The notes under the pieces were generated by a model. That model searched no databases. It was not told the DNA's origin and worked only from the letters and a program-made list of their open reading frames with translations. The translations under genes were made by a program, and so were the position numbers. This document shows, piece after piece, positions 1 through 64,000 of a stretch of DNA of 64,000 nucleotides. Within the stretch, counting starts at the first letter, position 1. Each line of letters begins with the position of its first letter. The stretch comes from Thermococcus gorgonarius (GTDB taxonomy: Archaea > Methanobacteriota_B > Thermococci > Thermococcales > Thermococcaceae), in the NCBI RefSeq assembly GCF_002214385.1, contig NZ_CP014855.1, positions 1,054,001 through 1,118,000 of the forward strand, given 5' to 3'.

Positions 1-901
1 ACTCTCCGAGCTCGAAAGCCAGGATTCCATTTTTAATTAATTCCGTAATTAATGAATCAACGTTTTCGGGAGGGGTTATAGCAATAAGCGTTCCCGTTGA
101 GGAGACGCTCCAGGGTTCTAGGCCGTAGAACTCAAGAACCTTCCTAACGAGCGGGTCAAGATGAAGTTTCTCTGCATAAACCCTGAATCCGACGCCCGAG
201 TTGTCCGCTATCTCGTGTAAAGCTGTCAAACCACCTTCGGTAGCGTCATGCATGCCCCTGACGAAGGGCTTGGCTGTCAATGCATCGGGAACGACGGTTT
301 CGAAGTAAAAGGAGCGTTTGAGTCTCATAAGCTCTTTCTTGGAGAGAATTTTTGAGAGTTCCTCCTCTTTAAAGTACGCCGCCGAAACTGCAAACTCAAG
401 GCCAACTTTGGCCGTAATGATGATCCTATCGCCCGGCTTCGCCAGTGGAAGCTTAAGCTCGTCCTTTCTCACAAGGCCCATCGCGGTGGTAGTTGCTGTA
501 GGCTCTGAAACGCTTGGGTAAACCCCTGTGTGACCTCCTATTATCGAGCCCCCGTACTTTAGGCACTCCCCGTGGAGGTCCCCCGTTACTATTTTGAGGA
601 ATTCCCTGCTAGTTCCCTTGGGAAAGAGCAAATCAACGACCAACCACCCCGGCTTCGCCCCAAAAACTGCCACATCGCTGGAGGCAAAATGGTAAGTGAA
701 GAAGCCGAAGGTCTCAACTGGGACACCGAGGGTCGGATCGGTCGCTATCACGAGGTAATGCTCTTCGTCGTATTCCAGAACCGCAGAATCAAAGCCCTCT
801 CTTGGCCCGTAAACCACCCCGGCATCCTCAACGCCGAGGTTTGGAAAAATTACTTCTCTTAACAGCTCATTCCTCAGCTTTCCAAGCGGTAGTTCCCCCA
901 T
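1..901 (-). CDS. AIR synthase-related protein (HypE-like), C-terminus cut by window edge
   Basis: The minus-strand frame is open from an ATG at 901 to the left edge, giving 300 residues without the C-terminus. It resembles the PurM/HypE/ThiL-type AIR synthase fold: an ATDPTLG stretch near residue 52 and a glycine-rich GGSIIGGHTG stretch near residue 116 are typical of the two halves that bind ATP. The start is supported by GGTGAT five bases upstream, and the PP-loop gene ends only five bases before it, so the two are probably co-transcribed. HypE proper matures hydrogenases, but Thermococcales carry several related paralogues, so the substrate is open. The C-terminal residues that would separate HypE (PRIC end) from other members lie outside the window. 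Confidence 0.75.
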   Translation of the reverse strand, partial: MGELPLGKLRNELLREVIFPNLGVEDAGVVYGPREGFDSAVLEYDEEHYLVIATDPTLGVPVETFGFFTYHFASSDVAVFGAKPGWLVVDLLFPKGTSREFLKIVTGDLHGECLKYGGSIIGGHTGVYPSVSEPTATTTAMGLVRKDELKLPLAKPGDRIIITAKVGLEFAVSAAYFKEEELSKILSKKELMRLKRSFYFETVVPDALTAKPFVRGMHDATEGGLTALHEIADNSGVGFRVYAEKLHLDPLVRKVLEFYGLEPWSVSSTGTLIAITPPENVDSLITELIKNGILAFELGE

Positions 902-906
902 CCAAA

Positions 907-1695
907 TCACCTGAACTTCTCTATTGCCGCTCTGATTTCATCAAGCGTCTCATCATCGCAGTTCCAGCACATTATCTCGAAGCTTGGAACCCGGACGCTG
1001 ACGCGGACTTTTCTCTTTCTGGCGATTTTACTTACCTCGTAGTTCACCCTGTAGGCTAAATCCATTAACTCCGGCTTTACTAGCTCTTCTTTATCAATGT
1101 ACTGGAGGGGGCAACCTTCGCGCCACTGCCTCCTCCTCGCGTGCTCGTACATACGGTAGGGCCTTATTCCAGCCCCGTCCGCAAGCTTTTCAACTTCCTC
1201 TGCTGTGTACTTTATGAGGGGCCTGAAAGTTGGTATTCCTATTCTGGGAATCTCGCAGAGGCGTATATCGGTTTTGCACTGGTCCAGGAGGGCGCCTATT
1301 ATTTTGTCGTTGGCGTTGTCGCCCTTCGCTAAGACGTCGAAGCCGTTGTTCAGCGCGAACCATTTGGCGTTCCAGAGCATGACCTTCTTGCAGTTGATGC
1401 AGACCGGGCCTTTCCTTCCTACCGCTTCCCCGAGGAGGCCATCCGTTACGTCCACCAAGAAGTGCTCGACGCCGAGCTTTTTCGTGAACTTCATCGCCCA
1501 CCTTAGAGTTTCCCTCCAGCTCCAGCGGTGGAAGAATGTCAAAGCTGAAACATCCAAATCGGCTTCTTTGAGAAGGTATAAGGCAAGGGAACTGTCCTTT
1601 CCGCCTGAAAACATAACGAGTATTCTCTTATCGAAAAGTCCGGCTTTCTCTGAGAAATTCCTTATCTCCTCGATGACATCGTTGAGAGCGAGCAT
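907..1695 (-). CDS. PP-loop (adenine nucleotide alpha hydrolase) superfamily ATPase
   Basis: A 262-residue protein with the PP-loop signature SGGKDSS at residues 30-36, which in this superfamily adenylates a substrate (tRNA thiolation, lysidine or queuosine-precursor enzymes). Cysteines C99 and C102 (CINC) and C243/C246 (CWNC) form two pairs that could bind metal or carry sulfur, which favours a sulfur-transfer or tRNA-modification role, but this is inference. The open frame extends 25 codons further upstream and would overlap the preceding membrane-protein gene; I prefer the ATG at 1695 because the PP-loop then lies at the usual distance from the N-terminus. That ATG has no clear Shine-Dalgarno site. 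The gene is followed closely by the HypE-like gene. Confidence 0.72.
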   Translation of the reverse strand: MLALNDVIEEIRNFSEKAGLFDKRILVMFSGGKDSSLALYLLKEADLDVSALTFFHRWSWRETLRWAMKFTKKLGVEHFLVDVTDGLLGEAVGRKGPVCINCKKVMLWNAKWFALNNGFDVLAKGDNANDKIIGALLDQCKTDIRLCEIPRIGIPTFRPLIKYTAEEVEKLADGAGIRPYRMYEHARRRQWREGCPLQYIDKEELVKPELMDLAYRVNYEVSKIARKRKVRVSVRVPSFEIMCWNCDDETLDEIRAAIEKFR

Positions 1696-1732
1696 GGGGA
1701 AAAATAAATTGGAGTGCTTAAAAGTCTGAGCC

Positions 1733-2086
1733 TCAGACTTTCTCAAGCCACTGCTCTGCGAGGTCTCCAACGATGGGGAACTTGTAGCGCTCGCCCTGAT
1801 AGGCCTTGACCATTCCGATTATCCAGAGGATAATCCCCAGGAGTACCAGAAGATTTGCTAGAACTCCTCCAACAACAGGTATAATCTTCAATATCCATGC
1901 AAGCACTGTAATGCCTAAGAAGGTTATCGTTGACTGCATTGCGTGGAAACGGACGAAATCGCTGTCCTTCTCAAGGAGGAGGAATATTATCCCTGTAACC
2001 CACCAAAGCAAGTACGCCAAAAGGCCTTCAACGTTCTCATCCATCCCGAGGGATGTCTTGTTTGCTTTGGACGGAGCCTCAACCAT
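1733..2086 (-). CDS. DUF4870-type small membrane protein
   Basis: A 117-residue protein with three hydrophobic segments (about residues 21-38, 51-68 and 70-94), charged ends and a central HAMQSTITFLGI stretch typical of the DUF4870/Tic20-like family of small multi-pass membrane proteins. No enzymatic residues are visible and no function is known for the family. The start is supported by GGAGGTG six bases upstream. A TATA-like sequence lies near 2134-2142 on the minus strand. It may head a transcript with the PP-loop and HypE-like genes, which follow within 40 bases. Confidence 0.8.
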   Translation of the reverse strand: MVEAPSKANKTSLGMDENVEGLLAYLLWWVTGIIFLLLEKDSDFVRFHAMQSTITFLGITVLAWILKIIPVVGGVLANLLVLLGIILWIIGMVKAYQGERYKFPIVGDLAEQWLEKV

Positions 2087-2227
2087 TTGAAAACACCTCC
2101 CAATGTTTAGTCAGATTTGTTCTCTTTATTCCATTATTTAAATGCTTTTCTCAGAACACCCAGCACTTAAGAATTTTTGGAATGCCTCTGAACCAGAACC
2201 CTTCCAATTTCGAACCACTGAGTTTTG

Positions 2228-2289
2228 TTAGGCCCACCAAAGATTTATTAGGCACTTTCTGGAAATGGCACCGGATTAGGAAAACCTAA
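2228..2289 (+). promoter_or_regulatory. feo promoter with TTAGG half-sites and inverted-repeat operator
   Basis: TTAGG occurs three times before feoA: at 2228-2232, at 2248-2252, and at 2276-2280 where it forms a perfect inverted repeat TTAGG-AAAA-CCTAA (2276-2289). A TATA-like TTTATTA lies at 2244-2250, so transcription should start near 2272-2276, directly on the inverted repeat. TTAGG/CCTAA symmetry is the known pattern of DtxR/IdeR-family metal-dependent repressors; assignment to an iron regulator is inference from position and gene content. Confidence 0.6.
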
Positions 2290-2300
2290 CGGTGATGATC

Positions 2301-2528
2301 ATGATTATTCCATTAACTTCCCTTCGTCCAGGCGAAGTGGGTATCGTCGTGAACCTCCAGGGCGGACCGAATTTCAGGAGCAAACTTTACGCCATGGGGC
2401 TCGCCCCTGGTGCAACAGTCAGAGTCGTCAACGTCTACAACCCCGGGCCAGTTGTGGTCGAGGTCGGGGGGGCGAGGCTCGCCCTTGGAAGGGGAATAGC
2501 CTCAAGGGTTCTCGTGAGAAAGCTTTGA
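2301..2528 (+). CDS. feoA: FeoA-type ferrous iron transport accessory protein
   Basis: A 75-residue SH3-like FeoA protein: it starts with the typical PLTSLRPGEVG and contains KLYAMGLAPGATVRV, the hallmark L-x-x-MGL-xPG turn. FeoA acts on the cytoplasmic side to support FeoB-mediated Fe(II) uptake. I choose the ATG at 2301 over the GTG/ATG at 2292/2295 because GGTGAT at 2291-2296 is then spaced four bases, the pattern seen at many starts in this window. The gene is followed after nine bases by feoB and then by a FeoC-like gene. The operator-like repeat upstream suggests metal-dependent repression. Confidence 0.93.
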   Translation: MIIPLTSLRPGEVGIVVNLQGGPNFRSKLYAMGLAPGATVRVVNVYNPGPVVVEVGGARLALGRGIASRVLVRKL

Positions 2529-2537
2529 GGTGGTAGC

Positions 2538-4517
2538 ATGGCGATGAGGGTTGTGGCCCTGGCTGGAAACCCCAACGTTGGTAAAACCACGATATTCAAC
2601 GCCCTAACCGGAATGAGACAGCATGTGGGCAACTGGCCGGGAGTGACCGTTGAGAAGAAAGAGGGAATTTTTGAGTATAATGGTGAGCGCTTTTTAGTAG
2701 TTGACCTCCCGGGAACTTACTCACTTACTGCCCATTCCGTTGATGAGCTCGTTGCAAGGAACTTTCTCCTCAATGGAAACCCGGACGTTGTAGTAAACGT
2801 TGTTGATGCAACCTCCATCCTCAGAAACCTGTATCTGACGATGGAAATCTTTGAGATGGGCATTAAAAACGTCGTCATAGCTCTCAACAAGATAGATCTT
2901 GCCGAGAAGAAGGGCATAAAGATAGAGGTCGAGAGGATGTCAAAGGTTCTCGGCGTCCCCGTCGTTGCTCTCAGTGCCAAGGAAGGTAGGGGTCTTGATG
3001 AACTGAAGGAGACCATCATAAAGGTTGCCCACGGAGAGATTGCTGGTGCTCCAATAATACCCCAGTACGACCCTGAGGTGGAGAGGGAGATAGAACACAT
3101 CTCAAAATGCTTGGAAGGAACCAAGCTTGCCTCCCGCTATCCCCTGCGCTGGCTCGCGATAAAGCTCCTCCAGCGCGATGACGAAGTTATAAAGCTCGTG
3201 AGGAGGCACCTAGGCAAAGAAAAGCTCAACGAGATAATGAGGCACATCGGCGAGCTTGAGGCCAAGTACGGGAGAGCCATAGACCTCATAATAGCCGGCC
3301 AGAAGTTCGAGTTCATAGACAGACTCACCCACGAGTTCATGACCCACGGCCAGCTGAAGGAAGAGACCTTTACAGACCAGCTCGACAGGATCCTCATTCA
3401 CCCAGTTTACGGGTTCGTGGCTATGGCGGTCGTCTTCTATGCCCTCTTCAAGTTTGTCTTTGCCTTTGGCCTGCCATTGCAGGAACTCTTTGACAGTGCT
3501 TTCTCCTCCTTTGGGGAGTGGCTTGCACCGCACATAGCGAACGAGACGCTCAGGGGTTTGGTTGTTGATGGTATCATCGGTGGCGTCGGGATGGTTCTCA
3601 GCTTTTTCCCGCTCGTCTTCTTCCTGTTTCTTGCCCTGAGCTTCCTTGAGGATCTGGGCTATATGGCGAGGGTAGCGGTCTTAATGGAGGACATATTCCG
3701 GAGGTTCGGCCTTCCCGGAAAGGCGATAATACCGCTCATACTCGGGCTCGGCTGTAACGTTCCGGCAGTGATGGCAACCAGAAACCTCGATGAGGAGAAG
3801 GACAGACTGGTCACGATGTTTGTAAACCCCTTCATCCCCTGCTCCGCTAGGCTGAGCGTCATAAGCTTCCTCGCAGGTACTTTCTTCGGCTCGAACCAGG
3901 CCCTCATTGCCCTCAGTGTTTACCTGCTGGCCTTCGGCGTGGCTCTGCTTTCAGCGTGGATTGTGAGCCAATTTGTTCCCGGTGAGGGCAGTCCGTTCGT
4001 CATAGAACTTCCCGAGTACAACATTCCAACCTGGAAGACCCTTCTCCTGCACTCCTGGGAGAGGAGCAAGGAGTTCGTGAAGAAAGCGGGCACGGTAATA
4101 CTCGCAGGAGCAATCGCCATCTGGTACCTCAGCAACTTCCCGGCACCAATAGGAACCGGTAAGAGCTACGCTGAAAAGCTTGGATACCTCTTTGAGCCCT
4201 ACGTTAGGCTGATGGGCCTTGACTGGAAGGCGGCAGTAAGTTTGCTCTTTGGCATAGTGGCGAAGGAGAACGTGATATCAACCTACGGCGTCCTCTACGG
4301 GAATGAAGAAGCAATAAGAAACGTCCTCACGCCTCTTCAGGCGTACGTCCTGGCGGTTGTTACGACTCTCTACATACCCTGTATAGCGACTATAGGTGCC
4401 ATAAGGGCCGAGAGCAGCTGGAAGTGGGCGGCGGCGGTTACCCTCTACATGATAGGCGTGGCCTCGGTGGTTGGGGCTATCATCTGGCATCTTGGCATTG
4501 CCTTGGGAGTTTCTTAA
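2538..4517 (+). CDS. feoB: FeoB ferrous iron transporter, GTPase-permease
   Basis: A 659-residue FeoB. The N-terminal GTPase domain has G1 GNPNVGKTT (10-18), G3 DLPGTYSL (from 56) and G4 NKID (117-120). After a spacer helical domain to about residue 280, the permease part has two Gate-like repeats with conserved cysteines in LILGLGCNVPAVMATR, NPFIPCSARL and LYIPCIATIGAI. FeoB imports Fe(II) across the cytoplasmic membrane. Length and domain order fit archaeal FeoB without truncation. The start has GGTGG upstream and lies nine bases after feoA, so the two are co-transcribed. Confidence 0.97.
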   Translation: MAMRVVALAGNPNVGKTTIFNALTGMRQHVGNWPGVTVEKKEGIFEYNGERFLVVDLPGTYSLTAHSVDELVARNFLLNGNPDVVVNVVDATSILRNLYLTMEIFEMGIKNVVIALNKIDLAEKKGIKIEVERMSKVLGVPVVALSAKEGRGLDELKETIIKVAHGEIAGAPIIPQYDPEVEREIEHISKCLEGTKLASRYPLRWLAIKLLQRDDEVIKLVRRHLGKEKLNEIMRHIGELEAKYGRAIDLIIAGQKFEFIDRLTHEFMTHGQLKEETFTDQLDRILIHPVYGFVAMAVVFYALFKFVFAFGLPLQELFDSAFSSFGEWLAPHIANETLRGLVVDGIIGGVGMVLSFFPLVFFLFLALSFLEDLGYMARVAVLMEDIFRRFGLPGKAIIPLILGLGCNVPAVMATRNLDEEKDRLVTMFVNPFIPCSARLSVISFLAGTFFGSNQALIALSVYLLAFGVALLSAWIVSQFVPGEGSPFVIELPEYNIPTWKTLLLHSWERSKEFVKKAGTVILAGAIAIWYLSNFPAPIGTGKSYAEKLGYLFEPYVRLMGLDWKAAVSLLFGIVAKENVISTYGVLYGNEEAIRNVLTPLQAYVLAVVTTLYIPCIATIGAIRAESSWKWAAAVTLYMIGVASVVGAIIWHLGIALGVS

Positions 4518-4544
4518 CAGCCAAATTCTTTTGGAGTGATGAAA

Positions 4545-4811
4545 ATGGGGAAACTGGAAAAAGTCTTGGAGTTGATCAAAGAGGGAACTACACGAGAGGA
4601 CGAAATAGCCGAAAAGTTGGGGATAGAACAAGAAGAGGTCGCGGGAATGATAAAAATCCTTGAGAGCCTGGGCTACGTTGAGAGGATCGAATACGGCTCA
4701 AAGGCGTGCGAAACCTGCCCGCTGAAAAAGATCTGCGGAGGGTCTTGCCTTAGACCGACTGGTGTTGAAGCGTTTAAACTAACGGACAAAGCTTTCTCCC
4801 TAAAAAAGTGA
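4545..4811 (+). CDS. FeoC-like winged-helix protein with a four-cysteine motif
   Basis: An 88-residue protein whose first 50 residues read as a small winged helix (LIKEGTTREDEIAEKLGIEQEEV...ILESLGYVERI), followed by cysteines C55, C58, C64 and C68 (C-x2-C-x5-C-x3-C). This layout matches FeoC: a winged helix plus a cysteine loop that binds an Fe-S cluster or iron and modulates FeoB or transcription. The gene begins 27 bases after feoB. The ATG at 4545 gives the usual four-base spacing to GGAGTGAT. Whether it binds DNA, FeoB or both cannot be read from sequence. The short tail ends at TGA at 4809. Confidence 0.75.
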   Translation: MGKLEKVLELIKEGTTREDEIAEKLGIEQEEVAGMIKILESLGYVERIEYGSKACETCPLKKICGGSCLRPTGVEAFKLTDKAFSLKK

Positions 4812-4833
4812 GGCCCTTTGCTCACCGGGAGGG

Positions 4834-4859
4834 ATATATTTTACGGCCGTAAAATATAT
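4834..4859. promoter_or_regulatory. 26-bp perfect palindrome containing the TATA box
   Basis: The sequence is a perfect palindrome centred between 4846 and 4847 with core TTTTACGG/CCGTAAAA and outer arms ATATA/TATAT. Its right arm (AAAATATATA, 4851-4860) is at the right place to be the TATA box of the nucleotidyltransferase gene, whose ATG is 34 bases downstream. The left arm is by symmetry a TATA-like element facing feoC. It could be an operator for a dimeric regulator that competes with TBP. Confidence 0.6.
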
Positions 4860-4893
4860 AAGTCGACAGGGCAAGTCTATAATGGTGAAGATC

Positions 4894-6135
4894 ATGAAAG
4901 CGGTTGTTCTAGCTGGCGGTTTTGGAACCCGCCTAAGGCCAATATCCTCAACAAGGCCAAAGCCGATGGTACCCGTTCTCGGAAAGCCGAACCTCCAGTA
5001 CATTCTGGAGACCATAGAGAAGATCCCGGAAATAGATGAGGTCATACTGTCCGTTCACTACATGCGCGGTGAGATCAGGGAGTTCATAGACGAGAAGATG
5101 GCCGACTACCCCAAGGACATACGGTTCGTAAACGATCCTATGCCCCTAGAAACGGGCGGGGCCCTCAAGAACGTTGAGAACTACGTTGATGAGGACTTTC
5201 TGGTAATTTACGGCGACGTCTTCACGAACTTCAACTTCAAGGAGCTCATAGATGCCCACAAGAACAACGATGGTTTGGTAACGGTAGCAGTAACCAAAGT
5301 CTACGACCCCGAGCGCTTCGGTGTGGTTGAGACCGATGAAGAAGGCAAAATCACCCACTTCGAGGAGAAGCCCAAGCGGCCCAGGAGCAACCTGGTCGAT
5401 GCGGGAATCTACATGGTAAACAAGAAAGTCCTCGAGGAAATCCCCGCAGGAAAGGAAGTCTACTTCGAAAGGGACGTGCTTCCAAAGTTAGTCGCCAGGG
5501 GAGAAGTCCACGCATACAGAATGCCGAGAGATTACTACTGGGTCGACCTCGGAACTCCCGAGGACCTCTTCTACGCCCACCAGATAGCCATGGACGAGAT
5601 AGCCAAGGAGAACGGCTACATGACCATCAAGGAGACCGCGGAGGTTCCCGAGGACGTCGAGATCCAGGGGCCTGTCTACATCGATGAGGGAGCCAGGATA
5701 GGCCACGGGGTTAAGATCAAGTCCTACACATACATCGGACCCAACACCATAGTCGAGGACAAGGCCTACTTCAAGCGCGCGATCCTCATCGGAAGCGACA
5801 TAGTCAAGTCCGAGGCAGAGATAAAGGACAGCATCCTTGGCGAAGGTGTCGTCGTCGGAAAGAACGTCATCCTCAAGGAGAACGCCGTGGTTGGAGACTA
5901 CGCGAAGATATACGACAACCTGGTCATCTACGGCGCCAAGGTGCTCCCGTGGAAGAAGGTTGAGGAGTACGAGGCTTACATAAAGATAAAGCTCGATCCC
6001 ACAAAGGTCAGACCGGGCCAGTACCCTGACCGCTGCCCGCTCGGCCTGCCGGAGTGCATCTACAAGAAGTTCAAGGCAATAGCCGGCGAGAAGCCGCCGT
6101 GTGATGAATGTATAGAAAACCAGTGGCTGTTCTGA
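4894..6135 (+). CDS. sugar-1-phosphate nucleotidyltransferase with left-handed beta-helix domain
   Basis: A 413-residue enzyme with the N-terminal nucleotidyltransferase signature AGGFGTRLRP (7-16), then PKPMVPVLGKP, and an acidic metal site at VIYGDV. It transfers NMP to a sugar 1-phosphate to make NDP-sugar; archaeal members act as mannose-1-phosphate guanylyl- or glucose-1-phosphate nucleotidyltransferases. From about residue 240 hexapeptide-type repeats (VEIQGPVYIDEGARIG, SIIGEGVVVGKNV-like) indicate a left-handed beta helix. The tail is unusual, with four cysteines in RCPLGLPECIYKK and PPCDECIEN, a possible metal site. ATG 4894 has GGTGAAG five bases upstream; the ATG-less start at 4882 is less likely. 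A paralogue of the same length lies at 32418. Confidence 0.88.
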   Translation: MKAVVLAGGFGTRLRPISSTRPKPMVPVLGKPNLQYILETIEKIPEIDEVILSVHYMRGEIREFIDEKMADYPKDIRFVNDPMPLETGGALKNVENYVDEDFLVIYGDVFTNFNFKELIDAHKNNDGLVTVAVTKVYDPERFGVVETDEEGKITHFEEKPKRPRSNLVDAGIYMVNKKVLEEIPAGKEVYFERDVLPKLVARGEVHAYRMPRDYYWVDLGTPEDLFYAHQIAMDEIAKENGYMTIKETAEVPEDVEIQGPVYIDEGARIGHGVKIKSYTYIGPNTIVEDKAYFKRAILIGSDIVKSEAEIKDSILGEGVVVGKNVILKENAVVGDYAKIYDNLVIYGAKVLPWKKVEEYEAYIKIKLDPTKVRPGQYPDRCPLGLPECIYKKFKAIAGEKPPCDECIENQWLF

Positions 6136-6218
6136 GCTTTTTACCCTTTACCATCATTACTACTCTCTGGAGTTTTATTTCTACAATGTACACGGTTCTG
6201 TTCATTAACACAGCAAAG

Positions 6219-6402
6219 TTTATATATTACTTTGTATAATGCATTACAAGGGCAAGGTATCTAATCTACCCGACGTCGAGTGTCGGGCATGTTTGCTGTG
6301 GGACTATGAAGAAGTTGTGGATGAGTGGTGATTGTCTTCAGGATAGTACCTCAGCTATTGGACTTGTAGGAGCGCGTACTATCACCTGGGAGGGAACCGG
6401 GA
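6219..6402 (+). promoter_or_regulatory. TATA box and long structured leader of the ABC exporter
   Basis: A strong TATA box, TTTATATATTA, at 6219-6229 predicts a start near 6250, leaving a leader of about 150 bases before the permease ATG at 6403, long for this genome. The leader has a perfect hairpin CCCGAC-loop-GTCGGG at 6269-6287 and a 38-codon ORF that overlaps the permease start. The leader may regulate translation of the exporter. Confidence 0.5.
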
Positions 6403-6422
6403 ATGATCTGGCACTCCGTTAA
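6306..6422 (+). CDS. possible 38-residue leader peptide overlapping the permease start
   Basis: An ATG at 6306 opens 38 codons to TAA at 6420-6422. The peptide starts MKKLWMSGDCLQDS, is polar with a short central apolar stretch, contains one cysteine and shows no signal peptide. It overlaps the permease ATG by 20 bases, so its translation could couple to or interfere with the permease. No GGTG site precedes it, which weakens the call. It could be a transporter-linked peptide, a regulatory uORF or chance. I do not recognise it. Confidence 0.25.
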   Translation: MKKLWMSGDCLQDSTSAIGLVGARTITWEGTGNDLALR

Positions 6423-8466
6423 GGTACTCTTGAAAAAGAAGGGCCTGCCGTTTCTCCCCATAATTTCATTTTCGATCTCCCTCATAATGCTTAATCTTGT
6501 CTCACAGGTAGGCGCAATTGTTGACAGCAGCATCGAATACAGCTTCAAGGAGTACAGACCGCACTCTGTGTATAACATGGAAGTCACCCTTGGAAACACA
6601 TCCGAGAATTTTACTTCCAACCCTCAGGAGTTCATACTACAGGTAGAAAACCTATCGGGTATCATCGAGGAACATCTGGACGAAGACAACGCCACCAGTG
6701 GAGTCGTTTTAGCTTTCTCTTGGGCAAGGCTGGAGCCCCTAAAAATTAACAACCACACGGTGTATTTCTTCGTCTACCTGTTCAAGGAGCCCCAGGATCT
6801 CATGGAGTTTGGATTTGAAGGCAACTTTTCAGGTGATTCAGTTATCGTTCTTCAGGAGAATCTAACTGGAGACCTTTCTCCAGAGACGGCAGTAACATCT
6901 TTTTTCAACAGGAGCGTCCATGTGGAGCGGGCTTATGGAGAGTTCAGGGAGTATCCTCTTGCAAAGGCCGAGGGAGCTGAGTACGTTCAGATAGCCGTCC
7001 CTCTGCGGCCGTGGGCCGTTGAGACCACTCTTAGAAGAGTCAAGTCCACATTAAAAACATCCCACACATTTTCCGTTTACGTCGCGGTGAACCTCAACAA
7101 CATTTACAGGGATCCCAAGCTCGTTGAGACTTTCCTGGAAAGAAGAGTGAAGGATAAACTCATAAACGCGTCTATAACCTTCTACCGGGATGTTATCTGC
7201 AAACAAAAGTCCCTGGTTGTTAGAGGAGACGACTGGATTTACTTCAACGGTACTATGATGGAGCCCAAAGAAGCAGAGCGTGCAGCTTGGGAAGACCCCA
7301 GATCCATTGGAAACGGTAGCCAGCAGTGTCTGGTGTCTCTTTTTGGGCTTTCCCTTGAAAAAAGGGACATACTCATCCTGGTAAAGAATGCGGGGTCTCA
7401 AACAGTGGATTTCTTTGAACTGTTTGGAGGTCTCTTGGTAGTTTTTTATCTGCCCCTTTTCACGCTGGTGGTGTACTCAGCATCAAGCATCTTCAAGGAT
7501 ATGAAGCGCGATCTCAAGGTGCTCTCAATCAGGGGTATAAGCGGGCAGGTAGCTCTTGTCCAGAAGGCAGCGGTGCTGTTGCTGGTGGCCATAGCATGCT
7601 TTTTAGGATGGGTCGCTTTTTCATATTTGAATCCCGGTAGTGTGTCCTTTGGAGCCAGTATCCTCATAGCCTTGGCAGTGATCTTCTCAGTGCTGGTTTC
7701 AGAGAGGCTCGGGGGATTAAAGCCAGGAAACAAGCTCGAAATAACGTTCGCGATACTGACGGTCATTTTCCTTGCCCTCGGCTACTTCCGAATCAACCAG
7801 ACCACGGTGATGGGAAGCGGATACTGGGCGTTGATGATACTGCTGGCGTTGCTCCTAGCCCTGATCCCCCTGCTGGGGGCATTTGCTGGCCTGTGGTTCC
7901 ACAAAGCGTCAATCATTATGCTCTCGCTATTTGGGCGCTCCTTTGACGTCAGACCCTACGCTAGAAGCGTGAGGAAACATAGCGCCCTGCTGACGTTTGC
8001 GGGTTATTCTTTCGCACTGGCAATTCTGCCGAGGATCACCTCCGTTGCACGGGTTACGAACGAGATATACAGAGAAGGCTACGTTAACCTTGTCGGCTAT
8101 TCAAGGACGCTCTCGCTTAGCCTCTTTGGCGTATATATCAATGAACTGGGGAAGTGGTTCACCCTCTTTGGAGCCCTATCGCTACTGGTTTTGATGGGCA
8201 TGGCACTCAGTTATTATTCAAAGCTGCGGAATTACTCATCCACGAGGGGGATTGAGGCGACCATTGCCAAAAAAGCTCTCTTTGGGTTTGTCCTCAGAGA
8301 ACTGCTGTTAATTGCCGCAATGGCAGCGGTGATTTCTGCTTTCCTTGCACTGTTTGTAGACGCATACATAGGCATAACGTTTACAAGTGGGGAGCTCTCT
8401 TTCACCGGAGGCAAGATAATTGTCCAGTCCATTTTCAAACCGCCTCACATCTTCATCTGGGGGTGA
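6403..8466 (+). CDS. ABC transporter permease of FtsX/MacB-like type
   Basis: A 687-residue membrane protein. One hydrophobic segment lies near residues 12-33, followed by an extracytoplasmic domain of about 300 residues with many N-x-S/T sequons, then a cluster of transmembrane segments from about residue 345 onward in the FtsX manner. It is partnered with the ATPase that starts at its stop codon. Such systems move lipids, lipoproteins or peptides outward or transmit mechanical signals; the substrate cannot be read here. A GGGAGG site nine bases before ATG 6403 supports the start. The C-terminus ends in a short polar tail (PPHIFIWG). Confidence 0.78.
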   Translation: MIWHSVKVLLKKKGLPFLPIISFSISLIMLNLVSQVGAIVDSSIEYSFKEYRPHSVYNMEVTLGNTSENFTSNPQEFILQVENLSGIIEEHLDEDNATSGVVLAFSWARLEPLKINNHTVYFFVYLFKEPQDLMEFGFEGNFSGDSVIVLQENLTGDLSPETAVTSFFNRSVHVERAYGEFREYPLAKAEGAEYVQIAVPLRPWAVETTLRRVKSTLKTSHTFSVYVAVNLNNIYRDPKLVETFLERRVKDKLINASITFYRDVICKQKSLVVRGDDWIYFNGTMMEPKEAERAAWEDPRSIGNGSQQCLVSLFGLSLEKRDILILVKNAGSQTVDFFELFGGLLVVFYLPLFTLVVYSASSIFKDMKRDLKVLSIRGISGQVALVQKAAVLLLVAIACFLGWVAFSYLNPGSVSFGASILIALAVIFSVLVSERLGGLKPGNKLEITFAILTVIFLALGYFRINQTTVMGSGYWALMILLALLLALIPLLGAFAGLWFHKASIIMLSLFGRSFDVRPYARSVRKHSALLTFAGYSFALAILPRITSVARVTNEIYREGYVNLVGYSRTLSLSLFGVYINELGKWFTLFGALSLLVLMGMALSYYSKLRNYSSTRGIEATIAKKALFGFVLRELLLIAAMAAVISAFLALFVDAYIGITFTSGELSFTGGKIIVQSIFKPPHIFIWG

Positions 8467-8471
8467 TTAAA

Positions 8472-9134
8472 ATGGGTGTTGTCGAGTTCGAGGATGTGTT
8501 CGTAAAATATGAAACGTACACCGGCGGGGTTCTGGCTCTCAGGGGAGTTACTTTTTCCCTTGGAGAAAAGGAGGCACTGTTGATCATGGGGCCCTCTGGA
8601 AGCGGAAAAACGACGATACTGAAGGCGATCCTGGGATTGGTACAGCCACTTCACGGTTCGGTCAGGGTCTTCGGGACGGAACCAAATGATGAAAAGCGGG
8701 CCCTCGAGGTCAGAAGGAAAATAGGCTACCTGACTCAGGAGGGGACGATGATAAAAGAGCTTACAGTGTGGGAGAACGCCCTGTTCTACGCCAGGGGGAG
8801 GAGAAAAAGCCTGGATGAGGAGTCCGTTAGAAAACTGGCCGAGAGGCTGAACATTGGGACAGTCCTCGACAAGCACCCGAACCAGTTGAGCGGCGGTGAG
8901 CTGAAGAGGGCGGAGCTTCTGATGGTGCTCTCTGACAACCCGGAACTGCTGCTCCTCGACGAGCCGACCTCAATGCTCGATGCCGAAAACGCCGAGACCG
9001 TCGTTGAGATACTAAATGAAATAAAGGGACGAATCCCCATGATAATAACCTCCCACGATCCGAAGCTCGTGGAGCTTAGTGACCAGACTTTAAAAATAGT
9101 GGGTGGAAACCTAGTTGAGGAAAACGGTCACTGA
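8472..9134 (+). CDS. ABC transporter ATP-binding protein (LolD/MacB type)
   Basis: A 220-residue ATPase with Walker A GPSGSGKTT (40-48), signature LSGGELKRAE near residue 143, Walker B LLLLDEP with the catalytic glutamate, and the switch histidine in TSHD. It lacks extra domains, as usual for FtsX-type exporters. The start ATG at 8472 lies six bases after the permease stop and has GGGGGTGAT with four-base spacing, so the two genes are translated from one mRNA. It powers the upstream permease. Confidence 0.92.
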   Translation: MGVVEFEDVFVKYETYTGGVLALRGVTFSLGEKEALLIMGPSGSGKTTILKAILGLVQPLHGSVRVFGTEPNDEKRALEVRRKIGYLTQEGTMIKELTVWENALFYARGRRKSLDEESVRKLAERLNIGTVLDKHPNQLSGGELKRAELLMVLSDNPELLLLDEPTSMLDAENAETVVEILNEIKGRIPMIITSHDPKLVELSDQTLKIVGGNLVEENGH

Positions 9135-9139
9135 TCATT

Positions 9140-9949
9140 TTAATATTTCAGTCTCGGATTGTACTCAAGGAGCATTACGCCCTTTTTGAAAACCCTGATC
9201 GTACCGCTCTCGGACAGGCTGATGGAAGTGGCCTTCGTCAGCTTGGTTATACCTGCCGCGGCTATATGCCTAGTTCCAAGGCCCGGTGGAAGCATTAAAT
9301 CCAGACCCTTTGGATCGACCTCAAGGTAAACTCCCGCCGAGACTATTCTCCCCCTCGAACTTATCACGAAGGCCCCATCCAGCTGGGCGAATTCCTTTAT
9401 TATCTCTTTACTGTTCCTATCCAGAACGTTTATCCTGTGCCCTTTGAACGGGTTTGGAAGCATGCTGTGGGAGTGCTTTAGGACGTTCTTAACGTCCCCC
9501 ACCACGAACAGAGTTCCAACGGGATAGCCTTCTCTACCCTCAATGCTCAGTTCCACCGCTATCTCAATGAGCCTCTGTATAACGGACTGGGACTGGGAGA
9601 AAAACCCGTTACTGGCAAAAAGGTTCTTTTTAACCCTTCTGAGGCCAACGACTTCGGAGGAAACATAAACGTAAGAGTCACCCTCCCTGAGGAGCCCCTG
9701 CTCAACCAAAAAGGCAGAAACAAAATTTAGAATGCTCCCAAGGTTCAAATTTCTGGGGATTGACAGCTTTAGAAGCCTTCTGTTTTTTACATCGAAAGTG
9801 GGACCAATTAAGACGAGCGGGAATTCAGAGAACTCACGGTTTTGAAGAAGTGTCTCTTCAGAAACCTCATCCAAAAAAACCATCGCTTTAGCTCCAGCGG
9901 CTCTGGCAAGCGTAAGAGCTGCATCCATGAGTGGCTTTTCTATTGCCAT
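9140..9949 (-). CDS. dacZ: archaeal diadenylate cyclase (DacZ family)
   Basis: A 269-residue protein with a pyruvate-kinase-C-like N-terminal half and a DisA_N/DAC catalytic half. The metal/ATP motif DGA is at 191-193 and the phosphate motif appears as RHI at 227-229, where characterised cyclases have RHR. DAC enzymes dimerise and condense two ATP to c-di-AMP, a second messenger linked to osmotic homeostasis. The domain order matches euryarchaeal DacZ. The changed RHR position is a departure worth testing. It is convergent with the ABC ATPase, with five bases between stops, and begins with GGTTGG upstream of ATG 9949. Confidence 0.82.
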   Translation of the reverse strand: MAIEKPLMDAALTLARAAGAKAMVFLDEVSEETLLQNREFSEFPLVLIGPTFDVKNRRLLKLSIPRNLNLGSILNFVSAFLVEQGLLREGDSYVYVSSEVVGLRRVKKNLFASNGFFSQSQSVIQRLIEIAVELSIEGREGYPVGTLFVVGDVKNVLKHSHSMLPNPFKGHRINVLDRNSKEIIKEFAQLDGAFVISSRGRIVSAGVYLEVDPKGLDLMLPPGLGTRHIAAAGITKLTKATSISLSESGTIRVFKKGVMLLEYNPRLKY

Positions 9950-10078
9950 ATTTCCAACCCAGTTCAGGTTACTCCGGATTTGTTATTAAATTTTGCGGAG
10001 GGATCGGAACAAGTTCAAACAAAAAATTAGGTAAACTTAAAAAGGTCTTGGAGGATAATTGAAAGGGGATAGGATTCC

Positions 10079-10627
10079 ATGGAAAAGAAGCGGTTTGTGG
10101 TTGCACTCACAGGGGCAAGCGGTGCAATATATGGAATCAAAACAGCCGAAGCCCTGAGAGCGCTTGGTCACGAGGTGGTGTTCCTAGCTACCGAAACTGC
10201 AATTAAAATTGCCAGACACGAGCTTGGAATGGAGATAAAGCCAGACTACGACGAGAAAAATCTCTTCGCGCCAATAGCGTCGGGTTCATACTGGTTCGAT
10301 GGCATGGTAATAGCACCGTGCTCCATGAAAACGCTCTCCGCAATAGCCAATGGATACGCCGATAACCTCATAACCAGAACCGCGGACGTTGCTCTGAAGG
10401 AGAGGAGAAAGCTTGTACTGTTAATTCGCGAAACACCTCTAAATATGATACACATTGAAAACATGCTCAAAGCTGCAAGAGCCGGTGCGATTGTGATGCC
10501 AGCATCTCCAGGTTTTTACACAAAACCCAAAACATTGGATGATATCGTAAACTTTATAACCGGAAGAATTCTAGATCAGCTAGGTGTGAGAGAATTCAAC
10601 TATCCCAGATGGGGGGAGAGAAAATGA
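10079..10627 (+). CDS. ubiX: UbiX/Pad1-family flavin prenyltransferase
   Basis: A 182-residue flavoprotein of the UbiX family: the flavin phosphate loop is TGASGA (11-16), and [25 protein letters not shown] with a later RETPL carry the conserved prenyl- and flavin-contacting residues. UbiX makes the prenylated FMN cofactor used by UbiD decarboxylases; no ubiD gene lies in this window. It is the first gene of a tight operon: its TGA overlaps the ATG of an Lrp-type regulator, and a CYTH protein follows. AAAGGGGATAGG precedes the start. Confidence 0.9.
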
Positions 10628-11106
10628 CCCAGCTTGACGATCTGGACAGGGCGATAATAAGACTTCTAAAGAGGAACGCGAGGTTAACAATATCGGAACT
10701 CTCAGAGCAGCTCAACAAGCCAGAATCAACGATACACTTCAGGATCAAAAAGCTCATAGAAAAAGGAGTGATAGACCGCTATACGATCCTTCTGGGGGAG
10801 GAGATGATTCCAAAGAAGACAGCTATCGTTGTAATTCAGGCGGAAACACCTATTATTGAGGACTTTCTGGAAAGATACGTCAACCACCTCATGAGAACCC
10901 TCTCAATGATGCCCAACGTCCTCATGGTAGCCAAGAGCGGCAAGGACACGGTAATAGCCATTGTAGGCGGAGAAAACGAAGAAAAGCTCGATGAGTTCAT
11001 AAACGAGAATATAAAAACACTACCCACATTAAAGAACGTGTACGTGTATCCCATTGACAAATTCGGCAAAGGCAAGGAACTTGTGAACTTCCTCACGGAG
11101 GTGTGA
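10624..11106 (+). CDS. Lrp/AsnC family transcriptional regulator
   Basis: A 160-residue regulator: an N-terminal winged HTH ([25 protein letters not shown]...[10 protein letters not shown], about residues 5-48) and a C-terminal RAM ligand-binding domain ([10 protein letters not shown]..., about 66-150). Lrp proteins form dimers and octamers and respond to amino acids or other small molecules. The ATG at 10624 overlaps the ubiX stop (ATGA), which makes it the natural start; the GTG-frame extension upstream is inside ubiX. Its position suggests control of its own operon, but no operator is obvious. Confidence 0.9.
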
Positions 11107-11114
11107 GGCAGTAG

Positions 11115-11624
11115 ATGGAAATCGAGATCAAATTCAGGGTAAACTTTGACGAAACCAGGGAGAAAATAGAGAGCCTTGGGGCTTCTTTTGTACGGGAAGA
11201 AGTCCAAGAGGATCTCTACTTTTCCCTTCCTTACCCTAATCTTCTGAGGGTGAGAAGAATCAAAAACCTTGGAAGGGCGTTTATCACGTACAAGTACATC
11301 AGGGATCCAGGAAAGAACGAGGAGTTTGAGGAGATAGAGGTTGAGGTAAGCAACTTTGAAAAGACCGTAGAAATTCTCAAGAGACTGGGGTTCAGGGAAG
11401 ACGTCTGGGTGAGAAAGAAACGCCTTGTCTACAGACTGGATGGGATCACCTTTGAGCTCAATGAAGTTGAGGGACTCGGATCTTTTTTGGACATTGAAGT
11501 AATCGAAGACGATGTTGATAAGGCAAAGGAGATAATCTGGGAAACCGCCCGGAAATTAGGCCTGAGCGAAGAAGATGTAGAACCGAGACTTTACCAAGAA
11601 TTAATAAAAGGGAGGAAGAGATAA
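11115..11624 (+). CDS. CYTH-domain protein (CyaB class IV adenylyl cyclase / thiamine-triphosphatase-like)
   Basis: A 169-residue CYTH protein with the signature EIEIKF at residues 2-7 and alternating acidic/basic strands (LLRVRRI, FITYKYIRD, EFEEIEVEV, FELNEVEGLG, LDIEVIE) expected for the triphosphate tunnel. CYTH enzymes hydrolyse organic triphosphates or make cAMP; archaeal CyaB-type proteins have both histories, so the substrate is uncertain. It starts eight bases after the Lrp gene and closes the operon. The next gene, ychF, converges with a two-base gap. Confidence 0.85.
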   Translation: MEIEIKFRVNFDETREKIESLGASFVREEVQEDLYFSLPYPNLLRVRRIKNLGRAFITYKYIRDPGKNEEFEEIEVEVSNFEKTVEILKRLGFREDVWVRKKRLVYRLDGITFELNEVEGLGSFLDIEVIEDDVDKAKEIIWETARKLGLSEEDVEPRLYQELIKGRKR

Positions 11625-11626
11625 GA

Positions 11627-12820
11627 TCACTTGGCCGTGGCCACAATTTTAATTATGTCGTTGAACTCAAGCTGGTAGTCCTCACCAACGCGCCTGTGGG
11701 TTCTGGCGTTGACAGCGTAGAGGAATGTTCTTCCAAGGTCGGTGTGGACTTTATAAGCCAGATCTCTCGGCGTCGAACCCCTCGGAAGGAGATACACGTG
11801 GGGCAATACGTTGCCGAACTGGTCGGTGAGCTTGTTCTCATCCTGGACAGGATAAACCGGGATGAGCTTCAACAGGTCAAAGACGGCCCTGTTTATTACC
11901 TCCTGTACACCGGTTGAGCCAAACCTTTCGAGAACCCTCTCCCTGATGAGCTGGAGCGCCTTTTCCTGCTTTGGGTTCATTTTTTTAAGGATTTTGAAGT
12001 CGGAACTGCCCGGGATATAGTCAATAAAGCCAGCTCGGGCAGCTTTCCGTAGTGTCAGTTCTGCAGCGGCTGAAGTGGGTATGACGATGTAGCCCCTCTT
12101 TTCACCTTCCTTCTTGAGCCTCTCAATCTGCTCGTCGCTCGCGGCGTCGGCCTTGTTGGCCGCTATGATTATCGGCTTGTTAATCTTCCTGAGCTCGCGG
12201 ACGAAGGCAAAGAGGTCGTCGTCTGTCCATCTGGTGGGATCGCTGCTCAGACCAAGCTTGTGGATGGCCTCCCAAACATCCTCTTCCGTCACGCCTATCC
12301 CGGAGAGGTGATCCGCTATCGCCTGCTCGAGCTTCATGTGCTGGAGCTTTATTCTCTTCGCGAACTTCTCCCAGCCCTTCTTGAGTATCCCGAGTATCCA
12401 GTAGTCTATCTCTCTCTCGAGGAACTCGATGTCCTCGACCGGGTCGTGGTAGTCCGTCGGCTGCCCCTCGGCGTCGGTCTTTCCGGTCGCGTCAACGACG
12501 TGGATCAAAGCCGATGCCATCCTAAGGTCGTCGAGGAACTTGTTACCCAGGCCACGACCCTCGTGGGCACCGGGAACGAGGCCTGCGACGTCTATCATTT
12601 TTACAGGGATCAGGGCTTTTCCATCTTTGTACTCGTAGTTCTGGGGGTTTGGCTTACAGCTTAGTTCTTTACAGGGATGTTCCGCTATCGCGTAGGTTAC
12701 ACCTACGTTCGCGTCTATCGTCGTGAATGGATAGTTTGCTATGTCCACATCAACCATCGTGGCCGCCGAAAAGAATGTTGACTTACCAACGTTTGGTTTT
12801 CCAACGACGCCTATCTCCAT
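11627..12820 (-). CDS. ychF: YchF/OLA1-type GTP/ATP-binding protein
   Basis: A 397-residue Obg-superfamily protein: G1 GKPNVGKST (7-15), G3 DVAGLVPGA, a helical coiled insertion, and a C-terminal TGS domain (YPVQDENKL...[24 protein letters not shown]). In G4 it has NKAD. YchF/OLA1 proteins associate with ribosomes and often prefer ATP. The ATG at 12820 has GGTGAAGG upstream and starts [10 protein letters not shown] as in the family; the longer frame to 12904 lacks support. Archaeal length is typical. Confidence 0.94.
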
Positions 12821-12991
12821 TTCCTTCACCCACAGGCTGTTTGGGATTCGGGTTAAAGATATTTTGGACTGCGACCCGAAACAAAGGTGGACATGATTCC
12901 ACATATGAGTGCCGACGGTTGAAGATTGGCAATAAAGTTAAAAAGGTGGACATTATTAGATAATTATGATTCACCCCTGGAGGTGGTGCAT

Positions 12992-14116
12992 GTGGGTCAT
13001 AAGAAAAGGACCCTATACTCAGCGGCAATGGTGCTCCTACTTTTGGGAGGCCTGTTTGGGTTCATAAAACTAGGTGCAGCTACCCCCGAAGCTGGTGCTG
13101 GTGATCAGTACACGTCTCCAAAGCTCATTGCCAGCGTTTCGGACGTTGTTGGGGATGACCACGGACCAGGAACTTACACCTATCCAACCGATGCTGTCTT
13201 CAACCAGACCGGACTCTTCGACATAATTGGAGTAACCCTTTACGAGGACTCCAACGAATACGTTCTCCACGTTCACTTCGACAACCTTGGTGGTAACCCG
13301 TGGGGCGGATGGAACGGTTTCAGCCTGCAGATAGTTGAGGCCTACTTCGACTTCAAGGACGGAGGAAACACCACAGCCATCAAGTTAGCAGACAACGGAC
13401 CGGGAGCGAACGTAAACCTCGACAGACCCTGGGACGTTGCCGTAAGAGTTACCGGCTGGACGAGCAAACTAGTACTACCCAACATGAGCACCATGGACAT
13501 AAACGCCACCGCGAACCTAACGACCAACACGATTATCATCAGGATTCCAAAGGAGTACCTTAACATTACCCCCGACACTTACTTTGCGGTTATTGCTGGT
13601 TCGCAGGATGGATACGGTATCGATGAGTGGAGGACTGTGCTTGTTGAGGCAGAGCAGTGGAGGATCGGAGGTGGTGATCCTGACGCAATAGCCGCCGGAG
13701 TGGCACCAAGAGTAATGGACCTTCTGGCACCACCCAACTTCACACCCACACAAGAAGAACAGCTCCAGAGCTACGACGTAGATTCTGGAACCAGGGCAAC
13801 AATAGTGATGATTCCAATTCCGCTGGTACCTGTCGGCGATGGCGAGACCAACACGACTACGTCTTCGTGTGAGGGTACTAAGACTGTGACTAAGTATGTG
13901 TTGGTGAAGGAGACTGAGACGGTGACTAAGACTACTACTGAGACTGTTACTCGTACTACGACGAAGACTGAGACTGAAACCAAGACTGAGACGGTGACTA
14001 AAACTGAAACAAAAACAGAAACCAAGACCGAAACCACCAGCGGTGGAGGACTCTGCGGCCCAGCAACCATAATCAGCCTGGCAGTAGTTCCACTCCTCCT
14101 AAAGAGGAGAAAGTGA
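12992..14116 (+). CDS. CGP-CTERM surface protein with glucodextranase-C-like (DOMON-type) domain
   Basis: A 374-residue exported protein. It has an N-terminal signal segment (YSAAMVLLLLGGLFGFIKLGA), then a domain with DDHGPGTYTYPTD, NQTGLFDI and FSLQIVEAYFDF motifs that match the glucodextranase C-terminal-type binding domain found in archaeal surface glycan proteins. A Thr/Glu/Lys-rich stalk of about 55 residues (repeated TKTET) precedes the CGP-CTERM tail (CGP at 355, hydrophobic stretch, KRRK), known as a Thermococcales surface-anchoring signal. The start is GTG at 12992, six bases after GGAGGTG; the frame is open upstream but lacks a ribosome site. Confidence 0.8.
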   Translation: MGHKKRTLYSAAMVLLLLGGLFGFIKLGAATPEAGAGDQYTSPKLIASVSDVVGDDHGPGTYTYPTDAVFNQTGLFDIIGVTLYEDSNEYVLHVHFDNLGGNPWGGWNGFSLQIVEAYFDFKDGGNTTAIKLADNGPGANVNLDRPWDVAVRVTGWTSKLVLPNMSTMDINATANLTTNTIIIRIPKEYLNITPDTYFAVIAGSQDGYGIDEWRTVLVEAEQWRIGGGDPDAIAAGVAPRVMDLLAPPNFTPTQEEQLQSYDVDSGTRATIVMIPIPLVPVGDGETNTTTSSCEGTKTVTKYVLVKETETVTKTTTETVTRTTTKTETETKTETVTKTETKTETKTETTSGGGLCGPATIISLAVVPLLLKRRK

Positions 14117-14165
14117 ACCCTTCCCGTTTCTTTTCTTTGGGTTTTAGAACTTCAATAGTCCTCCC

Positions 14166-14873
14166 TCATATCTCCGGGAGTTCTTCTCCACCCGAAGCAA
14201 GTTTCACCGCCTTCTCAGCTATCACGTCCATTGGGTCTATAAGGGGGACACTCAGGTCTTCGGGCTTCAAAGCGACGCTCACCTCGGTGCAGCCTGCTAT
14301 TATCCCATCGGAGCGCCTTTCCAGCTTTCTTGCGACTTCAAGAAGGAGTTTCCTTCCCAGTTCGAGGTTTCCGGCTTTTACCCCCTCGTATATACCTCTC
14401 ATCACCTTTTCCTGATCCCCCTTGTTTGGCACCGCTATCTGGACGCCATACTTGAGGAGCGCCCTGTGGTAGACGAGTCCCTTGATGGTTCCATCCGTCG
14501 CGAGGAGGCCGACTTTCCTCAGGCCCATTTCTCGAACAACTTTAGTGGTCTCCTCAATCATGCTGACGAAGGGAATGTTTATAGACCTCTGTATTGTTTC
14601 CGCGAAGAAGTGTGCCGTGTTGCAGGGCATTATTATGAAGTCGGCACCGCACTCCTCAAGCTTTCTCGCGCTGGCTATCAGCTCGGGCCTTGGATCTTCG
14701 CCGTTTCCAAGGATAAAGGCCGTCCTGTCCGGTATCTTCGGGTTGTTGTAGATGATTATCCTCGGATGGTCTTGATCCCTCTTGGCTGGAGTTTTCTCGA
14801 CTATCCGCCTGAAGAGGTCGGCCGTTGCTAAAGGACCCATGCCGCCGAGGATTCCTATGACGCGCTCGGCCAT
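14166..14873 (-). CDS. aspartate/glutamate racemase family protein
   Basis: A 235-residue PLP-independent racemase. The two catalytic cysteines are visible: C84 in MPCNTAH and C195 in AGCTEV, together with the glycine-rich [11 protein letters not shown] at the start. This set matches the archaeal aspartate racemase family (P. horikoshii type). It interconverts L- and D-aspartate or a related amino acid. The ATG at 14873 has GGTGAGAG five bases upstream. A cupin gene lies 13 bases upstream on the same strand, so they may be co-transcribed. Confidence 0.9.
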
Positions 14874-14886
14874 TACTCTCACCGAC

Positions 14887-15231
14887 CTATTCCTCCAGCC
14901 ACACCGAGTCGTCGCCGTAGTAGTTCAGCTTCACCACAAAGAGCCTGAAGGGCTCATCCTTTTCGTTGACGACCCAGTGGACTGTTTTCGGCTTGACGAG
15001 GAAGATGTCTCCGGGCTTCGCGAGGTATTCAGTCTCGCCTATCCCGAGCCTCGCCTCACCGCTTATTATGTAGAACAGCTCGTATTGGCGCTCGTGATAG
15101 TGCTTTTTGACGGTTTGATTTGGCTTGACCTCGACTATCTGGGCATAGCTCCCCTCGGGAAGTTCCCCTTCAAAGAGCGGGAGCTTTCTATAAGTGCCCC
15201 TATCAATGAGGTTCTTGATTTCGGCCTTCAT
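14887..15231 (-). CDS. small cupin-domain protein
   Basis: A 114-residue single-domain cupin. Motif 1 is seen as [18 protein letters not shown] with two histidines and a glutamate as possible metal ligands; motif 2 is [15 protein letters not shown] with the final histidine. Such small cupins act as mannose-6-phosphate isomerase-like, epimerase or sensor proteins; no specific reaction can be given. GGTGATACC directly precedes the ATG and a TATA-like GATTTATC lies at 15268-15276 on this strand. Confidence 0.82.
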
Positions 15232-15324
15232 GGTATCACCTGTAGTCCCTTGCGAAGGAGGGATAGATAAATCATTCTCTCAACTAGACGAAGTCGAGCT
15301 TCAAAGTCTAAAATCCGTTGGTTA

Positions 15325-16029
15325 TCAGAGCACCCTCTTCCTGAACAGCACCACGAGCGGGACTAGCCACGCGAGGTGAACCACAACGGCAACTGGGAAA
15401 TCCGAGTAGTCATTAGTTGGAATGCCCACAAAGACCCTGTAGAGCCAGTATGTAGGCAGAAAGGCCGTGAACCTGCTCCAGTCGGTTGAAAGGTTCCTCC
15501 AGACGACGACGAGCTTTATCAGCGGGGGTAACATCAAGAACCAGCCGAGAACCTTGGAAACCGTCAAAGCCTGCATCCTTGACTCTGAGAACACCGTGAT
15601 GAGAAGCCCATAGATCCACACCTCAAGGAGGAAAAGGGCGATCAAAGCGAGGATTCCCTTTTGGGGCATCTCTATGTCGAGGATCCAGGGAGAAACAGCT
15701 GTCATCAGCGCGGTGGCTATGGAAGCCCACGTGAGCCTGTACGCTAAGAAAGCCTCGCTTGATATTGGAATAACTTGAAGGGCCTGTATGGTCTTGTCCT
15801 CCTTCTCGTCGGCCATCATGAAGCCGGGAATCATGCCGAATATCATGGGAATGAATATCAGCGCCAGGAGCGCGAGGAGGGGGTAGTAAACTCCAACGCG
15901 GTCTTTGAAGTAGCGGACGATTAAGAGGAGCACCAAAGTCATTGCAACGCTGTATAGGAGCATCGGGTCTCTCCTCAACAGCTTGAGATCCGTCCGGTAA
16001 ACTGCCCCAAACTTCTTCACAAAGCTCAT
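15325..16029 (-). CDS. ABC-2 type transporter permease (second subunit)
   Basis: A 234-residue membrane protein with about six hydrophobic segments (from residue 24 onward) and the cytoplasmic stretch MMADEKEDKTIQALQVIPIS typical of ABC-2 permeases, where this loop contacts the ATPase. It is the last gene of a four-gene run: HTH_10 regulator, ATPase, permease, permease. Its ATG overlaps the stop of the preceding permease by four bases. Export substrate unknown; such small ABC-2 systems often confer drug or peptide resistance. Confidence 0.8.
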   Translation of the reverse strand: MSFVKKFGAVYRTDLKLLRRDPMLLYSVAMTLVLLLIVRYFKDRVGVYYPLLALLALIFIPMIFGMIPGFMMADEKEDKTIQALQVIPISSEAFLAYRLTWASIATALMTAVSPWILDIEMPQKGILALIALFLLEVWIYGLLITVFSESRMQALTVSKVLGWFLMLPPLIKLVVVWRNLSTDWSRFTAFLPTYWLYRVFVGIPTNDYSDFPVAVVVHLAWLVPLVVLFRKRVL

Positions 16030-16727
16030 CTCAATCCCTCCACGGCGTATTTGTAAAACCTCCTTTTAGCGAGGTAATAGGCCACACCCGCCCAAACAAC
16101 TAGGGCTATTCCCGACTTCACCAGTGTATCCGTTGAAACCTCCACGAAAGGAGCTTTGAAGAAGTAGAGCACCGGGTAGCTTGGAACGACGTAAAGGACC
16201 TTCCAGATTTCGCCCGTGAGGTAGCCATGGTAGTGGGCGAAGGGCAGGAGGGAGACTATAAGAACCGCCATTATGGGCACGAAGTAGTCGTCGAGGTCGC
16301 GGTACTTTGCCGAAACCGCAATCCCGAGGAGTGTATAGACCACCGATGCAAGAAAGGCCCCCACCGCCACATAGCCCAGCCCATCGAGCGAGCGGGTACC
16401 TATGGCCATTATCAAAACCGCCCCGATGACCGACAGCAGGCTCATGATGAGTGTTTTGGCGATGATGTAGTCCCTCCACTCTATGGGCGTCACCGCTAAA
16501 GCCCCTATCGCGCCGTCCTTCTTCTCGGCGAATATCTCCGTGCCGACGAACATGAAGCCGACCAGCCCCGGCTCGAAGAGGAGGAATATGGGCACCATTG
16601 TCGGAAGATATCGCTCTGGAAATATCATGAGCATCAGCCCGTAGGCCAAGCCTATCAGGACGTATATCGGGTAGACGAAGCCCCTCACGCCGATGATAAG
16701 GTTCGTCTTCACGAGCTTTCCAATCAT
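16026..16727 (-). CDS. ABC-2 type transporter permease (first subunit)
   Basis: A 233-residue membrane protein with about six hydrophobic segments and the loop EIFAEKKDGAIGALAVTPIEWRDY, equivalent to the coupling loop in the next permease; the two subunits are clearly paralogous. It overlaps both neighbours by four bases (ATGA-type junctions with the ATPase and the second permease), so translation of all three is coupled. A heterodimeric membrane channel with the upstream ATPase is the simplest reading. Confidence 0.82.
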   Translation of the reverse strand: MIGKLVKTNLIIGVRGFVYPIYVLIGLAYGLMLMIFPERYLPTMVPIFLLFEPGLVGFMFVGTEIFAEKKDGAIGALAVTPIEWRDYIIAKTLIMSLLSVIGAVLIMAIGTRSLDGLGYVAVGAFLASVVYTLLGIAVSAKYRDLDDYFVPIMAVLIVSLLPFAHYHGYLTGEIWKVLYVVPSYPVLYFFKAPFVEVSTDTLVKSGIALVVWAGVAYYLAKRRFYKYAVEGLR

Positions 16728-17575
16728 ACGAGTCTCCTCCCCGTCACCTTCAGGAATATTTCTTCCAGCGTGGGCTCCTCAGTGTTTATCCTCCTGATTT
16801 CGTAGTTTTTGAGGATATTCAGAAACTCCTCGTTTCTTCCGAGGTTCTCGAGCGGGAACTCGGCCATCTTAACATCATTGTCATCCACGTACTCCACCTT
16901 GACGAGCCTCTTCCCCATCTTCACCTTGAGCTCGCCCGGGCTGTCAACGAGGGCTATCTTCCCCTCAACGATAAAAGCTACCCTGTCGCACAGCTCGTCC
17001 GCGACGTACATGTTGTGGGTTGTCAGGAAGACCGTCTTGCCGTTTTCCCTCATCTCGAGGAGAAGGTCTTTTACCTTCCTTGCACTCGCGGGGTCGAGGC
17101 CCTCCAGCGGCTCATCGAGGAAGAGCACCTCGGGATCAGGGAGCAGAGCCCTCGCGAGGTCGAGCTTCTTCTTCATGCCCTTGGAGAAGCCAGATACGAG
17201 CTGATCCGCCTCTTTCTCGAGCCCTACCATCTTGAGGACTTCGAGGGGGTCGAGGTGCCTTTTGTAGAAGCTCGCGAAGAATTGGAGGTTTTCTAAAGCG
17301 GTTAGCCTCGAATAGACGGCAGGAAACTCGAAGGACACGCCGATTTTGTTGTAGTAGTCCTTTCCCCACTCCCTGAGGTCCTTTCCAAATACCCTCACGG
17401 TGCCCTCGTAGTCCTTGATGATCTTCACGAGAATTTTGACCGTTGTGGTCTTTCCGGCGCCGTTCGGCCCGAGGAAGCCGTAGATTTCCCCCTCCTCCAC
17501 CGAGAAGCTGAGCCCATCAACGCCCCTCACATCGCCGTAATACTTTCTAACGTCCTCAACCTCTATAACCGGCAT
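16724..17575 (-). CDS. ABC-2 type transporter ATP-binding protein
   Basis: A 283-residue ATPase: Walker A GPNGAGKTT near residue 34, a signature seen as VSGFSKGMKKKLDLAR, Walker B VLFLDEPLEGLDP and switch histidine TTHN. The signature KG for GG is common in ABC-2 exporters. A C-terminal tail of about 60 residues (EYVDDNDVKMAEFPLE...) is the usual DUF4162-like extension. It is followed with four-base overlaps by two permeases and preceded by an HTH_10 regulator gene 60 bases upstream, which suggests regulator-controlled export. Confidence 0.92.
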   Translation of the reverse strand: MPVIEVEDVRKYYGDVRGVDGLSFSVEEGEIYGFLGPNGAGKTTTVKILVKIIKDYEGTVRVFGKDLREWGKDYYNKIGVSFEFPAVYSRLTALENLQFFASFYKRHLDPLEVLKMVGLEKEADQLVSGFSKGMKKKLDLARALLPDPEVLFLDEPLEGLDPASARKVKDLLLEMRENGKTVFLTTHNMYVADELCDRVAFIVEGKIALVDSPGELKVKMGKRLVKVEYVDDNDVKMAEFPLENLGRNEEFLNILKNYEIRRINTEEPTLEEIFLKVTGRRLV

Positions 17576-17621
17576 GCTTCCACCGGTTTAGAATACACGC
17601 TTGGTGTAGTTATAGTTAACC

Positions 17622-17635
17622 CCGCACATGTGCGG
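17622..17635. promoter_or_regulatory. 14-bp perfect palindrome between regulator and ABC operon
   Basis: CCGCACATGTGCGG is a perfect palindrome directly after the stop codon of the HTH_10 gene and 46 bases before the ATPase start, with a TATA-like AACTATAAC between them on the minus strand. It may be an operator for the regulator or a short mRNA hairpin; sequence alone does not decide. Confidence 0.45.
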
Positions 17636-18292
17636 CTACTCTACAACCTCTTCCAGCACCCTCTTCAAGCCCTTCCTCAGGTGCTCCTTCACGGTGGAAG
17701 GGCTCAGGCCAAGCATCTGGGAGAGCTCCCTGAGGGTCACACGCCTCGGGCTGTCGAAGTAGCCGCTCTTGTAGGCCAGAAGGAGAACTTCGAACTGCCT
17801 CCCGGTCAGCTTCAGGAGGGGATTTTCCCCCGGAGTGTAATCCTCAACGCTGACCACTCTGGCCCCGTAAACTTCCTTAACCGCCGAGATTACGTCTCCC
17901 AGGAGGCCTTCCTCGCAGACGACGTAGAGGTAAAACCCCTCCGTGCTGAAGATGCCCTTCTCAAAGATTACCATACCCCTTTTCTGCACCTCAAAGAACC
18001 GGGAGACGTTCTCCGGAAGGGGCGCATGGAGAAGGTTCGCCCTCACGTAGAGCAGGTAGTGGCCGTTCTTCGGGATGAGCTTCGCGTCCTTCACGTAGGG
18101 AATTTCGAGCAGCTCGCCGAGAACTTCCTCGGGCTTCACGCCCTCCCTGAACTTGACCTCCACCAGCTTGACCACGTCGCTCCCGAGAAGGAAGTAAGTA
18201 TCTCCATAACCCCACTCTACAGCCTCTAGGAAGCCTCTGAAGGCGTTGAAATAATCAAGGCTGATCGGGATGGAGAACTTTATCCTCTTCAT
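17636..18292 (-). CDS. HTH_10 (bacterio-opsin activator-like) transcriptional regulator
   Basis: A 218-residue protein. The last 60 residues carry the HTH_10 signature: LTGRQFEVLLLAYKSGYF, then VTLRELSQMLGLSPSTVKEHLRKGLKRVLEEVV. The preceding 150 residues are a ligand-sensing-like region with a repeat of strand-rich segments (YVKDAKLIPKNGHYLLYVRAN; GFYLYVVCEEG). HTH_10 regulators in archaea often control the transport genes next to them, here an ABC-2 exporter on the same strand. No GGTG site precedes ATG 18292, and a TATA-like CCCTAATAATCC at 18322-18333 suggests a short or absent leader. Confidence 0.82.
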   Translation of the reverse strand: MKRIKFSIPISLDYFNAFRGFLEAVEWGYGDTYFLLGSDVVKLVEVKFREGVKPEEVLGELLEIPYVKDAKLIPKNGHYLLYVRANLLHAPLPENVSRFFEVQKRGMVIFEKGIFSTEGFYLYVVCEEGLLGDVISAVKEVYGARVVSVEDYTPGENPLLKLTGRQFEVLLLAYKSGYFDSPRRVTLRELSQMLGLSPSTVKEHLRKGLKRVLEEVVE

Positions 18293-18434
18293 GGGGCATC
18301 AAAAGGAGTGGGAGATGGGGATTATTAGGGTTTCTGAAAAAACAAACTGGCAGGTACACCAAAACAGCAAAAGCTGAGGGCAGGATAACCAATCTATTTC
18401 ACCTGTTTCGACTCCCATCGAAGCACTCACAACA

Positions 18435-18443
18435 CTTTTATAG
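18435..18443 (+). promoter_or_regulatory. TATA box of tldD
   Basis: CTTTTATAG lies 45-53 bases before the tldD ATG, and GGTGGTGGCC lies directly before it, so a leader of about 25 bases is expected. Confidence 0.5.
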
Positions 18444-18487
18444 TTCGCTTTCCACTCATCAACGGACAAACGTAATCGGTGGTGGCC

Positions 18488-19855
18488 ATGGAAGCACTTG
18501 AAAGAGCCCTTAAATGGGCTGAGGATAACCTGAAAGCTGAGTACATAGAGCTCCGCTACGAGGACCTGAAGAAGACCACTTTGGGCCTCAAGGACGGCGT
18601 TTTTACGAGCTTTACAGGGAAGCTTCACAAGGGAGTCGCGATAAGGGTTCTGGCAGATGGTGCCTGGGGTTTCTCATCAACCAGCGACCTTTCTAACCTC
18701 GAAAAGAAGATTGAAGAGGCCTACAAACTGGCAAAGGCCGCGGCTCAGACGAAGAGGGAGAAGATAGAGTTAGCAGAGATAAAGCCCGTTGAGGACTTCG
18801 TTAAGAGCAAGATGCGCGTTAAGCCCCGTGAAGTGGACATCGAGGAGAAGGTAAGCCACCTCAGGGAACTGGAGAAGCTCCTAAAGGAGGACAGCGCGGT
18901 TAAGAGCGTTCAGATACGCTACGAGGACGGAGGTGGCAGAAAGCTCCTCCTCACCAACGAGGGGACGAAGATAGAGTGGGACTACAACTACCTCTACCAG
19001 GGAACCTACGTCACCGGAAAGGCCGACGGAAAGCTGGCAATGGCGAGGGACAGCATTGGTGCCGTTGACTACGGCTGGGAGCTTATGACCGAGAGGGAAC
19101 CCAACGAGAAGGTTGCCGAGAGGCTGTTGAGGAAGATGCACAGCCAGCTCAAGGGTGTTGCACCAAAGCGCGGCGAGTGGCCGATCGTTGCAGGTCCGAT
19201 AGTAGTTGGCATCATCGCGCACGAGGCGCTTGGACACCTTGCGGAGGCCGACTTGACAATAAACTCGCCCTTCAAAGACCTTATCGGCAAGCAGATAGCT
19301 CCAGAGTACGTGACCATGAGCGAGCGCCACGTTGAGGGCGGCTTTGGAAACGACAAGTACGACGACGAGGGCGTTCCCGTTAAGGACATCCACATAATCG
19401 AGAACGGTATCCTCAAGGAGATTATGCTGAACAGGGAATACGCGGCGAAGTGGGGCATGGAACCCAACGGCCACGCTAGAGCTGAGAGCTACCGCTACCC
19501 GCCGATAATCAGGATGAGGAACACCATCTTCGAGCCGGGCGACCACTCCTTCGAGGAGCTGATAGAGGGCATCAAGTTCGGCTACTACGTCGTTGACTTC
19601 CGCGGCGGCCAGGCCCAGCTCAACAGTGCCTTCCAGGTCGGAATTCAGGAGGGCTACGTCATCAGAAACGGCGAGATAGCCGAGCCGATAAGGGACACCT
19701 CGATCACGGGCGTCGCAATCGAGGCTCTCAAGAAGATTTCAGCTGTCGGCAACGACTTCGGCCTAGAGGTCGGCTTCTGCGGTAAGGGTCAGACGGCCTT
19801 CGTGAGTTCAGGCGGCCCACACATGCGCTTTGATGGAGGAATCCTGATCGGGTGA
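18488..19855 (+). CDS. tldD: TldD family zinc metalloprotease
   Basis: A 455-residue TldD. The metal-binding motif HEALGH is at residues 245-250 in GIIAHEALGHLAEADL, and the C-terminal region contains RDTSITG and FCGKGQTAFVSSGGPHMRF, typical of the active subunit. TldD and TldE form a heterodimer that encloses a proteolytic chamber and degrades unfolded peptides. The ATG at 18488 is preceded by GGTGGTGGCC. tldE follows ten bases after the stop, so the two subunits are made together. Confidence 0.95.
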   Translation: MEALERALKWAEDNLKAEYIELRYEDLKKTTLGLKDGVFTSFTGKLHKGVAIRVLADGAWGFSSTSDLSNLEKKIEEAYKLAKAAAQTKREKIELAEIKPVEDFVKSKMRVKPREVDIEEKVSHLRELEKLLKEDSAVKSVQIRYEDGGGRKLLLTNEGTKIEWDYNYLYQGTYVTGKADGKLAMARDSIGAVDYGWELMTEREPNEKVAERLLRKMHSQLKGVAPKRGEWPIVAGPIVVGIIAHEALGHLAEADLTINSPFKDLIGKQIAPEYVTMSERHVEGGFGNDKYDDEGVPVKDIHIIENGILKEIMLNREYAAKWGMEPNGHARAESYRYPPIIRMRNTIFEPGDHSFEELIEGIKFGYYVVDFRGGQAQLNSAFQVGIQEGYVIRNGEIAEPIRDTSITGVAIEALKKISAVGNDFGLEVGFCGKGQTAFVSSGGPHMRFDGGILIG

Positions 19856-19865
19856 GGTGGTGAAA

Positions 19866-21191
19866 ATGGAGAACCTCATACGCTTCGGCGAGAAGCTTTT
19901 CGACGAGCTCGAGATAGCCGTCTACCACTCAAGGGACGTCAGCGCGAGCGTCGAGCTGAACGAGATTTCGATGGCCTCGACGAGGAGCGGTGCTGTAACG
20001 ATAATCCGCGGAATAAAGGACAAGCGCCTCGGCCTTGCCATCGTTGACAGCGACGAGCCCGAAAGGGTCAAGGAGGCCATAGAGCAGGCCGCGAAGATGG
20101 CAAAGCTCAACTCCCCGGACGAGAAGTGGGTCTCCCTCCCGGAGCCGGGGAAGTACAGGGAGAAACCAAAGCCGAACTACGAGCTTAAGGAGACTTCCCC
20201 CGACATACTCGTCGAGAAGCTCGTCCACGGAATAAAGCTCGCCCGCGAGAAGGACCCCAACGTGGTAGTAGCTGGCGGCGAGGGTGGCGTCAGCTGGGAA
20301 GAGAGAAGAATACTCAACTCCCACGGTATTGACGTCTTCCAGGAGGGCGGAGCGGCGTTCTTCTTCCTCGAGCTGGTTGGAAGGAAGGGGGACGTCGTGA
20401 CACCGGGTATCTTCGACTTCGACGCCAGGAGAGACCTCAACCTTGACGTTGATGGCGTCGTCGAGAGGGCCGTCCAGAAGGTGGGGTGGGCCTACAACGT
20501 GGAGAAGAGCAGGAACGAGGAAGTGCCGATAATCCTCGGTCCGTGGGCCATAGCGGGGCTCTTCAGCTACGCCCTCCTTCCAGCATTCAGCGGTGAGCGC
20601 TTAGTCAAAGAGACCACCCCGCTCGCTGGAAAGGTCGGCGAGAAGATAGCGAGTGACGTTTTGACCATCTACGACGACCCGTTCCACCCGCTGTCGCTTG
20701 AGCCGGCCATAGCCGACGGTGAGGGCGTTCCAACGAGGAAGAACGTCCTCATCGAGGAGGGAACCTTCAAGGGCTTCGTCTGGGACAACTACTGGGCCAA
20801 GGTTTACGGAACCGAGAGCACCGGCAATGGGAAGCGCGACCTGAGGAGCGGAGGCATAAACATAGGCTTCCACAGCGTTGTCATCGAGAACGGGAAGAGA
20901 AACCTCGAAGACCTCATAGCCGAAATCGAGCGTGGCTACCTCGTTGATGGCCTTCAGGGTGCTCATTCAAGCAACCCGGACAACGGAAACTTCGCAGTCA
21001 CCGCTAACCCAGCATTTCTCATCGAGGACGGCGAGGTCAAGGGCGCGAGCGTGTTCCTCATCGCCGGAAACGTCTACGAACTGCTAAAGCAGGCGAGCGA
21101 GGTAACGAAGGAGCAGACTGTAATGCCCTTCATGAACACGATGATAACGCCGCACATAAAGTTCGAGAACGTGAAGATAGCGGGGAAGTGA
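19866..21191 (+). CDS. tldE: TldE/PmbA family subunit
   Basis: A 441-residue partner of TldD with the same fold (EISMASTRSGAVTIIRGIKDKRLGLA; GAHSSNPDNGNFAVTANPAFLIEDGE) but without a HExxxH zinc motif, as expected for the non-metal subunit. The start at 19866 has GGTGGTGA four bases upstream. It closes the operon; a T-rich tract follows the stop and a convergent tRNA methyltransferase gene ends 70 bases away. Confidence 0.93.
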   Translation: MENLIRFGEKLFDELEIAVYHSRDVSASVELNEISMASTRSGAVTIIRGIKDKRLGLAIVDSDEPERVKEAIEQAAKMAKLNSPDEKWVSLPEPGKYREKPKPNYELKETSPDILVEKLVHGIKLAREKDPNVVVAGGEGGVSWEERRILNSHGIDVFQEGGAAFFFLELVGRKGDVVTPGIFDFDARRDLNLDVDGVVERAVQKVGWAYNVEKSRNEEVPIILGPWAIAGLFSYALLPAFSGERLVKETTPLAGKVGEKIASDVLTIYDDPFHPLSLEPAIADGEGVPTRKNVLIEEGTFKGFVWDNYWAKVYGTESTGNGKRDLRSGGINIGFHSVVIENGKRNLEDLIAEIERGYLVDGLQGAHSSNPDNGNFAVTANPAFLIEDGEVKGASVFLIAGNVYELLKQASEVTKEQTVMPFMNTMITPHIKFENVKIAGK

Positions 21192-21224
21192 TTTCCTTTT
21201 CTTCCCCTTGTTTTCTCTACAGAA
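21192..21224 (+). terminator. T-rich termination tract after tldE
   Basis: The stop of tldE is followed by runs of T (TTTCC, TTTTC, TTGTTTTC), the oligo-T signal that stops archaeal RNA polymerase. It also faces the end of the convergent gene at 21261. Confidence 0.45.
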
Positions 21225-21260
21225 CATTCCTTTAAAAAGGCGTGTTCTACGCAGAAAACA

Positions 21261-22253
21261 TTATTCCACCCTAAAGTCTATAGCGATGTTGAACTGCCTC
21301 GGCGCGTAGGGGCGCACCTTTCTCCGGTCGAGGAACTCCACTGAAAGGCCGAGTTCTTTCGCCACTGCCTTTATCTTCGCCTCGTGCTCGGAAAACAGGT
21401 CTTCCTCTGGACTAAAGCCGTAATAGTGAACTACCCCGCCGGACTTGACGCTCATCATCGCCTCCCTTAAAAAGCGGTCGGCAAACTTCGGGAGGTTCAT
21501 TATCACGCGGTCGGCCTTGATTTTTCCGGCCACCTTTCTGACATCGCCCAAAATCGGGACAACGTTGTTGACTCTGTTAAGGCGTATGTTCTCCTCAAGG
21601 TAACGGATTGCCCAGGGGTTTATGTCGCAGGCGAATACGAGCTTTGCCTTCCTCGCGAGGAGTATTGAGTAAGGGCCAACTCCCGCGAACATGTCGAAGA
21701 TAACTTCACCGGGCTTCACCTTCCTGAAAATCCGCATCCTCTCGGTGGCGAGCCTCGGGGAGAAGTAAACCCTGGCAACGTCCAGCTTCAGCCTTATCCC
21801 GTTCTCGCGGTGGATTGTTTCTGTCCTTTTCTCGCCGGCGAGGTGGATGAGCTCCCTCACCCTGTACTCACCCTCAACTTTGCTCCCCTTGGCGAAGACC
21901 GCCTTTATGTGGCGGTGGACTTTTAGAATAGCCTCGCCGATGGCCCTTCCGTAGGGCATCAGCTCCTCAGGGAGTTCGATTATCGCAATGTCTCCGATGA
22001 TGTCGAAGGAGCTCGGCAGGAGTGGTCTAAGCTCCTCGGGAACTTCAACAACCTCGCGGTAGCTGTGATACCTCTTCTCCAGCCTATCAAACTCGGCCTC
22101 AACGAGCTCGAAACCTTCCACAGGCTTTGTAACGGGGAATAAAACGAACTCACCCTCGCGTTTTACGGAGTAACCTTTAGCCAGGACGCCGAGTTCGAGG
22201 AGCTTCCTTCTGGTCTTTTCAGCCTCTCGCTTTGGGACTTTTACGGCGAGCAT
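21261..22253 (-). CDS. trm5: Trm5-family tRNA (guanine37-N1) methyltransferase
   Basis: A 330-residue enzyme. The family signature SFDIIGDIAIIELP lies near residue 100, the SAM-binding motif is DMFAGVGPYSILLA, and NLPK in the active-site region fits Trm5, which methylates N1 of G37 in tRNA to hold the reading frame. I choose the ATG at 22253: the frame is open upstream, but a TATA-like GTTTAAAAAT near 22296-22305 implies that transcription starts below the first ATG. Archaea carry several Trm5 subtypes; the N-terminal domain is short here, which fits type 5b. Confidence 0.88.
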   Translation of the reverse strand: MLAVKVPKREAEKTRRKLLELGVLAKGYSVKREGEFVLFPVTKPVEGFELVEAEFDRLEKRYHSYREVVEVPEELRPLLPSSFDIIGDIAIIELPEELMPYGRAIGEAILKVHRHIKAVFAKGSKVEGEYRVRELIHLAGEKRTETIHRENGIRLKLDVARVYFSPRLATERMRIFRKVKPGEVIFDMFAGVGPYSILLARKAKLVFACDINPWAIRYLEENIRLNRVNNVVPILGDVRKVAGKIKADRVIMNLPKFADRFLREAMMSVKSGGVVHYYGFSPEEDLFSEHEAKIKAVAKELGLSVEFLDRRKVRPYAPRQFNIAIDFRVE

Positions 22254-22330
22254 CGGCAACGCTTCGCCCCTGAATTCAAAAACGTTGCCCTGCGAAAGAT
22301 TTTTAAACACTCATCCTTCCCTAATATCGA

Positions 22331-22408
22331 GCCCCGGTGGTGTAGCCCGGTCAAACATGCGGGCCTTTCGAGCCCGCGCCCCGGGTTCAAATCCCGGCCG
22401 GGGCACCA
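22331..22408 (+). tRNA. tRNA-Glu (anticodon TTC)
   Basis: A 78-base cloverleaf with encoded CCA: acceptor GCCCCGG pairs with CCGGGGC, the anticodon arm is CGGGC-CTTTCGA-GCCCG with anticodon TTC at 22367-22369, and the T arm is CCGGG-TTCAAAT-CCCGG. The T-loop and the 5' GCCCCGGTGGTGTAG are typical of archaeal tRNA-Glu. No intron is visible. Confidence 0.97.
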
Positions 22409-22563
22409 GAATAGCCCTTCTCAAAACTCCACACTCCTTTTAGGGACGGGAGTTGTCGCATTTCCGAGCTCAACTTGCTTGAGAGCCCACCAGTACTAGG
22501 CGAATCCAAAAAAAGAAAAAGCTTTTATGCAAAGTCCAAGAAATTTAATGTGGAGGGTACCCT

Positions 22564-22932
22564 ATGGAGCCCCATGAATTCAAGCTGACTGAAGAGGGAC
22601 TTAAGGCGGTCTTACCCCCGCTGGAAGCAGAGATAATGGAGTACATGTGGAAGGTAAAAGTCGCCACCGCGGGAGAAGTTTACGAACACCTAAAGTCCAA
22701 GCACCCTGAGATGCGCCGTTCAACCGTGAGCATACTAATGAACCGCCTCTGCGAGAAAGGCCTTCTCAAGAGGAGTGTTGACTACGGAAGGGGCGGAATG
22801 AGGTATGTTTATTCAGTCACAACAACCCGGGAAGAGTTTGAAAAGAAGATAGTCCAGAAGATACTCGACGCCCTCATGAGCAACTTCAGGGAAGCCACAT
22901 ATGCTTACCTTTCAAACATAAAGGAGAGATAA
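22564..22932 (+). CDS. BlaI/MecI-family winged-helix repressor
   Basis: A 122-residue protein with the BlaI-type winged helix: LPPLEAEIMEYMWKVKVATAGEVYEHLKS, then RRSTVSILMNRLCEKGLLKR. BlaI proteins repress operons and are inactivated by proteolysis from a BlaR1-type membrane metalloprotease. A membrane M48 peptidase gene starts 10 bases downstream, which is the same regulator-protease pairing. GGAGGG precedes the ATG and a TATA-like CTTTTATG lies near 22524. The target operon is unknown, possibly its own. Confidence 0.88.
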   Translation: MEPHEFKLTEEGLKAVLPPLEAEIMEYMWKVKVATAGEVYEHLKSKHPEMRRSTVSILMNRLCEKGLLKRSVDYGRGGMRYVYSVTTTREEFEKKIVQKILDALMSNFREATYAYLSNIKER

Positions 22933-22942
22933 GGGGAGAAAA

Positions 22943-23746
22943 ATGCGCTTTCTCTTCCCCATAGGCCTGATGTTCACACTGGCGTATTTGGCTCATGGGG
23001 AAGTTGGGGTTCTTGTGGGGCTGGCTGTCCTTGCATCCGTCCTAATGATTGGAGCCATGAGTATGCCCCGTCCTAACAGTGGTTACTCCTCCCTCGAAAC
23101 CGTCAATCCACACCTTTGGGAAAAAATTCAAGAACTGACCAAAAAGCTTGGCCTCAAGAACGTTAAAGTTTACGTCCTAGATGCCTACATTCCAAACGCC
23201 TACTCTTTCATGAGAAACGTTGTTCTGTCCCTCGGTCTGTTTGAGATTCTCCACGAGGATGAAATCGTAGCTATCACCGCCCACGAGCTGGGCCATATCA
23301 AGAACAGAGACACTATCTTGTTCCCCCTGCTGGCGTACCTTAGAATCTTCTCGTTTATGATGTCCTTTGCCATACTGGCACTCAGCGGCAGTCTGATTAT
23401 CTTCATGTTATCGATTTCGCTATATCTCTGGTATGAACTTGAGAGATCGTCATATCTCAAGAGCAGGGAATTTAAAGCTGACGACGTGGCCGTTAGGATT
23501 TTGAACGTACCATTGAGCCTGAAGAGGGCCCTAGAAGAGCTAAAGTACTACGAAGATCTAATGTCGCAGGTCAAAAAACATGCACTGCCCGGTATAGAAC
23601 CTGCCCTGGAGAGAAAACCGCCTGAAAAAACATACTGGACACCGAGTTTCCTATTCCTTCCAACCCACCCATCCTACGACGATAGGATCTTCAGAATAAT
23701 CTCATTTATAGAGGCAAACGAGACCAGAAGAAAACACTCTAACTGA
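22943..23746 (+). CDS. membrane M48-family metalloprotease (HtpX/BlaR1-like)
   Basis: A 267-residue membrane protease with the zinc motif HELGH at residues 114-118 and a downstream glutamate ligand candidate in KSREFKADDVA. Hydrophobic segments lie near 3-22 and 24-42 and a long pair at about 128-165. Unlike BlaR1 it has no extracellular sensor domain. It follows the BlaI-like gene by 10 bases. It may cleave that repressor or act in membrane protein quality control like HtpX; both are inference. Confidence 0.85.
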   Translation: MRFLFPIGLMFTLAYLAHGEVGVLVGLAVLASVLMIGAMSMPRPNSGYSSLETVNPHLWEKIQELTKKLGLKNVKVYVLDAYIPNAYSFMRNVVLSLGLFEILHEDEIVAITAHELGHIKNRDTILFPLLAYLRIFSFMMSFAILALSGSLIIFMLSISLYLWYELERSSYLKSREFKADDVAVRILNVPLSLKRALEELKYYEDLMSQVKKHALPGIEPALERKPPEKTYWTPSFLFLPTHPSYDDRIFRIISFIEANETRRKHSN

Positions 23747-23760
23747 GGGAGGCTCTTCCA

Positions 23761-24294
23761 ATGGAAGTGGAGATCGTACTGGATAAGGAAAAGGCCGAGA
23801 GGATAAAAAAGATCCGTCCAACGAAGGACGAGTACTTTATGTTAATAGCGAAGCTCGTGTCACTGAGGGCAACCTGTCCCCGGCTTCGAGTTGGAGCCGT
23901 TGCCGTTAAAGATGGCTACATTCTCGCCACGGGCTACAACGGTGCCCCGAGGGGGATGGATCACTGTATCGATGTGGGATGTCTCATAGTCGATGGCCAC
24001 TGTCACAGGGCAGTTCACGCGGAGCAGAACGTTATAGCTATGGCCGCCAGAAAGGGCATAAGCCTCGAAGGCGCGACGCTCTACGTTACCCACTTCCCGT
24101 GTGACACCTGCTTTAAACTTCTAGTCAATGCTGGTATTAGAGAGATAGTCTATGAAGAAATGTATCCCAACGAAGCAACTGAAATACTCCTCAAAGAAGC
24201 CCAGGAGAAGGGCATAATAAAAATCAGGCAGTTTAAGTTAAAGAAAGAAAGGGTTAGGGCCTTTCTGGAAGAACTCTTTGGGGAAGACTTCTGA
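23761..24294 (+). CDS. deoxycytidylate (dCMP) deaminase
   Basis: A 177-residue zinc deaminase: HAE at H86 (HRAVHAEQNVIAMAA) and PCDTCFKLL carry the histidine, glutamate and two cysteines of the active site, and GYNGAPRGMDHC with the extra cysteine/histidine loop is typical of dCMP deaminases. It converts dCMP to dUMP for dTMP synthesis. It starts 14 bases after the M48 gene. Its TGA ends directly against the stop codon of the convergent DUF2304 gene. Confidence 0.9.
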   Translation: MEVEIVLDKEKAERIKKIRPTKDEYFMLIAKLVSLRATCPRLRVGAVAVKDGYILATGYNGAPRGMDHCIDVGCLIVDGHCHRAVHAEQNVIAMAARKGISLEGATLYVTHFPCDTCFKLLVNAGIREIVYEEMYPNEATEILLKEAQEKGIIKIRQFKLKKERVRAFLEELFGEDF

Positions 24295-24657
24295 TTATTC
24301 CTTCTCAATCTTCTCCAGCCTTTCGTTTATCTCCTCCAGTTCGATGCCAACTTTTCTGGTTAGCTCAGTTATCTCCCTCTCCACCCTGTCGATCTTGGCG
24401 TAGAGCTCGAACAACAGGAGGAAGAGAAGTCCTATTGAAACCACAAAGAGGGCATCAAGACCCCTGCCAAGCCCCAGCAGATCCTTGATTTCCGTAGAGA
24501 TGCGGAGGGGAAAGAGCGCAATTATTATAAAAACCCCAATCACAAGTCCCCAGGATAGAACACCCTGCCAGTCAATCCTTCCCGCGCTGTAGTCCCTGTA
24601 GACCCTAAACAGCAGGTACGCAAGGACAAGTATTGCAATAAATTGAGCCGCGTACAT
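24295..24657 (-). CDS. DUF2304 membrane protein
   Basis: A 120-residue protein with three hydrophobic segments (about 5-17, 36-52, 69-85) and a charged, coiled-coil-like C-terminus (IDRVEREITELTRKVGIELEEINERLEKIEKE). DUF2304 proteins are commonly encoded beside GT2 dolichol-phosphate glycosyltransferases, as here, where the gene follows one after six bases with GGTGATGG before its ATG. It probably assists that enzyme at the membrane. Confidence 0.85.
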   Translation of the reverse strand: MYAAQFIAILVLAYLLFRVYRDYSAGRIDWQGVLSWGLVIGVFIIIALFPLRISTEIKDLLGLGRGLDALFVVSIGLLFLLLFELYAKIDRVEREITELTRKVGIELEEINERLEKIEKE

Positions 24658-24663
24658 AATCCA

Positions 24664-25986
24664 TCACCTCACTCTGTCGAACAGGAGGTTTAATGCTATC
24701 TTTATACCTTCCTTAACGTTTGTCCCCTTTCTCATGGAGTAATCGGTATAAACGGCCTTGATTGGAACCTCGGCAATTCTGCAGCCGTTTTTGGCCACCT
24801 CAACGATGATCTCACTTGATACCGCGTAGCGGTCACAGGTTATCCGGATCCTGGAGGCGCATTCACCGCTGAAGCATCTCAATCCGCTCTGGCTGTCACT
24901 CACGTATTTACGGGCAAATATAGCCGTTATCACGTCGAGAACAAAGTTTCCGAACTTTTTTATGAAGGGCATCTGGCTGGTGTCTCCCTTCAAACGGGAG
25001 CCAACGGCAAAGTCGGCTTTCCCCTCAACAACGGGCTTCATAACGCGAAGGGCGTCCTCGACGAGGTGCTGACCATCGGCGTCGAAGGTTATGATGATTT
25101 TGGCACCCTTTCTTACGGCATAGGCAAGTCCAGTACCGAGAGCCCCTCCAAGCCCACGGTTTATCAGATGGGTGATAACGTGGACACCAAAGGACCGCGC
25201 TATCTCCCCCGTTCTATCCCGTGACCCGTCGTTTATCACCACTATCTCGTTTCGCCTGAAATAGCGAAGGAGATCCGAAAGGACAGCGCCAATGGTCAGT
25301 TCCTCGTTGTAAGCAGGAACGACAACGTAAGTCGAGAGTAGTTTTTCCATGAAGGGAACGAACTTCTCCATAGTTGATATCTCAAAATCAGGGGTAGCAT
25401 CGACTGAGAAGCTCATTCTCCCGGAGTCGTGTGAAGTAACGAGGACGCTTAGGGCACCTGCTTTCCTTGCAGCAATGACATCGTAGCCGTGGTCGCCCAC
25501 GACGAGGGTTTTCTCAGGTGGGATTTTCAGTTCATCGAGGACCTTCTTTATCTGTCCCCCCTCCGGCTTTAGCTCTTCTGGTGGAACGTCTTCTCTTGCA
25601 ACTACGATCTCAAAGTACTCAAGGATTTTCAATTTCTCTAGGGCAAACAAAGCGGCTTTCCTTGAGCTTCTTGTGACGACTGCCATTTTAATTCCCCTAT
25701 TCCTAAGGAACCGGAGGGATTCAAGCACGCCGGGAAAAAGAAAGCTGTCTTTCATCCTTTCGACTTCGAGCTCAACCTGATGGGAGTGAAGCTCCTCAAA
25801 CGGGATCCCGGTTTCCCGGGAGATCCTGAGAAGGGACTCATACATCGGACTCAGGTTACCCATTAAATCGTCGCTTATGCCAATCTGGCGGAGCCGTTTT
25901 CTGAGTTTGTCCTTTAGCTCTGAAAATGATTCCTTTGCCCCAACTAACGTGCCATCGAGGTCGAAAACAACCAGCCTTACGTCCAT
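24664..25986 (-). CDS. HAD phosphatase-GT2 glycosyltransferase fusion
   Basis: A 440-residue two-domain protein. Residues 1 to about 210 are a HAD hydrolase with motif I DLDGT (9-13), motif II VTRS and motif III/IV around VVGDHGYDVIAA. Residues from about 215 are a GT2 glycosyltransferase (VVPAYNEELTIGAVL, VINDGSRDRT, ITFDADGQH, VGSRLKGD), of the dolichol-phosphate mannosyl- or glucosyltransferase type. A DUF2304 membrane partner follows. The ATG at 25986 has GGGGTGGCAG upstream and overlaps the end of an Lrp gene by 10 bases. Fusion may couple donor or product phosphate removal to transfer; this is inference. Confidence 0.85.
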   Translation of the reverse strand: MDVRLVVFDLDGTLVGAKESFSELKDKLRKRLRQIGISDDLMGNLSPMYESLLRISRETGIPFEELHSHQVELEVERMKDSFLFPGVLESLRFLRNRGIKMAVVTRSSRKAALFALEKLKILEYFEIVVAREDVPPEELKPEGGQIKKVLDELKIPPEKTLVVGDHGYDVIAARKAGALSVLVTSHDSGRMSFSVDATPDFEISTMEKFVPFMEKLLSTYVVVPAYNEELTIGAVLSDLLRYFRRNEIVVINDGSRDRTGEIARSFGVHVITHLINRGLGGALGTGLAYAVRKGAKIIITFDADGQHLVEDALRVMKPVVEGKADFAVGSRLKGDTSQMPFIKKFGNFVLDVITAIFARKYVSDSQSGLRCFSGECASRIRITCDRYAVSSEIIVEVAKNGCRIAEVPIKAVYTDYSMRKGTNVKEGIKIALNLLFDRVR

Positions 25987-26459
25987 CTGCCACCCCTCTT
26001 GCCAGCTTCTACCCAGCACTCTTTGAGGACATCGTAGATCGCGCTCCACTCTATGTACTCAAGGGAGTTGCCCAGGGCCCTTCTAAGCCGCGATGCAAAA
26101 GCCTTCATCCCATCCATGTCCTCGAACTCCGCTATTATAACCGCTTGAGTTCTCCCGCTCGTCCTGAAGATGGATTCAACGTTTTCATAAGCCGCAAACT
26201 TCTGAAGGATAAGATCTATATCAGGCCCCTCAACTCTAAGTTTCAGCAGAAAGAGGACTTTAACGTACTTATCGAGGAAAGCCGGATCAACAACGGCGGA
26301 ATACCCCTTTATTGCCCCAAGTTTCTCAAGCTTCTCAAGTCTGTTTTTGACGCTTGCAGGTGAGAGGTTCACCCTCCTGCCTAACTCAGTCAGTGTAATT
26401 CTTCCCTCCTTTCGAAGGATTCTGAGTATCTCTCTGTCCTTCTCGTCAATACCGGGCAT
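25977..26459 (-). CDS. Lrp/AsnC family transcriptional regulator
   Basis: A 160-residue Lrp protein with an N-terminal winged HTH (IDEKDREILRILRKEGRITLTELGRRVNLSPASVKNRLEKL) and a RAM domain from about residue 65. ATG 26459 is preceded by GGTGAAGACA. Its end overlaps the start of the HAD-glycosyltransferase gene, so it may control that operon. It is not closely similar to the Lrp encoded at 10624. Confidence 0.9.
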   Translation of the reverse strand: MPGIDEKDREILRILRKEGRITLTELGRRVNLSPASVKNRLEKLEKLGAIKGYSAVVDPAFLDKYVKVLFLLKLRVEGPDIDLILQKFAAYENVESIFRTSGRTQAVIIAEFEDMDGMKAFASRLRRALGNSLEYIEWSAIYDVLKECWVEAGKRGGRWT

Positions 26460-26494
26460 TGTCTTCACCGGATTTGAAAATGAGAAAGACAAAA

Positions 26495-27622
26495 TCAGCG
26501 GGTAATCTTTATCTCCCTCATGAGCTCAAGCGGTTCCGGATGCTTCTCGAAGTAGTCCCTAACCGGCTTGAGGAGCTCTATGAGATACTCCGCAACAGCG
26601 TTCTTGAGGTCGAGCGGGTGGAGCTTTCCTTCCGCGAAGTCTTTCTTGAGCTCCTCGAAGGTGGTGTATGTGACGTCCCCGCCAAACTTTGCCGGCCTGT
26701 GGATGGTGAACTCCGTTGGTTCTTCGCGGAAGATTATGTACTCTGCCCAATCAAGGACAGGGTTGTATTTAACTTCTCTGGCCGGACAGAAGGCTTTCCT
26801 GAGCTTCTGCCTGATCTCTTCTGGCGAATCATGGATAAACACAGCGGAGTAGGGCTTGCTCTTGCTCATCTTCATCTGAGTCTTGAGCTCTTTGAACTGC
26901 TCCTCGCTCTCTATCGGCCAGACAGGCGGCTCCTGAAGACCAAGGAGGAGGTGGTGGTGTAAAGCCACAGGCTTGAGCTTCTCGCCGTTCCATTCAAGGG
27001 GGTGATATCTGAGCTTCTGAGCCACTTCAATCGCTATAACGTGGGCTTTCCTCTGGTCCATTCCGGCGTGAGCTATCGTGACACCCTGGTAGAAGATGTC
27101 CGCCACCTGCATCATCGGGTATATCAGCTTGGCGAAGTCTATTGCCTCACCCATCTGCCTTCCCATTATCGTTATTGACCTCATAACCCTGCTCAGGGTG
27201 ACGTTCTTTGAGATATCTATGACGGTCTGCCAGTAGTCACCCTTCTCAAGTATCTCGCTCGCGAGAACAAACTCCACCTTATCGGGATCGCCGCCCATGA
27301 CCTTTATGCTCTGCTTCATGCCCTCTTTGAAGTATGTTAGTGCAACCTTCTGAATGACGTCTAAATCTCCGCCGAGCTTGTCGTTTATCCAGCTGTGCCA
27401 GTCGGCCAGGAAGACCCTCGTCTTGACTCCAGCCTTCTGAAGGTCGGCTATTTTAGCGCCGGCCATCAGTCCGGTTCCTAGGTGAATGTAACCGCTTATC
27501 TCGAACCCTATGTAGTGCTGCATCGGGATTCCGACTTCGAGGAGGTGCCTGAGGTTCTCCTCGGTTAGAAGTTCCTCCGTGGGCTTCTTCTTTATGAGTT
27601 CTATCCTGCTCTCAATGTCCAT
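26495..27622 (-). CDS. tyrS: tyrosyl-tRNA synthetase
   Basis: A 375-residue class I synthetase. The HIGH-like motif is HLGTG in SGYIHLGTGLMAGAK, and KMSKS is present as TQMKMSKSKPYSA. DWHSWINDKLGGD and the YQGVTIAHAGMDQRKAHVIA helix fit archaeal TyrRS, whose tyrosine-binding DxxQ helix reads as GMDQRK. It charges tRNA-Tyr. The ATG at 27622 has GGTGGTAGGG upstream. Length fits the archaeal type, which lacks the bacterial C-terminal S4-like domain. Confidence 0.95.
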   Translation of the reverse strand: MDIESRIELIKKKPTEELLTEENLRHLLEVGIPMQHYIGFEISGYIHLGTGLMAGAKIADLQKAGVKTRVFLADWHSWINDKLGGDLDVIQKVALTYFKEGMKQSIKVMGGDPDKVEFVLASEILEKGDYWQTVIDISKNVTLSRVMRSITIMGRQMGEAIDFAKLIYPMMQVADIFYQGVTIAHAGMDQRKAHVIAIEVAQKLRYHPLEWNGEKLKPVALHHHLLLGLQEPPVWPIESEEQFKELKTQMKMSKSKPYSAVFIHDSPEEIRQKLRKAFCPAREVKYNPVLDWAEYIIFREEPTEFTIHRPAKFGGDVTYTTFEELKKDFAEGKLHPLDLKNAVAEYLIELLKPVRDYFEKHPEPLELMREIKITR

Positions 27623-27728
27623 CCCTACCACCTAAAGAAAAAACGGCCACCGGTTTAAGGGCTTTGCGGCCGAAAGGTTAATTAGGTTCCACGACTATAT
27701 CCATCTGAACGTTATGGGGGTGTTCAAC

Positions 27729-28229
27729 ATGAAGGTGCTGTTTCTGAGTGCAGACGGTTTTGAGGATCTGGAGCTGATCTACCCGCTCCACAGGATAAAG
27801 GAGGAGGGCCACGAGGTCTATGTGGCGAGCTTCCAGAGGGGCAAGATAACGGGGAAGCACGGCTACTCCGTCAACGTTGACCTAGCCTTTGACGAGGTTG
27901 ACCCCGACGAGTTCGACGCGCTCGTCCTTCCCGGTGGAAGAGCGCCTGAAATAGTGAGGCTCAACGAGAAGGCCGTCTCAATAGTTAAGAAGATGTTTGA
28001 GGACGGAAAGCCCGTCGCCAGCATCTGCCACGGTCCGCAGATACTCATCTCAGCCGGCGTGCTGAAGGGTAGGAAGGGCACAAGCGTTATAACTATCCGC
28101 GACGACGTGAAGAACGCCGGCGCGGAGTGGGTCGACGCTGAGGTGGTCGTGGACGGCAACTGGGTCAGCTCCAGGCACCCTGGAGACCTCTACGCATGGA
28201 TGAGGGAGTTCGTGAAACTTCTGAAATGA
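27729..28229 (+). CDS. pfpI: PfpI/DJ-1 family intracellular protease or glyoxalase
   Basis: A 166-residue protein, the exact length of Pyrococcus PfpI. The nucleophile elbow is C100-H101 in SICHGPQIL, with the DJ-1-type glutamate in SADGFED near residue 12. PfpI assembles into hexameric rings and has been described as a protease; related DJ-1 proteins act as glyoxalase III or deglycases. The start MKVLFLSADGFED at 27729 has GGGGGTG upstream. It is a single gene. Confidence 0.93.
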   Translation: MKVLFLSADGFEDLELIYPLHRIKEEGHEVYVASFQRGKITGKHGYSVNVDLAFDEVDPDEFDALVLPGGRAPEIVRLNEKAVSIVKKMFEDGKPVASICHGPQILISAGVLKGRKGTSVITIRDDVKNAGAEWVDAEVVVDGNWVSSRHPGDLYAWMREFVKLLK

Positions 28230-28299
28230 TTGTTTTAATTTTTCACCAGCTATTTTTGGCTGAGGAGCCCTTGAGGAATGAAGAGACCACTCGACGAAA

Positions 28300-29625
28300 T
28301 CAGGGCTCCTTCTCTACTAAAGCATAGAAAAAGCCTATCGTCCTATGCCTGTGGGGCCATGCTCTCATCGTTCCTTCAAGGAAGCCTGGATCGTAGGGCC
28401 CATTCAGAGGTATCAGCCGCGCGTTGTCATGTCTCTCAAGGAACCACTTCACAACTTCCTCGTTTTCTTCGGGAAGCATGGAACAGGTTGAATACAGCAT
28501 CCTACCCCCCGGCTTCAAAAGCCGCCAGGCACTCTCGATCAGTTCTTTTTGAAGTGCAACGACCTTGGGGATATTCTTTTCCAGAAGGCGCCATCTCAGT
28601 TCTGGATTTTTTGCTATCGTTCCATCGCTTGTGCAGGGGGCGTCGAGCATTACCCTATCGGCTATACCCTCACCGAGTATCTCAGGAGCCTTCCTGCCAT
28701 CGGCGGCGATTGTTTCCGCTATCTCAACGCCCGTTCTCCTCAAAATCTCATTCATCCGCTTTATCCTCGACCGATCAACGTCAAAAGCGTATATCCTGCC
28801 CTCATTGTTCATCAACTCGGCCATGTGAGCCGTTTTTCCACCAGGTGCGGCGGCCAGATCTACAACTGTTTCTCCAGGTCTAGGAGAGAGAACAAGCGAA
28901 GCAACTGCCGCTGCTTCCTCCTGCGCTATGACCCAGCCCCTGTTGAAGAGCCATTCGGGGTTGAAGGGGGTGAGGATTCTGATGACGGTATCAACCCTCT
29001 CACTCCTCTCAAAGCGGACGTTCTTCTTCCTCAAGTATTCCTCCACATCATCAACGTCTGCCTTAAGCCGGTTCACTCTAATACTCATCGGCAGGGTTTC
29101 GTTCAACGCTCTCAACAGCTCTTCCGTTTCATCTCCCATGATAGAGCGCATTTTTTTGATGAACCACTCCGGGAAGAGGTACTCCCACTTGAGCCTCTTT
29201 TCCTCCGAATCTATAACGGGAACGTATTCAAGAACCCTGGGCAAGAGATCGTAGTAGTAATAACCCACGTAGGGATGGGTAGTCCTGGAGAGAAACTGGG
29301 CCAGGCCTTTGAGATGCTGAACTGTTCTCTCGCTTGGATCTCTAAAGACTGCAACCTCAATCGCAACCCTCAAAGCAGCTCTCAGCCAGGGGTCGAGGAT
29401 GAGCGGGGAGACGCCGACGAGCTCCTCAATTATCTCGTCTATGAGGCCAAGTCTCCTCTGGATGGAGTAGAAAATCCCAGTCAGTTTAGAGTTCTCCCAG
29501 CCCTCAATTTTATACTTTGCGAAGGCTTTTCTCTTGGCCTGCTGGCTGGGCTTAACGACTTCGCCAAGCTTAACTGCCTCAACGAGGGCATAAAGCTGTC
29601 TGTCACTCAGTTTCAGCTTTCCCAT
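28300..29625 (-). CDS. NOL1/NOP2/Sun (RsmB-type) RNA m5C methyltransferase
   Basis: A 441-residue enzyme. An N-terminal NusB-like helical region (about 1-125) precedes a PUA-like/Rossmann methyltransferase with DLAAAPGGKTAHMAEL for SAM, DAPCTSDGT and STCSMLPEENE, the two motifs with catalytic and release cysteines. It makes 5-methylcytosine in rRNA or tRNA. ATG 29625 has GAGGGTTGG upstream and overlaps the end of the METTL5-like gene by 23 bases, so both are probably expressed together. Confidence 0.92.
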   Translation of the reverse strand: MGKLKLSDRQLYALVEAVKLGEVVKPSQQAKRKAFAKYKIEGWENSKLTGIFYSIQRRLGLIDEIIEELVGVSPLILDPWLRAALRVAIEVAVFRDPSERTVQHLKGLAQFLSRTTHPYVGYYYYDLLPRVLEYVPVIDSEEKRLKWEYLFPEWFIKKMRSIMGDETEELLRALNETLPMSIRVNRLKADVDDVEEYLRKKNVRFERSERVDTVIRILTPFNPEWLFNRGWVIAQEEAAAVASLVLSPRPGETVVDLAAAPGGKTAHMAELMNNEGRIYAFDVDRSRIKRMNEILRRTGVEIAETIAADGRKAPEILGEGIADRVMLDAPCTSDGTIAKNPELRWRLLEKNIPKVVALQKELIESAWRLLKPGGRMLYSTCSMLPEENEEVVKWFLERHDNARLIPLNGPYDPGFLEGTMRAWPHRHRTIGFFYALVEKEP

Positions 29626-30235
29626 TTCCAACCCTCTTGAACCTGTATATATCAACCATAATCCTTTCCAGCCTCTTTCTGTGGAAGAAGAACTGGGCGG
29701 GGATTTCAAACGGTAGAGTTAAGTGGTGTGTGATTTCAAACCCATTGTCCCGCGTGAAGGCCTCTATAAAGCCCCTCACCTCGGGCTTCGCGAGGTGGAT
29801 GGAATACACTACATCGCTTACCTCGAACGCCTTGATAAGGAAAGGCCTGTCCGCGTGAGGTTTCTGGCTGCCAAAGGGTGGATTCATCACGACCACGTCC
29901 ACTCTCCGGGAGAACTCCGAAACATCCTCTAACAGAAACTCTATGTTATCCAATCCAAGGGACTCGGCGTTTTTTCTTGCGAGGGCAAGGGCTTCGGGAT
30001 CAATCTCGACTGCATAGACTTTCTCCGCTCCCAATAGGGCGGCACCGATGGAAAGAACTCCCGTTCCCGCACCGAGATCCGCTACTATCTTGCCCCTAAG
30101 ATCCCCCAGAGAATACGCTAACCAGAGCAGTTCTGCCGCCACGTTACCCGGAGTCCTGTACTGTTCCAGCCAGGGCTTTGGATTTCTAAACCCCTCAAGT
30201 TTCGAAAGGAGTATCGCGAGATGTTTTCTCTTCAT
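29603..30235 (-). CDS. METTL5-like RNA N6-adenine methyltransferase
   Basis: A 210-residue enzyme of the METTL5 type: LEQYRTPGNVAAELLW near the N-terminus, SAM motif ADLGAGTGVLSIGA, catalytic NPPFGSQKPHADRPFL and the C-terminal FFHRKRLERI. METTL5 methylates adenosine N6 in the small-subunit rRNA of eukaryotes; archaeal homologues are assumed to act on 16S rRNA. It overlaps a downstream m5C methyltransferase gene. A TATA-like AACTATAAATACG lies just upstream on the minus strand. Confidence 0.9.
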   Translation of the reverse strand: MKRKHLAILLSKLEGFRNPKPWLEQYRTPGNVAAELLWLAYSLGDLRGKIVADLGAGTGVLSIGAALLGAEKVYAVEIDPEALALARKNAESLGLDNIEFLLEDVSEFSRRVDVVVMNPPFGSQKPHADRPFLIKAFEVSDVVYSIHLAKPEVRGFIEAFTRDNGFEITHHLTLPFEIPAQFFFHRKRLERIMVDIYRFKRVGNGKAETE

Positions 30236-30309
30236 ACCAACTGCAAAAATGGAACGGCGTATTTATAGTTTGCGCGAAAGCACACTCCAAGAGGATTGGG
30301 GGTAAAGAT

Positions 30310-30588
30310 TCAGACAAGTCCGAGCTCACCCGGAACTTCGACTATTGAAAAACTGTCGTCCTCATTTCTTTTGACGGCCGATATCATGACCGGAAGGAGC
30401 TTGTAAGTGTGCCCACCAATTATTTTGACGAGAAGTTTTTCAAAGGCTTCCATCTCAGCTTTATCAGAAAACTCGACTCTGGCTATAAAGTCATACTCCC
30501 CGTAGAGCCACTCTCCCCTAACGGGGAGCCTTTCGAGCACTTCGTCCCTAACTCCCCAGACCAGGAGTACCGCTTCCGTTTTTATCAC
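30310..30588 (-). CDS. stand-alone RAM (Lrp/AsnC ligand-binding) domain protein
   Basis: A 92-residue protein consisting only of a RAM-like fold (EAVLLVWGVRDEVLERLPV; YDFIARVEFSDKAEMEAFEKLLV...). It lacks a DNA-binding helix. Such stand-alone RAM proteins bind amino acids or modify the assembly of Lrp regulators. The start is a GTG at 30588 with no ribosome site; a TATA-like CTTTATTGAAT lies about 25 bases upstream on the minus strand, so it may be leaderless. It is divergent from a HAD gene. Confidence 0.75.
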   Translation of the reverse strand: MIKTEAVLLVWGVRDEVLERLPVRGEWLYGEYDFIARVEFSDKAEMEAFEKLLVKIIGGHTYKLLPVMISAVKRNEDDSFSIVEVPGELGLV

Positions 30589-30640
30589 CCATACATTAAA
30601 CCCGAATATTCAATAAAGATTTTTCTAATAAAAATTCGTC

Positions 30641-30661
30641 TTTTTGTCTATATGACAAAAA
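30641..30661. promoter_or_regulatory. inverted repeat TTTTTGTC-TATAT-GACAAAAA between divergent genes
   Basis: Two perfect 8-base arms separated by five bases lie between the divergent RAM-only and HAD genes, 52 bases from the RAM start and 36 bases upstream of the HAD TATA box. The symmetry and the AT-rich spacer suit a dimeric regulator. No Lrp site is known to me with this exact sequence. Confidence 0.45.
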
Positions 30662-30696
30662 ACTGGGGGCCTTAAATTGGAGAGATGACGGAAGAA

Positions 30697-30705
30697 GTTT
30701 AAAAG
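30697..30705 (+). promoter_or_regulatory. TATA box of the HAD phosphatase gene
   Basis: GTTTAAAAG lies 31-39 bases before the ATG at 30736. GGGGTG at 30724-30729 is the ribosome site. Confidence 0.45.
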
Positions 30706-30735
30706 ACCACTCCCGAACTTTAAGGGGTGAGCGTG

Positions 30736-31449
30736 ATGATAAGGGGAGTCTTTTTCGACTTCGTCGGAACACTGATAACAAAATCAGGAGAAAACGTCAC
30801 CCATCAGAACATCATCAAAGAGACCCTGAAAAGGGCCGGAAGAGAAGACCTGGACTACATTAAACTCTGGAAGGAGTACGAGGAAGAGAGCTCGGCTCTC
30901 TTTAAAGAACTCGCGGGGAAACCCTATGTGAAGATAAGGGATGTAGACACCGAAGCTATAAGAAGAGTTGCCAAAAGGTACGGTTTTGACGTCCCGAAAG
31001 ACTTTTGGACAATAAACGTCGAGATGCACAAAAAGTATGGAGAGCTGTTCCCGGACGCAAAAGAAACAATAATGACATTAAAATCCCTGGGTCTCCACGT
31101 GGGCATAATTACAGATTCGGACAACGACTACATAAAGGCCCATTTAGAGGCCCTGGGAATCTACAACCTGTTCGACAGCGTAACAACGAGTGAAGACGCT
31201 GGCTTTTACAAACCCCATGAGAGACCGTTCCTCCTAGCGCTGGAAAAGGCCAGAATCAAACCGGAGGAGGCCATCTACATAGGGGACAACCCAGCGAAAG
31301 ACTGTGTTGGGGCGAAAAAAGTTGGAATGTACTCAGTTCTGCTGGATCCAGAATCGTCAAAGAAAGCGCTCTGGGAGAACTGCGATTTCATAGTCTCGAC
31401 ACTGAAAGACGTTGTGGAAATAGTTCAGGGGCTCAACACCCAAATTTAA
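30736..31449 (+). CDS. HAD-superfamily phosphatase
   Basis: A 237-residue HAD hydrolase with motif I DFVGT (FFDFVGTLI, a variant with F-V in the usual place of x-D), motif II ITDSD, motif III around GFYKPHERPF and motif IV YIGDNPAKDCVGA. The DFVGT form replaces the second aspartate of DxD, which serves as acid/base in phosphatases; this is typical of phosphonatase or dehalogenase-like relatives, so activity may differ. A cap domain lies at about residues 15-85. Start chosen at ATG 30736 with GGGGTG six bases upstream; a GTG at 30733 is possible. Confidence 0.82.
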   Translation: MIRGVFFDFVGTLITKSGENVTHQNIIKETLKRAGREDLDYIKLWKEYEEESSALFKELAGKPYVKIRDVDTEAIRRVAKRYGFDVPKDFWTINVEMHKKYGELFPDAKETIMTLKSLGLHVGIITDSDNDYIKAHLEALGIYNLFDSVTTSEDAGFYKPHERPFLLALEKARIKPEEAIYIGDNPAKDCVGAKKVGMYSVLLDPESSKKALWENCDFIVSTLKDVVEIVQGLNTQI

Positions 31450-31466
31450 AAACATCTGCAAAGGGC

Positions 31467-32300
31467 CTAAGCCCTTCCAATTATTTCCAGGCTCACGTCG
31501 AAGTTTTTGACTGAATGAGTGAGGTAGCCGAGGCTTATGACGTCGATGTCGAGCTTCGCGTATTCAGATATGTTCTCGGGCGTTATTCCTCCGGAGACCT
31601 CGATTTTAACCCTATCGCGAAGGCCTTCGCGCTTTAATGCATTTATTGTCCTTGCTATCTCCTCCGGGCTCATGTTGTCGAGCATCACAACCTCGGCTCC
31701 TGCTCTGGCGGCTTTAACGGCATCCTCAATGCTCCCGACTTCGACCTCGACGACCTTGTAAAGGCTGAACTCTTTCGCGCGCTTTATCGCTTCTTCAAGC
31801 GGAACTAAGGCGAGGTGGTTGTCCTTTATGAGTATTGCGTCGCTGAGGGAGAAGCGGTGAGGCTCACCGCCACCGATGAGGATTGCCCTCTTGTCTATCG
31901 GCTTGAGGAGGGTCTTTCTGGTTCCGGCAACGCGAACTTTGGGATTAACAGTCCTAACTTTTTCAACAAGCCTTCTAACTTCCGTGGCGATGCCGCTCAT
32001 CCTCCCCATGACGTTTAACGCGGTTCTCTCGACGAGGAGGATCGAGCGAGCGTCCCCCTCAAGTTCAAGGATGACGTCACCCTTTCTAACCTCTTCTCCG
32101 TCGCGCTTCCTGACCCCGACCTTAACGCCGAAGTGCTCGAAGAGGGCCTTGGCCTCTTCAACGCCGGCTATAACCCCTTCTTGCTTTGCTATGATGACGG
32201 CCTTCGCTTTTGTTCCCTCTGGAATAACTGCCTCGCTCGTGACGTCGCCGAAGGGCGCATCTTCCTGAATGAACCTGAGGAGATAGTTGAGCGGAACCAT
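31467..32300 (-). CDS. nadC: nicotinate-nucleotide pyrophosphorylase (quinolinate phosphoribosyltransferase)
   Basis: A 277-residue NadC: residues GTRKTLLKP, GGGEPHRFSLSDAILIKDNH and EVEVGSIEDA hold the quinolinate and PRPP contacts, and EVSGGITPENI ends the barrel. It converts quinolinate and PRPP to nicotinate mononucleotide, the last committed step of de novo NAD synthesis. GGAGGTGAAAGC precedes the ATG. nadA lies 1.4 kb away on the same strand, with an oppositely oriented nucleotidyltransferase between, and nadB at 48.9 kb, so the pathway is split. Confidence 0.95.
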   Translation of the reverse strand: MVPLNYLLRFIQEDAPFGDVTSEAVIPEGTKAKAVIIAKQEGVIAGVEEAKALFEHFGVKVGVRKRDGEEVRKGDVILELEGDARSILLVERTALNVMGRMSGIATEVRRLVEKVRTVNPKVRVAGTRKTLLKPIDKRAILIGGGEPHRFSLSDAILIKDNHLALVPLEEAIKRAKEFSLYKVVEVEVGSIEDAVKAARAGAEVVMLDNMSPEEIARTINALKREGLRDRVKIEVSGGITPENISEYAKLDIDVISLGYLTHSVKNFDVSLEIIGRA

Positions 32301-32417
32301 GCTTTCACCTCCATCCCTACTGGGAACCGGGCTTTATTTTGCTTTCCATAGGCGGGCACCACTCCCCGTGAAAGAATGTTTTTTATGCTCAAAGGCGAAG
32401 ATTTTAGGGGGAGATTT

Positions 32418-33659
32418 ATGATAAAGAAAGCTGTCATTCCCATAGGAGGAGAGGCAACCCGACTGAGGCCCCTCACGATAGAGACATCCAAAGGCCTCGT
32501 GAGGCTACTCAACAAGCCCATCCTCGAGCACTCGATTCTGAACCTGGCAAAGGACGGCATCGAGGAGGTGTACCTTGGAGTAAAGGGCTACGTGAACTAC
32601 ACCTCGCTCTTCGACTACTTCCGCGAGGGCTACTGGCTCAAAAAGAAGTACGGGCTTGAGAACGAGGTGAGGATTCGCTACATGCCGCGCTACGAGAGCA
32701 CCACCAACGGCGACGCCGTCTGGTATACCATGCAGTACTACGGCATAAAGGAGCCAGTTGTGGTGATCCAAGGGGATAACATATACCAGCTGAACGTCCA
32801 GGAGATGTTTGAGTGGCACAGGAAGAAAAAGGCATACATGACGATAGCGCTCCAGCGCGTTGAGGACGTTACCGGCTTCGGCGTTGCAAAGATTGACGAC
32901 GACTACAGGATAGAGTACTTCGTCGAGAAGCCCAGACCCGAAGAAGCACCAAGCAACCTCGCGAACACGGGCATATACATCCTCTCGGAGAACTTCTGGG
33001 AGTTTCTAGAGGAGAGCTGGGCGAAGGACATGAGGGAAAGGAAAACCCTCGACTTCGGCGGCGATATAATCCCCGCCCTCATAGAGCATGGCTACGACGT
33101 CTACGGTTACCCAATGGAAGGATACTGGTTCGACGTCGGGACGCCGGAGCGCTACCTTAACGCAGCCATGTATCTGCTCCATCACCTCTCCCCGGAGGAC
33201 ATGGATGCAGTGGAGGTAACCCATGACATCTACATACAAGGGAAATCAGAGATGTCCGAGAACCTGAGGCGAAAAATCCGGGACATGATAAAACGCGGTG
33301 AGCTCATTGTTGAGGGCAAAGTTCTCCTTGGAAGGCACATCTCGATCGGTAAGGGAACCGCTCTTGAAGACGCCATCATAGACAACTATTCGGTAATCGG
33401 TAGGAAGTGTGAGATCCTCCACTCCGTTGTGATGGACAGGGTAAAGCTTGGAGACAACGTAAGAATAATAAACTCAATAATAGGCCGCCACGTCGAGATA
33501 GGGGACAACGTCAGGATAGTGAACTCCGTTATAGGGGACAACGCGGTGATAAGCGACAACGTGAGGATGTATAACGTCAAAATATGGCCCCACGAGTTCG
33601 TTGAGAAAGGGGCAACTCTGGAGCACTACACCGTGAGACACACAATGCCAAGGAGGTAA
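32418..33659 (+). CDS. second sugar-1-phosphate nucleotidyltransferase with beta-helix domain
   Basis: A 413-residue paralogue of the enzyme at 4894. It has a variant of the nucleotide-binding loop, GGEATRLRPLT, and VIQGDNIYQ as metal-site stretch, with acceptor-site residues DVGTPERYL. From about residue 265 hexapeptide-type repeats (SIIGRHVEIGDNVRIVNSVIGDNAV) form a left-handed beta helix. Substrate is probably glucose- or mannose-1-phosphate for surface glycans; not determinable here. I choose ATG 32418, with AGGGGGAGA upstream, over the in-frame 32376. It sits between nadC and nadA, both on the other strand. Confidence 0.88.
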   Translation: MIKKAVIPIGGEATRLRPLTIETSKGLVRLLNKPILEHSILNLAKDGIEEVYLGVKGYVNYTSLFDYFREGYWLKKKYGLENEVRIRYMPRYESTTNGDAVWYTMQYYGIKEPVVVIQGDNIYQLNVQEMFEWHRKKKAYMTIALQRVEDVTGFGVAKIDDDYRIEYFVEKPRPEEAPSNLANTGIYILSENFWEFLEESWAKDMRERKTLDFGGDIIPALIEHGYDVYGYPMEGYWFDVGTPERYLNAAMYLLHHLSPEDMDAVEVTHDIYIQGKSEMSENLRRKIRDMIKRGELIVEGKVLLGRHISIGKGTALEDAIIDNYSVIGRKCEILHSVVMDRVKLGDNVRIINSIIGRHVEIGDNVRIVNSVIGDNAVISDNVRMYNVKIWPHEFVEKGATLEHYTVRHTMPRR

Positions 33660-33670
33660 AAAGAAAAGAA

Positions 33671-34579
33671 TCAGCTCATCTCCAGCATTCTTTCTATCGC
33701 CTTCTTGGCCTTTTCAGCTATCTCTTTGGGAATCTCAACCTCGTACTTCATATCGCGGAGCGACTCGTAGATGTGGTTTAGTGTTATCGCCTTCATCCCG
33801 ATGCAGGTTGGGTCTTCTCTCGCAGGATGGAACTTGATGTTGGGGTAGAGCTTGCTCAATCTGTAGACCATTTCCCTCTCCGTGAAAACAACCCACTCGT
33901 TCCACTCAGGGGCGCGCTTTATCATCCCACCAGTTGAGACGATTATATCAGCCTCCTCCTGAACTTCCGGTTCGCACTCCGGGTGAACCATTAGCTTGGC
34001 GTTTGGATACAGTTCCCTCGCCCTCCTGACATCTTCGAGGGTGAACTTTCTGTGAACATAACAGTGCCCGTACTCGGGAACCGGGATAACCTTTTTTCCC
34101 GTCTGCTTAGCTACGTAATAGGCGAGGTTCTTATCGGGGCCGAAGATTACAACGTCGGAGTCGAGCTTTCCGACGATTTTGGCGGCATTGGCTGAGGTTA
34201 CCGTAACGTCCGCGAGGGCCTTGCACTCGGCCGAGCTGTTGACGTAGAGGACAACTGGAGCGCTGGGATACCTCTTCTTCGCCTCAATGATGTGCTCCGG
34301 TTTGAGCATGTTGGCCATGGCACAGGTTGCCCTCCTCGTCGGGAGAAGGACAGTCTTCTCTGGATTGAGGATTTTAGCCGTCTCGGCCATAAAGTCAACG
34401 CCCGCGAAAACTATGACGTCGGCATCAACGTTCACCGCTTTCCTCGCCAGCTCAAGGCTATCTCCTAAGAAATCGGCTATATCCTGAACCTCTGGCAACT
34501 GATAGTTGTGGGCCATGATGATCGCGTTGCGCCCCTCCTTAAGCCTGAGGATTTCATTAATGAGTTTTTCTTTTTCCAT
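33671..34579 (-). CDS. nadA: quinolinate synthase
   Basis: A 302-residue NadA with the three conserved cysteines at positions 86 (RRATCAMAN), 173 (YGHCYVHR) and 259 (DPTCIGMK), spaced 87 and 86 residues apart as in known archaeal NadA; they hold a [4Fe-4S] cluster. It condenses iminoaspartate from NadB with dihydroxyacetone phosphate to quinolinate. The start [10 protein letters not shown] at 34579 has GGTGGTTATC upstream. nadC lies 1.4 kb downstream on the same strand, past an oppositely oriented gene. Confidence 0.95.
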
Positions 34580-34673
34580 GATAACCACCAGCTCTGAGTT
34601 CAAGATCCATTAAAAGAACTTTTCGGGTGAAATCTGTAAAGTGGTGAACTAAAATTTCTGCTGGAATAAAAAC

Positions 34674-34750
<77 letters not shown>

Positions 34751-34852
34751 ACGCAATTGATAGAACTGAAGTGCATTTTTAAGCTTTGCCCTTAGGATTT
34801 CGCAGAGCAGGATTAAATCAAAGTTCATGGTTTCTCTTAAACTGCCAGTCTA

Positions 34853-34968
34853 AGAGGGATTCCACTGGAAAACGCTGGAGTGAATCTTGAATTTTACCTT
34901 CATCAGAAGGATTTTAATGGGGGCTTGATTTAACCGACGCTCAAAGGGCGTTAAAGGAAAGGAACTCC
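34853..34968. repeat. copy A of a ~116-base direct repeat
   Basis: Shares blocks with copy B such as AATCTTGAATT-TACCTTCATCAG, GATTTTAATG, TTTAACCGACGC and GGAAAGGAACTCC. It contains hairpin GACGCTC-AAA-GGGCGTT with two G-U pairs. Confidence 0.7.
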
Positions 34969-35658
34969 ATAATAAAGGATAATAATAGGAGAATCCAGCC
35001 TAACTTGCCTCAGTTAGATAACAAGAGATCCCCCGTTTTAGCATTCAAAATTAGCCCATAACATTCCGCCAGCGCTTTGCGCCAGCAAGCAAACTTTGCA
35101 GGGCAAAGTTTGATCAAAGAATGAACTTCAGGAAAATGCCAGAACGAGTTTGCATGTTTTCTCAAGATTTCAGACTCAAAGAGGGTTTGAACTGGAAAAA
35201 GCAAACTAAAACAGGTTTCAACATCTTCATAACGCCCTTCGGGCGTTGTACTCATAGTGAAACACTGTAGAACCAGCAAGTGGAAGAACAAACCCCCTCT
35301 AAAACGAGAATCTCCAAAAACGACATGCGAACCTTGATCAAACTTAATGAGCAAGCTTTTAGAAAAAGCTTGGCCATAAGGAGTTCTTTCTCGAATAAGG
35401 GATAGCCCTGGCGTGCAAGGTTCAACACTCTGCCGAAGTGTGAGTTTACTCCTAAAAGAAGCATTTGGAGAGATTTGCACCGTATTCTGGCGTCCAAAGG
35501 ACGCCTTGAGGATTGCAAACGTTCGAGAAATGGCAGCTAATGAGTAAACCCCTTAAGGGTTTGAGTTTTTTAGAAGGCACGCAATCTTTCCGTCAACGCT
35601 GAAGCTTTTAGAAAAAGCTTCACCAAAAGTTTGGGGTTCCTCTTAGCTCTACAGTTTG

Positions 35659-35774
35659 AGAGGGGTTCCATTGAAAATGCTGGGAGGAATCTTGAATTCT
35701 ACCTTCATCAGCGAGATTTTAATGAGAGTTCAACTTTAACCGACGCCCGAAGGGCGTCAAGGGAAAGGAACTCC
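35659..35774. repeat. copy B of the ~116-base direct repeat
   Basis: Aligned end to end with copy A, 806 bases apart. Its hairpin GACGCCC-GAA-GGGCGTC is perfectly paired where copy A uses wobble pairs. Confidence 0.7.
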
Positions 35775-35903
35775 TTGAGACGGGCAATAATGAAGGAATT
35801 CACACTAAAAACAGCTCGTAAAAGAGAATCTCCTCGTGCTTTAGCATCTCAAAGAAGAACCCCAAGCCTTGATCAAACTTCGCGCAGGCGAAGTTTGTTA
35901 GAA

Positions 35904-35981
35904 TGGCGCCCGGGCCGGGATTTGAACCCGGGTCACGGGAGTGACAGTCCCGTATGATAGGCCGGGCTACACCACCCGGGC
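35904..35981 (-). tRNA. tRNA-Asp (anticodon GTC)
   Basis: A 78-base tRNA with encoded CCA: acceptor GCCCGGG/CCCGGGC, anticodon arm CGGGA-CTGTCAC-TCCCG with anticodon GTC, T arm CCGGG-TTCAAAT-CCCGG. It starts eight bases downstream of the 5S rRNA on the same strand, the typical Thermococcales 5S/tRNA-Asp unit, and is probably processed from the same transcript. Confidence 0.97.
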
Positions 35982-35989
35982 GCATGATA

Positions 35990-36113
35990 GTGGCCGGCGG
36001 CGTTCCCGGTTTCCCGCCCCCTCCCGGAGGGCAGTACACCCGGGAACGCAGGCGGGCTTAACTTCCGGGATCGAAACGAGACCGGGTGTAACCCCGCCGC
36101 TATGGCCGCCGTA
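35990..36113 (-). rRNA. rrf: 5S ribosomal RNA
   Basis: Reading the minus strand from 36113, TACGGCGGCCATAGCGG leads into ACCCGGTCTCGTTTCGATC and GAAGTTAAGCCCGCC, the conserved 5S core, and ends GCCGCCGGCCAC, which pairs with the 5' end to close helix I. Length is about 124 bases. Exact ends are approximate by a base or two. It is not next to 16S/23S genes, as is normal in Thermococcales, where 5S stands apart with tRNA-Asp. Confidence 0.96.
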
Positions 36114-36137
36114 CCGGTACCAACCTCCCAGGAGAGG

Positions 36138-36147
36138 TTTATAAACT
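36138..36147 (-). promoter_or_regulatory. TATA box of the 5S rRNA/tRNA-Asp transcript
   Basis: On the minus strand AAAGTTTATAAACC is a near-ideal BRE/TATA pair centred about 30 bases before the mature 5S end, directly after the stop of the DUF996 gene. Confidence 0.7.
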
Positions 36148-36156
36148 TTACGGTCA

Positions 36157-36852
36157 CTACCACAGTGGCTCGCTTGAAAACTCGTCGTAAGTTGGTGGCT
36201 GTTCTCCAGCCGCTTTCTCAAGTCTTGGCGGTAGATCGTAGAAAGCCAATATCTGGTATATGGAAGATATCAAGAGAAGAATCACTCCAACCAAGATTAT
36301 GAGAGTCAGTGCCCCCCACCAAAGAAAGTTTGCGGCATCTTTGAAGGCTTTTACGTTAGTGAGCTCGTACAACGCCTCAAAAGACTTTTTCCCATAGTAC
36401 GCGCTCGCTACAAAAGACACAAGAATAATCACCAAGCCAATAAAGACCATAAGGTACCCAGTGGTTGTTAGTTCATGGCTCTCAGCTCCAAAATCGCTCT
36501 CGTGTAGAGTAATACCCTCCCCCTGATACACAATCCTATCGGTTGTATGGGAATAAGCAGCAAACGCCCCTAATATGAGAATAACACCCACAACAACACC
36601 AACCAGTAGTATGATGAAACTCTTGAGGAAATACTTAAAGGGCCTCTCATCGTTGAGCTTCTCTCCCAGGCCGTGGAGAGATATCAAAAGCAACACAAAT
36701 CCGATAAGACCAAGCAATCCGCCAATACTGGTAGTACCAAACCTAACCCCGCTAAGCAGTCCCCCTATCAAGGAGAGAATCGAGCCAACCAACCCGAGTT
36801 GCCTTTCACTGCTTATATCTATGAAGTTCCCCTCACCAACATACGCCTCCAT
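36157..36852 (-). CDS. DUF996 membrane protein
   Basis: A 231-residue membrane protein with about five hydrophobic segments (near 22-40, 42-62, 82-104, 130-155, 185-205) and glycine-rich stretches (LIGGLLSGVRFGTTSIGGLLGLIGF) typical of DUF996, a small archaeal family of unknown function. ATG 36852 has GGTGGTCCCA upstream; an in-frame GTG three codons before it is the ribosome site itself. It is transcribed toward the 5S unit and ends just before its promoter. Confidence 0.82.
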   Translation of the reverse strand: MEAYVGEGNFIDISSERQLGLVGSILSLIGGLLSGVRFGTTSIGGLLGLIGFVLLLISLHGLGEKLNDERPFKYFLKSFIILLVGVVVGVILILGAFAAYSHTTDRIVYQGEGITLHESDFGAESHELTTTGYLMVFIGLVIILVSFVASAYYGKKSFEALYELTNVKAFKDAANFLWWGALTLIILVGVILLLISSIYQILAFYDLPPRLEKAAGEQPPTYDEFSSEPLW

Positions 36853-36945
36853 TGGGACCACCGAAGTTAGTAAGCACCTCTTCTTAAAAGGTTGTTGCTG
36901 AGAAGATTTATTAAGGGCAGTTCCAAGTCGAGGGCGGTGATGAAA

Positions 36946-37740
36946 ATGCTTGAGTCGCTGTGGCAGTTCCTGAACCAGTACTTCATCGAACCCATGTACA
37001 CCCGGGAAGGATACAACCCCGTAAACACGTTTGTCTACGCCTTCCTATTTGGGCTGGGAGTGACGTACTCGTACAGATATATAATCAGACCTCTAAAAAT
37101 AAAAGTCGACGAAAGGCTCTTCTGGGCAGTAACACCTATGGTGGTCTTTGGCGCCACGGTCAGGGCACTGGTCGATGGCGGTGTTCTCAAACCAAACCCC
37201 TGGATTCTAACACCGGGCATATTCTTTACCGCCTTCTTTCTGATACTGCCGGCAATATTCGCAGACGCAAAGCTGGGCACATACCCGAAGATAACCATAG
37301 GTTGGGGTACTGTTCTGGCTCTCTGGGCAAACTATCTCCTGGTAACCCATGCCAAAAGCTGGCGTCCCTACGAGCTTACCCTTATCCACACGATAGCCAG
37401 CTGGATACCTGTGCTTCTCTACTACCGCTGGAGGCCCTTTGATAAGCTCTACCTCTATGCGGTTCTGGCACATCTCTTCGACATGGGGTCAACTGTCGCA
37501 GGATTACAGTTTTACAATTACCGTGAGGTGCACTGGATTGAGCACTACCTAGTCCAGTGGTTTGGACCGTATATATACTACCCATGGATAGCCCTAATCC
37601 TGATCGTGGTTTACTATGGACTAAAATACCTTGTTACGGATGAAGAAGAAAGAAGATTCTGGTACCTAGCTATATACATCCTGGGACTCGGTCCGGCAAT
37701 CAGGGATCCCGCCCAGATGATACTCCAAATCTCAGGGTAA
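36946..37740 (+). CDS. DUF63 family membrane protein
   Basis: A 264-residue multi-pass membrane protein with about seven hydrophobic segments and the conserved N-terminal motif EPMYTREGYNPVNTFVYAFLFGL, which marks DUF63, an archaeal family without known function. Other recurring features are FGATVRALVDGG and HLFDMGSTVAGLQF. I choose ATG 36946, five bases after GGCGGTGA. The gene is divergent from the DUF996 gene. A TATA-like AGATTTATTAAGG lies near 36904. Confidence 0.85.
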   Translation: MLESLWQFLNQYFIEPMYTREGYNPVNTFVYAFLFGLGVTYSYRYIIRPLKIKVDERLFWAVTPMVVFGATVRALVDGGVLKPNPWILTPGIFFTAFFLILPAIFADAKLGTYPKITIGWGTVLALWANYLLVTHAKSWRPYELTLIHTIASWIPVLLYYRWRPFDKLYLYAVLAHLFDMGSTVAGLQFYNYREVHWIEHYLVQWFGPYIYYPWIALILIVVYYGLKYLVTDEEERRFWYLAIYILGLGPAIRDPAQMILQISG

Positions 37741-37817
37741 TCCCCCTCTAAACTTTTACAAAAAATTAAAAGTAGATTTTGTATCCTCTCGGGGCACGAG
37801 AAGGCAAAACCACAGTT

Positions 37818-37828
37818 AAAGTTATAAC
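37818..37828 (+). promoter_or_regulatory. TATA box of the CGP-CTERM gene at 37860
   Basis: AAAGTTATAAC lies 32-42 bases before the ATG; GGTGATACC is the ribosome site. Spacing fits a start near 37850. Confidence 0.5.
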
Positions 37829-37859
37829 TCCCTTTTTTTAATAATTCAGTGGTGATACC

Positions 37860-38906
37860 ATGAGAAAGGCTGCAATAATGATAGCAGTGTTTGTTTTCTT
37901 TGGTGTTTTTGGGTTTGCTATGGCTAGTGCTGCGACGGTCGGTGTTGACCTTGCCCACGGCGAAAACGACAAGGGACTAACAGCCCTCACAGACCAGAAC
38001 GGCAACGTTCTCGTCGAAGGCATGATCAAGAAGATAGGAGACGTCACCTGGGTCTACATCGGCCCGGCCGACAAGGCAGACACCCTCGGCATCCAGCAGG
38101 TTGGTGAGAAGATCACCTACGATGCAATAAAGAACATCGACTTCCTCATCATCGGTCAGCCGACCCAGCCCTTCAGCCCCGATGAAATCAACGCCCTCAA
38201 ACAGTGGTGGAACGACGGCAACAGGATTCTGTGGATTGCAGGCGACAGCGACTACGGAAGCGGCGTTCAGACCATCGATAACGTCAACGCCGTCCTCGAG
38301 CAGCTCGGCGTCAACCTGAGGCTTGACCAGTGCTCGGTCGAGGACTCCCAGAGCAACGCTGGAGCCGGCTACCGTGTCGTTGGAATCGTCAACCCCGACG
38401 ACAAGACCCCCAACAAGGATGACATCACCAAGGACTTCCAGAACGGCGGAAAGGTTCTCTTCCACGGGCCTGGTGTTGTGGCATACGTTGACGACAGCGG
38501 CAACTGGAAGGCTCTCGAGTCAAACGCTGGAATAGAAAACGTTTACGTCATAGTCACCACCAGCGAGAACGGGCAGATCGTCGAGAACAACGACCCGCCT
38601 GCCAAAGCTTACACTGCAGGTGCCACTGGCAAGTTCCCGCTTCTTGCCGTTCAGACCTTCCCGGACAAGAAGAACCTCCTTATCGTCAGCAGTGAGACCC
38701 CGTACGGTGGTTACGAGCCCATGTGGGCCCCGGAGTACCACGGGGTTAAACTCGACGGGCCAACCTTCGTCACCAACTTCATCCACTGGGCAATGGACAC
38801 TCAAGCCAATCTCGGAAAGAGCGAGAGCGGTGGAGGCGGAATCTGCGGTCCGGCGGCCCTCGTTGGACTGGCAATAATACCGCTCCTCCTCAGGAGGAGG
38901 AAGTGA
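37860..38906 (+). CDS. CGP-CTERM surface protein with GATase-like domain
   Basis: A 348-residue exported protein: a signal peptide (about residues 1-24, ending AMASA), a large domain with an alpha/beta pattern (FLIIGQPTQPFSPDEINALKQWWNDGNRILWIAGDSDYGSG) reminiscent of GATase1/DUF4350-type domains but lacking a clear catalytic cysteine, then a Gly-rich linker and CGP-CTERM tail (CGP, hydrophobic segment, RRRK). It precedes the ABC importer by 73 bases and could be an accessory surface protein of that system; that is inference. I cannot name a ligand. Confidence 0.78.
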   Translation: MRKAAIMIAVFVFFGVFGFAMASAATVGVDLAHGENDKGLTALTDQNGNVLVEGMIKKIGDVTWVYIGPADKADTLGIQQVGEKITYDAIKNIDFLIIGQPTQPFSPDEINALKQWWNDGNRILWIAGDSDYGSGVQTIDNVNAVLEQLGVNLRLDQCSVEDSQSNAGAGYRVVGIVNPDDKTPNKDDITKDFQNGGKVLFHGPGVVAYVDDSGNWKALESNAGIENVYVIVTTSENGQIVENNDPPAKAYTAGATGKFPLLAVQTFPDKKNLLIVSSETPYGGYEPMWAPEYHGVKLDGPTFVTNFIHWAMDTQANLGKSESGGGGICGPAALVGLAIIPLLLRRRK

Positions 38907-38979
38907 CTCTGTTCTTCTCCATTAATTTTTTAGTATGTTTTCAATAAGTGTACTTGAACAACATTCGCGGGGGATAAAG

Positions 38980-40407
38980 ATGAAAAAGGCTGCCTCCATT
39001 GGTGTGATACTGCTTCTTGCCTTCAGCATCGTAGCAAGCGGCTGTATCAGCGGCAGTGGCGAAAGTGGCATAACCCTCGTCGTCCTCACAAGGCATGACG
39101 CAACCATTCAGTATATGGCAAAACAGCTATTCCTTAAGAGCGACATAGCGAAGGAGTACCACATCACCGACCTGAAGTTTATCAAAGCGTCGGAGAGTCT
39201 CTGGCCAAGCTACGTAGAGAAAGGGGCCGACGTCGCATGGGGTGGGGGGCCCACCCTCTTTGATGACCTCTACAAAGAAGGCTATCTGGCCCCGATAACT
39301 GACGACAGAGTTCTTGGTCTCCTCGGCAACCCGATACCAACCGAGATGGCAGGAATGCCCATGGTCAGGAAGGACGATAAGGGTAACGTATACTGGATAG
39401 CCGCGGCAATATCGTCCTTCGGTTTCACAGTCAACAAAAAGCAGCTCGCCAAGTGGAATCTGCCCGTTCCCCAGAAGTGGGAAGACATAGCGAGCGAGAC
39501 CTGGGCCGTTGATCCACCTCAGTACGGCATAGCTGACCCGACCAAGAGCACCTCCAACACAAGGATATACCAAATCATCCTCCAGGCCTTTGGCTGGGAT
39601 CAGGGATGGAGGATAATGACACTTATAGCCGCCAACTCAAGGATATACATGCAGAGTGATGCCGTCAGAGATGCAGTTATAAACGGTGAGATAGCGGCTG
39701 GAAACACCATCGACTTCTACGGCTACACTGCCATGCAGCAGAACCCGGACTGCCAGTACATTATTCCCAATGGAGAGAGCATCATAAACGGCGACCCGAT
39801 AGCGCTCCTTAAGAACGCCAAACACCCGGAGGCCGCCCAGGCGTTCATCTACTGGGTGCTCACCGAGGGACAGGCCATCTGGATGAGCCCCGACATCAAC
39901 AGGCTTCCAATTAACCCCGAAGTGTTCAACATGAAGGTAAGCAACGAAGCTGCTGAAATAGTATTCAAGGGCCAGTACGCCGGGAAGACCTACGGCGAGG
40001 CAAGGCCGAGTCTCAAAAAGGCATACGACGACGCCACCAAGGCCCAGGGAATACCGTTCGACGACAAGAGGGCTCTTGAGACAGTATACGCCCTCCAGTA
40101 CTACTTTAAGGCCACCCTAGTTGATGAGAACCAGAAACTCCACGAGGCATGGGTTTCCTTGGTTAAGGCATATAAAGACGGAAAGATCAGCGAGGACAAG
40201 TTCAACGAGCTAAAAGACAAACTCACCGCCCCGATAAAGTTCAAGGATCCAGAAACAGGGCAGATAGTCACCTTTACCGAGGAATACGCCAAGAAAATCA
40301 ATGACAGGATCTCAAAGGACAGGAACTTCCAGGATCAGCTTATACAGATATGGCACCAGGCCGCGGTAAACAAGTACAACGAAGTCCTCAACGAAATAGG
40401 CGGCTGA
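38980..40407 (+). CDS. ABC transporter extracellular solute-binding lipoprotein
   Basis: A 475-residue solute-binding protein of the iron(III)/thiamine/phosphonate-type cluster. The N-terminus has a lipoprotein signal with box ASGC (residues 22-25) and then ITLVVLTRHDATIQYMAKQL, followed by two lobes and a C-terminal extension of about 90 residues beyond usual length. ATG 38980 has GCGGGGGATA upstream; the frame opens earlier without a ribosome site. A permease and ATPase follow. The ligand is not determinable; a TTAGG iron operator as at feoA is absent. Confidence 0.85.
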   Translation: MKKAASIGVILLLAFSIVASGCISGSGESGITLVVLTRHDATIQYMAKQLFLKSDIAKEYHITDLKFIKASESLWPSYVEKGADVAWGGGPTLFDDLYKEGYLAPITDDRVLGLLGNPIPTEMAGMPMVRKDDKGNVYWIAAAISSFGFTVNKKQLAKWNLPVPQKWEDIASETWAVDPPQYGIADPTKSTSNTRIYQIILQAFGWDQGWRIMTLIAANSRIYMQSDAVRDAVINGEIAAGNTIDFYGYTAMQQNPDCQYIIPNGESIINGDPIALLKNAKHPEAAQAFIYWVLTEGQAIWMSPDINRLPINPEVFNMKVSNEAAEIVFKGQYAGKTYGEARPSLKKAYDDATKAQGIPFDDKRALETVYALQYYFKATLVDENQKLHEAWVSLVKAYKDGKISEDKFNELKDKLTAPIKFKDPETGQIVTFTEEYAKKINDRISKDRNFQDQLIQIWHQAAVNKYNEVLNEIGG

Positions 40408-40472
40408 TTTTAACATTTTCATAACTTTTCTTTACCCTATTCCGCTGGACTTCAACTAGAGAATTTCAAAAA

Positions 40473-40483
40473 CTTTTAAATAG
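40473..40483 (+). promoter_or_regulatory. TATA box of the ABC permease gene
   Basis: CTTTTAAATAG in the 125-base gap after the binding-protein gene suggests a separate promoter for permease and ATPase, starting near 40506. Confidence 0.45.
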
Positions 40484-40532
40484 TCTTCACAGAGACCGAG
40501 ATGAGATGAAGAACCAAGGGAGGTAGCACCCA

Positions 40533-42371
40533 ATGAAGGTCAGCAAGTGGAGCGAGAACTTTTTTGGGACACCTGTGTTCGACCCCGTAGTCGTGATTTC
40601 GTTCCTGTTCCCACTCCTCTACTTGATAGCATTCCTAATAATCCCCGTTCTGGCCATGCTAACCATAGCCTTCGAGTACAACGGCCATCTCTCTCTCCAC
40701 TGGTTCAGTAGCCTGCTGAACGAGTACTACATAAACCTCCACCCCAGCGGAGAGTTCGCCAAGATCATCACCACAGGCACAGGGGAGAAGATATACTACA
40801 TTCAGGGCATCGACTTCGGTGTCATCCTGAACTCCCTAATCGTCTCGATCAGCGTCATGATCCTCACAACCATACTTGGAACAATCTTCGCATTCGTCAT
40901 GGCAAGGTACGACTTCCCAGGCAAAAATATCGTCAGGATTCTGCTATTCGTGCCCCTCCTCGTGACCCCCTTCGTCAACGTCTTCATCGTGAAGAAGATG
41001 TTCCTCCCCGAAGGGATAATCAACTGGCTGTTCTACGAGGTTCTTCACCTGTTCCCATACAGGATTTGGATAGACGGTCTGGTCGGTGTTGTAATAGCTC
41101 AGACCCTGACGTACTACCCGATAGTCTACCTCAACGCCTACGCGAGCTTCATCAACATAGATCCTACCCTTGAGGAGCAGGCGGAAAACCTTGGAAGCAG
41201 CGGCTTCCACCTTTTCAGAACGGTCACGTTCCCGCTCGCCCTTCCAGGAATAGCTGCCGGTGCCACACTCGTTGGAATATTCAGCCTTGAGGACCTCGCC
41301 GCCCCGATACTTTTCCAGAGCAACGGCCTTGCCAGAAAGCTCATGTCGTTCCAGATCTACAGCGCCTTCACGAGCGTTTTTAACGTTGGCAGTCCTCAGC
41401 TCGCTGCGCTTGCACTCGTAATGCTAGCCATAGCGATCCTCATGTTCCTTGGTATAAGGAAGTACGTCAGCATGAGACAGTACGCGATGCTGAGCAAAGG
41501 CGGCAGATGGAAGCCCCGCGTCGCCAAACCCAAGCCCTGGCAGGCGGTTCTCATATACTTCGTTGTGCTCCCAGTGCTCCTCCTCTCGATATTCCCCCAG
41601 GTCGGAGTCGTTCTCCTCGCATTCAGCGAGCACTGGGACGGAACCTGGCCTTCTGGCTTCACGACGAAGTACATAGAGAGCATCCTTACCCAGCCCGATA
41701 TAGAGAGGGTCATAATAAACAGCGTGACGTACTCAACGATAGCCGTCATCGTCATAATCCTCCTCTCGCTGACTGCATCCTACGCCGCCAGCAGGTTCAA
41801 GAAGAGCAAGCTGGGCCCGGTCTTAGACAGCCTCTCCACGATACCCATAGCAGTCCCCGGAATCGTTATAGCGATGAGCTATTTCTTCTTCTTTGCGAAG
41901 GTGTTCCCGAACACACCGCTCGACCCGACCAACCTGCTCGGATTCAACCCGGCAATGGTGCTCATCCTGGCGTATTCGATAAGGCGTCTTCCCTTCGCCG
42001 CCCGTTCAATCGCCGCGGGAATACAGCAGATACACGTCTCCCTGGAGGAAGCTGCGCTGAACCTCGGTGCCAGCAGGTGGAAGGCGTTAACGGGAATACT
42101 GATACCTCTCATCCTCCTGAACCTCCTCGGTGGTGCAATGCTGAGCTTCGTCTACTGTATGAGCGAGACCAGTGTGGGCATCACCCTCGGTTCCATCAAC
42201 CCTGAATACTACCCGATAACGGCGAGAATGGTCGAGCTCATGACGAGCGCCGTTGGAAGCGCCAACCTGGCAGCGGCCCTGGGCGTGTTCCTCATGACGG
42301 TCCAGATAATCGCAATAGTCCTTGCCAACGTGATAACCAAACAGAGGTACTCCTTCATTGGTATTACATGA
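40533..42371 (+). CDS. ABC transporter permease, two fused permease domains
   Basis: A 612-residue permease with two BPD_transp_1 domains in tandem: each has an EAA-type loop (LEEQAENLGSSGFHLFRTVTFPLALPGI near 211 and LEEAALNLGASRWKALTGILIPLILL near 503) that contacts the ATPase. Twelve or so hydrophobic segments are seen. The fused layout is that of FbpB/ThiP-type importers, in agreement with the binding protein. The start has GGGAGG upstream. The ATPase starts 10 bases after the stop. Confidence 0.92.
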   Translation: MKVSKWSENFFGTPVFDPVVVISFLFPLLYLIAFLIIPVLAMLTIAFEYNGHLSLHWFSSLLNEYYINLHPSGEFAKIITTGTGEKIYYIQGIDFGVILNSLIVSISVMILTTILGTIFAFVMARYDFPGKNIVRILLFVPLLVTPFVNVFIVKKMFLPEGIINWLFYEVLHLFPYRIWIDGLVGVVIAQTLTYYPIVYLNAYASFINIDPTLEEQAENLGSSGFHLFRTVTFPLALPGIAAGATLVGIFSLEDLAAPILFQSNGLARKLMSFQIYSAFTSVFNVGSPQLAALALVMLAIAILMFLGIRKYVSMRQYAMLSKGGRWKPRVAKPKPWQAVLIYFVVLPVLLLSIFPQVGVVLLAFSEHWDGTWPSGFTTKYIESILTQPDIERVIINSVTYSTIAVIVIILLSLTASYAASRFKKSKLGPVLDSLSTIPIAVPGIVIAMSYFFFFAKVFPNTPLDPTNLLGFNPAMVLILAYSIRRLPFAARSIAAGIQQIHVSLEEAALNLGASRWKALTGILIPLILLNLLGGAMLSFVYCMSETSVGITLGSINPEYYPITARMVELMTSAVGSANLAAALGVFLMTVQIIAIVLANVITKQRYSFIGIT

Positions 42372-42381
42372 GGTGGTTGAG

Positions 42382-43446
42382 ATGGTGGAAGTCAGGATTG
42401 AAAACCTCGTTAAGACCTTCGGAGAGACCGTTGCACTCAAGGGCATAAACCTTCACATAAAGCACGGGGAGCTCTTCACGCTCCTCGGACCGAGCGGCTG
42501 CGGAAAATCAACGACCCTCAGGTCGATAGCTGGCCTTGAATACCCGGACAGCGGGCACATCTACTTCGGAGACGAGGATGTCACATATCTGCCCCCCAGC
42601 AAGAGGGGTGCAGTCCTCGTCTTTCAGAACTACGCCCTCTGGCCCCACATGACGGTATTTGACAACGTCGCCTACGGGCTTAAGATTAGGAAGGTCCCGA
42701 AGGCTGAGATAGAGAAGAAGGTCAAGTGGGCCCTTGAGCTGGTCAAGCTCCAGGGGTTCGAGGACCGTTACCCGACCCAGCTGAGCGGTGGTCAGCAGCA
42801 GCGTGTGGCCATAGCTAGGGCTCTCGTTGTTGAGCCGAGGGTTCTCCTCCTCGACGAGCCGCTCAGCAATCTCGACGCAAAGCTAAGGCTCGAGATGCGC
42901 TCGGAGATAAGGCGCATACAGCGCGAGCTCGGAATTACCGTCATCTACGTTACCCACGACCAGGAGGAGGCAATGGCCATAAGCGACAGGATAGCGGTCA
43001 TGAACGTCGGAACGGTGGAGCAGGTAGGTACCCCCAAGGAGATATACGAGACGCCCAAGACCGAGTTCGTTGCCAGCTTCATGGGCAAGACCAACGTCAT
43101 CCCGGCCAAGGTAGTGGAAAGGAATGGGGATAGGGTCACCGTTGAGTTTGAAGACATAAGGATTGACGGTCTCCACTACACAGAGAAGAGCGACAATGTG
43201 GTCGTGGTGATCAGGCCGGAGAGGATAAAGCTCAAACCCGTTGAAAACGCTGTCTCGTTCACCGGGACGGTTGACCTCATTGAGTACTACGGATTCTTCA
43301 TAGAGGTCGTCGGCCTCTTCGGAGACACCAGGATCATCGCCAGAACCATAAGTGACAGGGAGATCTCGCACCTCAAGCCACTCCAGGAGGTCACGTTCTA
43401 CGTCGACAGGGATGACATCATAGTCCTTCCGAGGCAGCAGCTTTAA
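42382..43446 (+). CDS. ABC transporter ATP-binding protein (PotA/FbpC type)
   Basis: A 354-residue ATPase: Walker A GPSGCGKST near residue 38, Q-loop FQNYALWPHMTV, signature LSGGQQQRVAIARAL, Walker B VLLLDEPLSNLDAKLR and TVIYVTHDQEEAM. A C-terminal TOBE-like domain of about 100 residues (VIPAKVVERNGDRVTVEFED) is present. It powers the importer with the fused permease and lipoprotein. ATG 42382 is preceded by GGTGGTTGAG. Confidence 0.94.
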   Translation: MVEVRIENLVKTFGETVALKGINLHIKHGELFTLLGPSGCGKSTTLRSIAGLEYPDSGHIYFGDEDVTYLPPSKRGAVLVFQNYALWPHMTVFDNVAYGLKIRKVPKAEIEKKVKWALELVKLQGFEDRYPTQLSGGQQQRVAIARALVVEPRVLLLDEPLSNLDAKLRLEMRSEIRRIQRELGITVIYVTHDQEEAMAISDRIAVMNVGTVEQVGTPKEIYETPKTEFVASFMGKTNVIPAKVVERNGDRVTVEFEDIRIDGLHYTEKSDNVVVVIRPERIKLKPVENAVSFTGTVDLIEYYGFFIEVVGLFGDTRIIARTISDREISHLKPLQEVTFYVDRDDIIVLPRQQL

Positions 43447-43770
43447 GCTCGCTTTTCTATTCCCTTTGGGTGCCATGGGGAGCTCCTGAATACGCTCCAG
43501 GATGGGAAAGCCTACCAGGTTCTGCTCATAACCCATCCAACCTTCTCTTAAGCTGTGCCGATTTCTATATGATGGAGATAGAGATAGGTGTAACAAGGCT
43601 TCGGGTAGCAGCTAGAAGAGGGTTCGATGAGGTTGTCAAAAGGTTGCGGAAGCACATACTCGCAAATTGCTGAAGGTATTCTTACCTCGGAGGAAAGTCA
43701 TAGCTCACAGAGGTCATTCTCAAAATAGCGACCAATCCTTTTAACACTCAAGTTGGTCCACCAAAAGAAG
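43447..43770. other. gene-free interval with coding-like fragments
   Basis: This 324-base stretch between the ATPase and the metallophosphoesterase holds no gene I can support. A frame from the ATPase stop to TAA near 43552 reads ELLNTLQDGKAYQVLLITHP, and an ATG at 43572 opens a 33-residue MEIEIGVTRLRVAARRGFDEVV-type reading to 43673, but neither has a ribosome site. They may be remnants of a lost gene. Confidence 0.35.
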
Positions 43771-43779
43771 ACTTATAAC
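43771..43779 (+). promoter_or_regulatory. TATA box of the CGP-CTERM metallophosphoesterase
   Basis: ACTTATAAC lies 31-39 bases before the ATG at 43810, and GGTGATACC is the ribosome site. Confidence 0.5.
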
Positions 43780-43809
43780 CTTCTCTTTTAAATTCATCCT
43801 GGTGATACC

Positions 43810-45828
43810 ATGCTTGGGAGAAGAGCCTTGGTCTTCCTTCTGGTACTGATGGCAATAGCAGCAGCTTTTGCAGTTCCTCAAACCAGCGTCCAGGCCGCTA
43901 GCAATGTTGTGGTCCCGGGCCAGATAGTGCTTGACCCTCTTCCGGGAACACCGGCAGTAGGCCTCCCGGGCGATATAATCGAGGTTCATCCGGCTGAGGG
44001 CGTTAACATTCAGTCCCTCCAGATCGTATCGATACTCCACGGTCCCTACGACCTCCAGATCGTCGGAACCGAAGACGGTGTGGTCAAGGCCAAGATACCC
44101 GATGAGACGGTTCCAGACGTCTACTTCCTCGTCGTTAAGAGCGACAAGGGCGATGTAACTATTCCCAACGGGGTCTGGGTTATGGAGAAGGCCCCCACAG
44201 TACTCAGAATAGCCCACGGAAGCGACCTCCATGTCACAAGCGGATTCAAGATGGGCTTCGTGTGTGGGGACTACTTCCAGAAGAGCATCCCGGAGATACT
44301 CAACTACTGCAAGAACCCCATAGGAATGCACAGCTACACCGCCGCAGAGAGCTTCATGACGTACTACGCTATGACTGGCATTAGGGGTCAGAACGTTATA
44401 AACCTCATAATCAGTACGGGCGACGACGTGGACACCAGCGGTGACCAGGAAGGATACAAAATGTTCGACAAGGCGATCCTGCATGCCACGGCCGCAGGGA
44501 CGCCCTTGATAAGCATAAAGGGTAACCATGACCATCCACCAACCTACTACAGCAAGTATGTCGGCCCCAGATACTTCTACAGGGTCATTGGGGACTTCCT
44601 TATCATAGGTCTGGACAGCAGGGGTGAAGAGAGACATCCAGAAATGGAGCAGCTCCAGTGGATGGAGGACGTTCTCAAGAGCCACCCGAACAAGACCGTC
44701 ATCGTCCTCGTCCACCACCCGTTCTGGTACAGTACCCCCGATGGAAACTGGGGCGGAACTATAAAGGGCTACACCGCCTTTGACGATAACGACTGGAATG
44801 CCCTCACCAAGTTCGTCAGCTGGGACTGGGAGGGAAGGAACGGCGAGTACGACGACATAGCGAGGTACTTCCTCCAGATGGTTGAGAAGTACAACATCAG
44901 GCTCGTCCTTGCCGGCCACATTCACAGAGACAAACCGGTTTTGTACATAGATAAGAATGGTAACGAGCACTGGTTCTGGACCGTTACAACAACTGGCGCC
45001 CCGGACAAGACCAGCAACCCGCCGAGCGAAAAGGACAAGGCAAGGGGATACACCACACCGAGCTGGTATGGATCACAGGTCATCTACGTGTACTCCAACG
45101 GCACCGTTGAGTTCCCGCTCGCTGGAAACGTTCTCCACGAGGGCATAAGCTCCCTGCCTGTACCACAGAAGTTCGTAGTCTTCAGGCAGGAGGGACTGGA
45201 GGGCACGGCTGTCCAGTTCTTCAACGAGCTCAACGAGAGCGTCAGCGGCCCGCTTGTCATAAAGATACCCGCGGGCGCCAGTGTTGACCCGGAGAGCACG
45301 AACATAACGTACGAAGTTGTCGCCGAGAGGGAAATAGGCGGGGAGAACTACATGCTGCTGAACGTCACGATCCCCAGGGGGATCAGCCAGATAACCGCCG
45401 TCACAAAGAAGGACACCAAACCGCCGGAGGTCTCAATAGGGTACATTACCCCGAGTAAGCCCCAACCGGGCCAGAGGTTCTCGGTTTACATAAGCGCCAA
45501 CGACAACGTCGGCATAAAAACTATGAAGGTCCAGATAATCGTCGGCGGAAAGGTTGTGAAAGAGCTTCCTGCCTTCTCCGTTAAGCCATCTGAGGTCAAA
45601 GCGACTTACTTCACTGAAGTAGATGGCGTCAACGCAACCACGTTCACCATAAAAGCCATCGCAACGGACTTCTACGGTAACACCAAGGAGGCAACCTATC
45701 AGGTGGGCACAGCCGCCACAACCAAGTCTACAGCTGAGACTTCAAACAATGAAGGAAAAGGGATCTGCGGGCCAGCCGCTATCGTTGCCCTCGCCGCAGT
45801 TCCCGCCCTCTTCCTGCGGAGGAAGTGA
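43810..45828 (+). CDS. CGP-CTERM secreted metallophosphoesterase
   Basis: A 672-residue exported enzyme. A signal peptide (residues 1-30, AVPQTSVQA), an N-terminal beta domain, then the calcineurin-like phosphoesterase motifs in order: D139-x-H141 (GSDLHV), GDDVD (204-208), GNHD (238-241), VHHPF near 302 and GHIH (369-372), the complete two-metal set. After a beta-sandwich region the tail has CGP-CTERM with RRK. It should release phosphate from organic phosphates outside the cell. It follows the ABC importer after a 363-base gap. The last 50 bases overlap the convergent helicase gene. Confidence 0.85.
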   Translation: MLGRRALVFLLVLMAIAAAFAVPQTSVQAASNVVVPGQIVLDPLPGTPAVGLPGDIIEVHPAEGVNIQSLQIVSILHGPYDLQIVGTEDGVVKAKIPDETVPDVYFLVVKSDKGDVTIPNGVWVMEKAPTVLRIAHGSDLHVTSGFKMGFVCGDYFQKSIPEILNYCKNPIGMHSYTAAESFMTYYAMTGIRGQNVINLIISTGDDVDTSGDQEGYKMFDKAILHATAAGTPLISIKGNHDHPPTYYSKYVGPRYFYRVIGDFLIIGLDSRGEERHPEMEQLQWMEDVLKSHPNKTVIVLVHHPFWYSTPDGNWGGTIKGYTAFDDNDWNALTKFVSWDWEGRNGEYDDIARYFLQMVEKYNIRLVLAGHIHRDKPVLYIDKNGNEHWFWTVTTTGAPDKTSNPPSEKDKARGYTTPSWYGSQVIYVYSNGTVEFPLAGNVLHEGISSLPVPQKFVVFRQEGLEGTAVQFFNELNESVSGPLVIKIPAGASVDPESTNITYEVVAEREIGGENYMLLNVTIPRGISQITAVTKKDTKPPEVSIGYITPSKPQPGQRFSVYISANDNVGIKTMKVQIIVGGKVVKELPAFSVKPSEVKATYFTEVDGVNATTFTIKAIATDFYGNTKEATYQVGTAATTKSTAETSNNEGKGICGPAAIVALAAVPALFLRRK

Positions 45829-48355
45829 AGCCCTTCCTTCCTTTTCTTTCTCCCCCGTTGCGTATCGTCCTGGCCTCCTCAATCTCCCTCTTCAGGACTT
45901 TTGCTTCTTCCTCCACATTCCTGAACCTGAAGACCCTCGCTATCCTCTCTATTGCCTCAAGCTTCCTGACTATGCCGTCGAGCCACGTGAAGACGTCGCC
46001 GGGATAGACTATCAGGCCATAGACCTTCCTGAAGTGCTCGGCTATTTGAGTGGGATGCTTCCCGCTCCGTCTCAGCTCGATTATCAGGTTGCTCACCTTT
46101 TCCATCGCGTACTCGGTGCAGTCGTCTTCACCGCACATAAAGAAGTCCTGGTAGATGGTGAAAAGCCTCTCCGCCGCGTTGGGGCTTAGTTCGGGGATAA
46201 CTCTGTCAAGCTCCTCAAGTATGGATGCAAAGCTCGAAGAGAAGACGTTGGCGCTTATCCTCCCCCTTACTGCCCCTTCAAGCTCCCTCTGAAGTGTTCC
46301 GCTCAGATAGAGGTTCTCAAAGGGCAGAAGCTTCACCGCTATCCACCGGGCGGGCTTTTTCCCGAGGCTGATCCTTATGAACTCGGCCTCCTTTGGCAGG
46401 AGAAAGCTCATGCTCACGGCCCTTCCATAGGGGGTTACCTCGACGAAGGGCCTCTTCAGCCTTACAAGCCCGAACTCCTCAAGTTTTTCCAGAACTTTTT
46501 CAGCGCTCTGGTTCGCCCCAAGACATCTGGCCTGAACTTCCTCGATGACCTCAAGCCTGTTGAAGACGCAGGAATGGGCAAGAACGTTGTCCTGTTCAAG
46601 TTCATCGCTCCACTCAACGGTTACCGGCTCTATCGGAGCCGTCAAAAGCTTAAACGCCACTTCATCCTCCGCCCCCTCCATCTGGGCAGAATACTTCCTC
46701 CCGGGCTCGACTATGAGGTAGACCTTTCCCTTCTCATGGTAGAGTGGCCTTCCGGCCCTTCCAAGCATCTGGTGGAACTCCCTAACGCTGAGCCACTTGT
46801 TGCCCATCGCGAGGCTCTCGAATATGACCTGAGATGCAGGGAAATCAACTCCAGCTCCGAGAGCCGCAGTCGTAACAACGACGTCAAGTCTCTGGGCCAG
46901 AAACTCCATCTCCGTGAGTTTTCTCTGCTTATAGGGCAGACCCGAGTGATAGGGCTTCGCTTTGAGGCCTTTGCTCGTGAGGTAGGCTGAGAGTTCGTGG
47001 GTTCTCTTCCTTGAGAACGTGAAGACTATGGTCTGGCCTTTGTAGCCCTGCTTCGACTTTCTCATTGCCTCCGCTTTGCAGAGGTTCGCTACGTGCCTCC
47101 ACTTCTCACTCTCGTTTCTCGCTATTATCACGTGCCTCTCGAGATCAACGGGCCTCTCGTCGTAGAGGACCAGTTTTAACCCGAGTTCCTTGGCCAGTTC
47201 CTCCGGATTCCCAACGGTTGCGCTCAGACCTATAAACTGGGCGTGAGGATAGAGTTTTCTCAGCCTCGCGATGAGGCCATCTAGACGGGGCCCGCGCTCC
47301 TCGTCGTCCAGCGTGTGGATCTCATCTATGATAACCGTTCCGACGTTTCCTATCTTTCTCCCAGCTCTGAGCAGGTAGTCTATTCCCTCATAGGTTCCGA
47401 CGATTATGTCTGCATCAATGTCGGTATCAACAACCACAAGCTCATCCTTCGTCTTTATCCTGCTCATGCCAACGCGTATGGCCACCCTGAGGCCGAGTTT
47501 GGAATACCTTCTCTTGAAGTCCTCGTACTTCTGGTTTGCGAGGGCCACCAGCGGCACCAGGAAGAGCATCTTTTTTCCTTCCATCGCCTTCGGGATTCCC
47601 GCGAGCTCGCCGATGAGCGTCTTACCGCTGGCAGTGGCGGAAACCACCAACAGGTTTTCGCCGTCAAGGAGGCCGTTCTTCACGGCCAAGCTCTGAACCG
47701 GAAGGAGTTCGTTTACGCCCTCCCCCTTCAGGACTTCCTTAAACCTCTCAGGGAGGGGTAGCTCATCGACCTTAAGCCTCTCAACCTTAACGTGCTTTGC
47801 CTTGAGCTCGTCCCACTTGGTAATCTCTGGATGCTTCGTCGGGTCAAAGCGCGGGTCGAAAGCGTATAGGACTTTGTCGAGGTCTCTAAACCTCTCCAAA
47901 AGCTTTTTAGCCTGGTCGAACATAGCTATGCTGTTGAAGCGGAAGCGGAGTTCTCTCTTGAGCTCGTCCTCGGCACAGCGCTCGCAGATGTACTCGTTGC
48001 GGTACTTAATCCTGTTGCCCTCTGTCAAAACCGTAATCTTGTCCTCAAGTAGGCAGAGGCGACACAGCTCGGCCTTCTCGACGTTCTTGTTCTGGAGCCT
48101 CCTTTTGAAGTAGTCCTCCCACTCGTCGGCGTTTACAAGCACTATCCTGGCCTGGCGGAGGAGTTTCTCTATCTCCTTTGGGTTCCGGTATTGGCTCCCC
48201 TCAAGAACCTTGAAGAGTCTTCCCTCGCGCATTATGAAGCGGTAAACTCTGTCAGCCTTAAGCCCCTGCATCTGGGAAAGCTTTTCGGACTCTTTCTCAA
48301 TGAAGAAGGCCTCAAGCTCGTTCTTCTTTCTCCCTGGTCTCACAACGAAGAGCAT
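45779..48355 (-). CDS. DEAD/DEAH (Ski2-like) helicase with zinc-binding N-terminal region
   Basis: An 858-residue helicase. The N-terminal 200 residues carry a four-cysteine motif (C98, C101, C124, C127), then Walker A SATASGKTL (239-247), DEIH near 345, motif III LSATVG, motif V/VI ALGAGVDFP and QMLGRAGRP. C-terminal winged-helix and ratchet-like regions follow, as in Ski2/Hel308-type enzymes. It probably unwinds RNA or DNA in repair or turnover; the zinc-ribbon arrangement matches DUF5814-type archaeal helicases. The last about 17 residues are coded antisense to the end of the metallophosphoesterase gene. Start ATG 48355 has GGTGGGTG upstream. Confidence 0.9.
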   Translation of the reverse strand: MLFVVRPGRKKNELEAFFIEKESEKLSQMQGLKADRVYRFIMREGRLFKVLEGSQYRNPKEIEKLLRQARIVLVNADEWEDYFKRRLQNKNVEKAELCRLCLLEDKITVLTEGNRIKYRNEYICERCAEDELKRELRFRFNSIAMFDQAKKLLERFRDLDKVLYAFDPRFDPTKHPEITKWDELKAKHVKVERLKVDELPLPERFKEVLKGEGVNELLPVQSLAVKNGLLDGENLLVVSATASGKTLIGELAGIPKAMEGKKMLFLVPLVALANQKYEDFKRRYSKLGLRVAIRVGMSRIKTKDELVVVDTDIDADIIVGTYEGIDYLLRAGRKIGNVGTVIIDEIHTLDDEERGPRLDGLIARLRKLYPHAQFIGLSATVGNPEELAKELGLKLVLYDERPVDLERHVIIARNESEKWRHVANLCKAEAMRKSKQGYKGQTIVFTFSRKRTHELSAYLTSKGLKAKPYHSGLPYKQRKLTEMEFLAQRLDVVVTTAALGAGVDFPASQVIFESLAMGNKWLSVREFHQMLGRAGRPLYHEKGKVYLIVEPGRKYSAQMEGAEDEVAFKLLTAPIEPVTVEWSDELEQDNVLAHSCVFNRLEVIEEVQARCLGANQSAEKVLEKLEEFGLVRLKRPFVEVTPYGRAVSMSFLLPKEAEFIRISLGKKPARWIAVKLLPFENLYLSGTLQRELEGAVRGRISANVFSSSFASILEELDRVIPELSPNAAERLFTIYQDFFMCGEDDCTEYAMEKVSNLIIELRRSGKHPTQIAEHFRKVYGLIVYPGDVFTWLDGIVRKLEAIERIARVFRFRNVEEEAKVLKREIEEARTIRNGGERKGRKGFTSSAGRGRELRRGQR

Positions 48356-48387
48356 TCACCCACCCTCCCACCGTTGAAGGTAGGAAA

Positions 48388-48398
48388 AGCTTATAAAC
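48388..48398. promoter_or_regulatory. TATA-like element between helicase and S8e genes
   Basis: AGCTTATAAAC can serve as TATA box on the plus strand for rps8e, about 57-67 bases before its ATG; because TTATAA is symmetric it could also serve the divergent helicase gene (ATG at 48355). Confidence 0.45.
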
Positions 48399-48454
48399 GC
48401 ACCTCTCAAAGTGGCGTTAGGTTTAGTGAGTTAAGGTCATAAGAGGTGATAATG

Positions 48455-48847
48455 ATGGCTATCTGGCAGGGAAGATCACTTAAAAAGCCTTCAGGTGGAA
48501 GGATTGTCCTCGCTAGGAAGAAGAGGAAGAGGGAGCTCGGTAGAGAGCCGGCTAACACCAGGGTTGCCGAAGAAAAGGAGAAGAGGAAGATAATCAGAAC
48601 CTACGGTGGCAACAGGAAAGTCCGCCTTATTGAGGCCCTCTACGCCAACGTCTTCGAGGGCGGAAAGGGTAAGAAGGTTAAGATCCTCAACGTCGTCGAG
48701 AACCCGGCCAACAGGCAGTACGCGAGAAGAAACATCATCACCAAGGGAGCCATAATAGAGACCGAGATAGGAAAGGCCATCGTAACCAGCAGACCGGGTC
48801 AGGACGGCGTTGTTAACGCAGTTCTCATCAAGGAGGAGAACGCCTGA
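48455..48847 (+). CDS. rps8e: 30S ribosomal protein S8e
   Basis: A 130-residue protein that opens [15 protein letters not shown] and continues with basic [12 protein letters not shown], the S8e signature shared by archaea and eukaryotes. It binds the small ribosomal subunit. The ATG at 48455 is chosen because it yields the canonical N-terminus and sits four bases after GGTGAT. Its length equals that of known Thermococcales S8e. It is single, not in a ribosomal operon. A T-rich tract follows the stop. Confidence 0.97.
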
Positions 48848-48866
48848 TTTTTCTTAACTTTTGAGT
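48846..48866 (+). terminator. T-rich termination tract after rps8e
   Basis: TGATTTTTCTTAACTTTTGAG directly follows the coding end. Runs of four to five T are the common archaeal termination signal. Confidence 0.4.
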
Positions 48867-48941
48867 TCTCTTCTCAATTCAATTCAGCCCCGTGGCTTTT
48901 TATTTGCGGTTAGCGGGATAAAAAGCAAAATGTTAAAGGAT

Positions 48942-50342
48942 TTAGAGCCTGCACCTTCCGTCAAAAAACGATGGCCTCTGGTAGGTCTTTCTCACAACCG
49001 GAAAGTCCTCACGGTAGTGGCTTCCCCTGCTCTCCTCTCTGGCAAAGGCACATTCCAAAACTCCTCTAGCCAAAAGTTTGAGCCTTGGATCAGCTTCCAC
49101 AGACTCGAGCTTTTTAATGCCCTCTTTCAGCCTTCTGCCACTTCTAACGATCCCAGCATGATCCCAGAGGATTTCCCTCAGGGATTCAACGTCTCCAGCC
49201 TCGTAGCCGTGGTAGGGGACATCCCTGACTTCCCTAACGCGCGGCCTCTCCCTGGCAATCGTTCTGGCTATTTCCAGGCCGGAAACCACGCACTCAAGAA
49301 GGGAGTTACTGGCCAGCCTGTTTGCACCGTGAAAACCGTTACTGGCGGCTTCGCCTATTGCATAGAGGTTCTTTATGTTGGTTCTGTACCACAAATCCGT
49401 GGCCATCCCTCCTATTGTGTAATGAGCAATGGGTGAAACGGGGATTAAGTCCCTTGATGGATCAAGCCCTTCCTTAACCAGAAAAGCGTAAACCTGAGGG
49501 AACTTCCTCTTGAAGCTGGTTATGCTCCTCGCATCAAGGAAGACGCGTTTTCCTTCGAGCGTTTTCAGGTATATAGCCCTGGCAACAATATCCCTGGTTG
49601 AGAGTTCGTTCACGAAGCGTTCCCCGTCTTCGGTCACCAGCTTCGCACCGGCACCGCGGACTGCCTCGCTTATGAGCTTAACGCCGTTCTTCCCAATGAA
49701 ACCAGTCGGATGAAACTGAACGAACTCAAGATCCCTTGCAAGGGCCCCCTTCATAATCGCGTCCCCAATAAGAAAGCCCAAGTTGAGTGGCGACCCCGCC
49801 GTGTACTTGAATAAACTGGTGAAACCCCCCGTTGCTATAACGGTCGCGTCAAACTTCATAAATTCTCCGTCAACGAAAACACCATAGGCTCTTTTGTGCT
49901 TAACGGCAAGTTCCTCAGCCCAGCCTTTGACGAAGTTAATTCCCGACTCCTTTGCGTGAAGGTAGAGGGTTTTCATCATGTGCTTTCCGGTCTCGTTCTT
50001 TATCGTGAACACCCTCGGAAAGGAGTGACCGCCTTCAGTTTCGTTCTCCTCAAACTTCAGGCCGAGTGAGAGAAAGAAATCATAAACCTCGGGGGATTTT
50101 GAAATGACGTTCCAGACCACTTCCTCGTCGTTGAGGTATTTTCCGGCTCGCATTGTGTCAGAGACGTGAAGGCCGGGAGAATCGCCCTCCAAGATGGACA
50201 GCGCTATTCCAGCCTGAGCCAGGTAAGAGTTCGTAGACTTTATCCCGGAATGAATTACAGTGACTTCATAACCTCTATTAGAGAGAACCAAGGCAGCAGT
50301 TAAGCCGGCTATTCCACCCCCGATTATACCGACTGAAACCAT
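48942..50342 (-). CDS. nadB: L-aspartate oxidase
   Basis: A 466-residue flavoenzyme: FAD-binding GGGIAGLTAAL near residue 7, EGGHSFPRVF and TGGFTSLFKY with the catalytic arginine-rich segment QFHPTGF, ISEAVRGAGAKL and HYTIGGMATD, and GEAASNGFHGANRLASNSLLE. It oxidises L-aspartate to iminoaspartate, the substrate of NadA. Together with nadA and nadC in this window the de novo NAD pathway is complete. Start at ATG 50342 with GGTGGTTCG upstream. The length agrees with archaeal NadB, which lacks the longer C-terminus of the E. coli enzyme. Confidence 0.94.
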   Translation of the reverse strand: MVSVGIIGGGIAGLTAALVLSNRGYEVTVIHSGIKSTNSYLAQAGIALSILEGDSPGLHVSDTMRAGKYLNDEEVVWNVISKSPEVYDFFLSLGLKFEENETEGGHSFPRVFTIKNETGKHMMKTLYLHAKESGINFVKGWAEELAVKHKRAYGVFVDGEFMKFDATVIATGGFTSLFKYTAGSPLNLGFLIGDAIMKGALARDLEFVQFHPTGFIGKNGVKLISEAVRGAGAKLVTEDGERFVNELSTRDIVARAIYLKTLEGKRVFLDARSITSFKRKFPQVYAFLVKEGLDPSRDLIPVSPIAHYTIGGMATDLWYRTNIKNLYAIGEAASNGFHGANRLASNSLLECVVSGLEIARTIARERPRVREVRDVPYHGYEAGDVESLREILWDHAGIVRSGRRLKEGIKKLESVEADPRLKLLARGVLECAFAREESRGSHYREDFPVVRKTYQRPSFFDGRCRL

Positions 50343-50419
50343 CGAACCACCGTTCACGAGTCAGGAGAACACCTTAAAAATTTGCCTCGGTGATGCGAAG
50401 TTGGATTTACAAACGTAAA

Positions 50420-50429
50420 GCTTATAAAC
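50420..50429 (+). promoter_or_regulatory. TATA box of the 25-residue membrane peptide gene
   Basis: GCTTATAAAC lies 30-39 bases before the ATG at 50459, the same distance as other promoters here. Confidence 0.55.
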
Positions 50430-50458
50430 AAATGAATACAGTTGTGCACGGTGATTAC

Positions 50459-50536
50459 ATGAAGAGAAAAATCGCAATAGTCCTGTCCTACGCCGCACCC
50501 GTAATCTTGGTTGTGGGTCTGCTCCTGATGCAGTGA
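50459..50536 (+). CDS. 25-residue single-pass membrane peptide
   Basis: A 25-codon ORF MKRKIAIVLSYAAPVILVVG-type, ending MQ before TGA 50534-50536. Two lysines and an arginine precede about 19 apolar residues, so it is a single transmembrane segment with the basic end inside. It has GGTGAT three bases before the ATG and a TATA box 30-39 bases upstream, the full expression signals of a real gene, but is too short for common annotation. Function unknown; it may bind a membrane protein. Confidence 0.65.
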   Translation: MKRKIAIVLSYAAPVILVVGLLLMQ

Positions 50537-50661
50537 GTATCCAAGGATATTTGCCGGATGTTCAAAAATTCCCGTTTCTCTGTTTAATTTTCTGTCGGAT
50601 TTGCAACGATACTTCCGAAAAAGTCAAATACCCAAAGACTCACTTCACTGCGGTGATGTCC

Positions 50662-51010
50662 ATGAAAGGTAACGGAAGAATGTTAGAGAACATAAGAGGA
50701 AAAGCCAGAAGGGGGGAGGGAGAAACCGTACGGAAGTGAAAGGGAGGGGATACTGTTTGAGGTACTGAAAGAAGGTCTGTTCTGGGCCGCATGGGGCCGC
50801 CCTTCTGAAGTGATGCCGTTTTTGAGGGGAAAACTTTTAAACAACGGTTATAACGACAAGGCCAAGCAGGAACTCCAGTGGCTTCTTAACCAGCTTGAGG
50901 CCTACTACAACTACGTCGCAAGCAAAAACAGCGTTGAGGAAAAACATCTGCAGGCAATGAAGTCCTTCTACAGGGAAATCCTTACGGTTTTGTCCCTTGA
51001 CAGGGCTTAG
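50662..51010 (+). CDS. hypothetical 115-residue protein split by a +1 frame change
   Basis: An ATG at 50662 with GGTGAT four bases upstream encodes 25 residues (MKGNGRMLENIRG...ETVRK) to a TGA at 50737. If one base is skipped at this TGA, the frame continues EREGILFEVLKEGLFWAAWG and on to TAG at 51010, with RPSEVMPFLRGKLL and QELQWLLNQLEAYYNYVA. The downstream part has no start of its own before 50810 although it reads as protein well upstream of that. So this is one gene with a frameshift: a decayed gene, an assembly error or programmed +1 shift at AAG-TGA. I do not recognise the family. Confidence 0.5.
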
Positions 51011-51020
51011 CTTTTTAACT
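51011..51020 (+). promoter_or_regulatory. TATA box of the box C/D sRNA
   Basis: CTTTTTAACT lies about 25 bases before the 5' end of the sRNA at about 51039. Confidence 0.5.
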
Positions 51021-51038
51021 CCACTTTTCTACTCTTTT

Positions 51039-51095
51039 CGGGATGATGTGGGAAGTTTCGCCTGAGCGGTGATGAGACTCGCATGGGCTGACCAC
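51039..51095 (+). ncRNA. box C/D guide sRNA (2'-O-methylation guide)
   Basis: All four boxes lie in order at canonical spacing: C box ATGATGT (51043-51049), a 12-base guide (51050-51061), D' CTGA (51062-51065), three-base spacer GCG, C' GTGATGA (51069-51075), a 12-base guide GACTCGCATGGG (51076-51087) and D CTGA (51088-51091), flanked by GG/CC that can pair as the terminal stem. The guide upstream of D is complementary over 11 bases to CCATGCGAGTC near the 5' end of archaeal 16S rRNA, predicting methylation of the U four bases in. A TATA box lies 25 bases upstream. Ends are approximate. Confidence 0.88.
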
Positions 51096-51141
51096 CATAT
51101 TCTTTTTTAAGTACACTCCGTTTTCCAAAAAGGGAAGAGGT

Positions 51142-53106
51142 ATGGAAAGAGAACTCTCAAGGTTCATTAACCGCCTCAAGGAACTGGTCGAGCTCGAGCG
51201 AAAGGCCGAGATAGAAGCCATGAGGGCAGAGATGAAACGCCTGTCCGGAAGAGAACGTGAGAAAGTTGGAAGGGCCATTCTGGGCCTGAACGGTAAAATC
51301 ATTGGCGAGGAACTGAGCTATTTTCTGATTAGATACGGGCGTGAGAAGGAAATAAAGACCGAAATAAGCGTTGGCGACCTGGTTGTGGTAAGCAAAAGGG
51401 ATCCCCTTAAGAGCGATTTGGTCGGGACGGTTGTAGAAAAGGGAAAGAGGTTTATTACGGTCGCCCTCGAATCCGTTCCAGAGTGGGCCCTTAAAGGAGT
51501 AAGGCTAGACCTCTACGCCAACGACATAACCTTCAAGCGCTGGATCGAAAACCTGAACAACCTCCACGATAGCGGGAGAATGGCACTAGAATTTTATTTA
51601 GGCTTAAGTGAACCGGAAGAGGGTGAAAAAGTTGATTTCACGCCCTATGACAAAAGCCTTAATGCAAGCCAGAGGAAGGCCATAGCCGGGGCTTTGGGCA
51701 GTTCTGACTTCTTCCTGATCCACGGCCCCTTCGGCACAGGGAAGACAAGAACACTGGCTGAACTCATAAGGCAGGAGGTTAAGAGGGGGAACAAAGTTCT
51801 CGCAACGGCCGAAAGCAACGTGGCAGTTGACAACCTCGTTGAAAGACTTGCCGATTCCGGCTTGAATATAGTGAGGGTCGGTCATCCGAGCAGGGTTTCA
51901 AAGCAACTCCACGAGACAACCCTAGCTTACAAAATAACCCAGCACGAGCTCTACGGCGAGCTGAGGGAACTGAGGATCATCCATCAGAACCTTAAGGAGA
52001 AGAGGGACACCTTCACGAAACCCAGCCCAAAATACCGAAGGGGGCTAAGTGACAGGGAAATTCTCAGGCTGGCATCCAGGGGAATTGGAACGAGGGGTAT
52101 CCCAGCAAGGATCGTCAGGGAGATGGCCGAGTGGATAAAGCTGAACGAACAGGTGAAGAAAACTCTCGATGACGCAATAAAGCTGGAGGAAAGAATAGCT
52201 AGAGAGATAATAAAAGAGGCGGACGTTGTTTTGACAACGAACTCATCTTCGGGCCTCGATGTGGTTAGCTACGGAGATTTTGATGTCGCTGTGATAGACG
52301 AAGCCACACAGGCAACTATTCCAAGCGTCCTCATACCAATCAATCGTGCGAAACGTTTCATACTTGCCGGGGACCACAAACAGCTGCCACCAACCATACT
52401 GAGTGAAAGGGCCAAGGAACTTTCAAAAACGCTGTTTGAGGGACTTATAGAACGCTATCCCAAAAAGTCAGAGATGCTCACGATTCAGTACCGTATGAAC
52501 GAGAAGTTGATGGAGTTTCCAAGCAGGGAATTCTACTCCGGGAAGGTCAAAGCGGCCGAGAGCGTGAGGAACATAACGCTCGCAGACCTTGGAGTTAAAA
52601 GTCAAACCCAAGAGAAGCCCTGGAGCGAAGTGCTCGACCCCGAGAACGTTTTAGTCTTCGTTGATACTTCCGAAAGAGAAGATCGTTTCGAGAAACAGAG
52701 AAAAGGCAGCGACAGCAGAGAGAACCCATTGGAGGCCAAAATAGTCGCCGAAATAGTCAAGCGCCTATTCGGGATTGGTCTGAAGCCAGAGTTCGTTGGT
52801 GTAATAACCCCCTACGACGATCAGAGAGACTTGCTAAGCACACTTCTTCCAGAGGATGTTGAAGTCAAGACCGTGGATGGATACCAGGGACGAGAGAAGG
52901 AAGCAATAGTGATCTCCTTTGTCCGTTCTAATCCTCGGGGAGAACTGGGTTTCCTTACCGACTTAAGGAGGCTGAACGTCTCGCTAACTAGGGCCAAGAG
53001 AAAGTTAATAGCCGTGGGTGACGCCTCAACCCTGAGTTCACATCCCACATACCGCAGGTTCCTGGAATTTGTCAGCAAGGAGGGGGTATTAGTGAGAGTG
53101 CAATAA
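51142..53106 (+). CDS. superfamily 1 helicase of UPF1/DNA2/IGHMBP2 type
   Basis: A 654-residue SF1 helicase: Walker [11 protein letters not shown] near residue 195, motif [10 protein letters not shown], motif [13 protein letters not shown], motif [17 protein letters not shown], motif [20 protein letters not shown] and [20 protein letters not shown] regulatory N-terminal domain of about 150 residues precedes these, including a UPF1-like beta barrel ([11 protein letters not shown]). It unwinds DNA or RNA; archaeal members are little studied. Start ATG 51142 has GAGGT directly upstream and a TATA-like TTTTTTAAG near 51105. Confidence 0.93.
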
Positions 53107-53291
53107 TAACATCCAACAATCTTCAAACCGAGGAAATCTCAAACACCTTCCCAAGCTTGGAGTTAAAACAAAATCCAAAATAAGGTTAAAACATCTAGAA
53201 TTGTGGCATAACGTCGGTATTGAGCCAATTAAAGCCTGTAGAAAGTAAGAACATTGGAAATATTACAAAACAGGTAACGAACCCTCGAAAG

Positions 53292-53300
53292 GTTTATATC
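53292..53300 (+). promoter_or_regulatory. TATA box of the KaiC-like gene pair
   Basis: GTTTATATC within an AT-rich 275-base interval (53107-53382). A transcript starting near 53320 would have a leader of about 60 bases. Confidence 0.5.
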
Positions 53301-53382
53301 TAATGATGCCTAAAAATCAATAAATTGTTAAAAAAAGGCATAGGACATAGGGTAGAATTACAAATTGAAGTAGGTGGTTGTG

Positions 53383-54129
53383 ATGACGCCATACAATGTA
53401 CCCCGTGTTAAGTCCGGTATTCCGGGCCTGGATGATCTCATTCAAGGAGGATTTCCTGAGGGCACCACTATTCTAGTCACTGGGCCAACCGGTACAGGGA
53501 AAACAACGTTCGGAATTCAGTTTGTTTATAAAGGTGCCGAGCTGTACAATGAACCCGGTGTTATAGTCACTCTTGAGGAGCGAGCAAGCGACCTAAGAAG
53601 GGAAATGAGAAGCTTTGGGTGGGACCTCCGGAAGTACGAGGAGGAGGGGAAGATAGCTATTGTTGATGGAGTAAGCTCGGTAGTTGGACTCCCCAGTGAG
53701 GAGAAATTCGTACTAGAAGATAGTCTCAACGTTGAGGGCTTCTTAAGGTATATCTATCGCGTTGTTAAGGCAATAAACGCCAAGAGGGTGGTTATAGATT
53801 CAGTACCCTCGATAGCAATAAGGCTCAGGGAAGAGAAAAACATCAGGGAAATCCTGCTCAGACTTAACACAATACTCTTAGAGATGGGCGTTACAACAAT
53901 CCTCACGACTGAGGCGGAGGATCCAAAGAGGGACAAGCTCAGCAGGTATGGTGTAGAAGAGTTCGTGGCAAGGGGTGTTATTCTCCTTGACCTCGTTGAG
54001 AAGGACGTCGAGCTTAAGAGATACATTCTCATAAGGAAGATGAGGGAAACCAAGCACTCCATGAAGAAATATCCCTTTGAGATAACAGAGGAGGGCGTAG
54101 TTGTATATCCAAGCGGCGAGATATACTGA
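53383..54129 (+). CDS. KaiC/RadA-superfamily ATPase
   Basis: A 248-residue single KaiC-type domain: Walker A GPTGTGKTT (34-42), catalytic glutamate pair EE at 65-66 in VTLEERASDL, Walker B VVIDSVPS and later TTEAEDPKRD, FVARGVILL. Single-domain KaiC-like proteins are abundant in archaea and act in signalling, motility (ArlH-like) or chromatin functions. ATG 53383 is preceded by GGTGGTTGTG. A diverged paralogue starts ten bases after its stop. Target unknown. Confidence 0.88.
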   Translation: MTPYNVPRVKSGIPGLDDLIQGGFPEGTTILVTGPTGTGKTTFGIQFVYKGAELYNEPGVIVTLEERASDLRREMRSFGWDLRKYEEEGKIAIVDGVSSVVGLPSEEKFVLEDSLNVEGFLRYIYRVVKAINAKRVVIDSVPSIAIRLREEKNIREILLRLNTILLEMGVTTILTTEAEDPKRDKLSRYGVEEFVARGVILLDLVEKDVELKRYILIRKMRETKHSMKKYPFEITEEGVVVYPSGEIY

Positions 54130-54139
54130 GGTGATTCAT

Positions 54140-54868
54140 TTGTCCATGGGCAGAATAGAAACGGGCATAATAGATGGCCTTATACAAAACGGAATTCCTG
54201 CAGGGAGTGTAGTTCTGATCCTTGGTGATCCCAAATCGGGTAAAACTACCTTCCAGATGCAATTCCTCTACAATCAGGTCATGCTCCATGGCATGCCCGG
54301 CCTTGCAATACTTGTGGACATGCCAAAGAGGGAGTTTCTTTCAATATCCAGAACATTCGGCTGGGATTTTTCCTCGGTATTGGACGAAGGGCTCTTTTTA
54401 GTGGACGCGTACTCCCACAGGATAAAGAGTGCCCCCAAGTTCTCATTTTCAGAGGATGTAATAATAGACGCCTCCAATCCCTTTGAGATAACGAAGTTCA
54501 TCAGTGACATGACAAAGGGACTTGTTGCAGGAGGGCACAGTGGTCAGCTGGTTGGCATAATAACCTCCCTGACTCCACTTTTCTTCGAGAGCGATATAGT
54601 TGACATATACAAGTTCCTTGAGGAGCTGAAAGACATTGCCCATCGCTACAACCAAGTCTGGCTGGTAGAGATCAACAGTGGAATTGAGCGGCCTCAGGTG
54701 GAGAACACAGTAAAAGCCATCGTCGACGGCATAGTGGAACTCAGGATGTTCGAGGAAGGAAGAATACTCAGGAGGTATCTACGGGTGTATGGAATGAGGA
54801 GGACATCGCATTCCCTCGCATGGGTTCCGTACGAGATAACGCCGACGGGGATAATACTTCGCGGATGA
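54140..54868 (+). CDS. KaiC-like ATPase paralogue with degenerate catalytic site
   Basis: A 242-residue KaiC-like protein beside an active paralogue. Walker A GDPKSGKTT (29-37) is intact. The position of the catalytic EE reads VDMPKREF, and Walker B reads VWLVEINS, without the aspartate seen in its neighbour. Nucleotide may be bound but slowly or not hydrolysed, so a regulatory partner role in a heteromeric ring is likely. The start is TTG at 54140, four bases after GGTGAT; ATG 54146 is the alternative. Confidence 0.75.
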   Translation: MSMGRIETGIIDGLIQNGIPAGSVVLILGDPKSGKTTFQMQFLYNQVMLHGMPGLAILVDMPKREFLSISRTFGWDFSSVLDEGLFLVDAYSHRIKSAPKFSFSEDVIIDASNPFEITKFISDMTKGLVAGGHSGQLVGIITSLTPLFFESDIVDIYKFLEELKDIAHRYNQVWLVEINSGIERPQVENTVKAIVDGIVELRMFEEGRILRRYLRVYGMRRTSHSLAWVPYEITPTGIILRG

Positions 54869-54889
54869 TAGTTTTTAATCCCCTACAGT

Positions 54890-54899
54890 AAAATTTTTA
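54890..54899 (+). promoter_or_regulatory. TATA box of the exported OB-fold-like gene
   Basis: AAAATTTTTA lies 25-34 bases before ATG 54924, with no ribosome site between, so this mRNA is probably leaderless. Confidence 0.5.
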
Positions 54900-54923
54900 A
54901 GGGTTCCTGCCCGGAATACTTTG

Positions 54924-56093
54924 ATGTTGGATAAAAGATACCTTACATTAGTGGTAGTGACGGCGATCTTAGCGTCCCTCATTCTCCTTCAAGGGGAAAA
55001 GCCCAGTGGAGAGAGCTTCATAGGGGTCTGCGTCAAGAGTTATGACTCATTTTCTGTTCTCTTCGATGGGAACCGCACCGTTCTTATCGATAGAAATCTC
55101 GATGAAGGAAAGCTCTACCTTCTCCGGGGAAGGCTTAGAAATTCAGAGAACAGGCTCTGGATGGATGTTTCAGAGGTTAAAGCCCTAGAAGTTCTTCCCA
55201 GGTGGCTTCAGAGGGTAAAAGGTTCGTACTGGGTTAGAAACGGAAACCCATACCTCATAGCTCCCGAGTGGATAAAGCTCTCAAAGCCCTTAGCCATAGA
55301 AAAAGGAAGCATCGTCGAAGTTAGCGGGATCTTTTACAACGGAGTTTTCCATCCTGTAAAAATCCAGAATTCAAAACAACCAACGAAGGAACTAAAAAGC
55401 GGTTTTCCCGCAGAAATTCGGGGTGTTGTGCTTTCGGTATCGTCCCCAGCAGTCCTCTGGAACGGGACTACAAAAATATATCTGTACCTTCCGTACGGTA
55501 CGAAACTAAAGCTTGGCGAGATGGTTAAAGTCCTGGGAATAGTCAAAATTACTTCCAGAATAAACGTCTACGTAGATTCAAAGGAGGACGTTAACCACTT
55601 AGGCTACCCAAATCCAGTAGGGATAAACGGATCAAAGACAGGCGACCTTGTTAGAGGTATATGTAAAGTTACTAAGCCCATGAAAAGCGGTCTAAGGCTG
55701 AACTGTACAGAGTTAAGGCTTCTCGGCTTCAGTGCCAGGACAGGGGATGAGACAGAAATCCTGGCCCTCAACACGGGATCGACACTCAAATGCATCGACT
55801 GCAGGATTTCAAGACCTCGGGAGAGCCTGCCAAACAGCTTATGCTCATTTAGGGAAGGGGAAACGGCAAAGATACGCGGCAGGGTTTCATGGGTGAGGAG
55901 GTATTCAAACGGCTTTTCCCTAGCCAACATAACCTCTGAATCCTGCTGGGTTCTGCTCAAGCTTCCAAAGTCCCTCGGCGTTGATGTGAACACCAGAGAA
56001 GTCGTTACCGCGTACGGAACCTTCGTTACATACAGGGGAATGCCTGCCCTACAGCCGTGGTCGGGTGATGATGTTTGCTCGGGGAACTGTTAG
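54924..56093 (+). CDS. exported protein with tandem OB-fold-like domains
   Basis: A 389-residue protein with an N-terminal signal anchor (residues 4-23) and at least three strand-rich stretches of OB type: GVCVKSYDSFSVLFDGNRTVLI, AEIRGVVLSVSSPAVLWNGTTKIYLYL with VKVLGIVK, and AKIRGRVSWVRRYSNGFSLANI. Two cysteine pairs (KCIDC; GDDVCSGNC end) and N-x-S/T sites fit an outside location. OB-folds bind nucleic acids or glycans; which one is unknown. Its end overlaps the TctA-type transporter gene by 19 bases, so translation is coupled. Confidence 0.6.
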   Translation: MLDKRYLTLVVVTAILASLILLQGEKPSGESFIGVCVKSYDSFSVLFDGNRTVLIDRNLDEGKLYLLRGRLRNSENRLWMDVSEVKALEVLPRWLQRVKGSYWVRNGNPYLIAPEWIKLSKPLAIEKGSIVEVSGIFYNGVFHPVKIQNSKQPTKELKSGFPAEIRGVVLSVSSPAVLWNGTTKIYLYLPYGTKLKLGEMVKVLGIVKITSRINVYVDSKEDVNHLGYPNPVGINGSKTGDLVRGICKVTKPMKSGLRLNCTELRLLGFSARTGDETEILALNTGSTLKCIDCRISRPRESLPNSLCSFREGETAKIRGRVSWVRRYSNGFSLANITSESCWVLLKLPKSLGVDVNTREVVTAYGTFVTYRGMPALQPWSGDDVCSGNC

Positions 56094-57184
56094 AGGGAAC
56101 TCTCCTTGGGATCTTCACCGGGATTACCCCCGGAATCCACGTCAATACTCTGGCCAAACTAAGTGGTTCGTTCTTTTTTCTGCTGGCAATGGGACTCACC
56201 CACACGTTCATCGATGCCTTTCCCTCAGCATTTTTAGGAGTTCCCGACGAGGAAACAGCCTTCTCAGTCCTTCCAGCTCACAGGATGATCCTTAGAGGAA
56301 AGGGAAATCTGTTGATAGAACTAGCCCTGTGGAGCAGTTTTCTTGCGGTTGTAGTGTCCATCATCCTTTGGAAGCCGTACACCCTGCTGGCGGAACTTTA
56401 TAGGCCAAGGATCGGAAAGTACCTCGTCTTTTTGATCGCGGTGTTTCTAATATTATCCGCCGGCAGGAAAGCACCAAAGGCACTACTGATTTTTGTTCTA
56501 TCGGGAATACTGGGTTATACAGCCCTGGAAAGGCTGTTTCTGAATGAACCGTACTATCATCTCTTCACGGGCCTGTTTGGAGTGCCAATTTTAATGAGTT
56601 CATTCCGGGAGAAGGCACCTCCTCAAGGAAAAGGAGAAAGACTTGAACTAAAGGGTATCCTCGGCCCCGTGGTGCTGGGTTCTATCTTGGGAATGTTTTC
56701 CTCACTTATCCCGGCCCTTACTGCCTCCATAGCTGCCTCAATGGTCGTCCCCTTGCTTAAAAAAGAGAGGGATTTTCTCTCGGTGGTATATTCCGTTAAT
56801 ACCTCGAACTTTTTGTTTGGAGTATTCAATTACATGGCCACTGGCAGGGAAAGAAACGGTGTCGTTGTGGCAATGGCCAATTCCAACTCAGCCGTTCCAG
56901 ACTACATCAGCGTTGCAATGGCAACTCTCTTTGTTGGAAGCCTTGCACTTCTCATCGGACTTCCAATAGGACAGGCGTTTATGAAGGCCGTTGGCAGAAT
57001 CCCGTACAAACCGCTGAACAGGACGATTCTCGCGGCCCTCTTGGGGCTCTCCTGGTATTTCGACGGGATCATCGGCCTCTGGGTTCTTCTCACAGCCTCT
57101 GGAATAGGCTATCTAGCGGGTCTTTTAAAAGTCAGGAGAACCAACTGCATGGGCGTACTCATAGTCCCCATACTGGCGGGATGA
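56075..57184 (+). CDS. TctA/DUF112-type transporter permease
   Basis: A 369-residue membrane protein with about ten hydrophobic segments. The TctA-like repeats are seen as GIFTGITPGIHVNTLA near residue 12 and GMFSSLIPALTASIAAS in the second half, both glycine/proline-rich turns that mark the tripartite tricarboxylate transporter family. No binding protein or TctB follows; the exported protein upstream, whose gene overlaps this one, might replace it (inference). The start is TTG 56075, five bases after GGTGAT. Confidence 0.8.
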   Translation: MLGELLEGTLLGIFTGITPGIHVNTLAKLSGSFFFLLAMGLTHTFIDAFPSAFLGVPDEETAFSVLPAHRMILRGKGNLLIELALWSSFLAVVVSIILWKPYTLLAELYRPRIGKYLVFLIAVFLILSAGRKAPKALLIFVLSGILGYTALERLFLNEPYYHLFTGLFGVPILMSSFREKAPPQGKGERLELKGILGPVVLGSILGMFSSLIPALTASIAASMVVPLLKKERDFLSVVYSVNTSNFLFGVFNYMATGRERNGVVVAMANSNSAVPDYISVAMATLFVGSLALLIGLPIGQAFMKAVGRIPYKPLNRTILAALLGLSWYFDGIIGLWVLLTASGIGYLAGLLKVRRTNCMGVLIVPILAG

Positions 57185-57201
57185 AAGAAGAGAAAAGGAA
57201 A

Positions 57202-57510
57202 TCAAGCCGACTTCTCCTTTAAAATCTTCTGGAACTCGGAATAGTCGGTAACTATCTTCTTGCCATCGAGGGTTTCAAAATAGACCTTCTTAATTCTAAT
57301 CTTTTTGGCATCCGTATACTTCATCTCAGGCGGGTCGTAAGAACCGGGCTCGACCACTTCGTCCTCAATAACGTACGTCTTAAGTTCTGGCTGACCGACG
57401 TACTTCCAAACCTCGTAGAACACCTCGGGATCGAGGTGGATCTCCCCCTCAAGTTCAATCCAGTCGGCCCCAATGTCCTCCAGAAACTCCTTAACTACCT
57501 CAAAGTGCAT
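57202..57510 (-). CDS. conserved small protein of unknown function
   Basis: A 102-residue acidic, alpha/beta protein (FEVVKEFLEDIGADWIELEGEIHLDPEVFYEVWKYVG; YVIEDEVVEPGSYDPPEMKYTDAKKIRIKKVYFETLDGKKI). ATG 57510 has GGTGGTTCT upstream. No catalytic motif, signal or membrane segment is seen. It ends 17 bases from the convergent TctA-like gene. I do not recognise the family with confidence; it looks like one of the small cytosolic Thermococcales proteins. Confidence 0.65.
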   Translation of the reverse strand: MHFEVVKEFLEDIGADWIELEGEIHLDPEVFYEVWKYVGQPELKTYVIEDEVVEPGSYDPPEMKYTDAKKIRIKKVYFETLDGKKIVTDYSEFQKILKEKSA

Positions 57511-57659
57511 AGAACCACCCCTGGGGGTATTACACTCCAAAAGTTAAATACCTATCGCTGGACAACCTTGAACACGTTAAATCAGCACCCACAGCTTGCT
57601 GAATTTCCAATCCAAACAACCTTTTAAACCCCGGAAATCAAGGCCCACTGGTGGTAACT

Positions 57660-58850
57660 ATGGCGAGGGTAATCGTTGACGCTCAAGCGGCGAGGGCTAT
57701 AGGCAAAGGCGCGATGATAGTCTTCAAAAAGGGAGTTGTGAGAACTGAAGGTGACTTTGAACCGGGTGATATCGTTGAAGTCTACACTAGAGGGGGCAAG
57801 TTCCTTGGGAGGGGCTTCGTCAACCCCAACTCTAACATAATGGTCAGGCTAGTTACCAAGGACAGGGAGACCGAGATAAACAAGGACCTCTTCCGCGAAA
57901 GAATCAGGAAGGCCAACGAGTACAGGAAGAAGGTTCTTGGCTACGATAAAGCTTACCGCATGGTCTATGGCGAGGCTGATTACCTGCCAGGCCTGATAGT
58001 TGACCGCTTCAACGAGATAGCATCGCTCCAGATTTCAAGCGTTGGGATGGAGAGGTTCAAGCTCGACGTTGCGGAGGCAATAATGGAGGTTGAACCCGAA
58101 ATCGAGACCGTCTTCGAGAAGAACACTGGAAGATCTAGGAGGAGGGAAGGTCTACCGGAGATAGAACGCGTCCTCCTAGGAAAGGAGAAGTATCGCACCA
58201 TAATAGAGGAGGGCAAAGCAAAGTTCATAGTTGACATGCGCGGGCAGAAGACCGGCTTCTTCCTCGATCAGAGGGAGAATAGAATCGCTTTGGAGAAGTA
58301 CGTCAAGCCGGGAATGCGCGTTCTGGACGTTTTCACGTATACGGGCGGTTTCGCTATCCATGCAGCCGTTGCAGGGGCTGATGAAGTCGTCGCGGTGGAC
58401 AAGTCACCCTGGGCCATCAACATGGTCAAGGAAAACGCAAAACTGAACGGCGTCGAGGACAAGATGAAGTACATAGTTGGTTCAGCCTTCCCGGTCATGG
58501 AAGAGATGATAAAGAAGGGCGAGAAGTTCGATATAGTAATCCTCGATCCCCCCGCATTCGTCCAGCACGAGAAGGACCTCAAGCGCGGATTAAGGGCCTA
58601 CTTCAACGTGAACTACGCCGGCCTTCAGCTCGTCAAGGAGGGGGGAATACTCGTGACAGCTTCCTGCTCCCAGCACGTTGACATGCAGACCTTCAAGGAC
58701 ATGGTCATTGCCGCGGCCGCTAAGGCCGGAAAGTTCCTCAAGATGCTCGAGCCTTACAGGACACAGGCCCCGGACCACCCGATACTGATGGCCTCAAAGG
58801 ACACGGAATACCTGAAGGCGCTCTTCCTCTATGTTGAGGATATGAAGTGA
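57660..58850 (+). CDS. RlmI-like class I rRNA m5C methyltransferase with PUA domain
   Basis: A 396-residue enzyme with an N-terminal PUA domain (about 1-75; GAMIVFKKGVVRTEGDFEPGDIVEVYTRGGKFLGRGFVNP), a linker domain and a SAM methyltransferase (FLDQRENR; LDVFTYTGGFAIHAA; ILDPPAF; TASCSQHV with the cysteine). It matches the RlmI type that makes m5C in 23S rRNA, and a P. horikoshii protein of equal length. ATG 57660 is preceded by GGTGGTAACT. The archaeal target site is unproven. Confidence 0.92.
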   Translation: MARVIVDAQAARAIGKGAMIVFKKGVVRTEGDFEPGDIVEVYTRGGKFLGRGFVNPNSNIMVRLVTKDRETEINKDLFRERIRKANEYRKKVLGYDKAYRMVYGEADYLPGLIVDRFNEIASLQISSVGMERFKLDVAEAIMEVEPEIETVFEKNTGRSRRREGLPEIERVLLGKEKYRTIIEEGKAKFIVDMRGQKTGFFLDQRENRIALEKYVKPGMRVLDVFTYTGGFAIHAAVAGADEVVAVDKSPWAINMVKENAKLNGVEDKMKYIVGSAFPVMEEMIKKGEKFDIVILDPPAFVQHEKDLKRGLRAYFNVNYAGLQLVKEGGILVTASCSQHVDMQTFKDMVIAAAAKAGKFLKMLEPYRTQAPDHPILMASKDTEYLKALFLYVEDMK

Positions 58851-58904
58851 GCAAAAGCTCCTTTTCCTTTTAGCATTTGGAGAAATCATTGGTGGAAACA
58901 AAAG

Positions 58905-59171
58905 CTATTTGTACACATTCTCGCGCTTTCCAAACTTGATTATCAGGATAAGAAGTTTCTTTCTCTGGAGTTCATAGATAACTCGATAGTCGCCCAACCT
59001 AACCCTGAATGTGTTTTCCCTTCCCCTAAGCTTTTTGACGTCGAACTTTTCGGAGGGAATGGGGTTAAACCTAAGCTCTTCGGCCAGCTCCCTAAATTTT
59101 TCACGCACGCTTTCGGGAGCATCCTTGAGCTTCTTCAGAACGTCCCTGTGAACGAGAACCTCGTAAGCCAT
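58905..59171 (-). CDS. relE: RelE-family mRNA interferase toxin
   Basis: An 88-residue RelE toxin: YEVLVHRDVLKKLKDAPESVREKFRELAEEL, LRGRENTFRVRLGDYRVIYEL and a basic C-terminus KFGKRENVYK with tyrosine, as in archaeal aRelE. It cleaves mRNA on the ribosome. ATG 59171 is ten bases after the stop of the antitoxin gene, which is read first, so the antitoxin is made first. No frame damage is visible, so the module is probably active. Confidence 0.9.
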   Translation of the reverse strand: MAYEVLVHRDVLKKLKDAPESVREKFRELAEELRFNPIPSEKFDVKKLRGRENTFRVRLGDYRVIYELQRKKLLILIIKFGKRENVYK

Positions 59172-59181
59172 TGGGGGCACC

Positions 59182-59400
59182 TCAAAGGCCCAGTTCCTTT
59201 TTAGCTTCTTCCCAGGGGACTCCGTTCTTCAGGGTTTCTTTGGAAAGTCTCTCAAGCTCCTCGAGTTCCTCTTCGCTTACTTCCTCCTCCTCGAGCTCAC
59301 CAATCTTTAACTTGAGCAGCTCTTCCTCTATCTCATCCAGTTTTTTCCTCATGAGCTGAATATCACGGAGTATTAGGGAAATGTTAATGCTCTCTCCCAT
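59182..59400 (-). CDS. relB: RelB-like antitoxin
   Basis: A 72-residue, very acidic, helical protein (RKKLDEIEEELLKLKIGELEEEEVSEEELEELERL) that ends in GVPWEEAKKELGL, typical of archaeal aRelB, which wraps the toxin with a long helix and has no separate DNA-binding domain. ATG 59400 has GGTGGTTTA upstream. It precedes relE. Confidence 0.85.
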   Translation of the reverse strand: MGESINISLILRDIQLMRKKLDEIEEELLKLKIGELEEEEVSEEELEELERLSKETLKNGVPWEEAKKELGL

Positions 59401-59418
59401 TAAACCACCCAACCAAAA

Positions 59419-59842
59419 TTGGGTTTTCAAAACTTAAACCTTGCGAGCCTTTCAAGGGCATCCCTCGATTGGTTCATCTTAACCCCGGCAGAAAAGCATT
59501 TTAGTGTGGTACGCGTAACCCCCATAGAATACGGTGAGACCATCTTTGATACCCTTACAGCGGAGAAGCACGCAAAATACTCCTCGCAAGTGAACTCCTT
59601 TGAGCCCTACACAGGCCGCATCACCATTGAAGTCACGAGAGAAGGACTAATGAACCTCTTATAACAACATGAAGCCATATCCGCTTCACAAGCCAATAGA
59701 AATGCTAAAAAACAGAAATATGAAAGTCCTTGAGGTTTATACGGATATTCCGGATCAAAAACACGGGTTGTTTTCATCCGGACTAATAATCGTTGCGGGA
59801 AAGAATGGCCACGGGACGATGAGGAGAAAGCACCTCCTCTGA
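59419..59842 (+). pseudogene. two adjoining small frames, probable gene remnants
   Basis: Between relB and the convergent methyltransferase two plus-strand frames follow each other: one ending at 59664 (...PIEYGETIFDTLTAEKHAK...VTREGLMNLL) and one with ATG 59669 ending at TGA 59842 (57 residues; MKPYPLHKPIEMLKNRN...HGTMRRKHLL). They lie in different frames, lack ribosome sites, and neither is recognised. They may be a decayed gene with a frameshift, or the second may be a genuine small gene. The final codons coincide with the structured RNA at 59813. Confidence 0.35.
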
Positions 59843-59881
59843 GACCGGCGTGAGTGCTGAGACGCCCACGGTCTGAGTCCC
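59813..59881 (+). ncRNA. candidate structured RNA with GATGA/CTGA elements
   Basis: The stretch folds by eye into a closing stem GGGAC/GTCCC around two hairpins: GAGGAG-CTCCTC (59821-59839) and AGACC-GGCGT with ACGCC-GGTCT. A GATGA follows the 5' stem and CTGA precedes the 3' stem, the arrangement of a k-turn in guide RNAs. A weak TATA-like CTAATAAT lies about 26 bases upstream. Alternatively it is a terminator-like fold at the end of the minus-strand methyltransferase gene. Confidence 0.4.
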
Positions 59882-60624
59882 TAAAGCACTAAAATCAGGC
59901 TGTGCCTCCACCGGGTTCCGGCCTTGAAGCGGACATCCCTTACTGCGTAGCCCAGTTCCTTTCCCTTTTCCGTTATTGCCCTTATCAGCGGCTCCTTGTC
60001 GGGGAGGAAGAGTGCCACCTTTCCACCAGGCTTCAAATAGTCAAGCGCCTCCTCTATCAACCTCACCGAGAATCCTTCGCCATATTTGCCTCCTCCAACG
60101 CCTTCCCTTTCCGTTAAAACGCCCCTTGTAGGTACCTCATAGTAGGGCGGGGCGGAGAAGATAACGTCAAACCTCTTACCTTCTGGAACCACTCCGAGGA
60201 TTATTCCTCCGTCACTCTTGATGAGCCTCACCTTCGCACGGTTCATTTCAATGTTTCTCTTGGCATACTCAAAAAACTCATCATCGAGCTCGGTCGCGGT
60301 AACCTTGCAGTTGAATATCTTTTCCGCCATAAGGGCCATTAAGGCAGTGTGCCCGGTTCCAATCTCTAAGACCTTCTCCCCTCCCCGGAGGAACGTCTTG
60401 AGGAACAGGTAGCGGGAAACAGGGGTCGTGACGAGGCCCCTTGGATGATACTCAATATCGAGTCCAAAGAGGGCTTTGGCTACAGTCCTGTTGTAGAGTA
60501 TTCTCGCTTCCCTGTTCGAGAAGTCGAGCTTTCCACGGTCGTCGAGGTATTTTTCAAGCTCGGGGAAGAGCTTGATGACCTCCCTAATCGGCAGTCCAAG
60601 CTTTCCGTCCTTCCAGAGTGGCAT
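59881..60624 (-). CDS. SAM methyltransferase of RlmF/METTL16-like type
   Basis: A 247-residue methyltransferase: LEIGTGHTALMALMAEKIF for SAM, TELDDEFFEYAKRNIEMN, and the catalytic tetrapeptide region SAPPYYEVPTRGVL, a form of the NPPF motif with A-P-P-Y, as in N6-adenine RNA methyltransferases of the RlmF/METTL16 group. The N-terminal segment of 75 residues is typical of this group. TATA AAATTTAAAAGC at 60642-60653 lies so close to ATG 60624 that the mRNA is probably leaderless. Target RNA unknown. Confidence 0.78.
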   Translation of the reverse strand: MPLWKDGKLGLPIREVIKLFPELEKYLDDRGKLDFSNREARILYNRTVAKALFGLDIEYHPRGLVTTPVSRYLFLKTFLRGGEKVLEIGTGHTALMALMAEKIFNCKVTATELDDEFFEYAKRNIEMNRAKVRLIKSDGGIILGVVPEGKRFDVIFSAPPYYEVPTRGVLTEREGVGGGKYGEGFSVRLIEEALDYLKPGGKVALFLPDKEPLIRAITEKGKELGYAVRDVRFKAGTRWRHSLILVL

Positions 60625-60725
60625 GGAAAAGGTTGGGAGAGAAATTTAAAAGCTCACCCCTTCGGATTCACCAGTCTGCCCATGAAGAGCCATTGTGAAA
60701 AACGAAGCACGCGGAAAAGAAAAGC

Positions 60726-61994
60726 TCACAGAAGTGCCAAAGCAGCCATCACCTTGGCATCTTCCACCATGTTGTCAATCTTCGCGTACTCGTTGGGCTG
60801 GTGGGCCATCTCATCGATGGTCGCCCAGACGACGGCGGGAATGCCGAGCTTCCTGAAGAATGCTGCGAAAGTTCCACCGCCTATTCCCCCGACTTTAGCA
60901 TCTTTGCCCCTTAGTCTCTTGATTGCCTCCTTGAGGAGCCTAACGATCTCACTGTCTGGATCAGTTGGAGCAGGGGCGTCCAGCCTCTGGAGAACCTCAA
61001 CGTCTATCTCCGGAAGGATTTTCCCATCGATCTCTTTCTTATATTTCTCCGTTACTTCTTTGGCGAGCCTTTCAACGTCTCCGAGGATTTCGTCGAGGCT
61101 GTAGTCGGGCAGAACCCTGCAGTCGAAGACCACCTCGTGCTCTCCGGGCGCTATGTTCGGACTATCTGCCGGATTCTTGACCATGGTAGGTTCAAAGGTG
61201 CTCTCAGGCGGCTCGAATAGCTCGTCTCTCTTGGAATACTTCTCGTGCAGGAACCCGTCAAGATGATAGGCGAGGTCGAGCGCTACTCGGTGGGCGTTGA
61301 GGCCCTTATCGGGCATGCTCGCGTGAACCTGCTTCCCCCTGACCTTGAGCTTGAACCAGAGTATGCTCTTCTCCGCTACCTCAATGAAGGTTCCATCCTC
61401 GTTTCCTCCATCGGGAACTAAAACGAGGTCATCCTTCCTAAAGAGCTCTGGGTGGTTCTTTATCAGCCACTCGACGCCGTAGTGACTTCCAGTTTCCTCG
61501 TCGCTGACGAAGGCCAGGATTAGGGTTCTCTTCGGCCTTATCCCGAGGTTCATCATGGCTTTAACGGCATAAAGGGAAGCGACGAGGCTCTGGCCGTTGT
61601 CCTCGCTTCCCCTGCCATAGACCTTTTCGTCCTTTATGAGGGGCTTAAACGGCTCGGTAACCGTCCACTTGCTCAAATCCCCCGGCGGAACCACGTCGAG
61701 ATGCGTTAGAATCCACAGCCTATCGCTCTCCTCACCTTTTTCGCCGTAGTAGTAGGCCAAGATGCTCGGCCTGACGCCGTTCTTGGCCCTTTCGTCAGGG
61801 GCATTGTAGACTTCCACCTTGTCGAAGGGCCAGTCCCTGATTATCTCGAGGAGCTTCTGGGCCTTGTCGTATTCGCCCTCTCCGCCATAGTCGGGACTTA
61901 TAGCGGGGATGCTGATCAGTTCAACGAGCGTTCTCACCATGTCGTCCCGGAGGTTTTCGATCTCCTGAGTGACCCTCTCAAGGGTTTCGTTCAT
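60726..61994 (-). CDS. M20 family metallopeptidase (DapE/ArgE-like)
   Basis: A 422-residue M20 enzyme: metal ligands in THLDVVPPGD (H-x-D), GRGSEDNGQSL, DEETGSHYG and, near the C-terminus, the histidine in MAHQPNEY. A dimerisation domain (about 210-330) interrupts the catalytic domain (KVRGKQVHASMPDKG). Such proteins hydrolyse acyl amino acids or dipeptides; annotation as succinyl-diaminopimelate desuccinylase is common but unproven in organisms without that pathway. ATG 61994 has GGTGAT four bases upstream and follows the PqqD-like gene by 12 bases. Confidence 0.88.
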   Translation of the reverse strand: MNETLERVTQEIENLRDDMVRTLVELISIPAISPDYGGEGEYDKAQKLLEIIRDWPFDKVEVYNAPDERAKNGVRPSILAYYYGEKGEESDRLWILTHLDVVPPGDLSKWTVTEPFKPLIKDEKVYGRGSEDNGQSLVASLYAVKAMMNLGIRPKRTLILAFVSDEETGSHYGVEWLIKNHPELFRKDDLVLVPDGGNEDGTFIEVAEKSILWFKLKVRGKQVHASMPDKGLNAHRVALDLAYHLDGFLHEKYSKRDELFEPPESTFEPTMVKNPADSPNIAPGEHEVVFDCRVLPDYSLDEILGDVERLAKEVTEKYKKEIDGKILPEIDVEVLQRLDAPAPTDPDSEIVRLLKEAIKRLRGKDAKVGGIGGGTFAAFFRKLGIPAVVWATIDEMAHQPNEYAKIDNMVEDAKVMAALALL

Positions 61995-62006
61995 TTCAAT
62001 CACCAC

Positions 62007-62342
62007 CTAGAATATATCGCCAGCCCTTTTAAACTCAACCAGATACCTTTTCCTCAGCTCTAAAAGAAACGTCACTAGGCGCTCGTAGAGGGGCTCAACT
62101 TCCTCCCCGAAGCGCGCCTTCAGAGCCTTTCCTATCTCCCCGATGGTTCTTCTGCCATCGCAGAGCTCCCAGATGTATGCCCCTATTTCGTCGAGCTCTA
62201 TCCTCCTGTAGTCTCCGTGAAGCTTTCTAGCCAAGAAGTCGAGCTTCGACTCCATGGGGACGAGGAGGTAGTATTTTCCCTCGATCTTCCTGAGTTGAAC
62301 TTTCTCGTTGCGCGCTGGGACAAGGTTAAGATACTCCTCCAC
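62007..62342 (-). CDS. PqqD-like peptide-chaperone protein
   Basis: A 111-residue protein whose central region (RRIELDEIGAYIWELCDGRRTIGEIGKALKARFGEEVEPLYERLVTFLLELRKRYLV) is the PqqD fold that presents precursor peptides to radical SAM maturases. No radical SAM gene lies near; the next gene is an M20 peptidase 12 bases away, so the two may work together. The start is GTG 62342 with GGGGAAAGGGT upstream. A TATA-like CATTTATTTTTG lies near 62367 on the minus strand. Confidence 0.8.
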   Translation of the reverse strand: MEEYLNLVPARNEKVQLRKIEGKYYLLVPMESKLDFLARKLHGDYRRIELDEIGAYIWELCDGRRTIGEIGKALKARFGEEVEPLYERLVTFLLELRKRYLVEFKRAGDIF

Positions 62343-62387
62343 ACCCTTTCCCCCGTAGATTGCTCAAAAATAAATGGAAGAAAAAAT

Positions 62388-64000
62388 TTACTTGCTGTTC
62401 TTGCCGATGTTGTATAGCCAGCCGAGGAGGCCAAGGAGGAAGACGACGCCTATGACATTGCCCACGAAGGTCGTCGTAACTGACGGCGCGACGTCTGCAA
62501 CTATTAGTCCCGCGAAGATTATTCCCATGAGTGCCTCGCCGGCTATAAGCCCAGCAGCACCGAGGGTTCCCGCGTCAGTGACGCCCTCTTTCCTTTTAGT
62601 AGCCCTGTCAACTGCGTACCTTGCGATACCTCCGAGGAGTATTGGAACACCGAGTTCGAGCGGGAGGTATATGCCAACTGCAACTGGCATGACAGGGGTT
62701 CTGAATTTTGAGCCCATCTTTGCGAGTATCTCGTCGAGGATTATGAGAACAACCGCTATGCCTGCACCGATGAAGACCATATTCCATTCAAGGGTTCCCT
62801 CGAAAACACCCTGTGTAACCTTGGCCATGAGGAATGCCTGCGGGGCCGCGAGAGCGTTCTCTTTGGCCGTTGGGGTTCCTTCTATACCATAGGCCTGGAT
62901 TAGAAGGTTGAGCACAGGGGCCATAACAAAGGCCGCCGCGAAGACACCAATGACCTCAAAGACCTGCTGCCTCTTGGGGGTCGCACCGACGAGGTAACCT
63001 GTGGCGAGATCCTGCATGGTGTCTCCCGCTATAGCGGCTGCTGTACACACTACCGCTGCCACGAGAATTGTAGCCACCATCCCCTCAGTGCCAGAGAGGC
63101 CGAGGGCCTTGAGGATGAGGGCCGTGAAGAGGAGGCTCATGATGGTGATTCCCGAGACGGGGTTGTTCGATGAACCAACGACACCCGCGAGGTAGCCGGC
63201 TATCGCGCTTCCGAAGAAGCCGAGGATGAGCATTATGACTGCCATTATTGCCGCAATCCCTATTGAGTCAAGGATGTGGGCATAGAGAAGGAACAGTGGA
63301 ATCACGAAGGCCGCTATGAGCATCAGGACGTAGTTAAGCGGTAAGTCCTCCTCGGTTCTGGGAAGGGTTCCTCCGGCCTGTCTGTGCTTGGCCGCCTCAA
63401 GTCCAGCTCTGATGCCCCTCGATATTGGCCCCCTGAGCTTGATAAGGCTCCAGAGGCCGCCGACGACCATTGCACCGACACCCATGTACCTGATCTTGGT
63501 GCTCCAGATGGTCCAGGCGAGGTCTATGGCGCTCAGGCCATCGGGGTTACCCGTCTTGGCCGCGTAGATAGGAATGGCTATGAACCAGGCGATGGCACCG
63601 CCAAGGAAGACGAGGAAAGCTATGTTGAGGCCGACGATGTAGCCGACGCTTATAAGGGCAGCCGAGAGGTCGCTTCCGAAGTAGAAGACCCTCTTTCCAA
63701 AGAACTTGGCGCTCTCAAGCGTTCCTTTCCAGACGCCTATGCTTCCCAGGAGCTTGTAGACTGCACCAAAGAGACCACCCAAGAAGATAGGCTTTGCGTG
63801 GCTTCCGCCTTTGTCTCCCGCGATAAGGACTTCAGCACACGCAGTACCCTCAGGATAGGGGAGCTTCTCCTCTACTATGAATGCCCTCCTAAGAACTACA
63901 GTGAAGAGGGCACCAAGGGAACCGCCGAGGGCCGCTATTATGGTAACTATGTAGTATGGGAAGGTCGTGTAATATTCGAGCACCACGAGGGCCGGGAACG
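62388..64000 (-). CDS. OPT family oligopeptide transporter, N-terminus outside window
   Basis: A membrane protein of at least 537 residues whose frame runs off the right edge, so the true start is outside. It has many hydrophobic segments and the OPT hallmarks GTACAEVLIAGDKGG, NNPVSGITIMSLL and GDTMQDLATGYLVGATPKRQQ. OPT proteins import small peptides by proton coupling, which fits a peptide-fermenting Thermococcus. An M20 peptidase gene nearby suits degradation of imported peptides. Confidence 0.92.
   Translation of the reverse strand, partial: FPALVVLEYYTTFPYYIVTIIAALGGSLGALFTVVLRRAFIVEEKLPYPEGTACAEVLIAGDKGGSHAKPIFLGGLFGAVYKLLGSIGVWKGTLESAKFFGKRVFYFGSDLSAALISVGYIVGLNIAFLVFLGGAIAWFIAIPIYAAKTGNPDGLSAIDLAWTIWSTKIRYMGVGAMVVGGLWSLIKLRGPISRGIRAGLEAAKHRQAGGTLPRTEEDLPLNYVLMLIAAFVIPLFLLYAHILDSIGIAAIMAVIMLILGFFGSAIAGYLAGVVGSSNNPVSGITIMSLLFTALILKALGLSGTEGMVATILVAAVVCTAAAIAGDTMQDLATGYLVGATPKRQQVFEVIGVFAAAFVMAPVLNLLIQAYGIEGTPTAKENALAAPQAFLMAKVTQGVFEGTLEWNMVFIGAGIAVVLIILDEILAKMGSKFRTPVMPVAVGIYLPLELGVPILLGGIARYAVDRATKRKEGVTDAGTLGAAGLIAGEALMGIIFAGLIVADVAPSVTTTFVGNVIGVVFLLGLLGWLYNIGKNSK

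Follow-up and report, generated by a model that had tools for sequence, protein, structure and literature searches.

Quasi-palindromic DNA repeats arrayed behind tRNA genes in Thermococcaceae

The interval 34751-35903 of the 64-kb stretch of the Thermococcus gorgonarius chromosome analysed here (the window) is an array of four tandem units of a non-coding, quasi-palindromic DNA repeat specific to Thermococcaceae. The family is anchored genome-wide at tRNA 3′ ends, the main regularity missing from an earlier note on this DNA. Our best explanation, which we hold with about even confidence, is that the units are a MITE/REP-like, non-autonomous palindromic DNA repeat that finds a safe site in the 3′ flank of tRNA genes and serves as a substrate for recombination.

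The interval and its four units

ARAGORN and Rfam place two minus-strand genes at the borders of the interval: tRNA-Asp (35904-35981), the gene that anchors the array and whose 3′ end abuts the first hairpin, and tRNA-Arg (34674-34750), the downstream boundary. With the 5S rRNA at 35992-36113 (minus strand), the array lies downstream of the 5S gene on that strand, and the coordinates and flanks given in the earlier note are thus right. The tRNA-Arg 5′ flank (34751-34796, minus strand), a putative promoter region, lies outside the array: the stretch 34674-34796 is 98% identical in G072, a genome of the same genus in which the array is nearly absent. We also agree with the note that 34751-35903 holds no credible gene. 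Its open reading frames look spurious. When the interval and its borders were searched against Rfam at gathering and lax thresholds, gathering scores were reached by the tRNAs and 5S only; all weaker matches were at chance level or overlapped the tRNAs. Elsewhere in the window (59814-59878, plus strand), a C/D box sRNA (Rfam RF01128, sR43/sR42) scored well over its gathering threshold.

Counting non-overlapping hairpins with perfect stems and 3-4-nt loops, we found seven with stems of at least 7 bp and four with stems of at least 9 bp, where dinucleotide shuffles gave means of 0.33 and 0.015, respectively. The excess over chance that the note had claimed is therefore real, while its tally of at least eight drops to seven by these criteria. 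Hairpin density is the highest in the window: among sliding windows of the interval's size, two overlapping ones covering it held six hairpins each, and at most two were seen elsewhere in the 64 kb. GC content is 42.7%, compared with 51.1% window-wide.

From tRNA-Asp outwards, the minus-strand array comprises M1 (G...C, complete), M2 (D type), M3 (G...G-like), and M4 (D type, degenerate). It opens 6 nt past the tRNA with a G-type end-hairpin (35874-35897; CAAACTTCGC-CTGC-GCGAAGTTTG on the minus strand) with a perfect 10-bp stem, a position shared by the first end-hairpins behind tRNAs in other genomes. M1 (35615-35880) is a full 266-bp unit with homologues in other genomes; its G end lies at 35865-35880, its C end at 35615-35630, its central hairpin at 35742-35758, and its outer stem joins 35626-35644 with 35852-35870. 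A short perfect hairpin (35600-35622, 10-bp stem) stands between M1 and M2 (approximately 35352-35599), which has an GCGTTGACGGAA-like end near 35590 and a central hairpin at 35489-35505, and of which the part 35498-35599 is an 82% match to the sole unit piece remaining at the same locus in G072. Between M2 and M3 lies another such hairpin (35352-35372, 9-bp stem). M3 itself (35106-35345) has its G end at 35330-35345, a second G-like end at 35106, and its central hairpin at 35231-35247; it is followed by an end hairpin with a 10-bp stem (CAAACTTTGC/GCAAAGTTTG; 35090-35112) and by the D-type end motif AAAGCGCTGGCGGAA (35064-35078, matched exactly at G000:C1:1089064-1089078), which opens the distal unit M4 (approximately 34797-35063). 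Within M4, 34868-34968 duplicates 35673-35774 of M1. This is the duplication that had been put at ~116 bases: it is present, in two parts (34868-34919 versus 35673-35724, 85%; 34929-34968 versus 35735-35774, 90%) that total ~106 nt. A weaker block occurs in three copies, at 34826, 35153, and 35632.

Aligning oriented homologues, we obtained a common anatomy: a short hairpin, SATCAARGTTYG, a variable complementary stem, a central hairpin of the type GACGCCC-UUC-GGGCGUC, and the inverse end. In each end motif, SATCAARG follows the 3′ arm of a short perfect hairpin, and the ends fall into a G type (CAAACTT...AAGTTTG-ATCAAGG), a C type (GAAACTT...AAGTTTC-ATCAAAG), and a third type, D (CAGCCCTTTC...GAAAGCGCTGGCGGAA), which opens related units. 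A full unit spans ~266 bp between two inverted end motifs that are 245-256 nt apart; among 76 full units, most measured 261-278 nt, typically 265-270. Several arrays fold into long imperfect hairpins with short perfect ones between them.

Two variations on this plan were seen at other loci. End hairpins also occur in a longer four-way-junction form (L019:3499-3568, L145, L146, L224:3040-3096), whose loop carries two extra covarying stem-loops, such as CGTTGAAGC/GCTTCAACG and GGGAC/GTCCC; the short and long forms alternate at the same locus between genomes G014 and G036. Several arrays are adjoined by a GC-rich module (GGGGCGAAGCCCC, GGGGGCGTTAGCCCCC, then GGGTTTGAGAGTACAG; L019:3090-3210, L020:3800-3890, L021:3180-3215), which may be another repeat type.

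Distribution and anchoring behind tRNA genes

A DNA search of the 1.67-Mb genome itself revealed homologous stretches near 124, 179, 689, 1038, and 1633 kb, and four of the six loci immediately follow the 3′ end of a tRNA gene, namely those for His, Val(CAC), Gly(CCC), and, in the window, Asp. Allowing at most one mismatch, the end motif AAGTTTSATCAARGTTNGT was present in 75 of 94 genomes of the order, with more than 20 copies in several, while its reversed-pattern control gave zero matches in every one of the 94. The D end showed the same distribution, with a few control matches. When 84,980 species genomes were scanned for exact matches, 31 stretches came back, each carrying the label Thermococcus, Thermococcaceae, or Thermococcales; the plasmid and phage collections contained no match. 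AAGTTTSATCAARGTTNGT was found in none of nine genomes of the sister genus g3, perhaps Pyrococcus. The repeat family is thus confined to Thermococcaceae, and two of the earlier suggestions, a Thermococcales repeat family and a mosaic of small palindromic elements, are supported. Within the genus, the 1.5-Mb genome G034 is without both end motifs, and G072 and G015 have kept the D motif and are missing the G/C motif.

Of the 55 motif clusters in three complete genomes, 35 lay less than 400 nt 3′ of a tRNA and one lay within the same distance 5′; random placement reached the observed 3′ count in 0 of 2000 trials in each genome. The first hairpin begins 1-9 nt past the tRNA CCA, and the nearest motif often sits ~23, 280, 510, or 810 nt past the tRNA, spacings expected of arrays with roughly 280-nt repeats. 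Complete G...C units are oriented: the G end faces the tRNA in 34 cases and points the other way in five (p = 2.4e-6, the units being not fully independent). A G, C, or D end stands directly behind 84 of the 111 tRNAs that have no following tRNA, in a sample biased by the choice of loci for the motif. Many tRNAs are without a unit, some convergent tRNA pairs share one, and tRNA-less arrays are intergenic, some of them between divergent protein genes; at the tRNA-less loci Rfam reported no other RNA family.

On the tRNA-sense strand, starts of TTTT peak 40-50 nt past the tRNA (51 in the 84 element-bearing flanks, versus 5 for AAAA in the same bin). This U-tract at about +45 suggests that the units supply the tRNA terminator. 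Such a role is compatible with the DNA-repeat reading and could explain why insertion behind tRNAs is harmless.

Covariation, folding, and what they say about function

Across 46 units, the outer stem and central hairpin were paired in 95.2% of cells, versus 31-49% in slid controls; this control is partly circular, the structure having been derived from the same, related sequences, and the two-sided switches are the robust part. Cells changed on both sides of a stem numbered 54, compared with 18 in shuffles, and three outer-stem pairs switch fully (GC/AU, GC/AU, UA/CG), with perfect covariation across three outer-stem classes (GTGGTTC, GTGATTC, GTAGCTC). That structure is kept while stem sequence differs, as the earlier note had sensed, is borne out by these classes. 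Another possibility is that these are old repeats, spread by recombination, whose hairpins stay perfect through a mutational process (template-switch correction of quasi-palindromes) rather than through selection. The recurrence of short perfect triloop hairpins with different stems would fit this, as would structure kept on both strands without a sense bias. However, none of 14 changed pairs between close relatives was a coordinated double change at 2% divergence, and the end motifs are conserved in sequence, as is the unit in length, which leaves this explanation very unlikely.

Folding bears on whether an RNA is involved. On the minus strand M1 folds with a z-score of -4.95, and other arrays range from -3.3 to -9.2; together with the stem covariation, these values would fit a transcript shared with 5S/tRNA-Asp from which one or more structured, independently functioning non-coding RNAs are cut out of the array. 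In 50 units flanked by tRNAs on a single side, however, tRNA-sense and antisense folding differed by a mean of 0.7 kcal/mol (p = 0.49), and the sign of the strand preference differs between subfamilies. The lack of a consistent tRNA-sense bias argues against one conserved processed sense RNA, and we rejected a conserved sense strand as a general property, even though one subfamily is positive (consensus fold of -47.4 kcal/mol for the G-first, tRNA-sense strand, versus -26.8 kcal/mol). Since unit types at the same tRNA are also swapped between species and no Rfam family matches, a processed RNA is decidedly unlikely, and the long processed RNA entertained in the earlier note is not supported by the folding test.

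Alternatively, the units may be domesticated tRNA 3′-trailer elements acting at the RNA level, whose first hairpin and U-tract terminate transcription and guide 3′ processing, and whose palindromic form lets one unit serve convergent genes. The constant placement of the first hairpin just past CCA, the TTTT cluster, the biased orientation, the units common to convergent tRNA pairs, and the one subfamily with a better tRNA-sense fold all speak for this, as does the slower divergence of arrays relative to their flanks: in an array conserved in G014 and G036, we measured 2.0% divergence versus 5.6% in the flanks. Yet many tRNAs do without a unit, multi-unit arrays go beyond what termination requires, some units sit between divergent protein genes, the folding preference flips between subfamilies, and the family is missing from the whole sister genus and from G034. 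We consider such a trailer function possible, if doubtful. Against the DNA-repeat reading that we prefer, covariation, the 34:5 orientation, and the slower array divergence fit a conserved function as well, and the lack of compensatory double changes between close relatives also counts against it.

Turnover, inversions, and known systems

According to the DNA-repeat reading, units would spread as non-autonomous MITE/REP-like DNA, and their insertion directly behind tRNA genes would be tolerated because each unit end brings its own U-tract as a tRNA terminator. Mobility by a transposase is what the dispersion, end polarity, and constant length of the units would suggest. At two gene-containing loci inspected by eye we saw neither a transposase or integrase nor any larger, autonomous copy that shares these ends; candidate autonomous copies between widely spaced end motifs were rejected, as by eye they contained only toxin-antitoxin-like, AbiEi-like, and ATPase-like ORFs. 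One flank of a unit consists of the tRNA CCA plus 1-9 variable nt, and hence no target-site duplication is recognisable. Thermococcus integrases use tRNA genes (PMC8371274, PMC2718504), so arrays might instead be scars of integrative plasmids or viruses with tRNA attachment sites. Against this, the interval contains no tRNA fragments, tRNA-like direct repeats, integrase remnants, or credible ORFs, units also occur away from tRNAs, and neither plasmid nor phage collections hold a match, making such an origin extremely unlikely.

Arrays would further expand and contract one or more entire units at a time. The stretch behind tRNA-Asp varies among 30 Thermococcus genomes in first hairpins, unit numbers, and next genes, with unit types swapped between species. 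At the window's locus, the array and its G072 counterpart have both flanks in common (93% and 98%), with four units in the one and a 189-nt spacer with one unit fragment in the other; between tRNA-Asp and the adjoining unit, G014 carries ~375 bp more than G036, equivalent to one extra unit. Whole units are thus present or absent at the same tRNA in related species, a pattern in which transposition gain, loss, and unequal recombination look alike. Some apparent insertions between G014 and G039 were discarded as coding indels. Behind tRNA-Ile, arrays bracket CopG-, MazF-, and PIN-like ORFs in G014 (L222:2440-5403) and an ATPase-like ORF in G022 (L267:2453-4379), all named by eye; both insertions adjoin an AbiEi-like ORF, which may mark the tRNA-Ile array as a hot spot for islands.

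A unit is nearly its own reverse complement, and arrays could therefore recombine in either orientation. Comparing four genomes pairwise, we found 14 array loci (counted per genome pair among the loci compared, cases with unresolved sides left out) whose left and right flanks lie at two different array loci of another genome. The clearest case is a ~107-kb inversion: L229 and L231 of G014 are reciprocal joins of L123 and L124 of G021, the strands are arranged as an inversion predicts, and the paired loci lie ~107 kb apart in either genome. Both endpoints fall within arrays. In each pair one locus is without a tRNA, so the tRNA sequence alone cannot be the shared homology. The enrichment of arrays at inversion endpoints is suggestive, as a count without a genome-wide background rate. 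Inversion between tandem-oriented arrays would require palindromic homology and would leave one array shared by two convergent tRNAs and another with no tRNA at all; by flipping chromosome segments, recombination between arrays would yield just these products. In our tally, G014 and G026 have about three of each, and G021 and the window's genome do not match, and we offer the pattern as an idea rather than a finding. Somewhat unlikely in our view, and put forward tentatively, is the combined proposal that a targeted, directional, non-coding mobile palindrome inserts directly behind tRNA genes and replaces their terminators and that its arrays, not the tRNA genes, are the substrate of frequent Thermococcus inversions.

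Our literature search, which left most subscription journals outside, returned no description of this repeat family, and the hairpin-rich units behind tRNAs look like an undescribed one. Like MITEs, they are short, non-coding, dispersed, and intergenic, with inverted ends and a constant unit length; they differ in their preference for a single kind of target, in the covariation of their end stems, and in that neither a transposase source nor a target-site duplication was found. With the REP/BIME and ERIC/IRU elements of bacteria they share the character of dispersed intergenic imperfect palindromes, sometimes in mosaics, but they are longer than REPs, tRNA-anchored, and confined to one archaeal family. 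REPs measure 20-40 bp and mostly belong to two superfamilies with a GTAG or CGTC tag at one end (PMC3733652), whereas our units measure ~266 bp and end in AAGYTTSAYCAARGTT or AAAGCGCTGGCGGAA. The nearest analogue, likewise from a hyperthermophilic archaeon and located directly 3′ of about half of its tRNAs, is the Methanopyrus kandleri palindrome CGTTA-N9-TAACG, found ~10 bp downstream of tRNA genes and called M. kandleri-specific by its authors (PMC5217627). It is a single short palindrome, in contrast to ~266-bp units in multi-unit arrays with three end types and copies away from tRNAs. In the compact genome of Dictyostelium, TRE3 and Skipper-2 likewise find a safe site 3′ of tRNA genes, but are coding retrotransposons ~100 bp downstream (PMC5006619), whereas the Thermococcus units are non-coding and begin 1-9 nt past CCA. 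Closest in lineage are the repeated ncRNAs sRk48/52 and sRkB/C of P. abyssi, which are also repetitive, intergenic, structured sequences of Thermococcales (PMC3124441). The former are 130-180-nt RNAs of Pyrococcus with one T. kodakarensis copy and the latter are P. abyssi-specific with K-turns; we set both apart by description, not sequence, and no tRNA anchoring is described for either.

Thermococcales genomes rearrange very fast, with breakpoints at tRNA genes, and insertion sequences are scarce in Thermococcus (PMC5495485, PMC2718504, PMC8371274); integrases have been held responsible for the inversions already known from tRNA genes (review PMC8371274). The quasi-palindromic arrays behind tRNAs, a genus-wide family, are a concrete, testable candidate for the DNA substrate of these inversions, and the genomes G034, G072, and G015 offer natural contrasts for function. 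The family would also be an archaeal example of non-coding repeats that use the DNA 3′ of tRNA genes as a safe site and, judging from the U-tracts, repeats probably supply the terminators of many tRNA genes in Thermococcus.

Follow-up and report, generated by a model that had tools for sequence, protein, structure and literature searches.

Architecture of the locus

The window, a 64-kb stretch of a Thermococcus-group genome that is a single contig of 1.67 Mb, holds a short element that, judged by its sequence, is the gene of a box C/D sRNA and has a TATA box of its own (Table 1). The element follows a 66-codon ORF, whose stop codon is at 51008-51010, and precedes the start codon of a helicase gene on the same strand; it reads in full CGGG-ATGATGT-GGGAAGTTTCGC-CTGA-GCG-GTGATGA-GACTCGCATGGG-CTGA-CCAC. 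The four boxes, the two 12-base guides and the 3-base spacer are, letter for letter, those of the original prediction. A search of the window finds the complete C-D'-C'-D architecture a single time; 100 dinucleotide-preserving shuffles yield none, and their count stays at zero with loosened D' and C' boxes or with two mismatches tolerated.

Archaeal box C/D sRNAs are recognized by C and D boxes at their two ends, here ATGATGT and CTGA; by internal D' and C' boxes set close together in a kink-loop, here CTGA-GCG-GTGATGA; and by two guides of 10 to 12 bases, each with a Watson-Crick pair five bases before D or D', which both guides of this RNA have. The host must also supply the proteins, and genes for L7Ae, Nop5 and fibrillarin are all found in the genome. 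The last base of the C box is A in 77 of 79 orthologues and T in two; in the window copy it is T. This base takes no part in the sheared G.A pairs or in the G-C pair of the kink-turn.

The TATA box claimed upstream of the sRNA is likewise borne out: a TATA-like element lies about 23 to 25 bases upstream of the expected 5' end, with a start at about 51039, and over 79 orthologues the A/T fraction 31 to 26 bases ahead of the C box is 0.87-1.00, which indicates that its position is kept. The median TATA-to-start distance in T. kodakarensis is 23 bp (PMC4247193). Downstream, a T-rich run may serve as a terminator; some of its bases also belong to CTTTTTTAAG (51102-51111), a TATA-like element of the helicase gene.

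Table 1. Features of the sRNA locus, in window coordinates
Feature	Position	Strand	Remarks
TATA-like element of the sRNA gene, TTTTTAA	51012..51018	+	31 to 25 bases 5' of the C box
Box C/D sRNA	51039..51095	+	mature ends approximate; supported by the snoPyro_CD alignment and the orthologues
C box, ATGATGT	51043..51049	+	consensus RTGATGA, last base differs; first six bases kept in 79/79 orthologues
D' guide, GGGAAGTTTCGC	51050..51061	+	predicted target 16S 349-358, N+5 = A352
D' box, CTGA	51062..51065	+	CCGA in 69/79 orthologues
D'-C' spacer, GCG	51066..51068		
C' box, GTGATGA	51069..51075	+	RTGAGGA in 64/79 orthologues, covaries with D'
D guide, GACTCGCATGGG	51076..51087	+	predicted target 16S 49-59, N+5 = U52
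D box, CTGA	51088..51091	+	identical in 79/79 orthologues
T-rich run, possible terminator	51100..51108	+	3' of the sRNA; proposed from sequence
IGHMBP2-family helicase gene	51142..53106	+	outside the sRNA; TIGR00376, 815 bits

Relatives and orthologues

Rfam at its gathering thresholds reports no C/D RNA at 51039-51095. At a permissive threshold, snoPyro_CD (RF00095) can be aligned over its full length with 51039-51094 (40.3 bits, E 2.5e-7), short of the gathering score of 45 needed to file the sRNA under that family. The sR28 model (RF01136) likewise aligns over its full length; it scores 23.0 bits in the window and at best 34 in orthologues (threshold 39). In both cases the likeness comes mainly from the boxes. 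Because the guide consensus of the sR28 model differs, sR28 is not the orthologue, and both sR28 and sR12, with like boxes and different guides, were rejected as the family of this sRNA.

The Pyrococcus/Thermococcus sR series shares the architecture and length of the sRNA and probably contains its direct orthologues. Most orthologues combine a CCGA D' box with an RTGAGGA C' box, whereas the window copy has canonical D' and C' boxes and an ATGATGT C box. The guess of a Pyrococcus orthologue was right; the Pyrococcus loci keep both guides. We take the orthologue at G004:C1:473182-473235 to be that of P. abyssi GE5, and the one at G023:C1:254603-254657 is presumably that of T. kodakarensis KOD1. 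Published sets comprise 59 C/D sRNA genes in P. abyssi (PMC3124441) and 61 in T. kodakarensis (PMC9014305), and the orthologues of these two species are probably, even very likely, already among them; a literature search for the guide sequence returned no match, and the orthologue was not matched to a published sR number. The circular RNA table of PMC9014305 does not include the T. kodakarensis orthologue.

More distant C/D sRNAs share one half of the RNA. In Pyrobaculum sp. WP30 (L091) and in a Thermoprotei MAG (L094), the D guide ACTCGCATGGG is followed by CTGA, as in the window, and this identity implies the same U52 target; their D' guides are unrelated to that of the window sRNA and their loci are different. 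Such sharing of a D guide across phyla reads, at the sequence level, as convergent or anciently exchanged guide modules, and exchange of guide modules has been described (PMC4644070).

A combination of BLAST, a guide-plus-box pattern and a mismatch search found orthologues in 86 of 94 Thermococcaceae genomes, representing all six genera; the eight genomes without the gene are all incomplete drafts, and the guide-plus-box pattern is absent from 21 genomes of the class that belong to other families. We aligned 79 orthologue sequences, 40 of them distinct. The kink-turn bases of the C and D boxes show no variation (79/79). The D guide is fixed at positions 3-11 in all 79 sequences and at position 2 in 78; the D' guide is fixed from 2 to 11 except at 5 and 6, where 51 genomes have AG and 28 have GA. 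Both guides vary at positions 1 and 12 and thus share a constrained 10-base core. This conservation is of the functional kind, with the kink-turn and guide cores kept and the flanks free.

In the kink-loop the sheared-pair and C-G bases are kept in 79/79, and the pair formed by D' position 2 and C' position 5, which flanks the sheared G.A pairs and is U-U in the consensus, varies: C-G in 63 of 79, C-U in six, A-A in four, U-U in two, others in the rest. The U-U pair is confined to the window copy and its closest relative; the equivalent pair of the C/D kink-turn is U-U in 79/79. In the lineage of the window copy, D' and C' changed together (CTGA with GTGATGA), as expected if the two boxes form one kink-loop. 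Scanners that require canonical CTGA and RTGATGA would overlook most members of this orthologue set.

The D guide and 16S U52

The original prediction assigned the D guide to 16S rRNA through 11 base pairs and, by the N+5 rule, to U52. On the 16S of the same genome, all 11 Watson-Crick pairs with positions 49-59 are reproduced and N+5 again falls on U52, in a numbering that counts from the Rfam 16S start. When the guide was shuffled 300 times, no version equalled this pairing, and a stricter two-species permutation of the 10-base core gives p = 0.004. All 41 rRNA operons examined have the same target segment, and the duplex has a predicted energy of -20.8 kcal/mol. U52 is thus the predicted 2'-O-methylation site of the D guide. 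Its published P. abyssi number, U64, is absent from the modification list of the P. abyssi 30S subunit derived from a 3.2-Angstrom map (PMC7005279); this counts only weakly against U52, since a 2'-O-methyl can escape at 3.2 Angstrom and methylation could be partial.

The D' guide and 16S A352

For the D' guide no target could at first be named, and a search of rRNA and tRNAs was proposed instead. That search singles out one site. When the aligned rRNA operons of 39 species were scored, each with the guide of its own species, the best rRNA site was the same in all 39, 16S CGAAACCTCC (349-358 here), with nine of ten core pairs. The lone mismatch is A x C in every species, with C355 for AG guides and C354 for GA guides, and the N+5 pair is a Watson-Crick U-A pair in both clades. 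The duplex has a predicted energy of -14.2 kcal/mol here and -11.9 kcal/mol for the P. abyssi guide. The core does modestly better than permuted guides (p = 0.018-0.045, depending on the statistic), a result that taken alone is suggestive. Two further sites, 16S 549-560 and 23S 119-130, are good in one species or for one guide variant and were set aside for their lower score over all species.

N+5 falls on the second A of GCGAAACC, which is A352 here, A361 in the presumed P. abyssi genome and 373 in the published P. abyssi numbering. The P. abyssi offset of 12 places 34 of 34 published ac4C on the middle C of CCG, and the other offsets tested place two at most. Am373 was seen in P. abyssi 16S in a 3.2-Angstrom cryo-EM map, with modified nucleotides confirmed by LC-HRMS (Coureux et al., PMC7005279). 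Table 3 of that paper has just two 2'-O-methyls, Am373 and the P-site Cm1376, and Table 2 has the doubly modified ac4Cm250; the table places Am373 in hairpin loop h13, and the identity with A352 used here relies on the numbering check. We regard the match to Am373, which is independent of the permutation score, as decisive for the D' target. On this evidence A352, which the original prediction lacked, is a well-supported predicted methylation site of the D' guide. A literature search found no paper tying a guide to Am373, and none is named in the accessible text of PMC7005279.

Could the D guide alone be active, with the D' guide binding without methylating, or having no rRNA target, and with Am373 made by another guide or enzyme? 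The internal mismatch present in every species and the CCGA box of most orthologues would fit such an RNA, and Dennis et al. described mismatched or empty guides (PMC4644070). We nevertheless consider it unlikely. Conservation is equally strong in the D' and D cores, the 39 species agree on a site whose N+5 nucleotide is exactly a methylated A, the pair at that position is Watson-Crick in both clades, and the P. abyssi genome contains no guide of the form GGTTTCGNCNGA better suited to A352. Matches of the GGTTTCGNCNGA form in other genomes were rejected as not resembling C/D RNAs.

Still less probable, in our estimate, is a D' target outside rRNA, a tRNA or another RNA, in which CT and TC were swapped between clades and to which the coincidence with Am373 would owe nothing. 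The difference between the D' guides of the two clades, AG against GA (51 and 28 genomes), would track such a change. However, the detected tRNAs and 5S rRNA of the genome, a set from which tRNA-Trp was not recovered, contain no site comparable to the 16S one, which is a single mismatch short of perfect in both clades. Among tRNA targets tried and rejected for lack of a match was, in particular, tRNA-Ser(CGA).

The 16S segment has a second potential guide in the same genome. An sR23-like C/D sRNA (L082, G000:C1:1404091-1404123, minus strand) has a D guide, GGTTTCGCGGGG, that pairs with 16S C347-C355 and has its N+5 at G348. This target overlaps that of the D' guide, so the two guides would compete for one segment.

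A proposed dual-guide sRNP at helix 5

In the archaeal 16S consensus of Rfam, U52 is the partner of A344 in helix 5. The strand complementary to the U52 region is followed directly on its 3' side by an unpaired GAAAC linker, and this linker contains A352. The U52-A344 pair makes the two predicted sites adjacent in the secondary structure despite a distance of 300 nt in sequence. Dennis et al. proposed a chaperone role for such an arrangement (PMC4644070). The densest predicted hotspots are, according to the same work, 16S helices 3, 18 and 27.

We posit that the sRNA is transcribed independently as a dual-guide box C/D RNA. Along the established pathway, two L7Ae molecules would bind it, at the C/D kink-turn and at the D'/C' kink-loop, and Nop5 and fibrillarin would then complete the methylating complex. 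The D guide, paired with 16S 49-59, would direct 2'-O-methylation of U52, and the D' guide, paired with 349-358 across one internal A x C mismatch, would direct methylation of A352, producing Am373. With U52 inside helix 5 and A352 in the single-stranded stretch that follows the helix on its 3' side, one sRNP could hold both sides of the helix 5 junction while the 5' domain folds. That an independently transcribed dual-guide sRNA methylates both U52 and A352 accounts for the observations as a whole, and we hold it to be highly probable.

A bolder version, which we put forward tentatively and think rather doubtful, is that one sRNP clamps the strands around helix 5, makes Am373 and chaperones an early step of assembly. 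The imperfect D' guide would then have been kept by selection while its A x C mismatch came to lie one base apart in the Thermococcus clade and in the other genera, and the Watson-Crick pair in the kink-loop would be a family-specific trait.

The sRNA is of a known, ordinary type, a housekeeping guide RNA apart from the link between its D' guide and Am373. That assignment, the shift of the mismatch from clade to clade and the non-canonical, covarying kink-loop are the parts that we have not met in the literature. Through the link, Am373, one of a small number of 2'-O-methylations observed in the 30S subunit of a hyperthermophilic archaeon, is assigned a guide RNA, and this link is the useful, testable part of the finding; a P. 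furiosus RiboMeth-seq data set is deposited as GSE153501 (PMC7758197). Human SNORD16 guides modification of 18S A484 (PMC5612246), and the fragment that it targets, GGCGCGCAAAUUAC, corresponds in eukaryotes to GGCGCGAAACC, which holds A352. The methylated A lies in the same AAA run, and A484 and A352 probably correspond to within about one nucleotide, whereas SNORD16 itself is a eukaryotic snoRNA, longer than the window sRNA and different in layout. As this A-rich segment is also methylated in human 18S, the assignment bears on the age of the methylation.

Neighboring genes

That the element is a cis-acting leader of the helicase mRNA, an L7Ae-bound kink-turn rather than a free guide sRNA, is suggested by its position 50 bases 5' of the helicase start codon and by such cases proposed in T. 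kodakarensis (PMC4247193), but it is very improbable, as orthologues in Pyrococcus and other genera have no helicase neighbor yet keep both guides, a leader would need no conserved guide cores, and a second TATA-like element separates sRNA and helicase. In the wider survey of neighbors, the helicase follows in 44 of 77 loci, the upstream ORF precedes in 61 of 77, and the neighbors at Pyrococcus loci differ from those in the window, which together argue that the sRNA is not merely the leader of one mRNA.

The upstream ORF (50810-51010, plus strand) encodes 66 amino acids, belongs to no NCBIfam family and has a Pfam match below threshold only. Given that its orthologues lie directly 5' of the sRNA in those 61 loci, it is probably a genuine gene for a small protein. 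The window also contains a second C/D sRNA, at 59814-59878 on the plus strand, which matches Rfam RF01128 (sR43, described as sR42) with 73 bits, above the gathering threshold.
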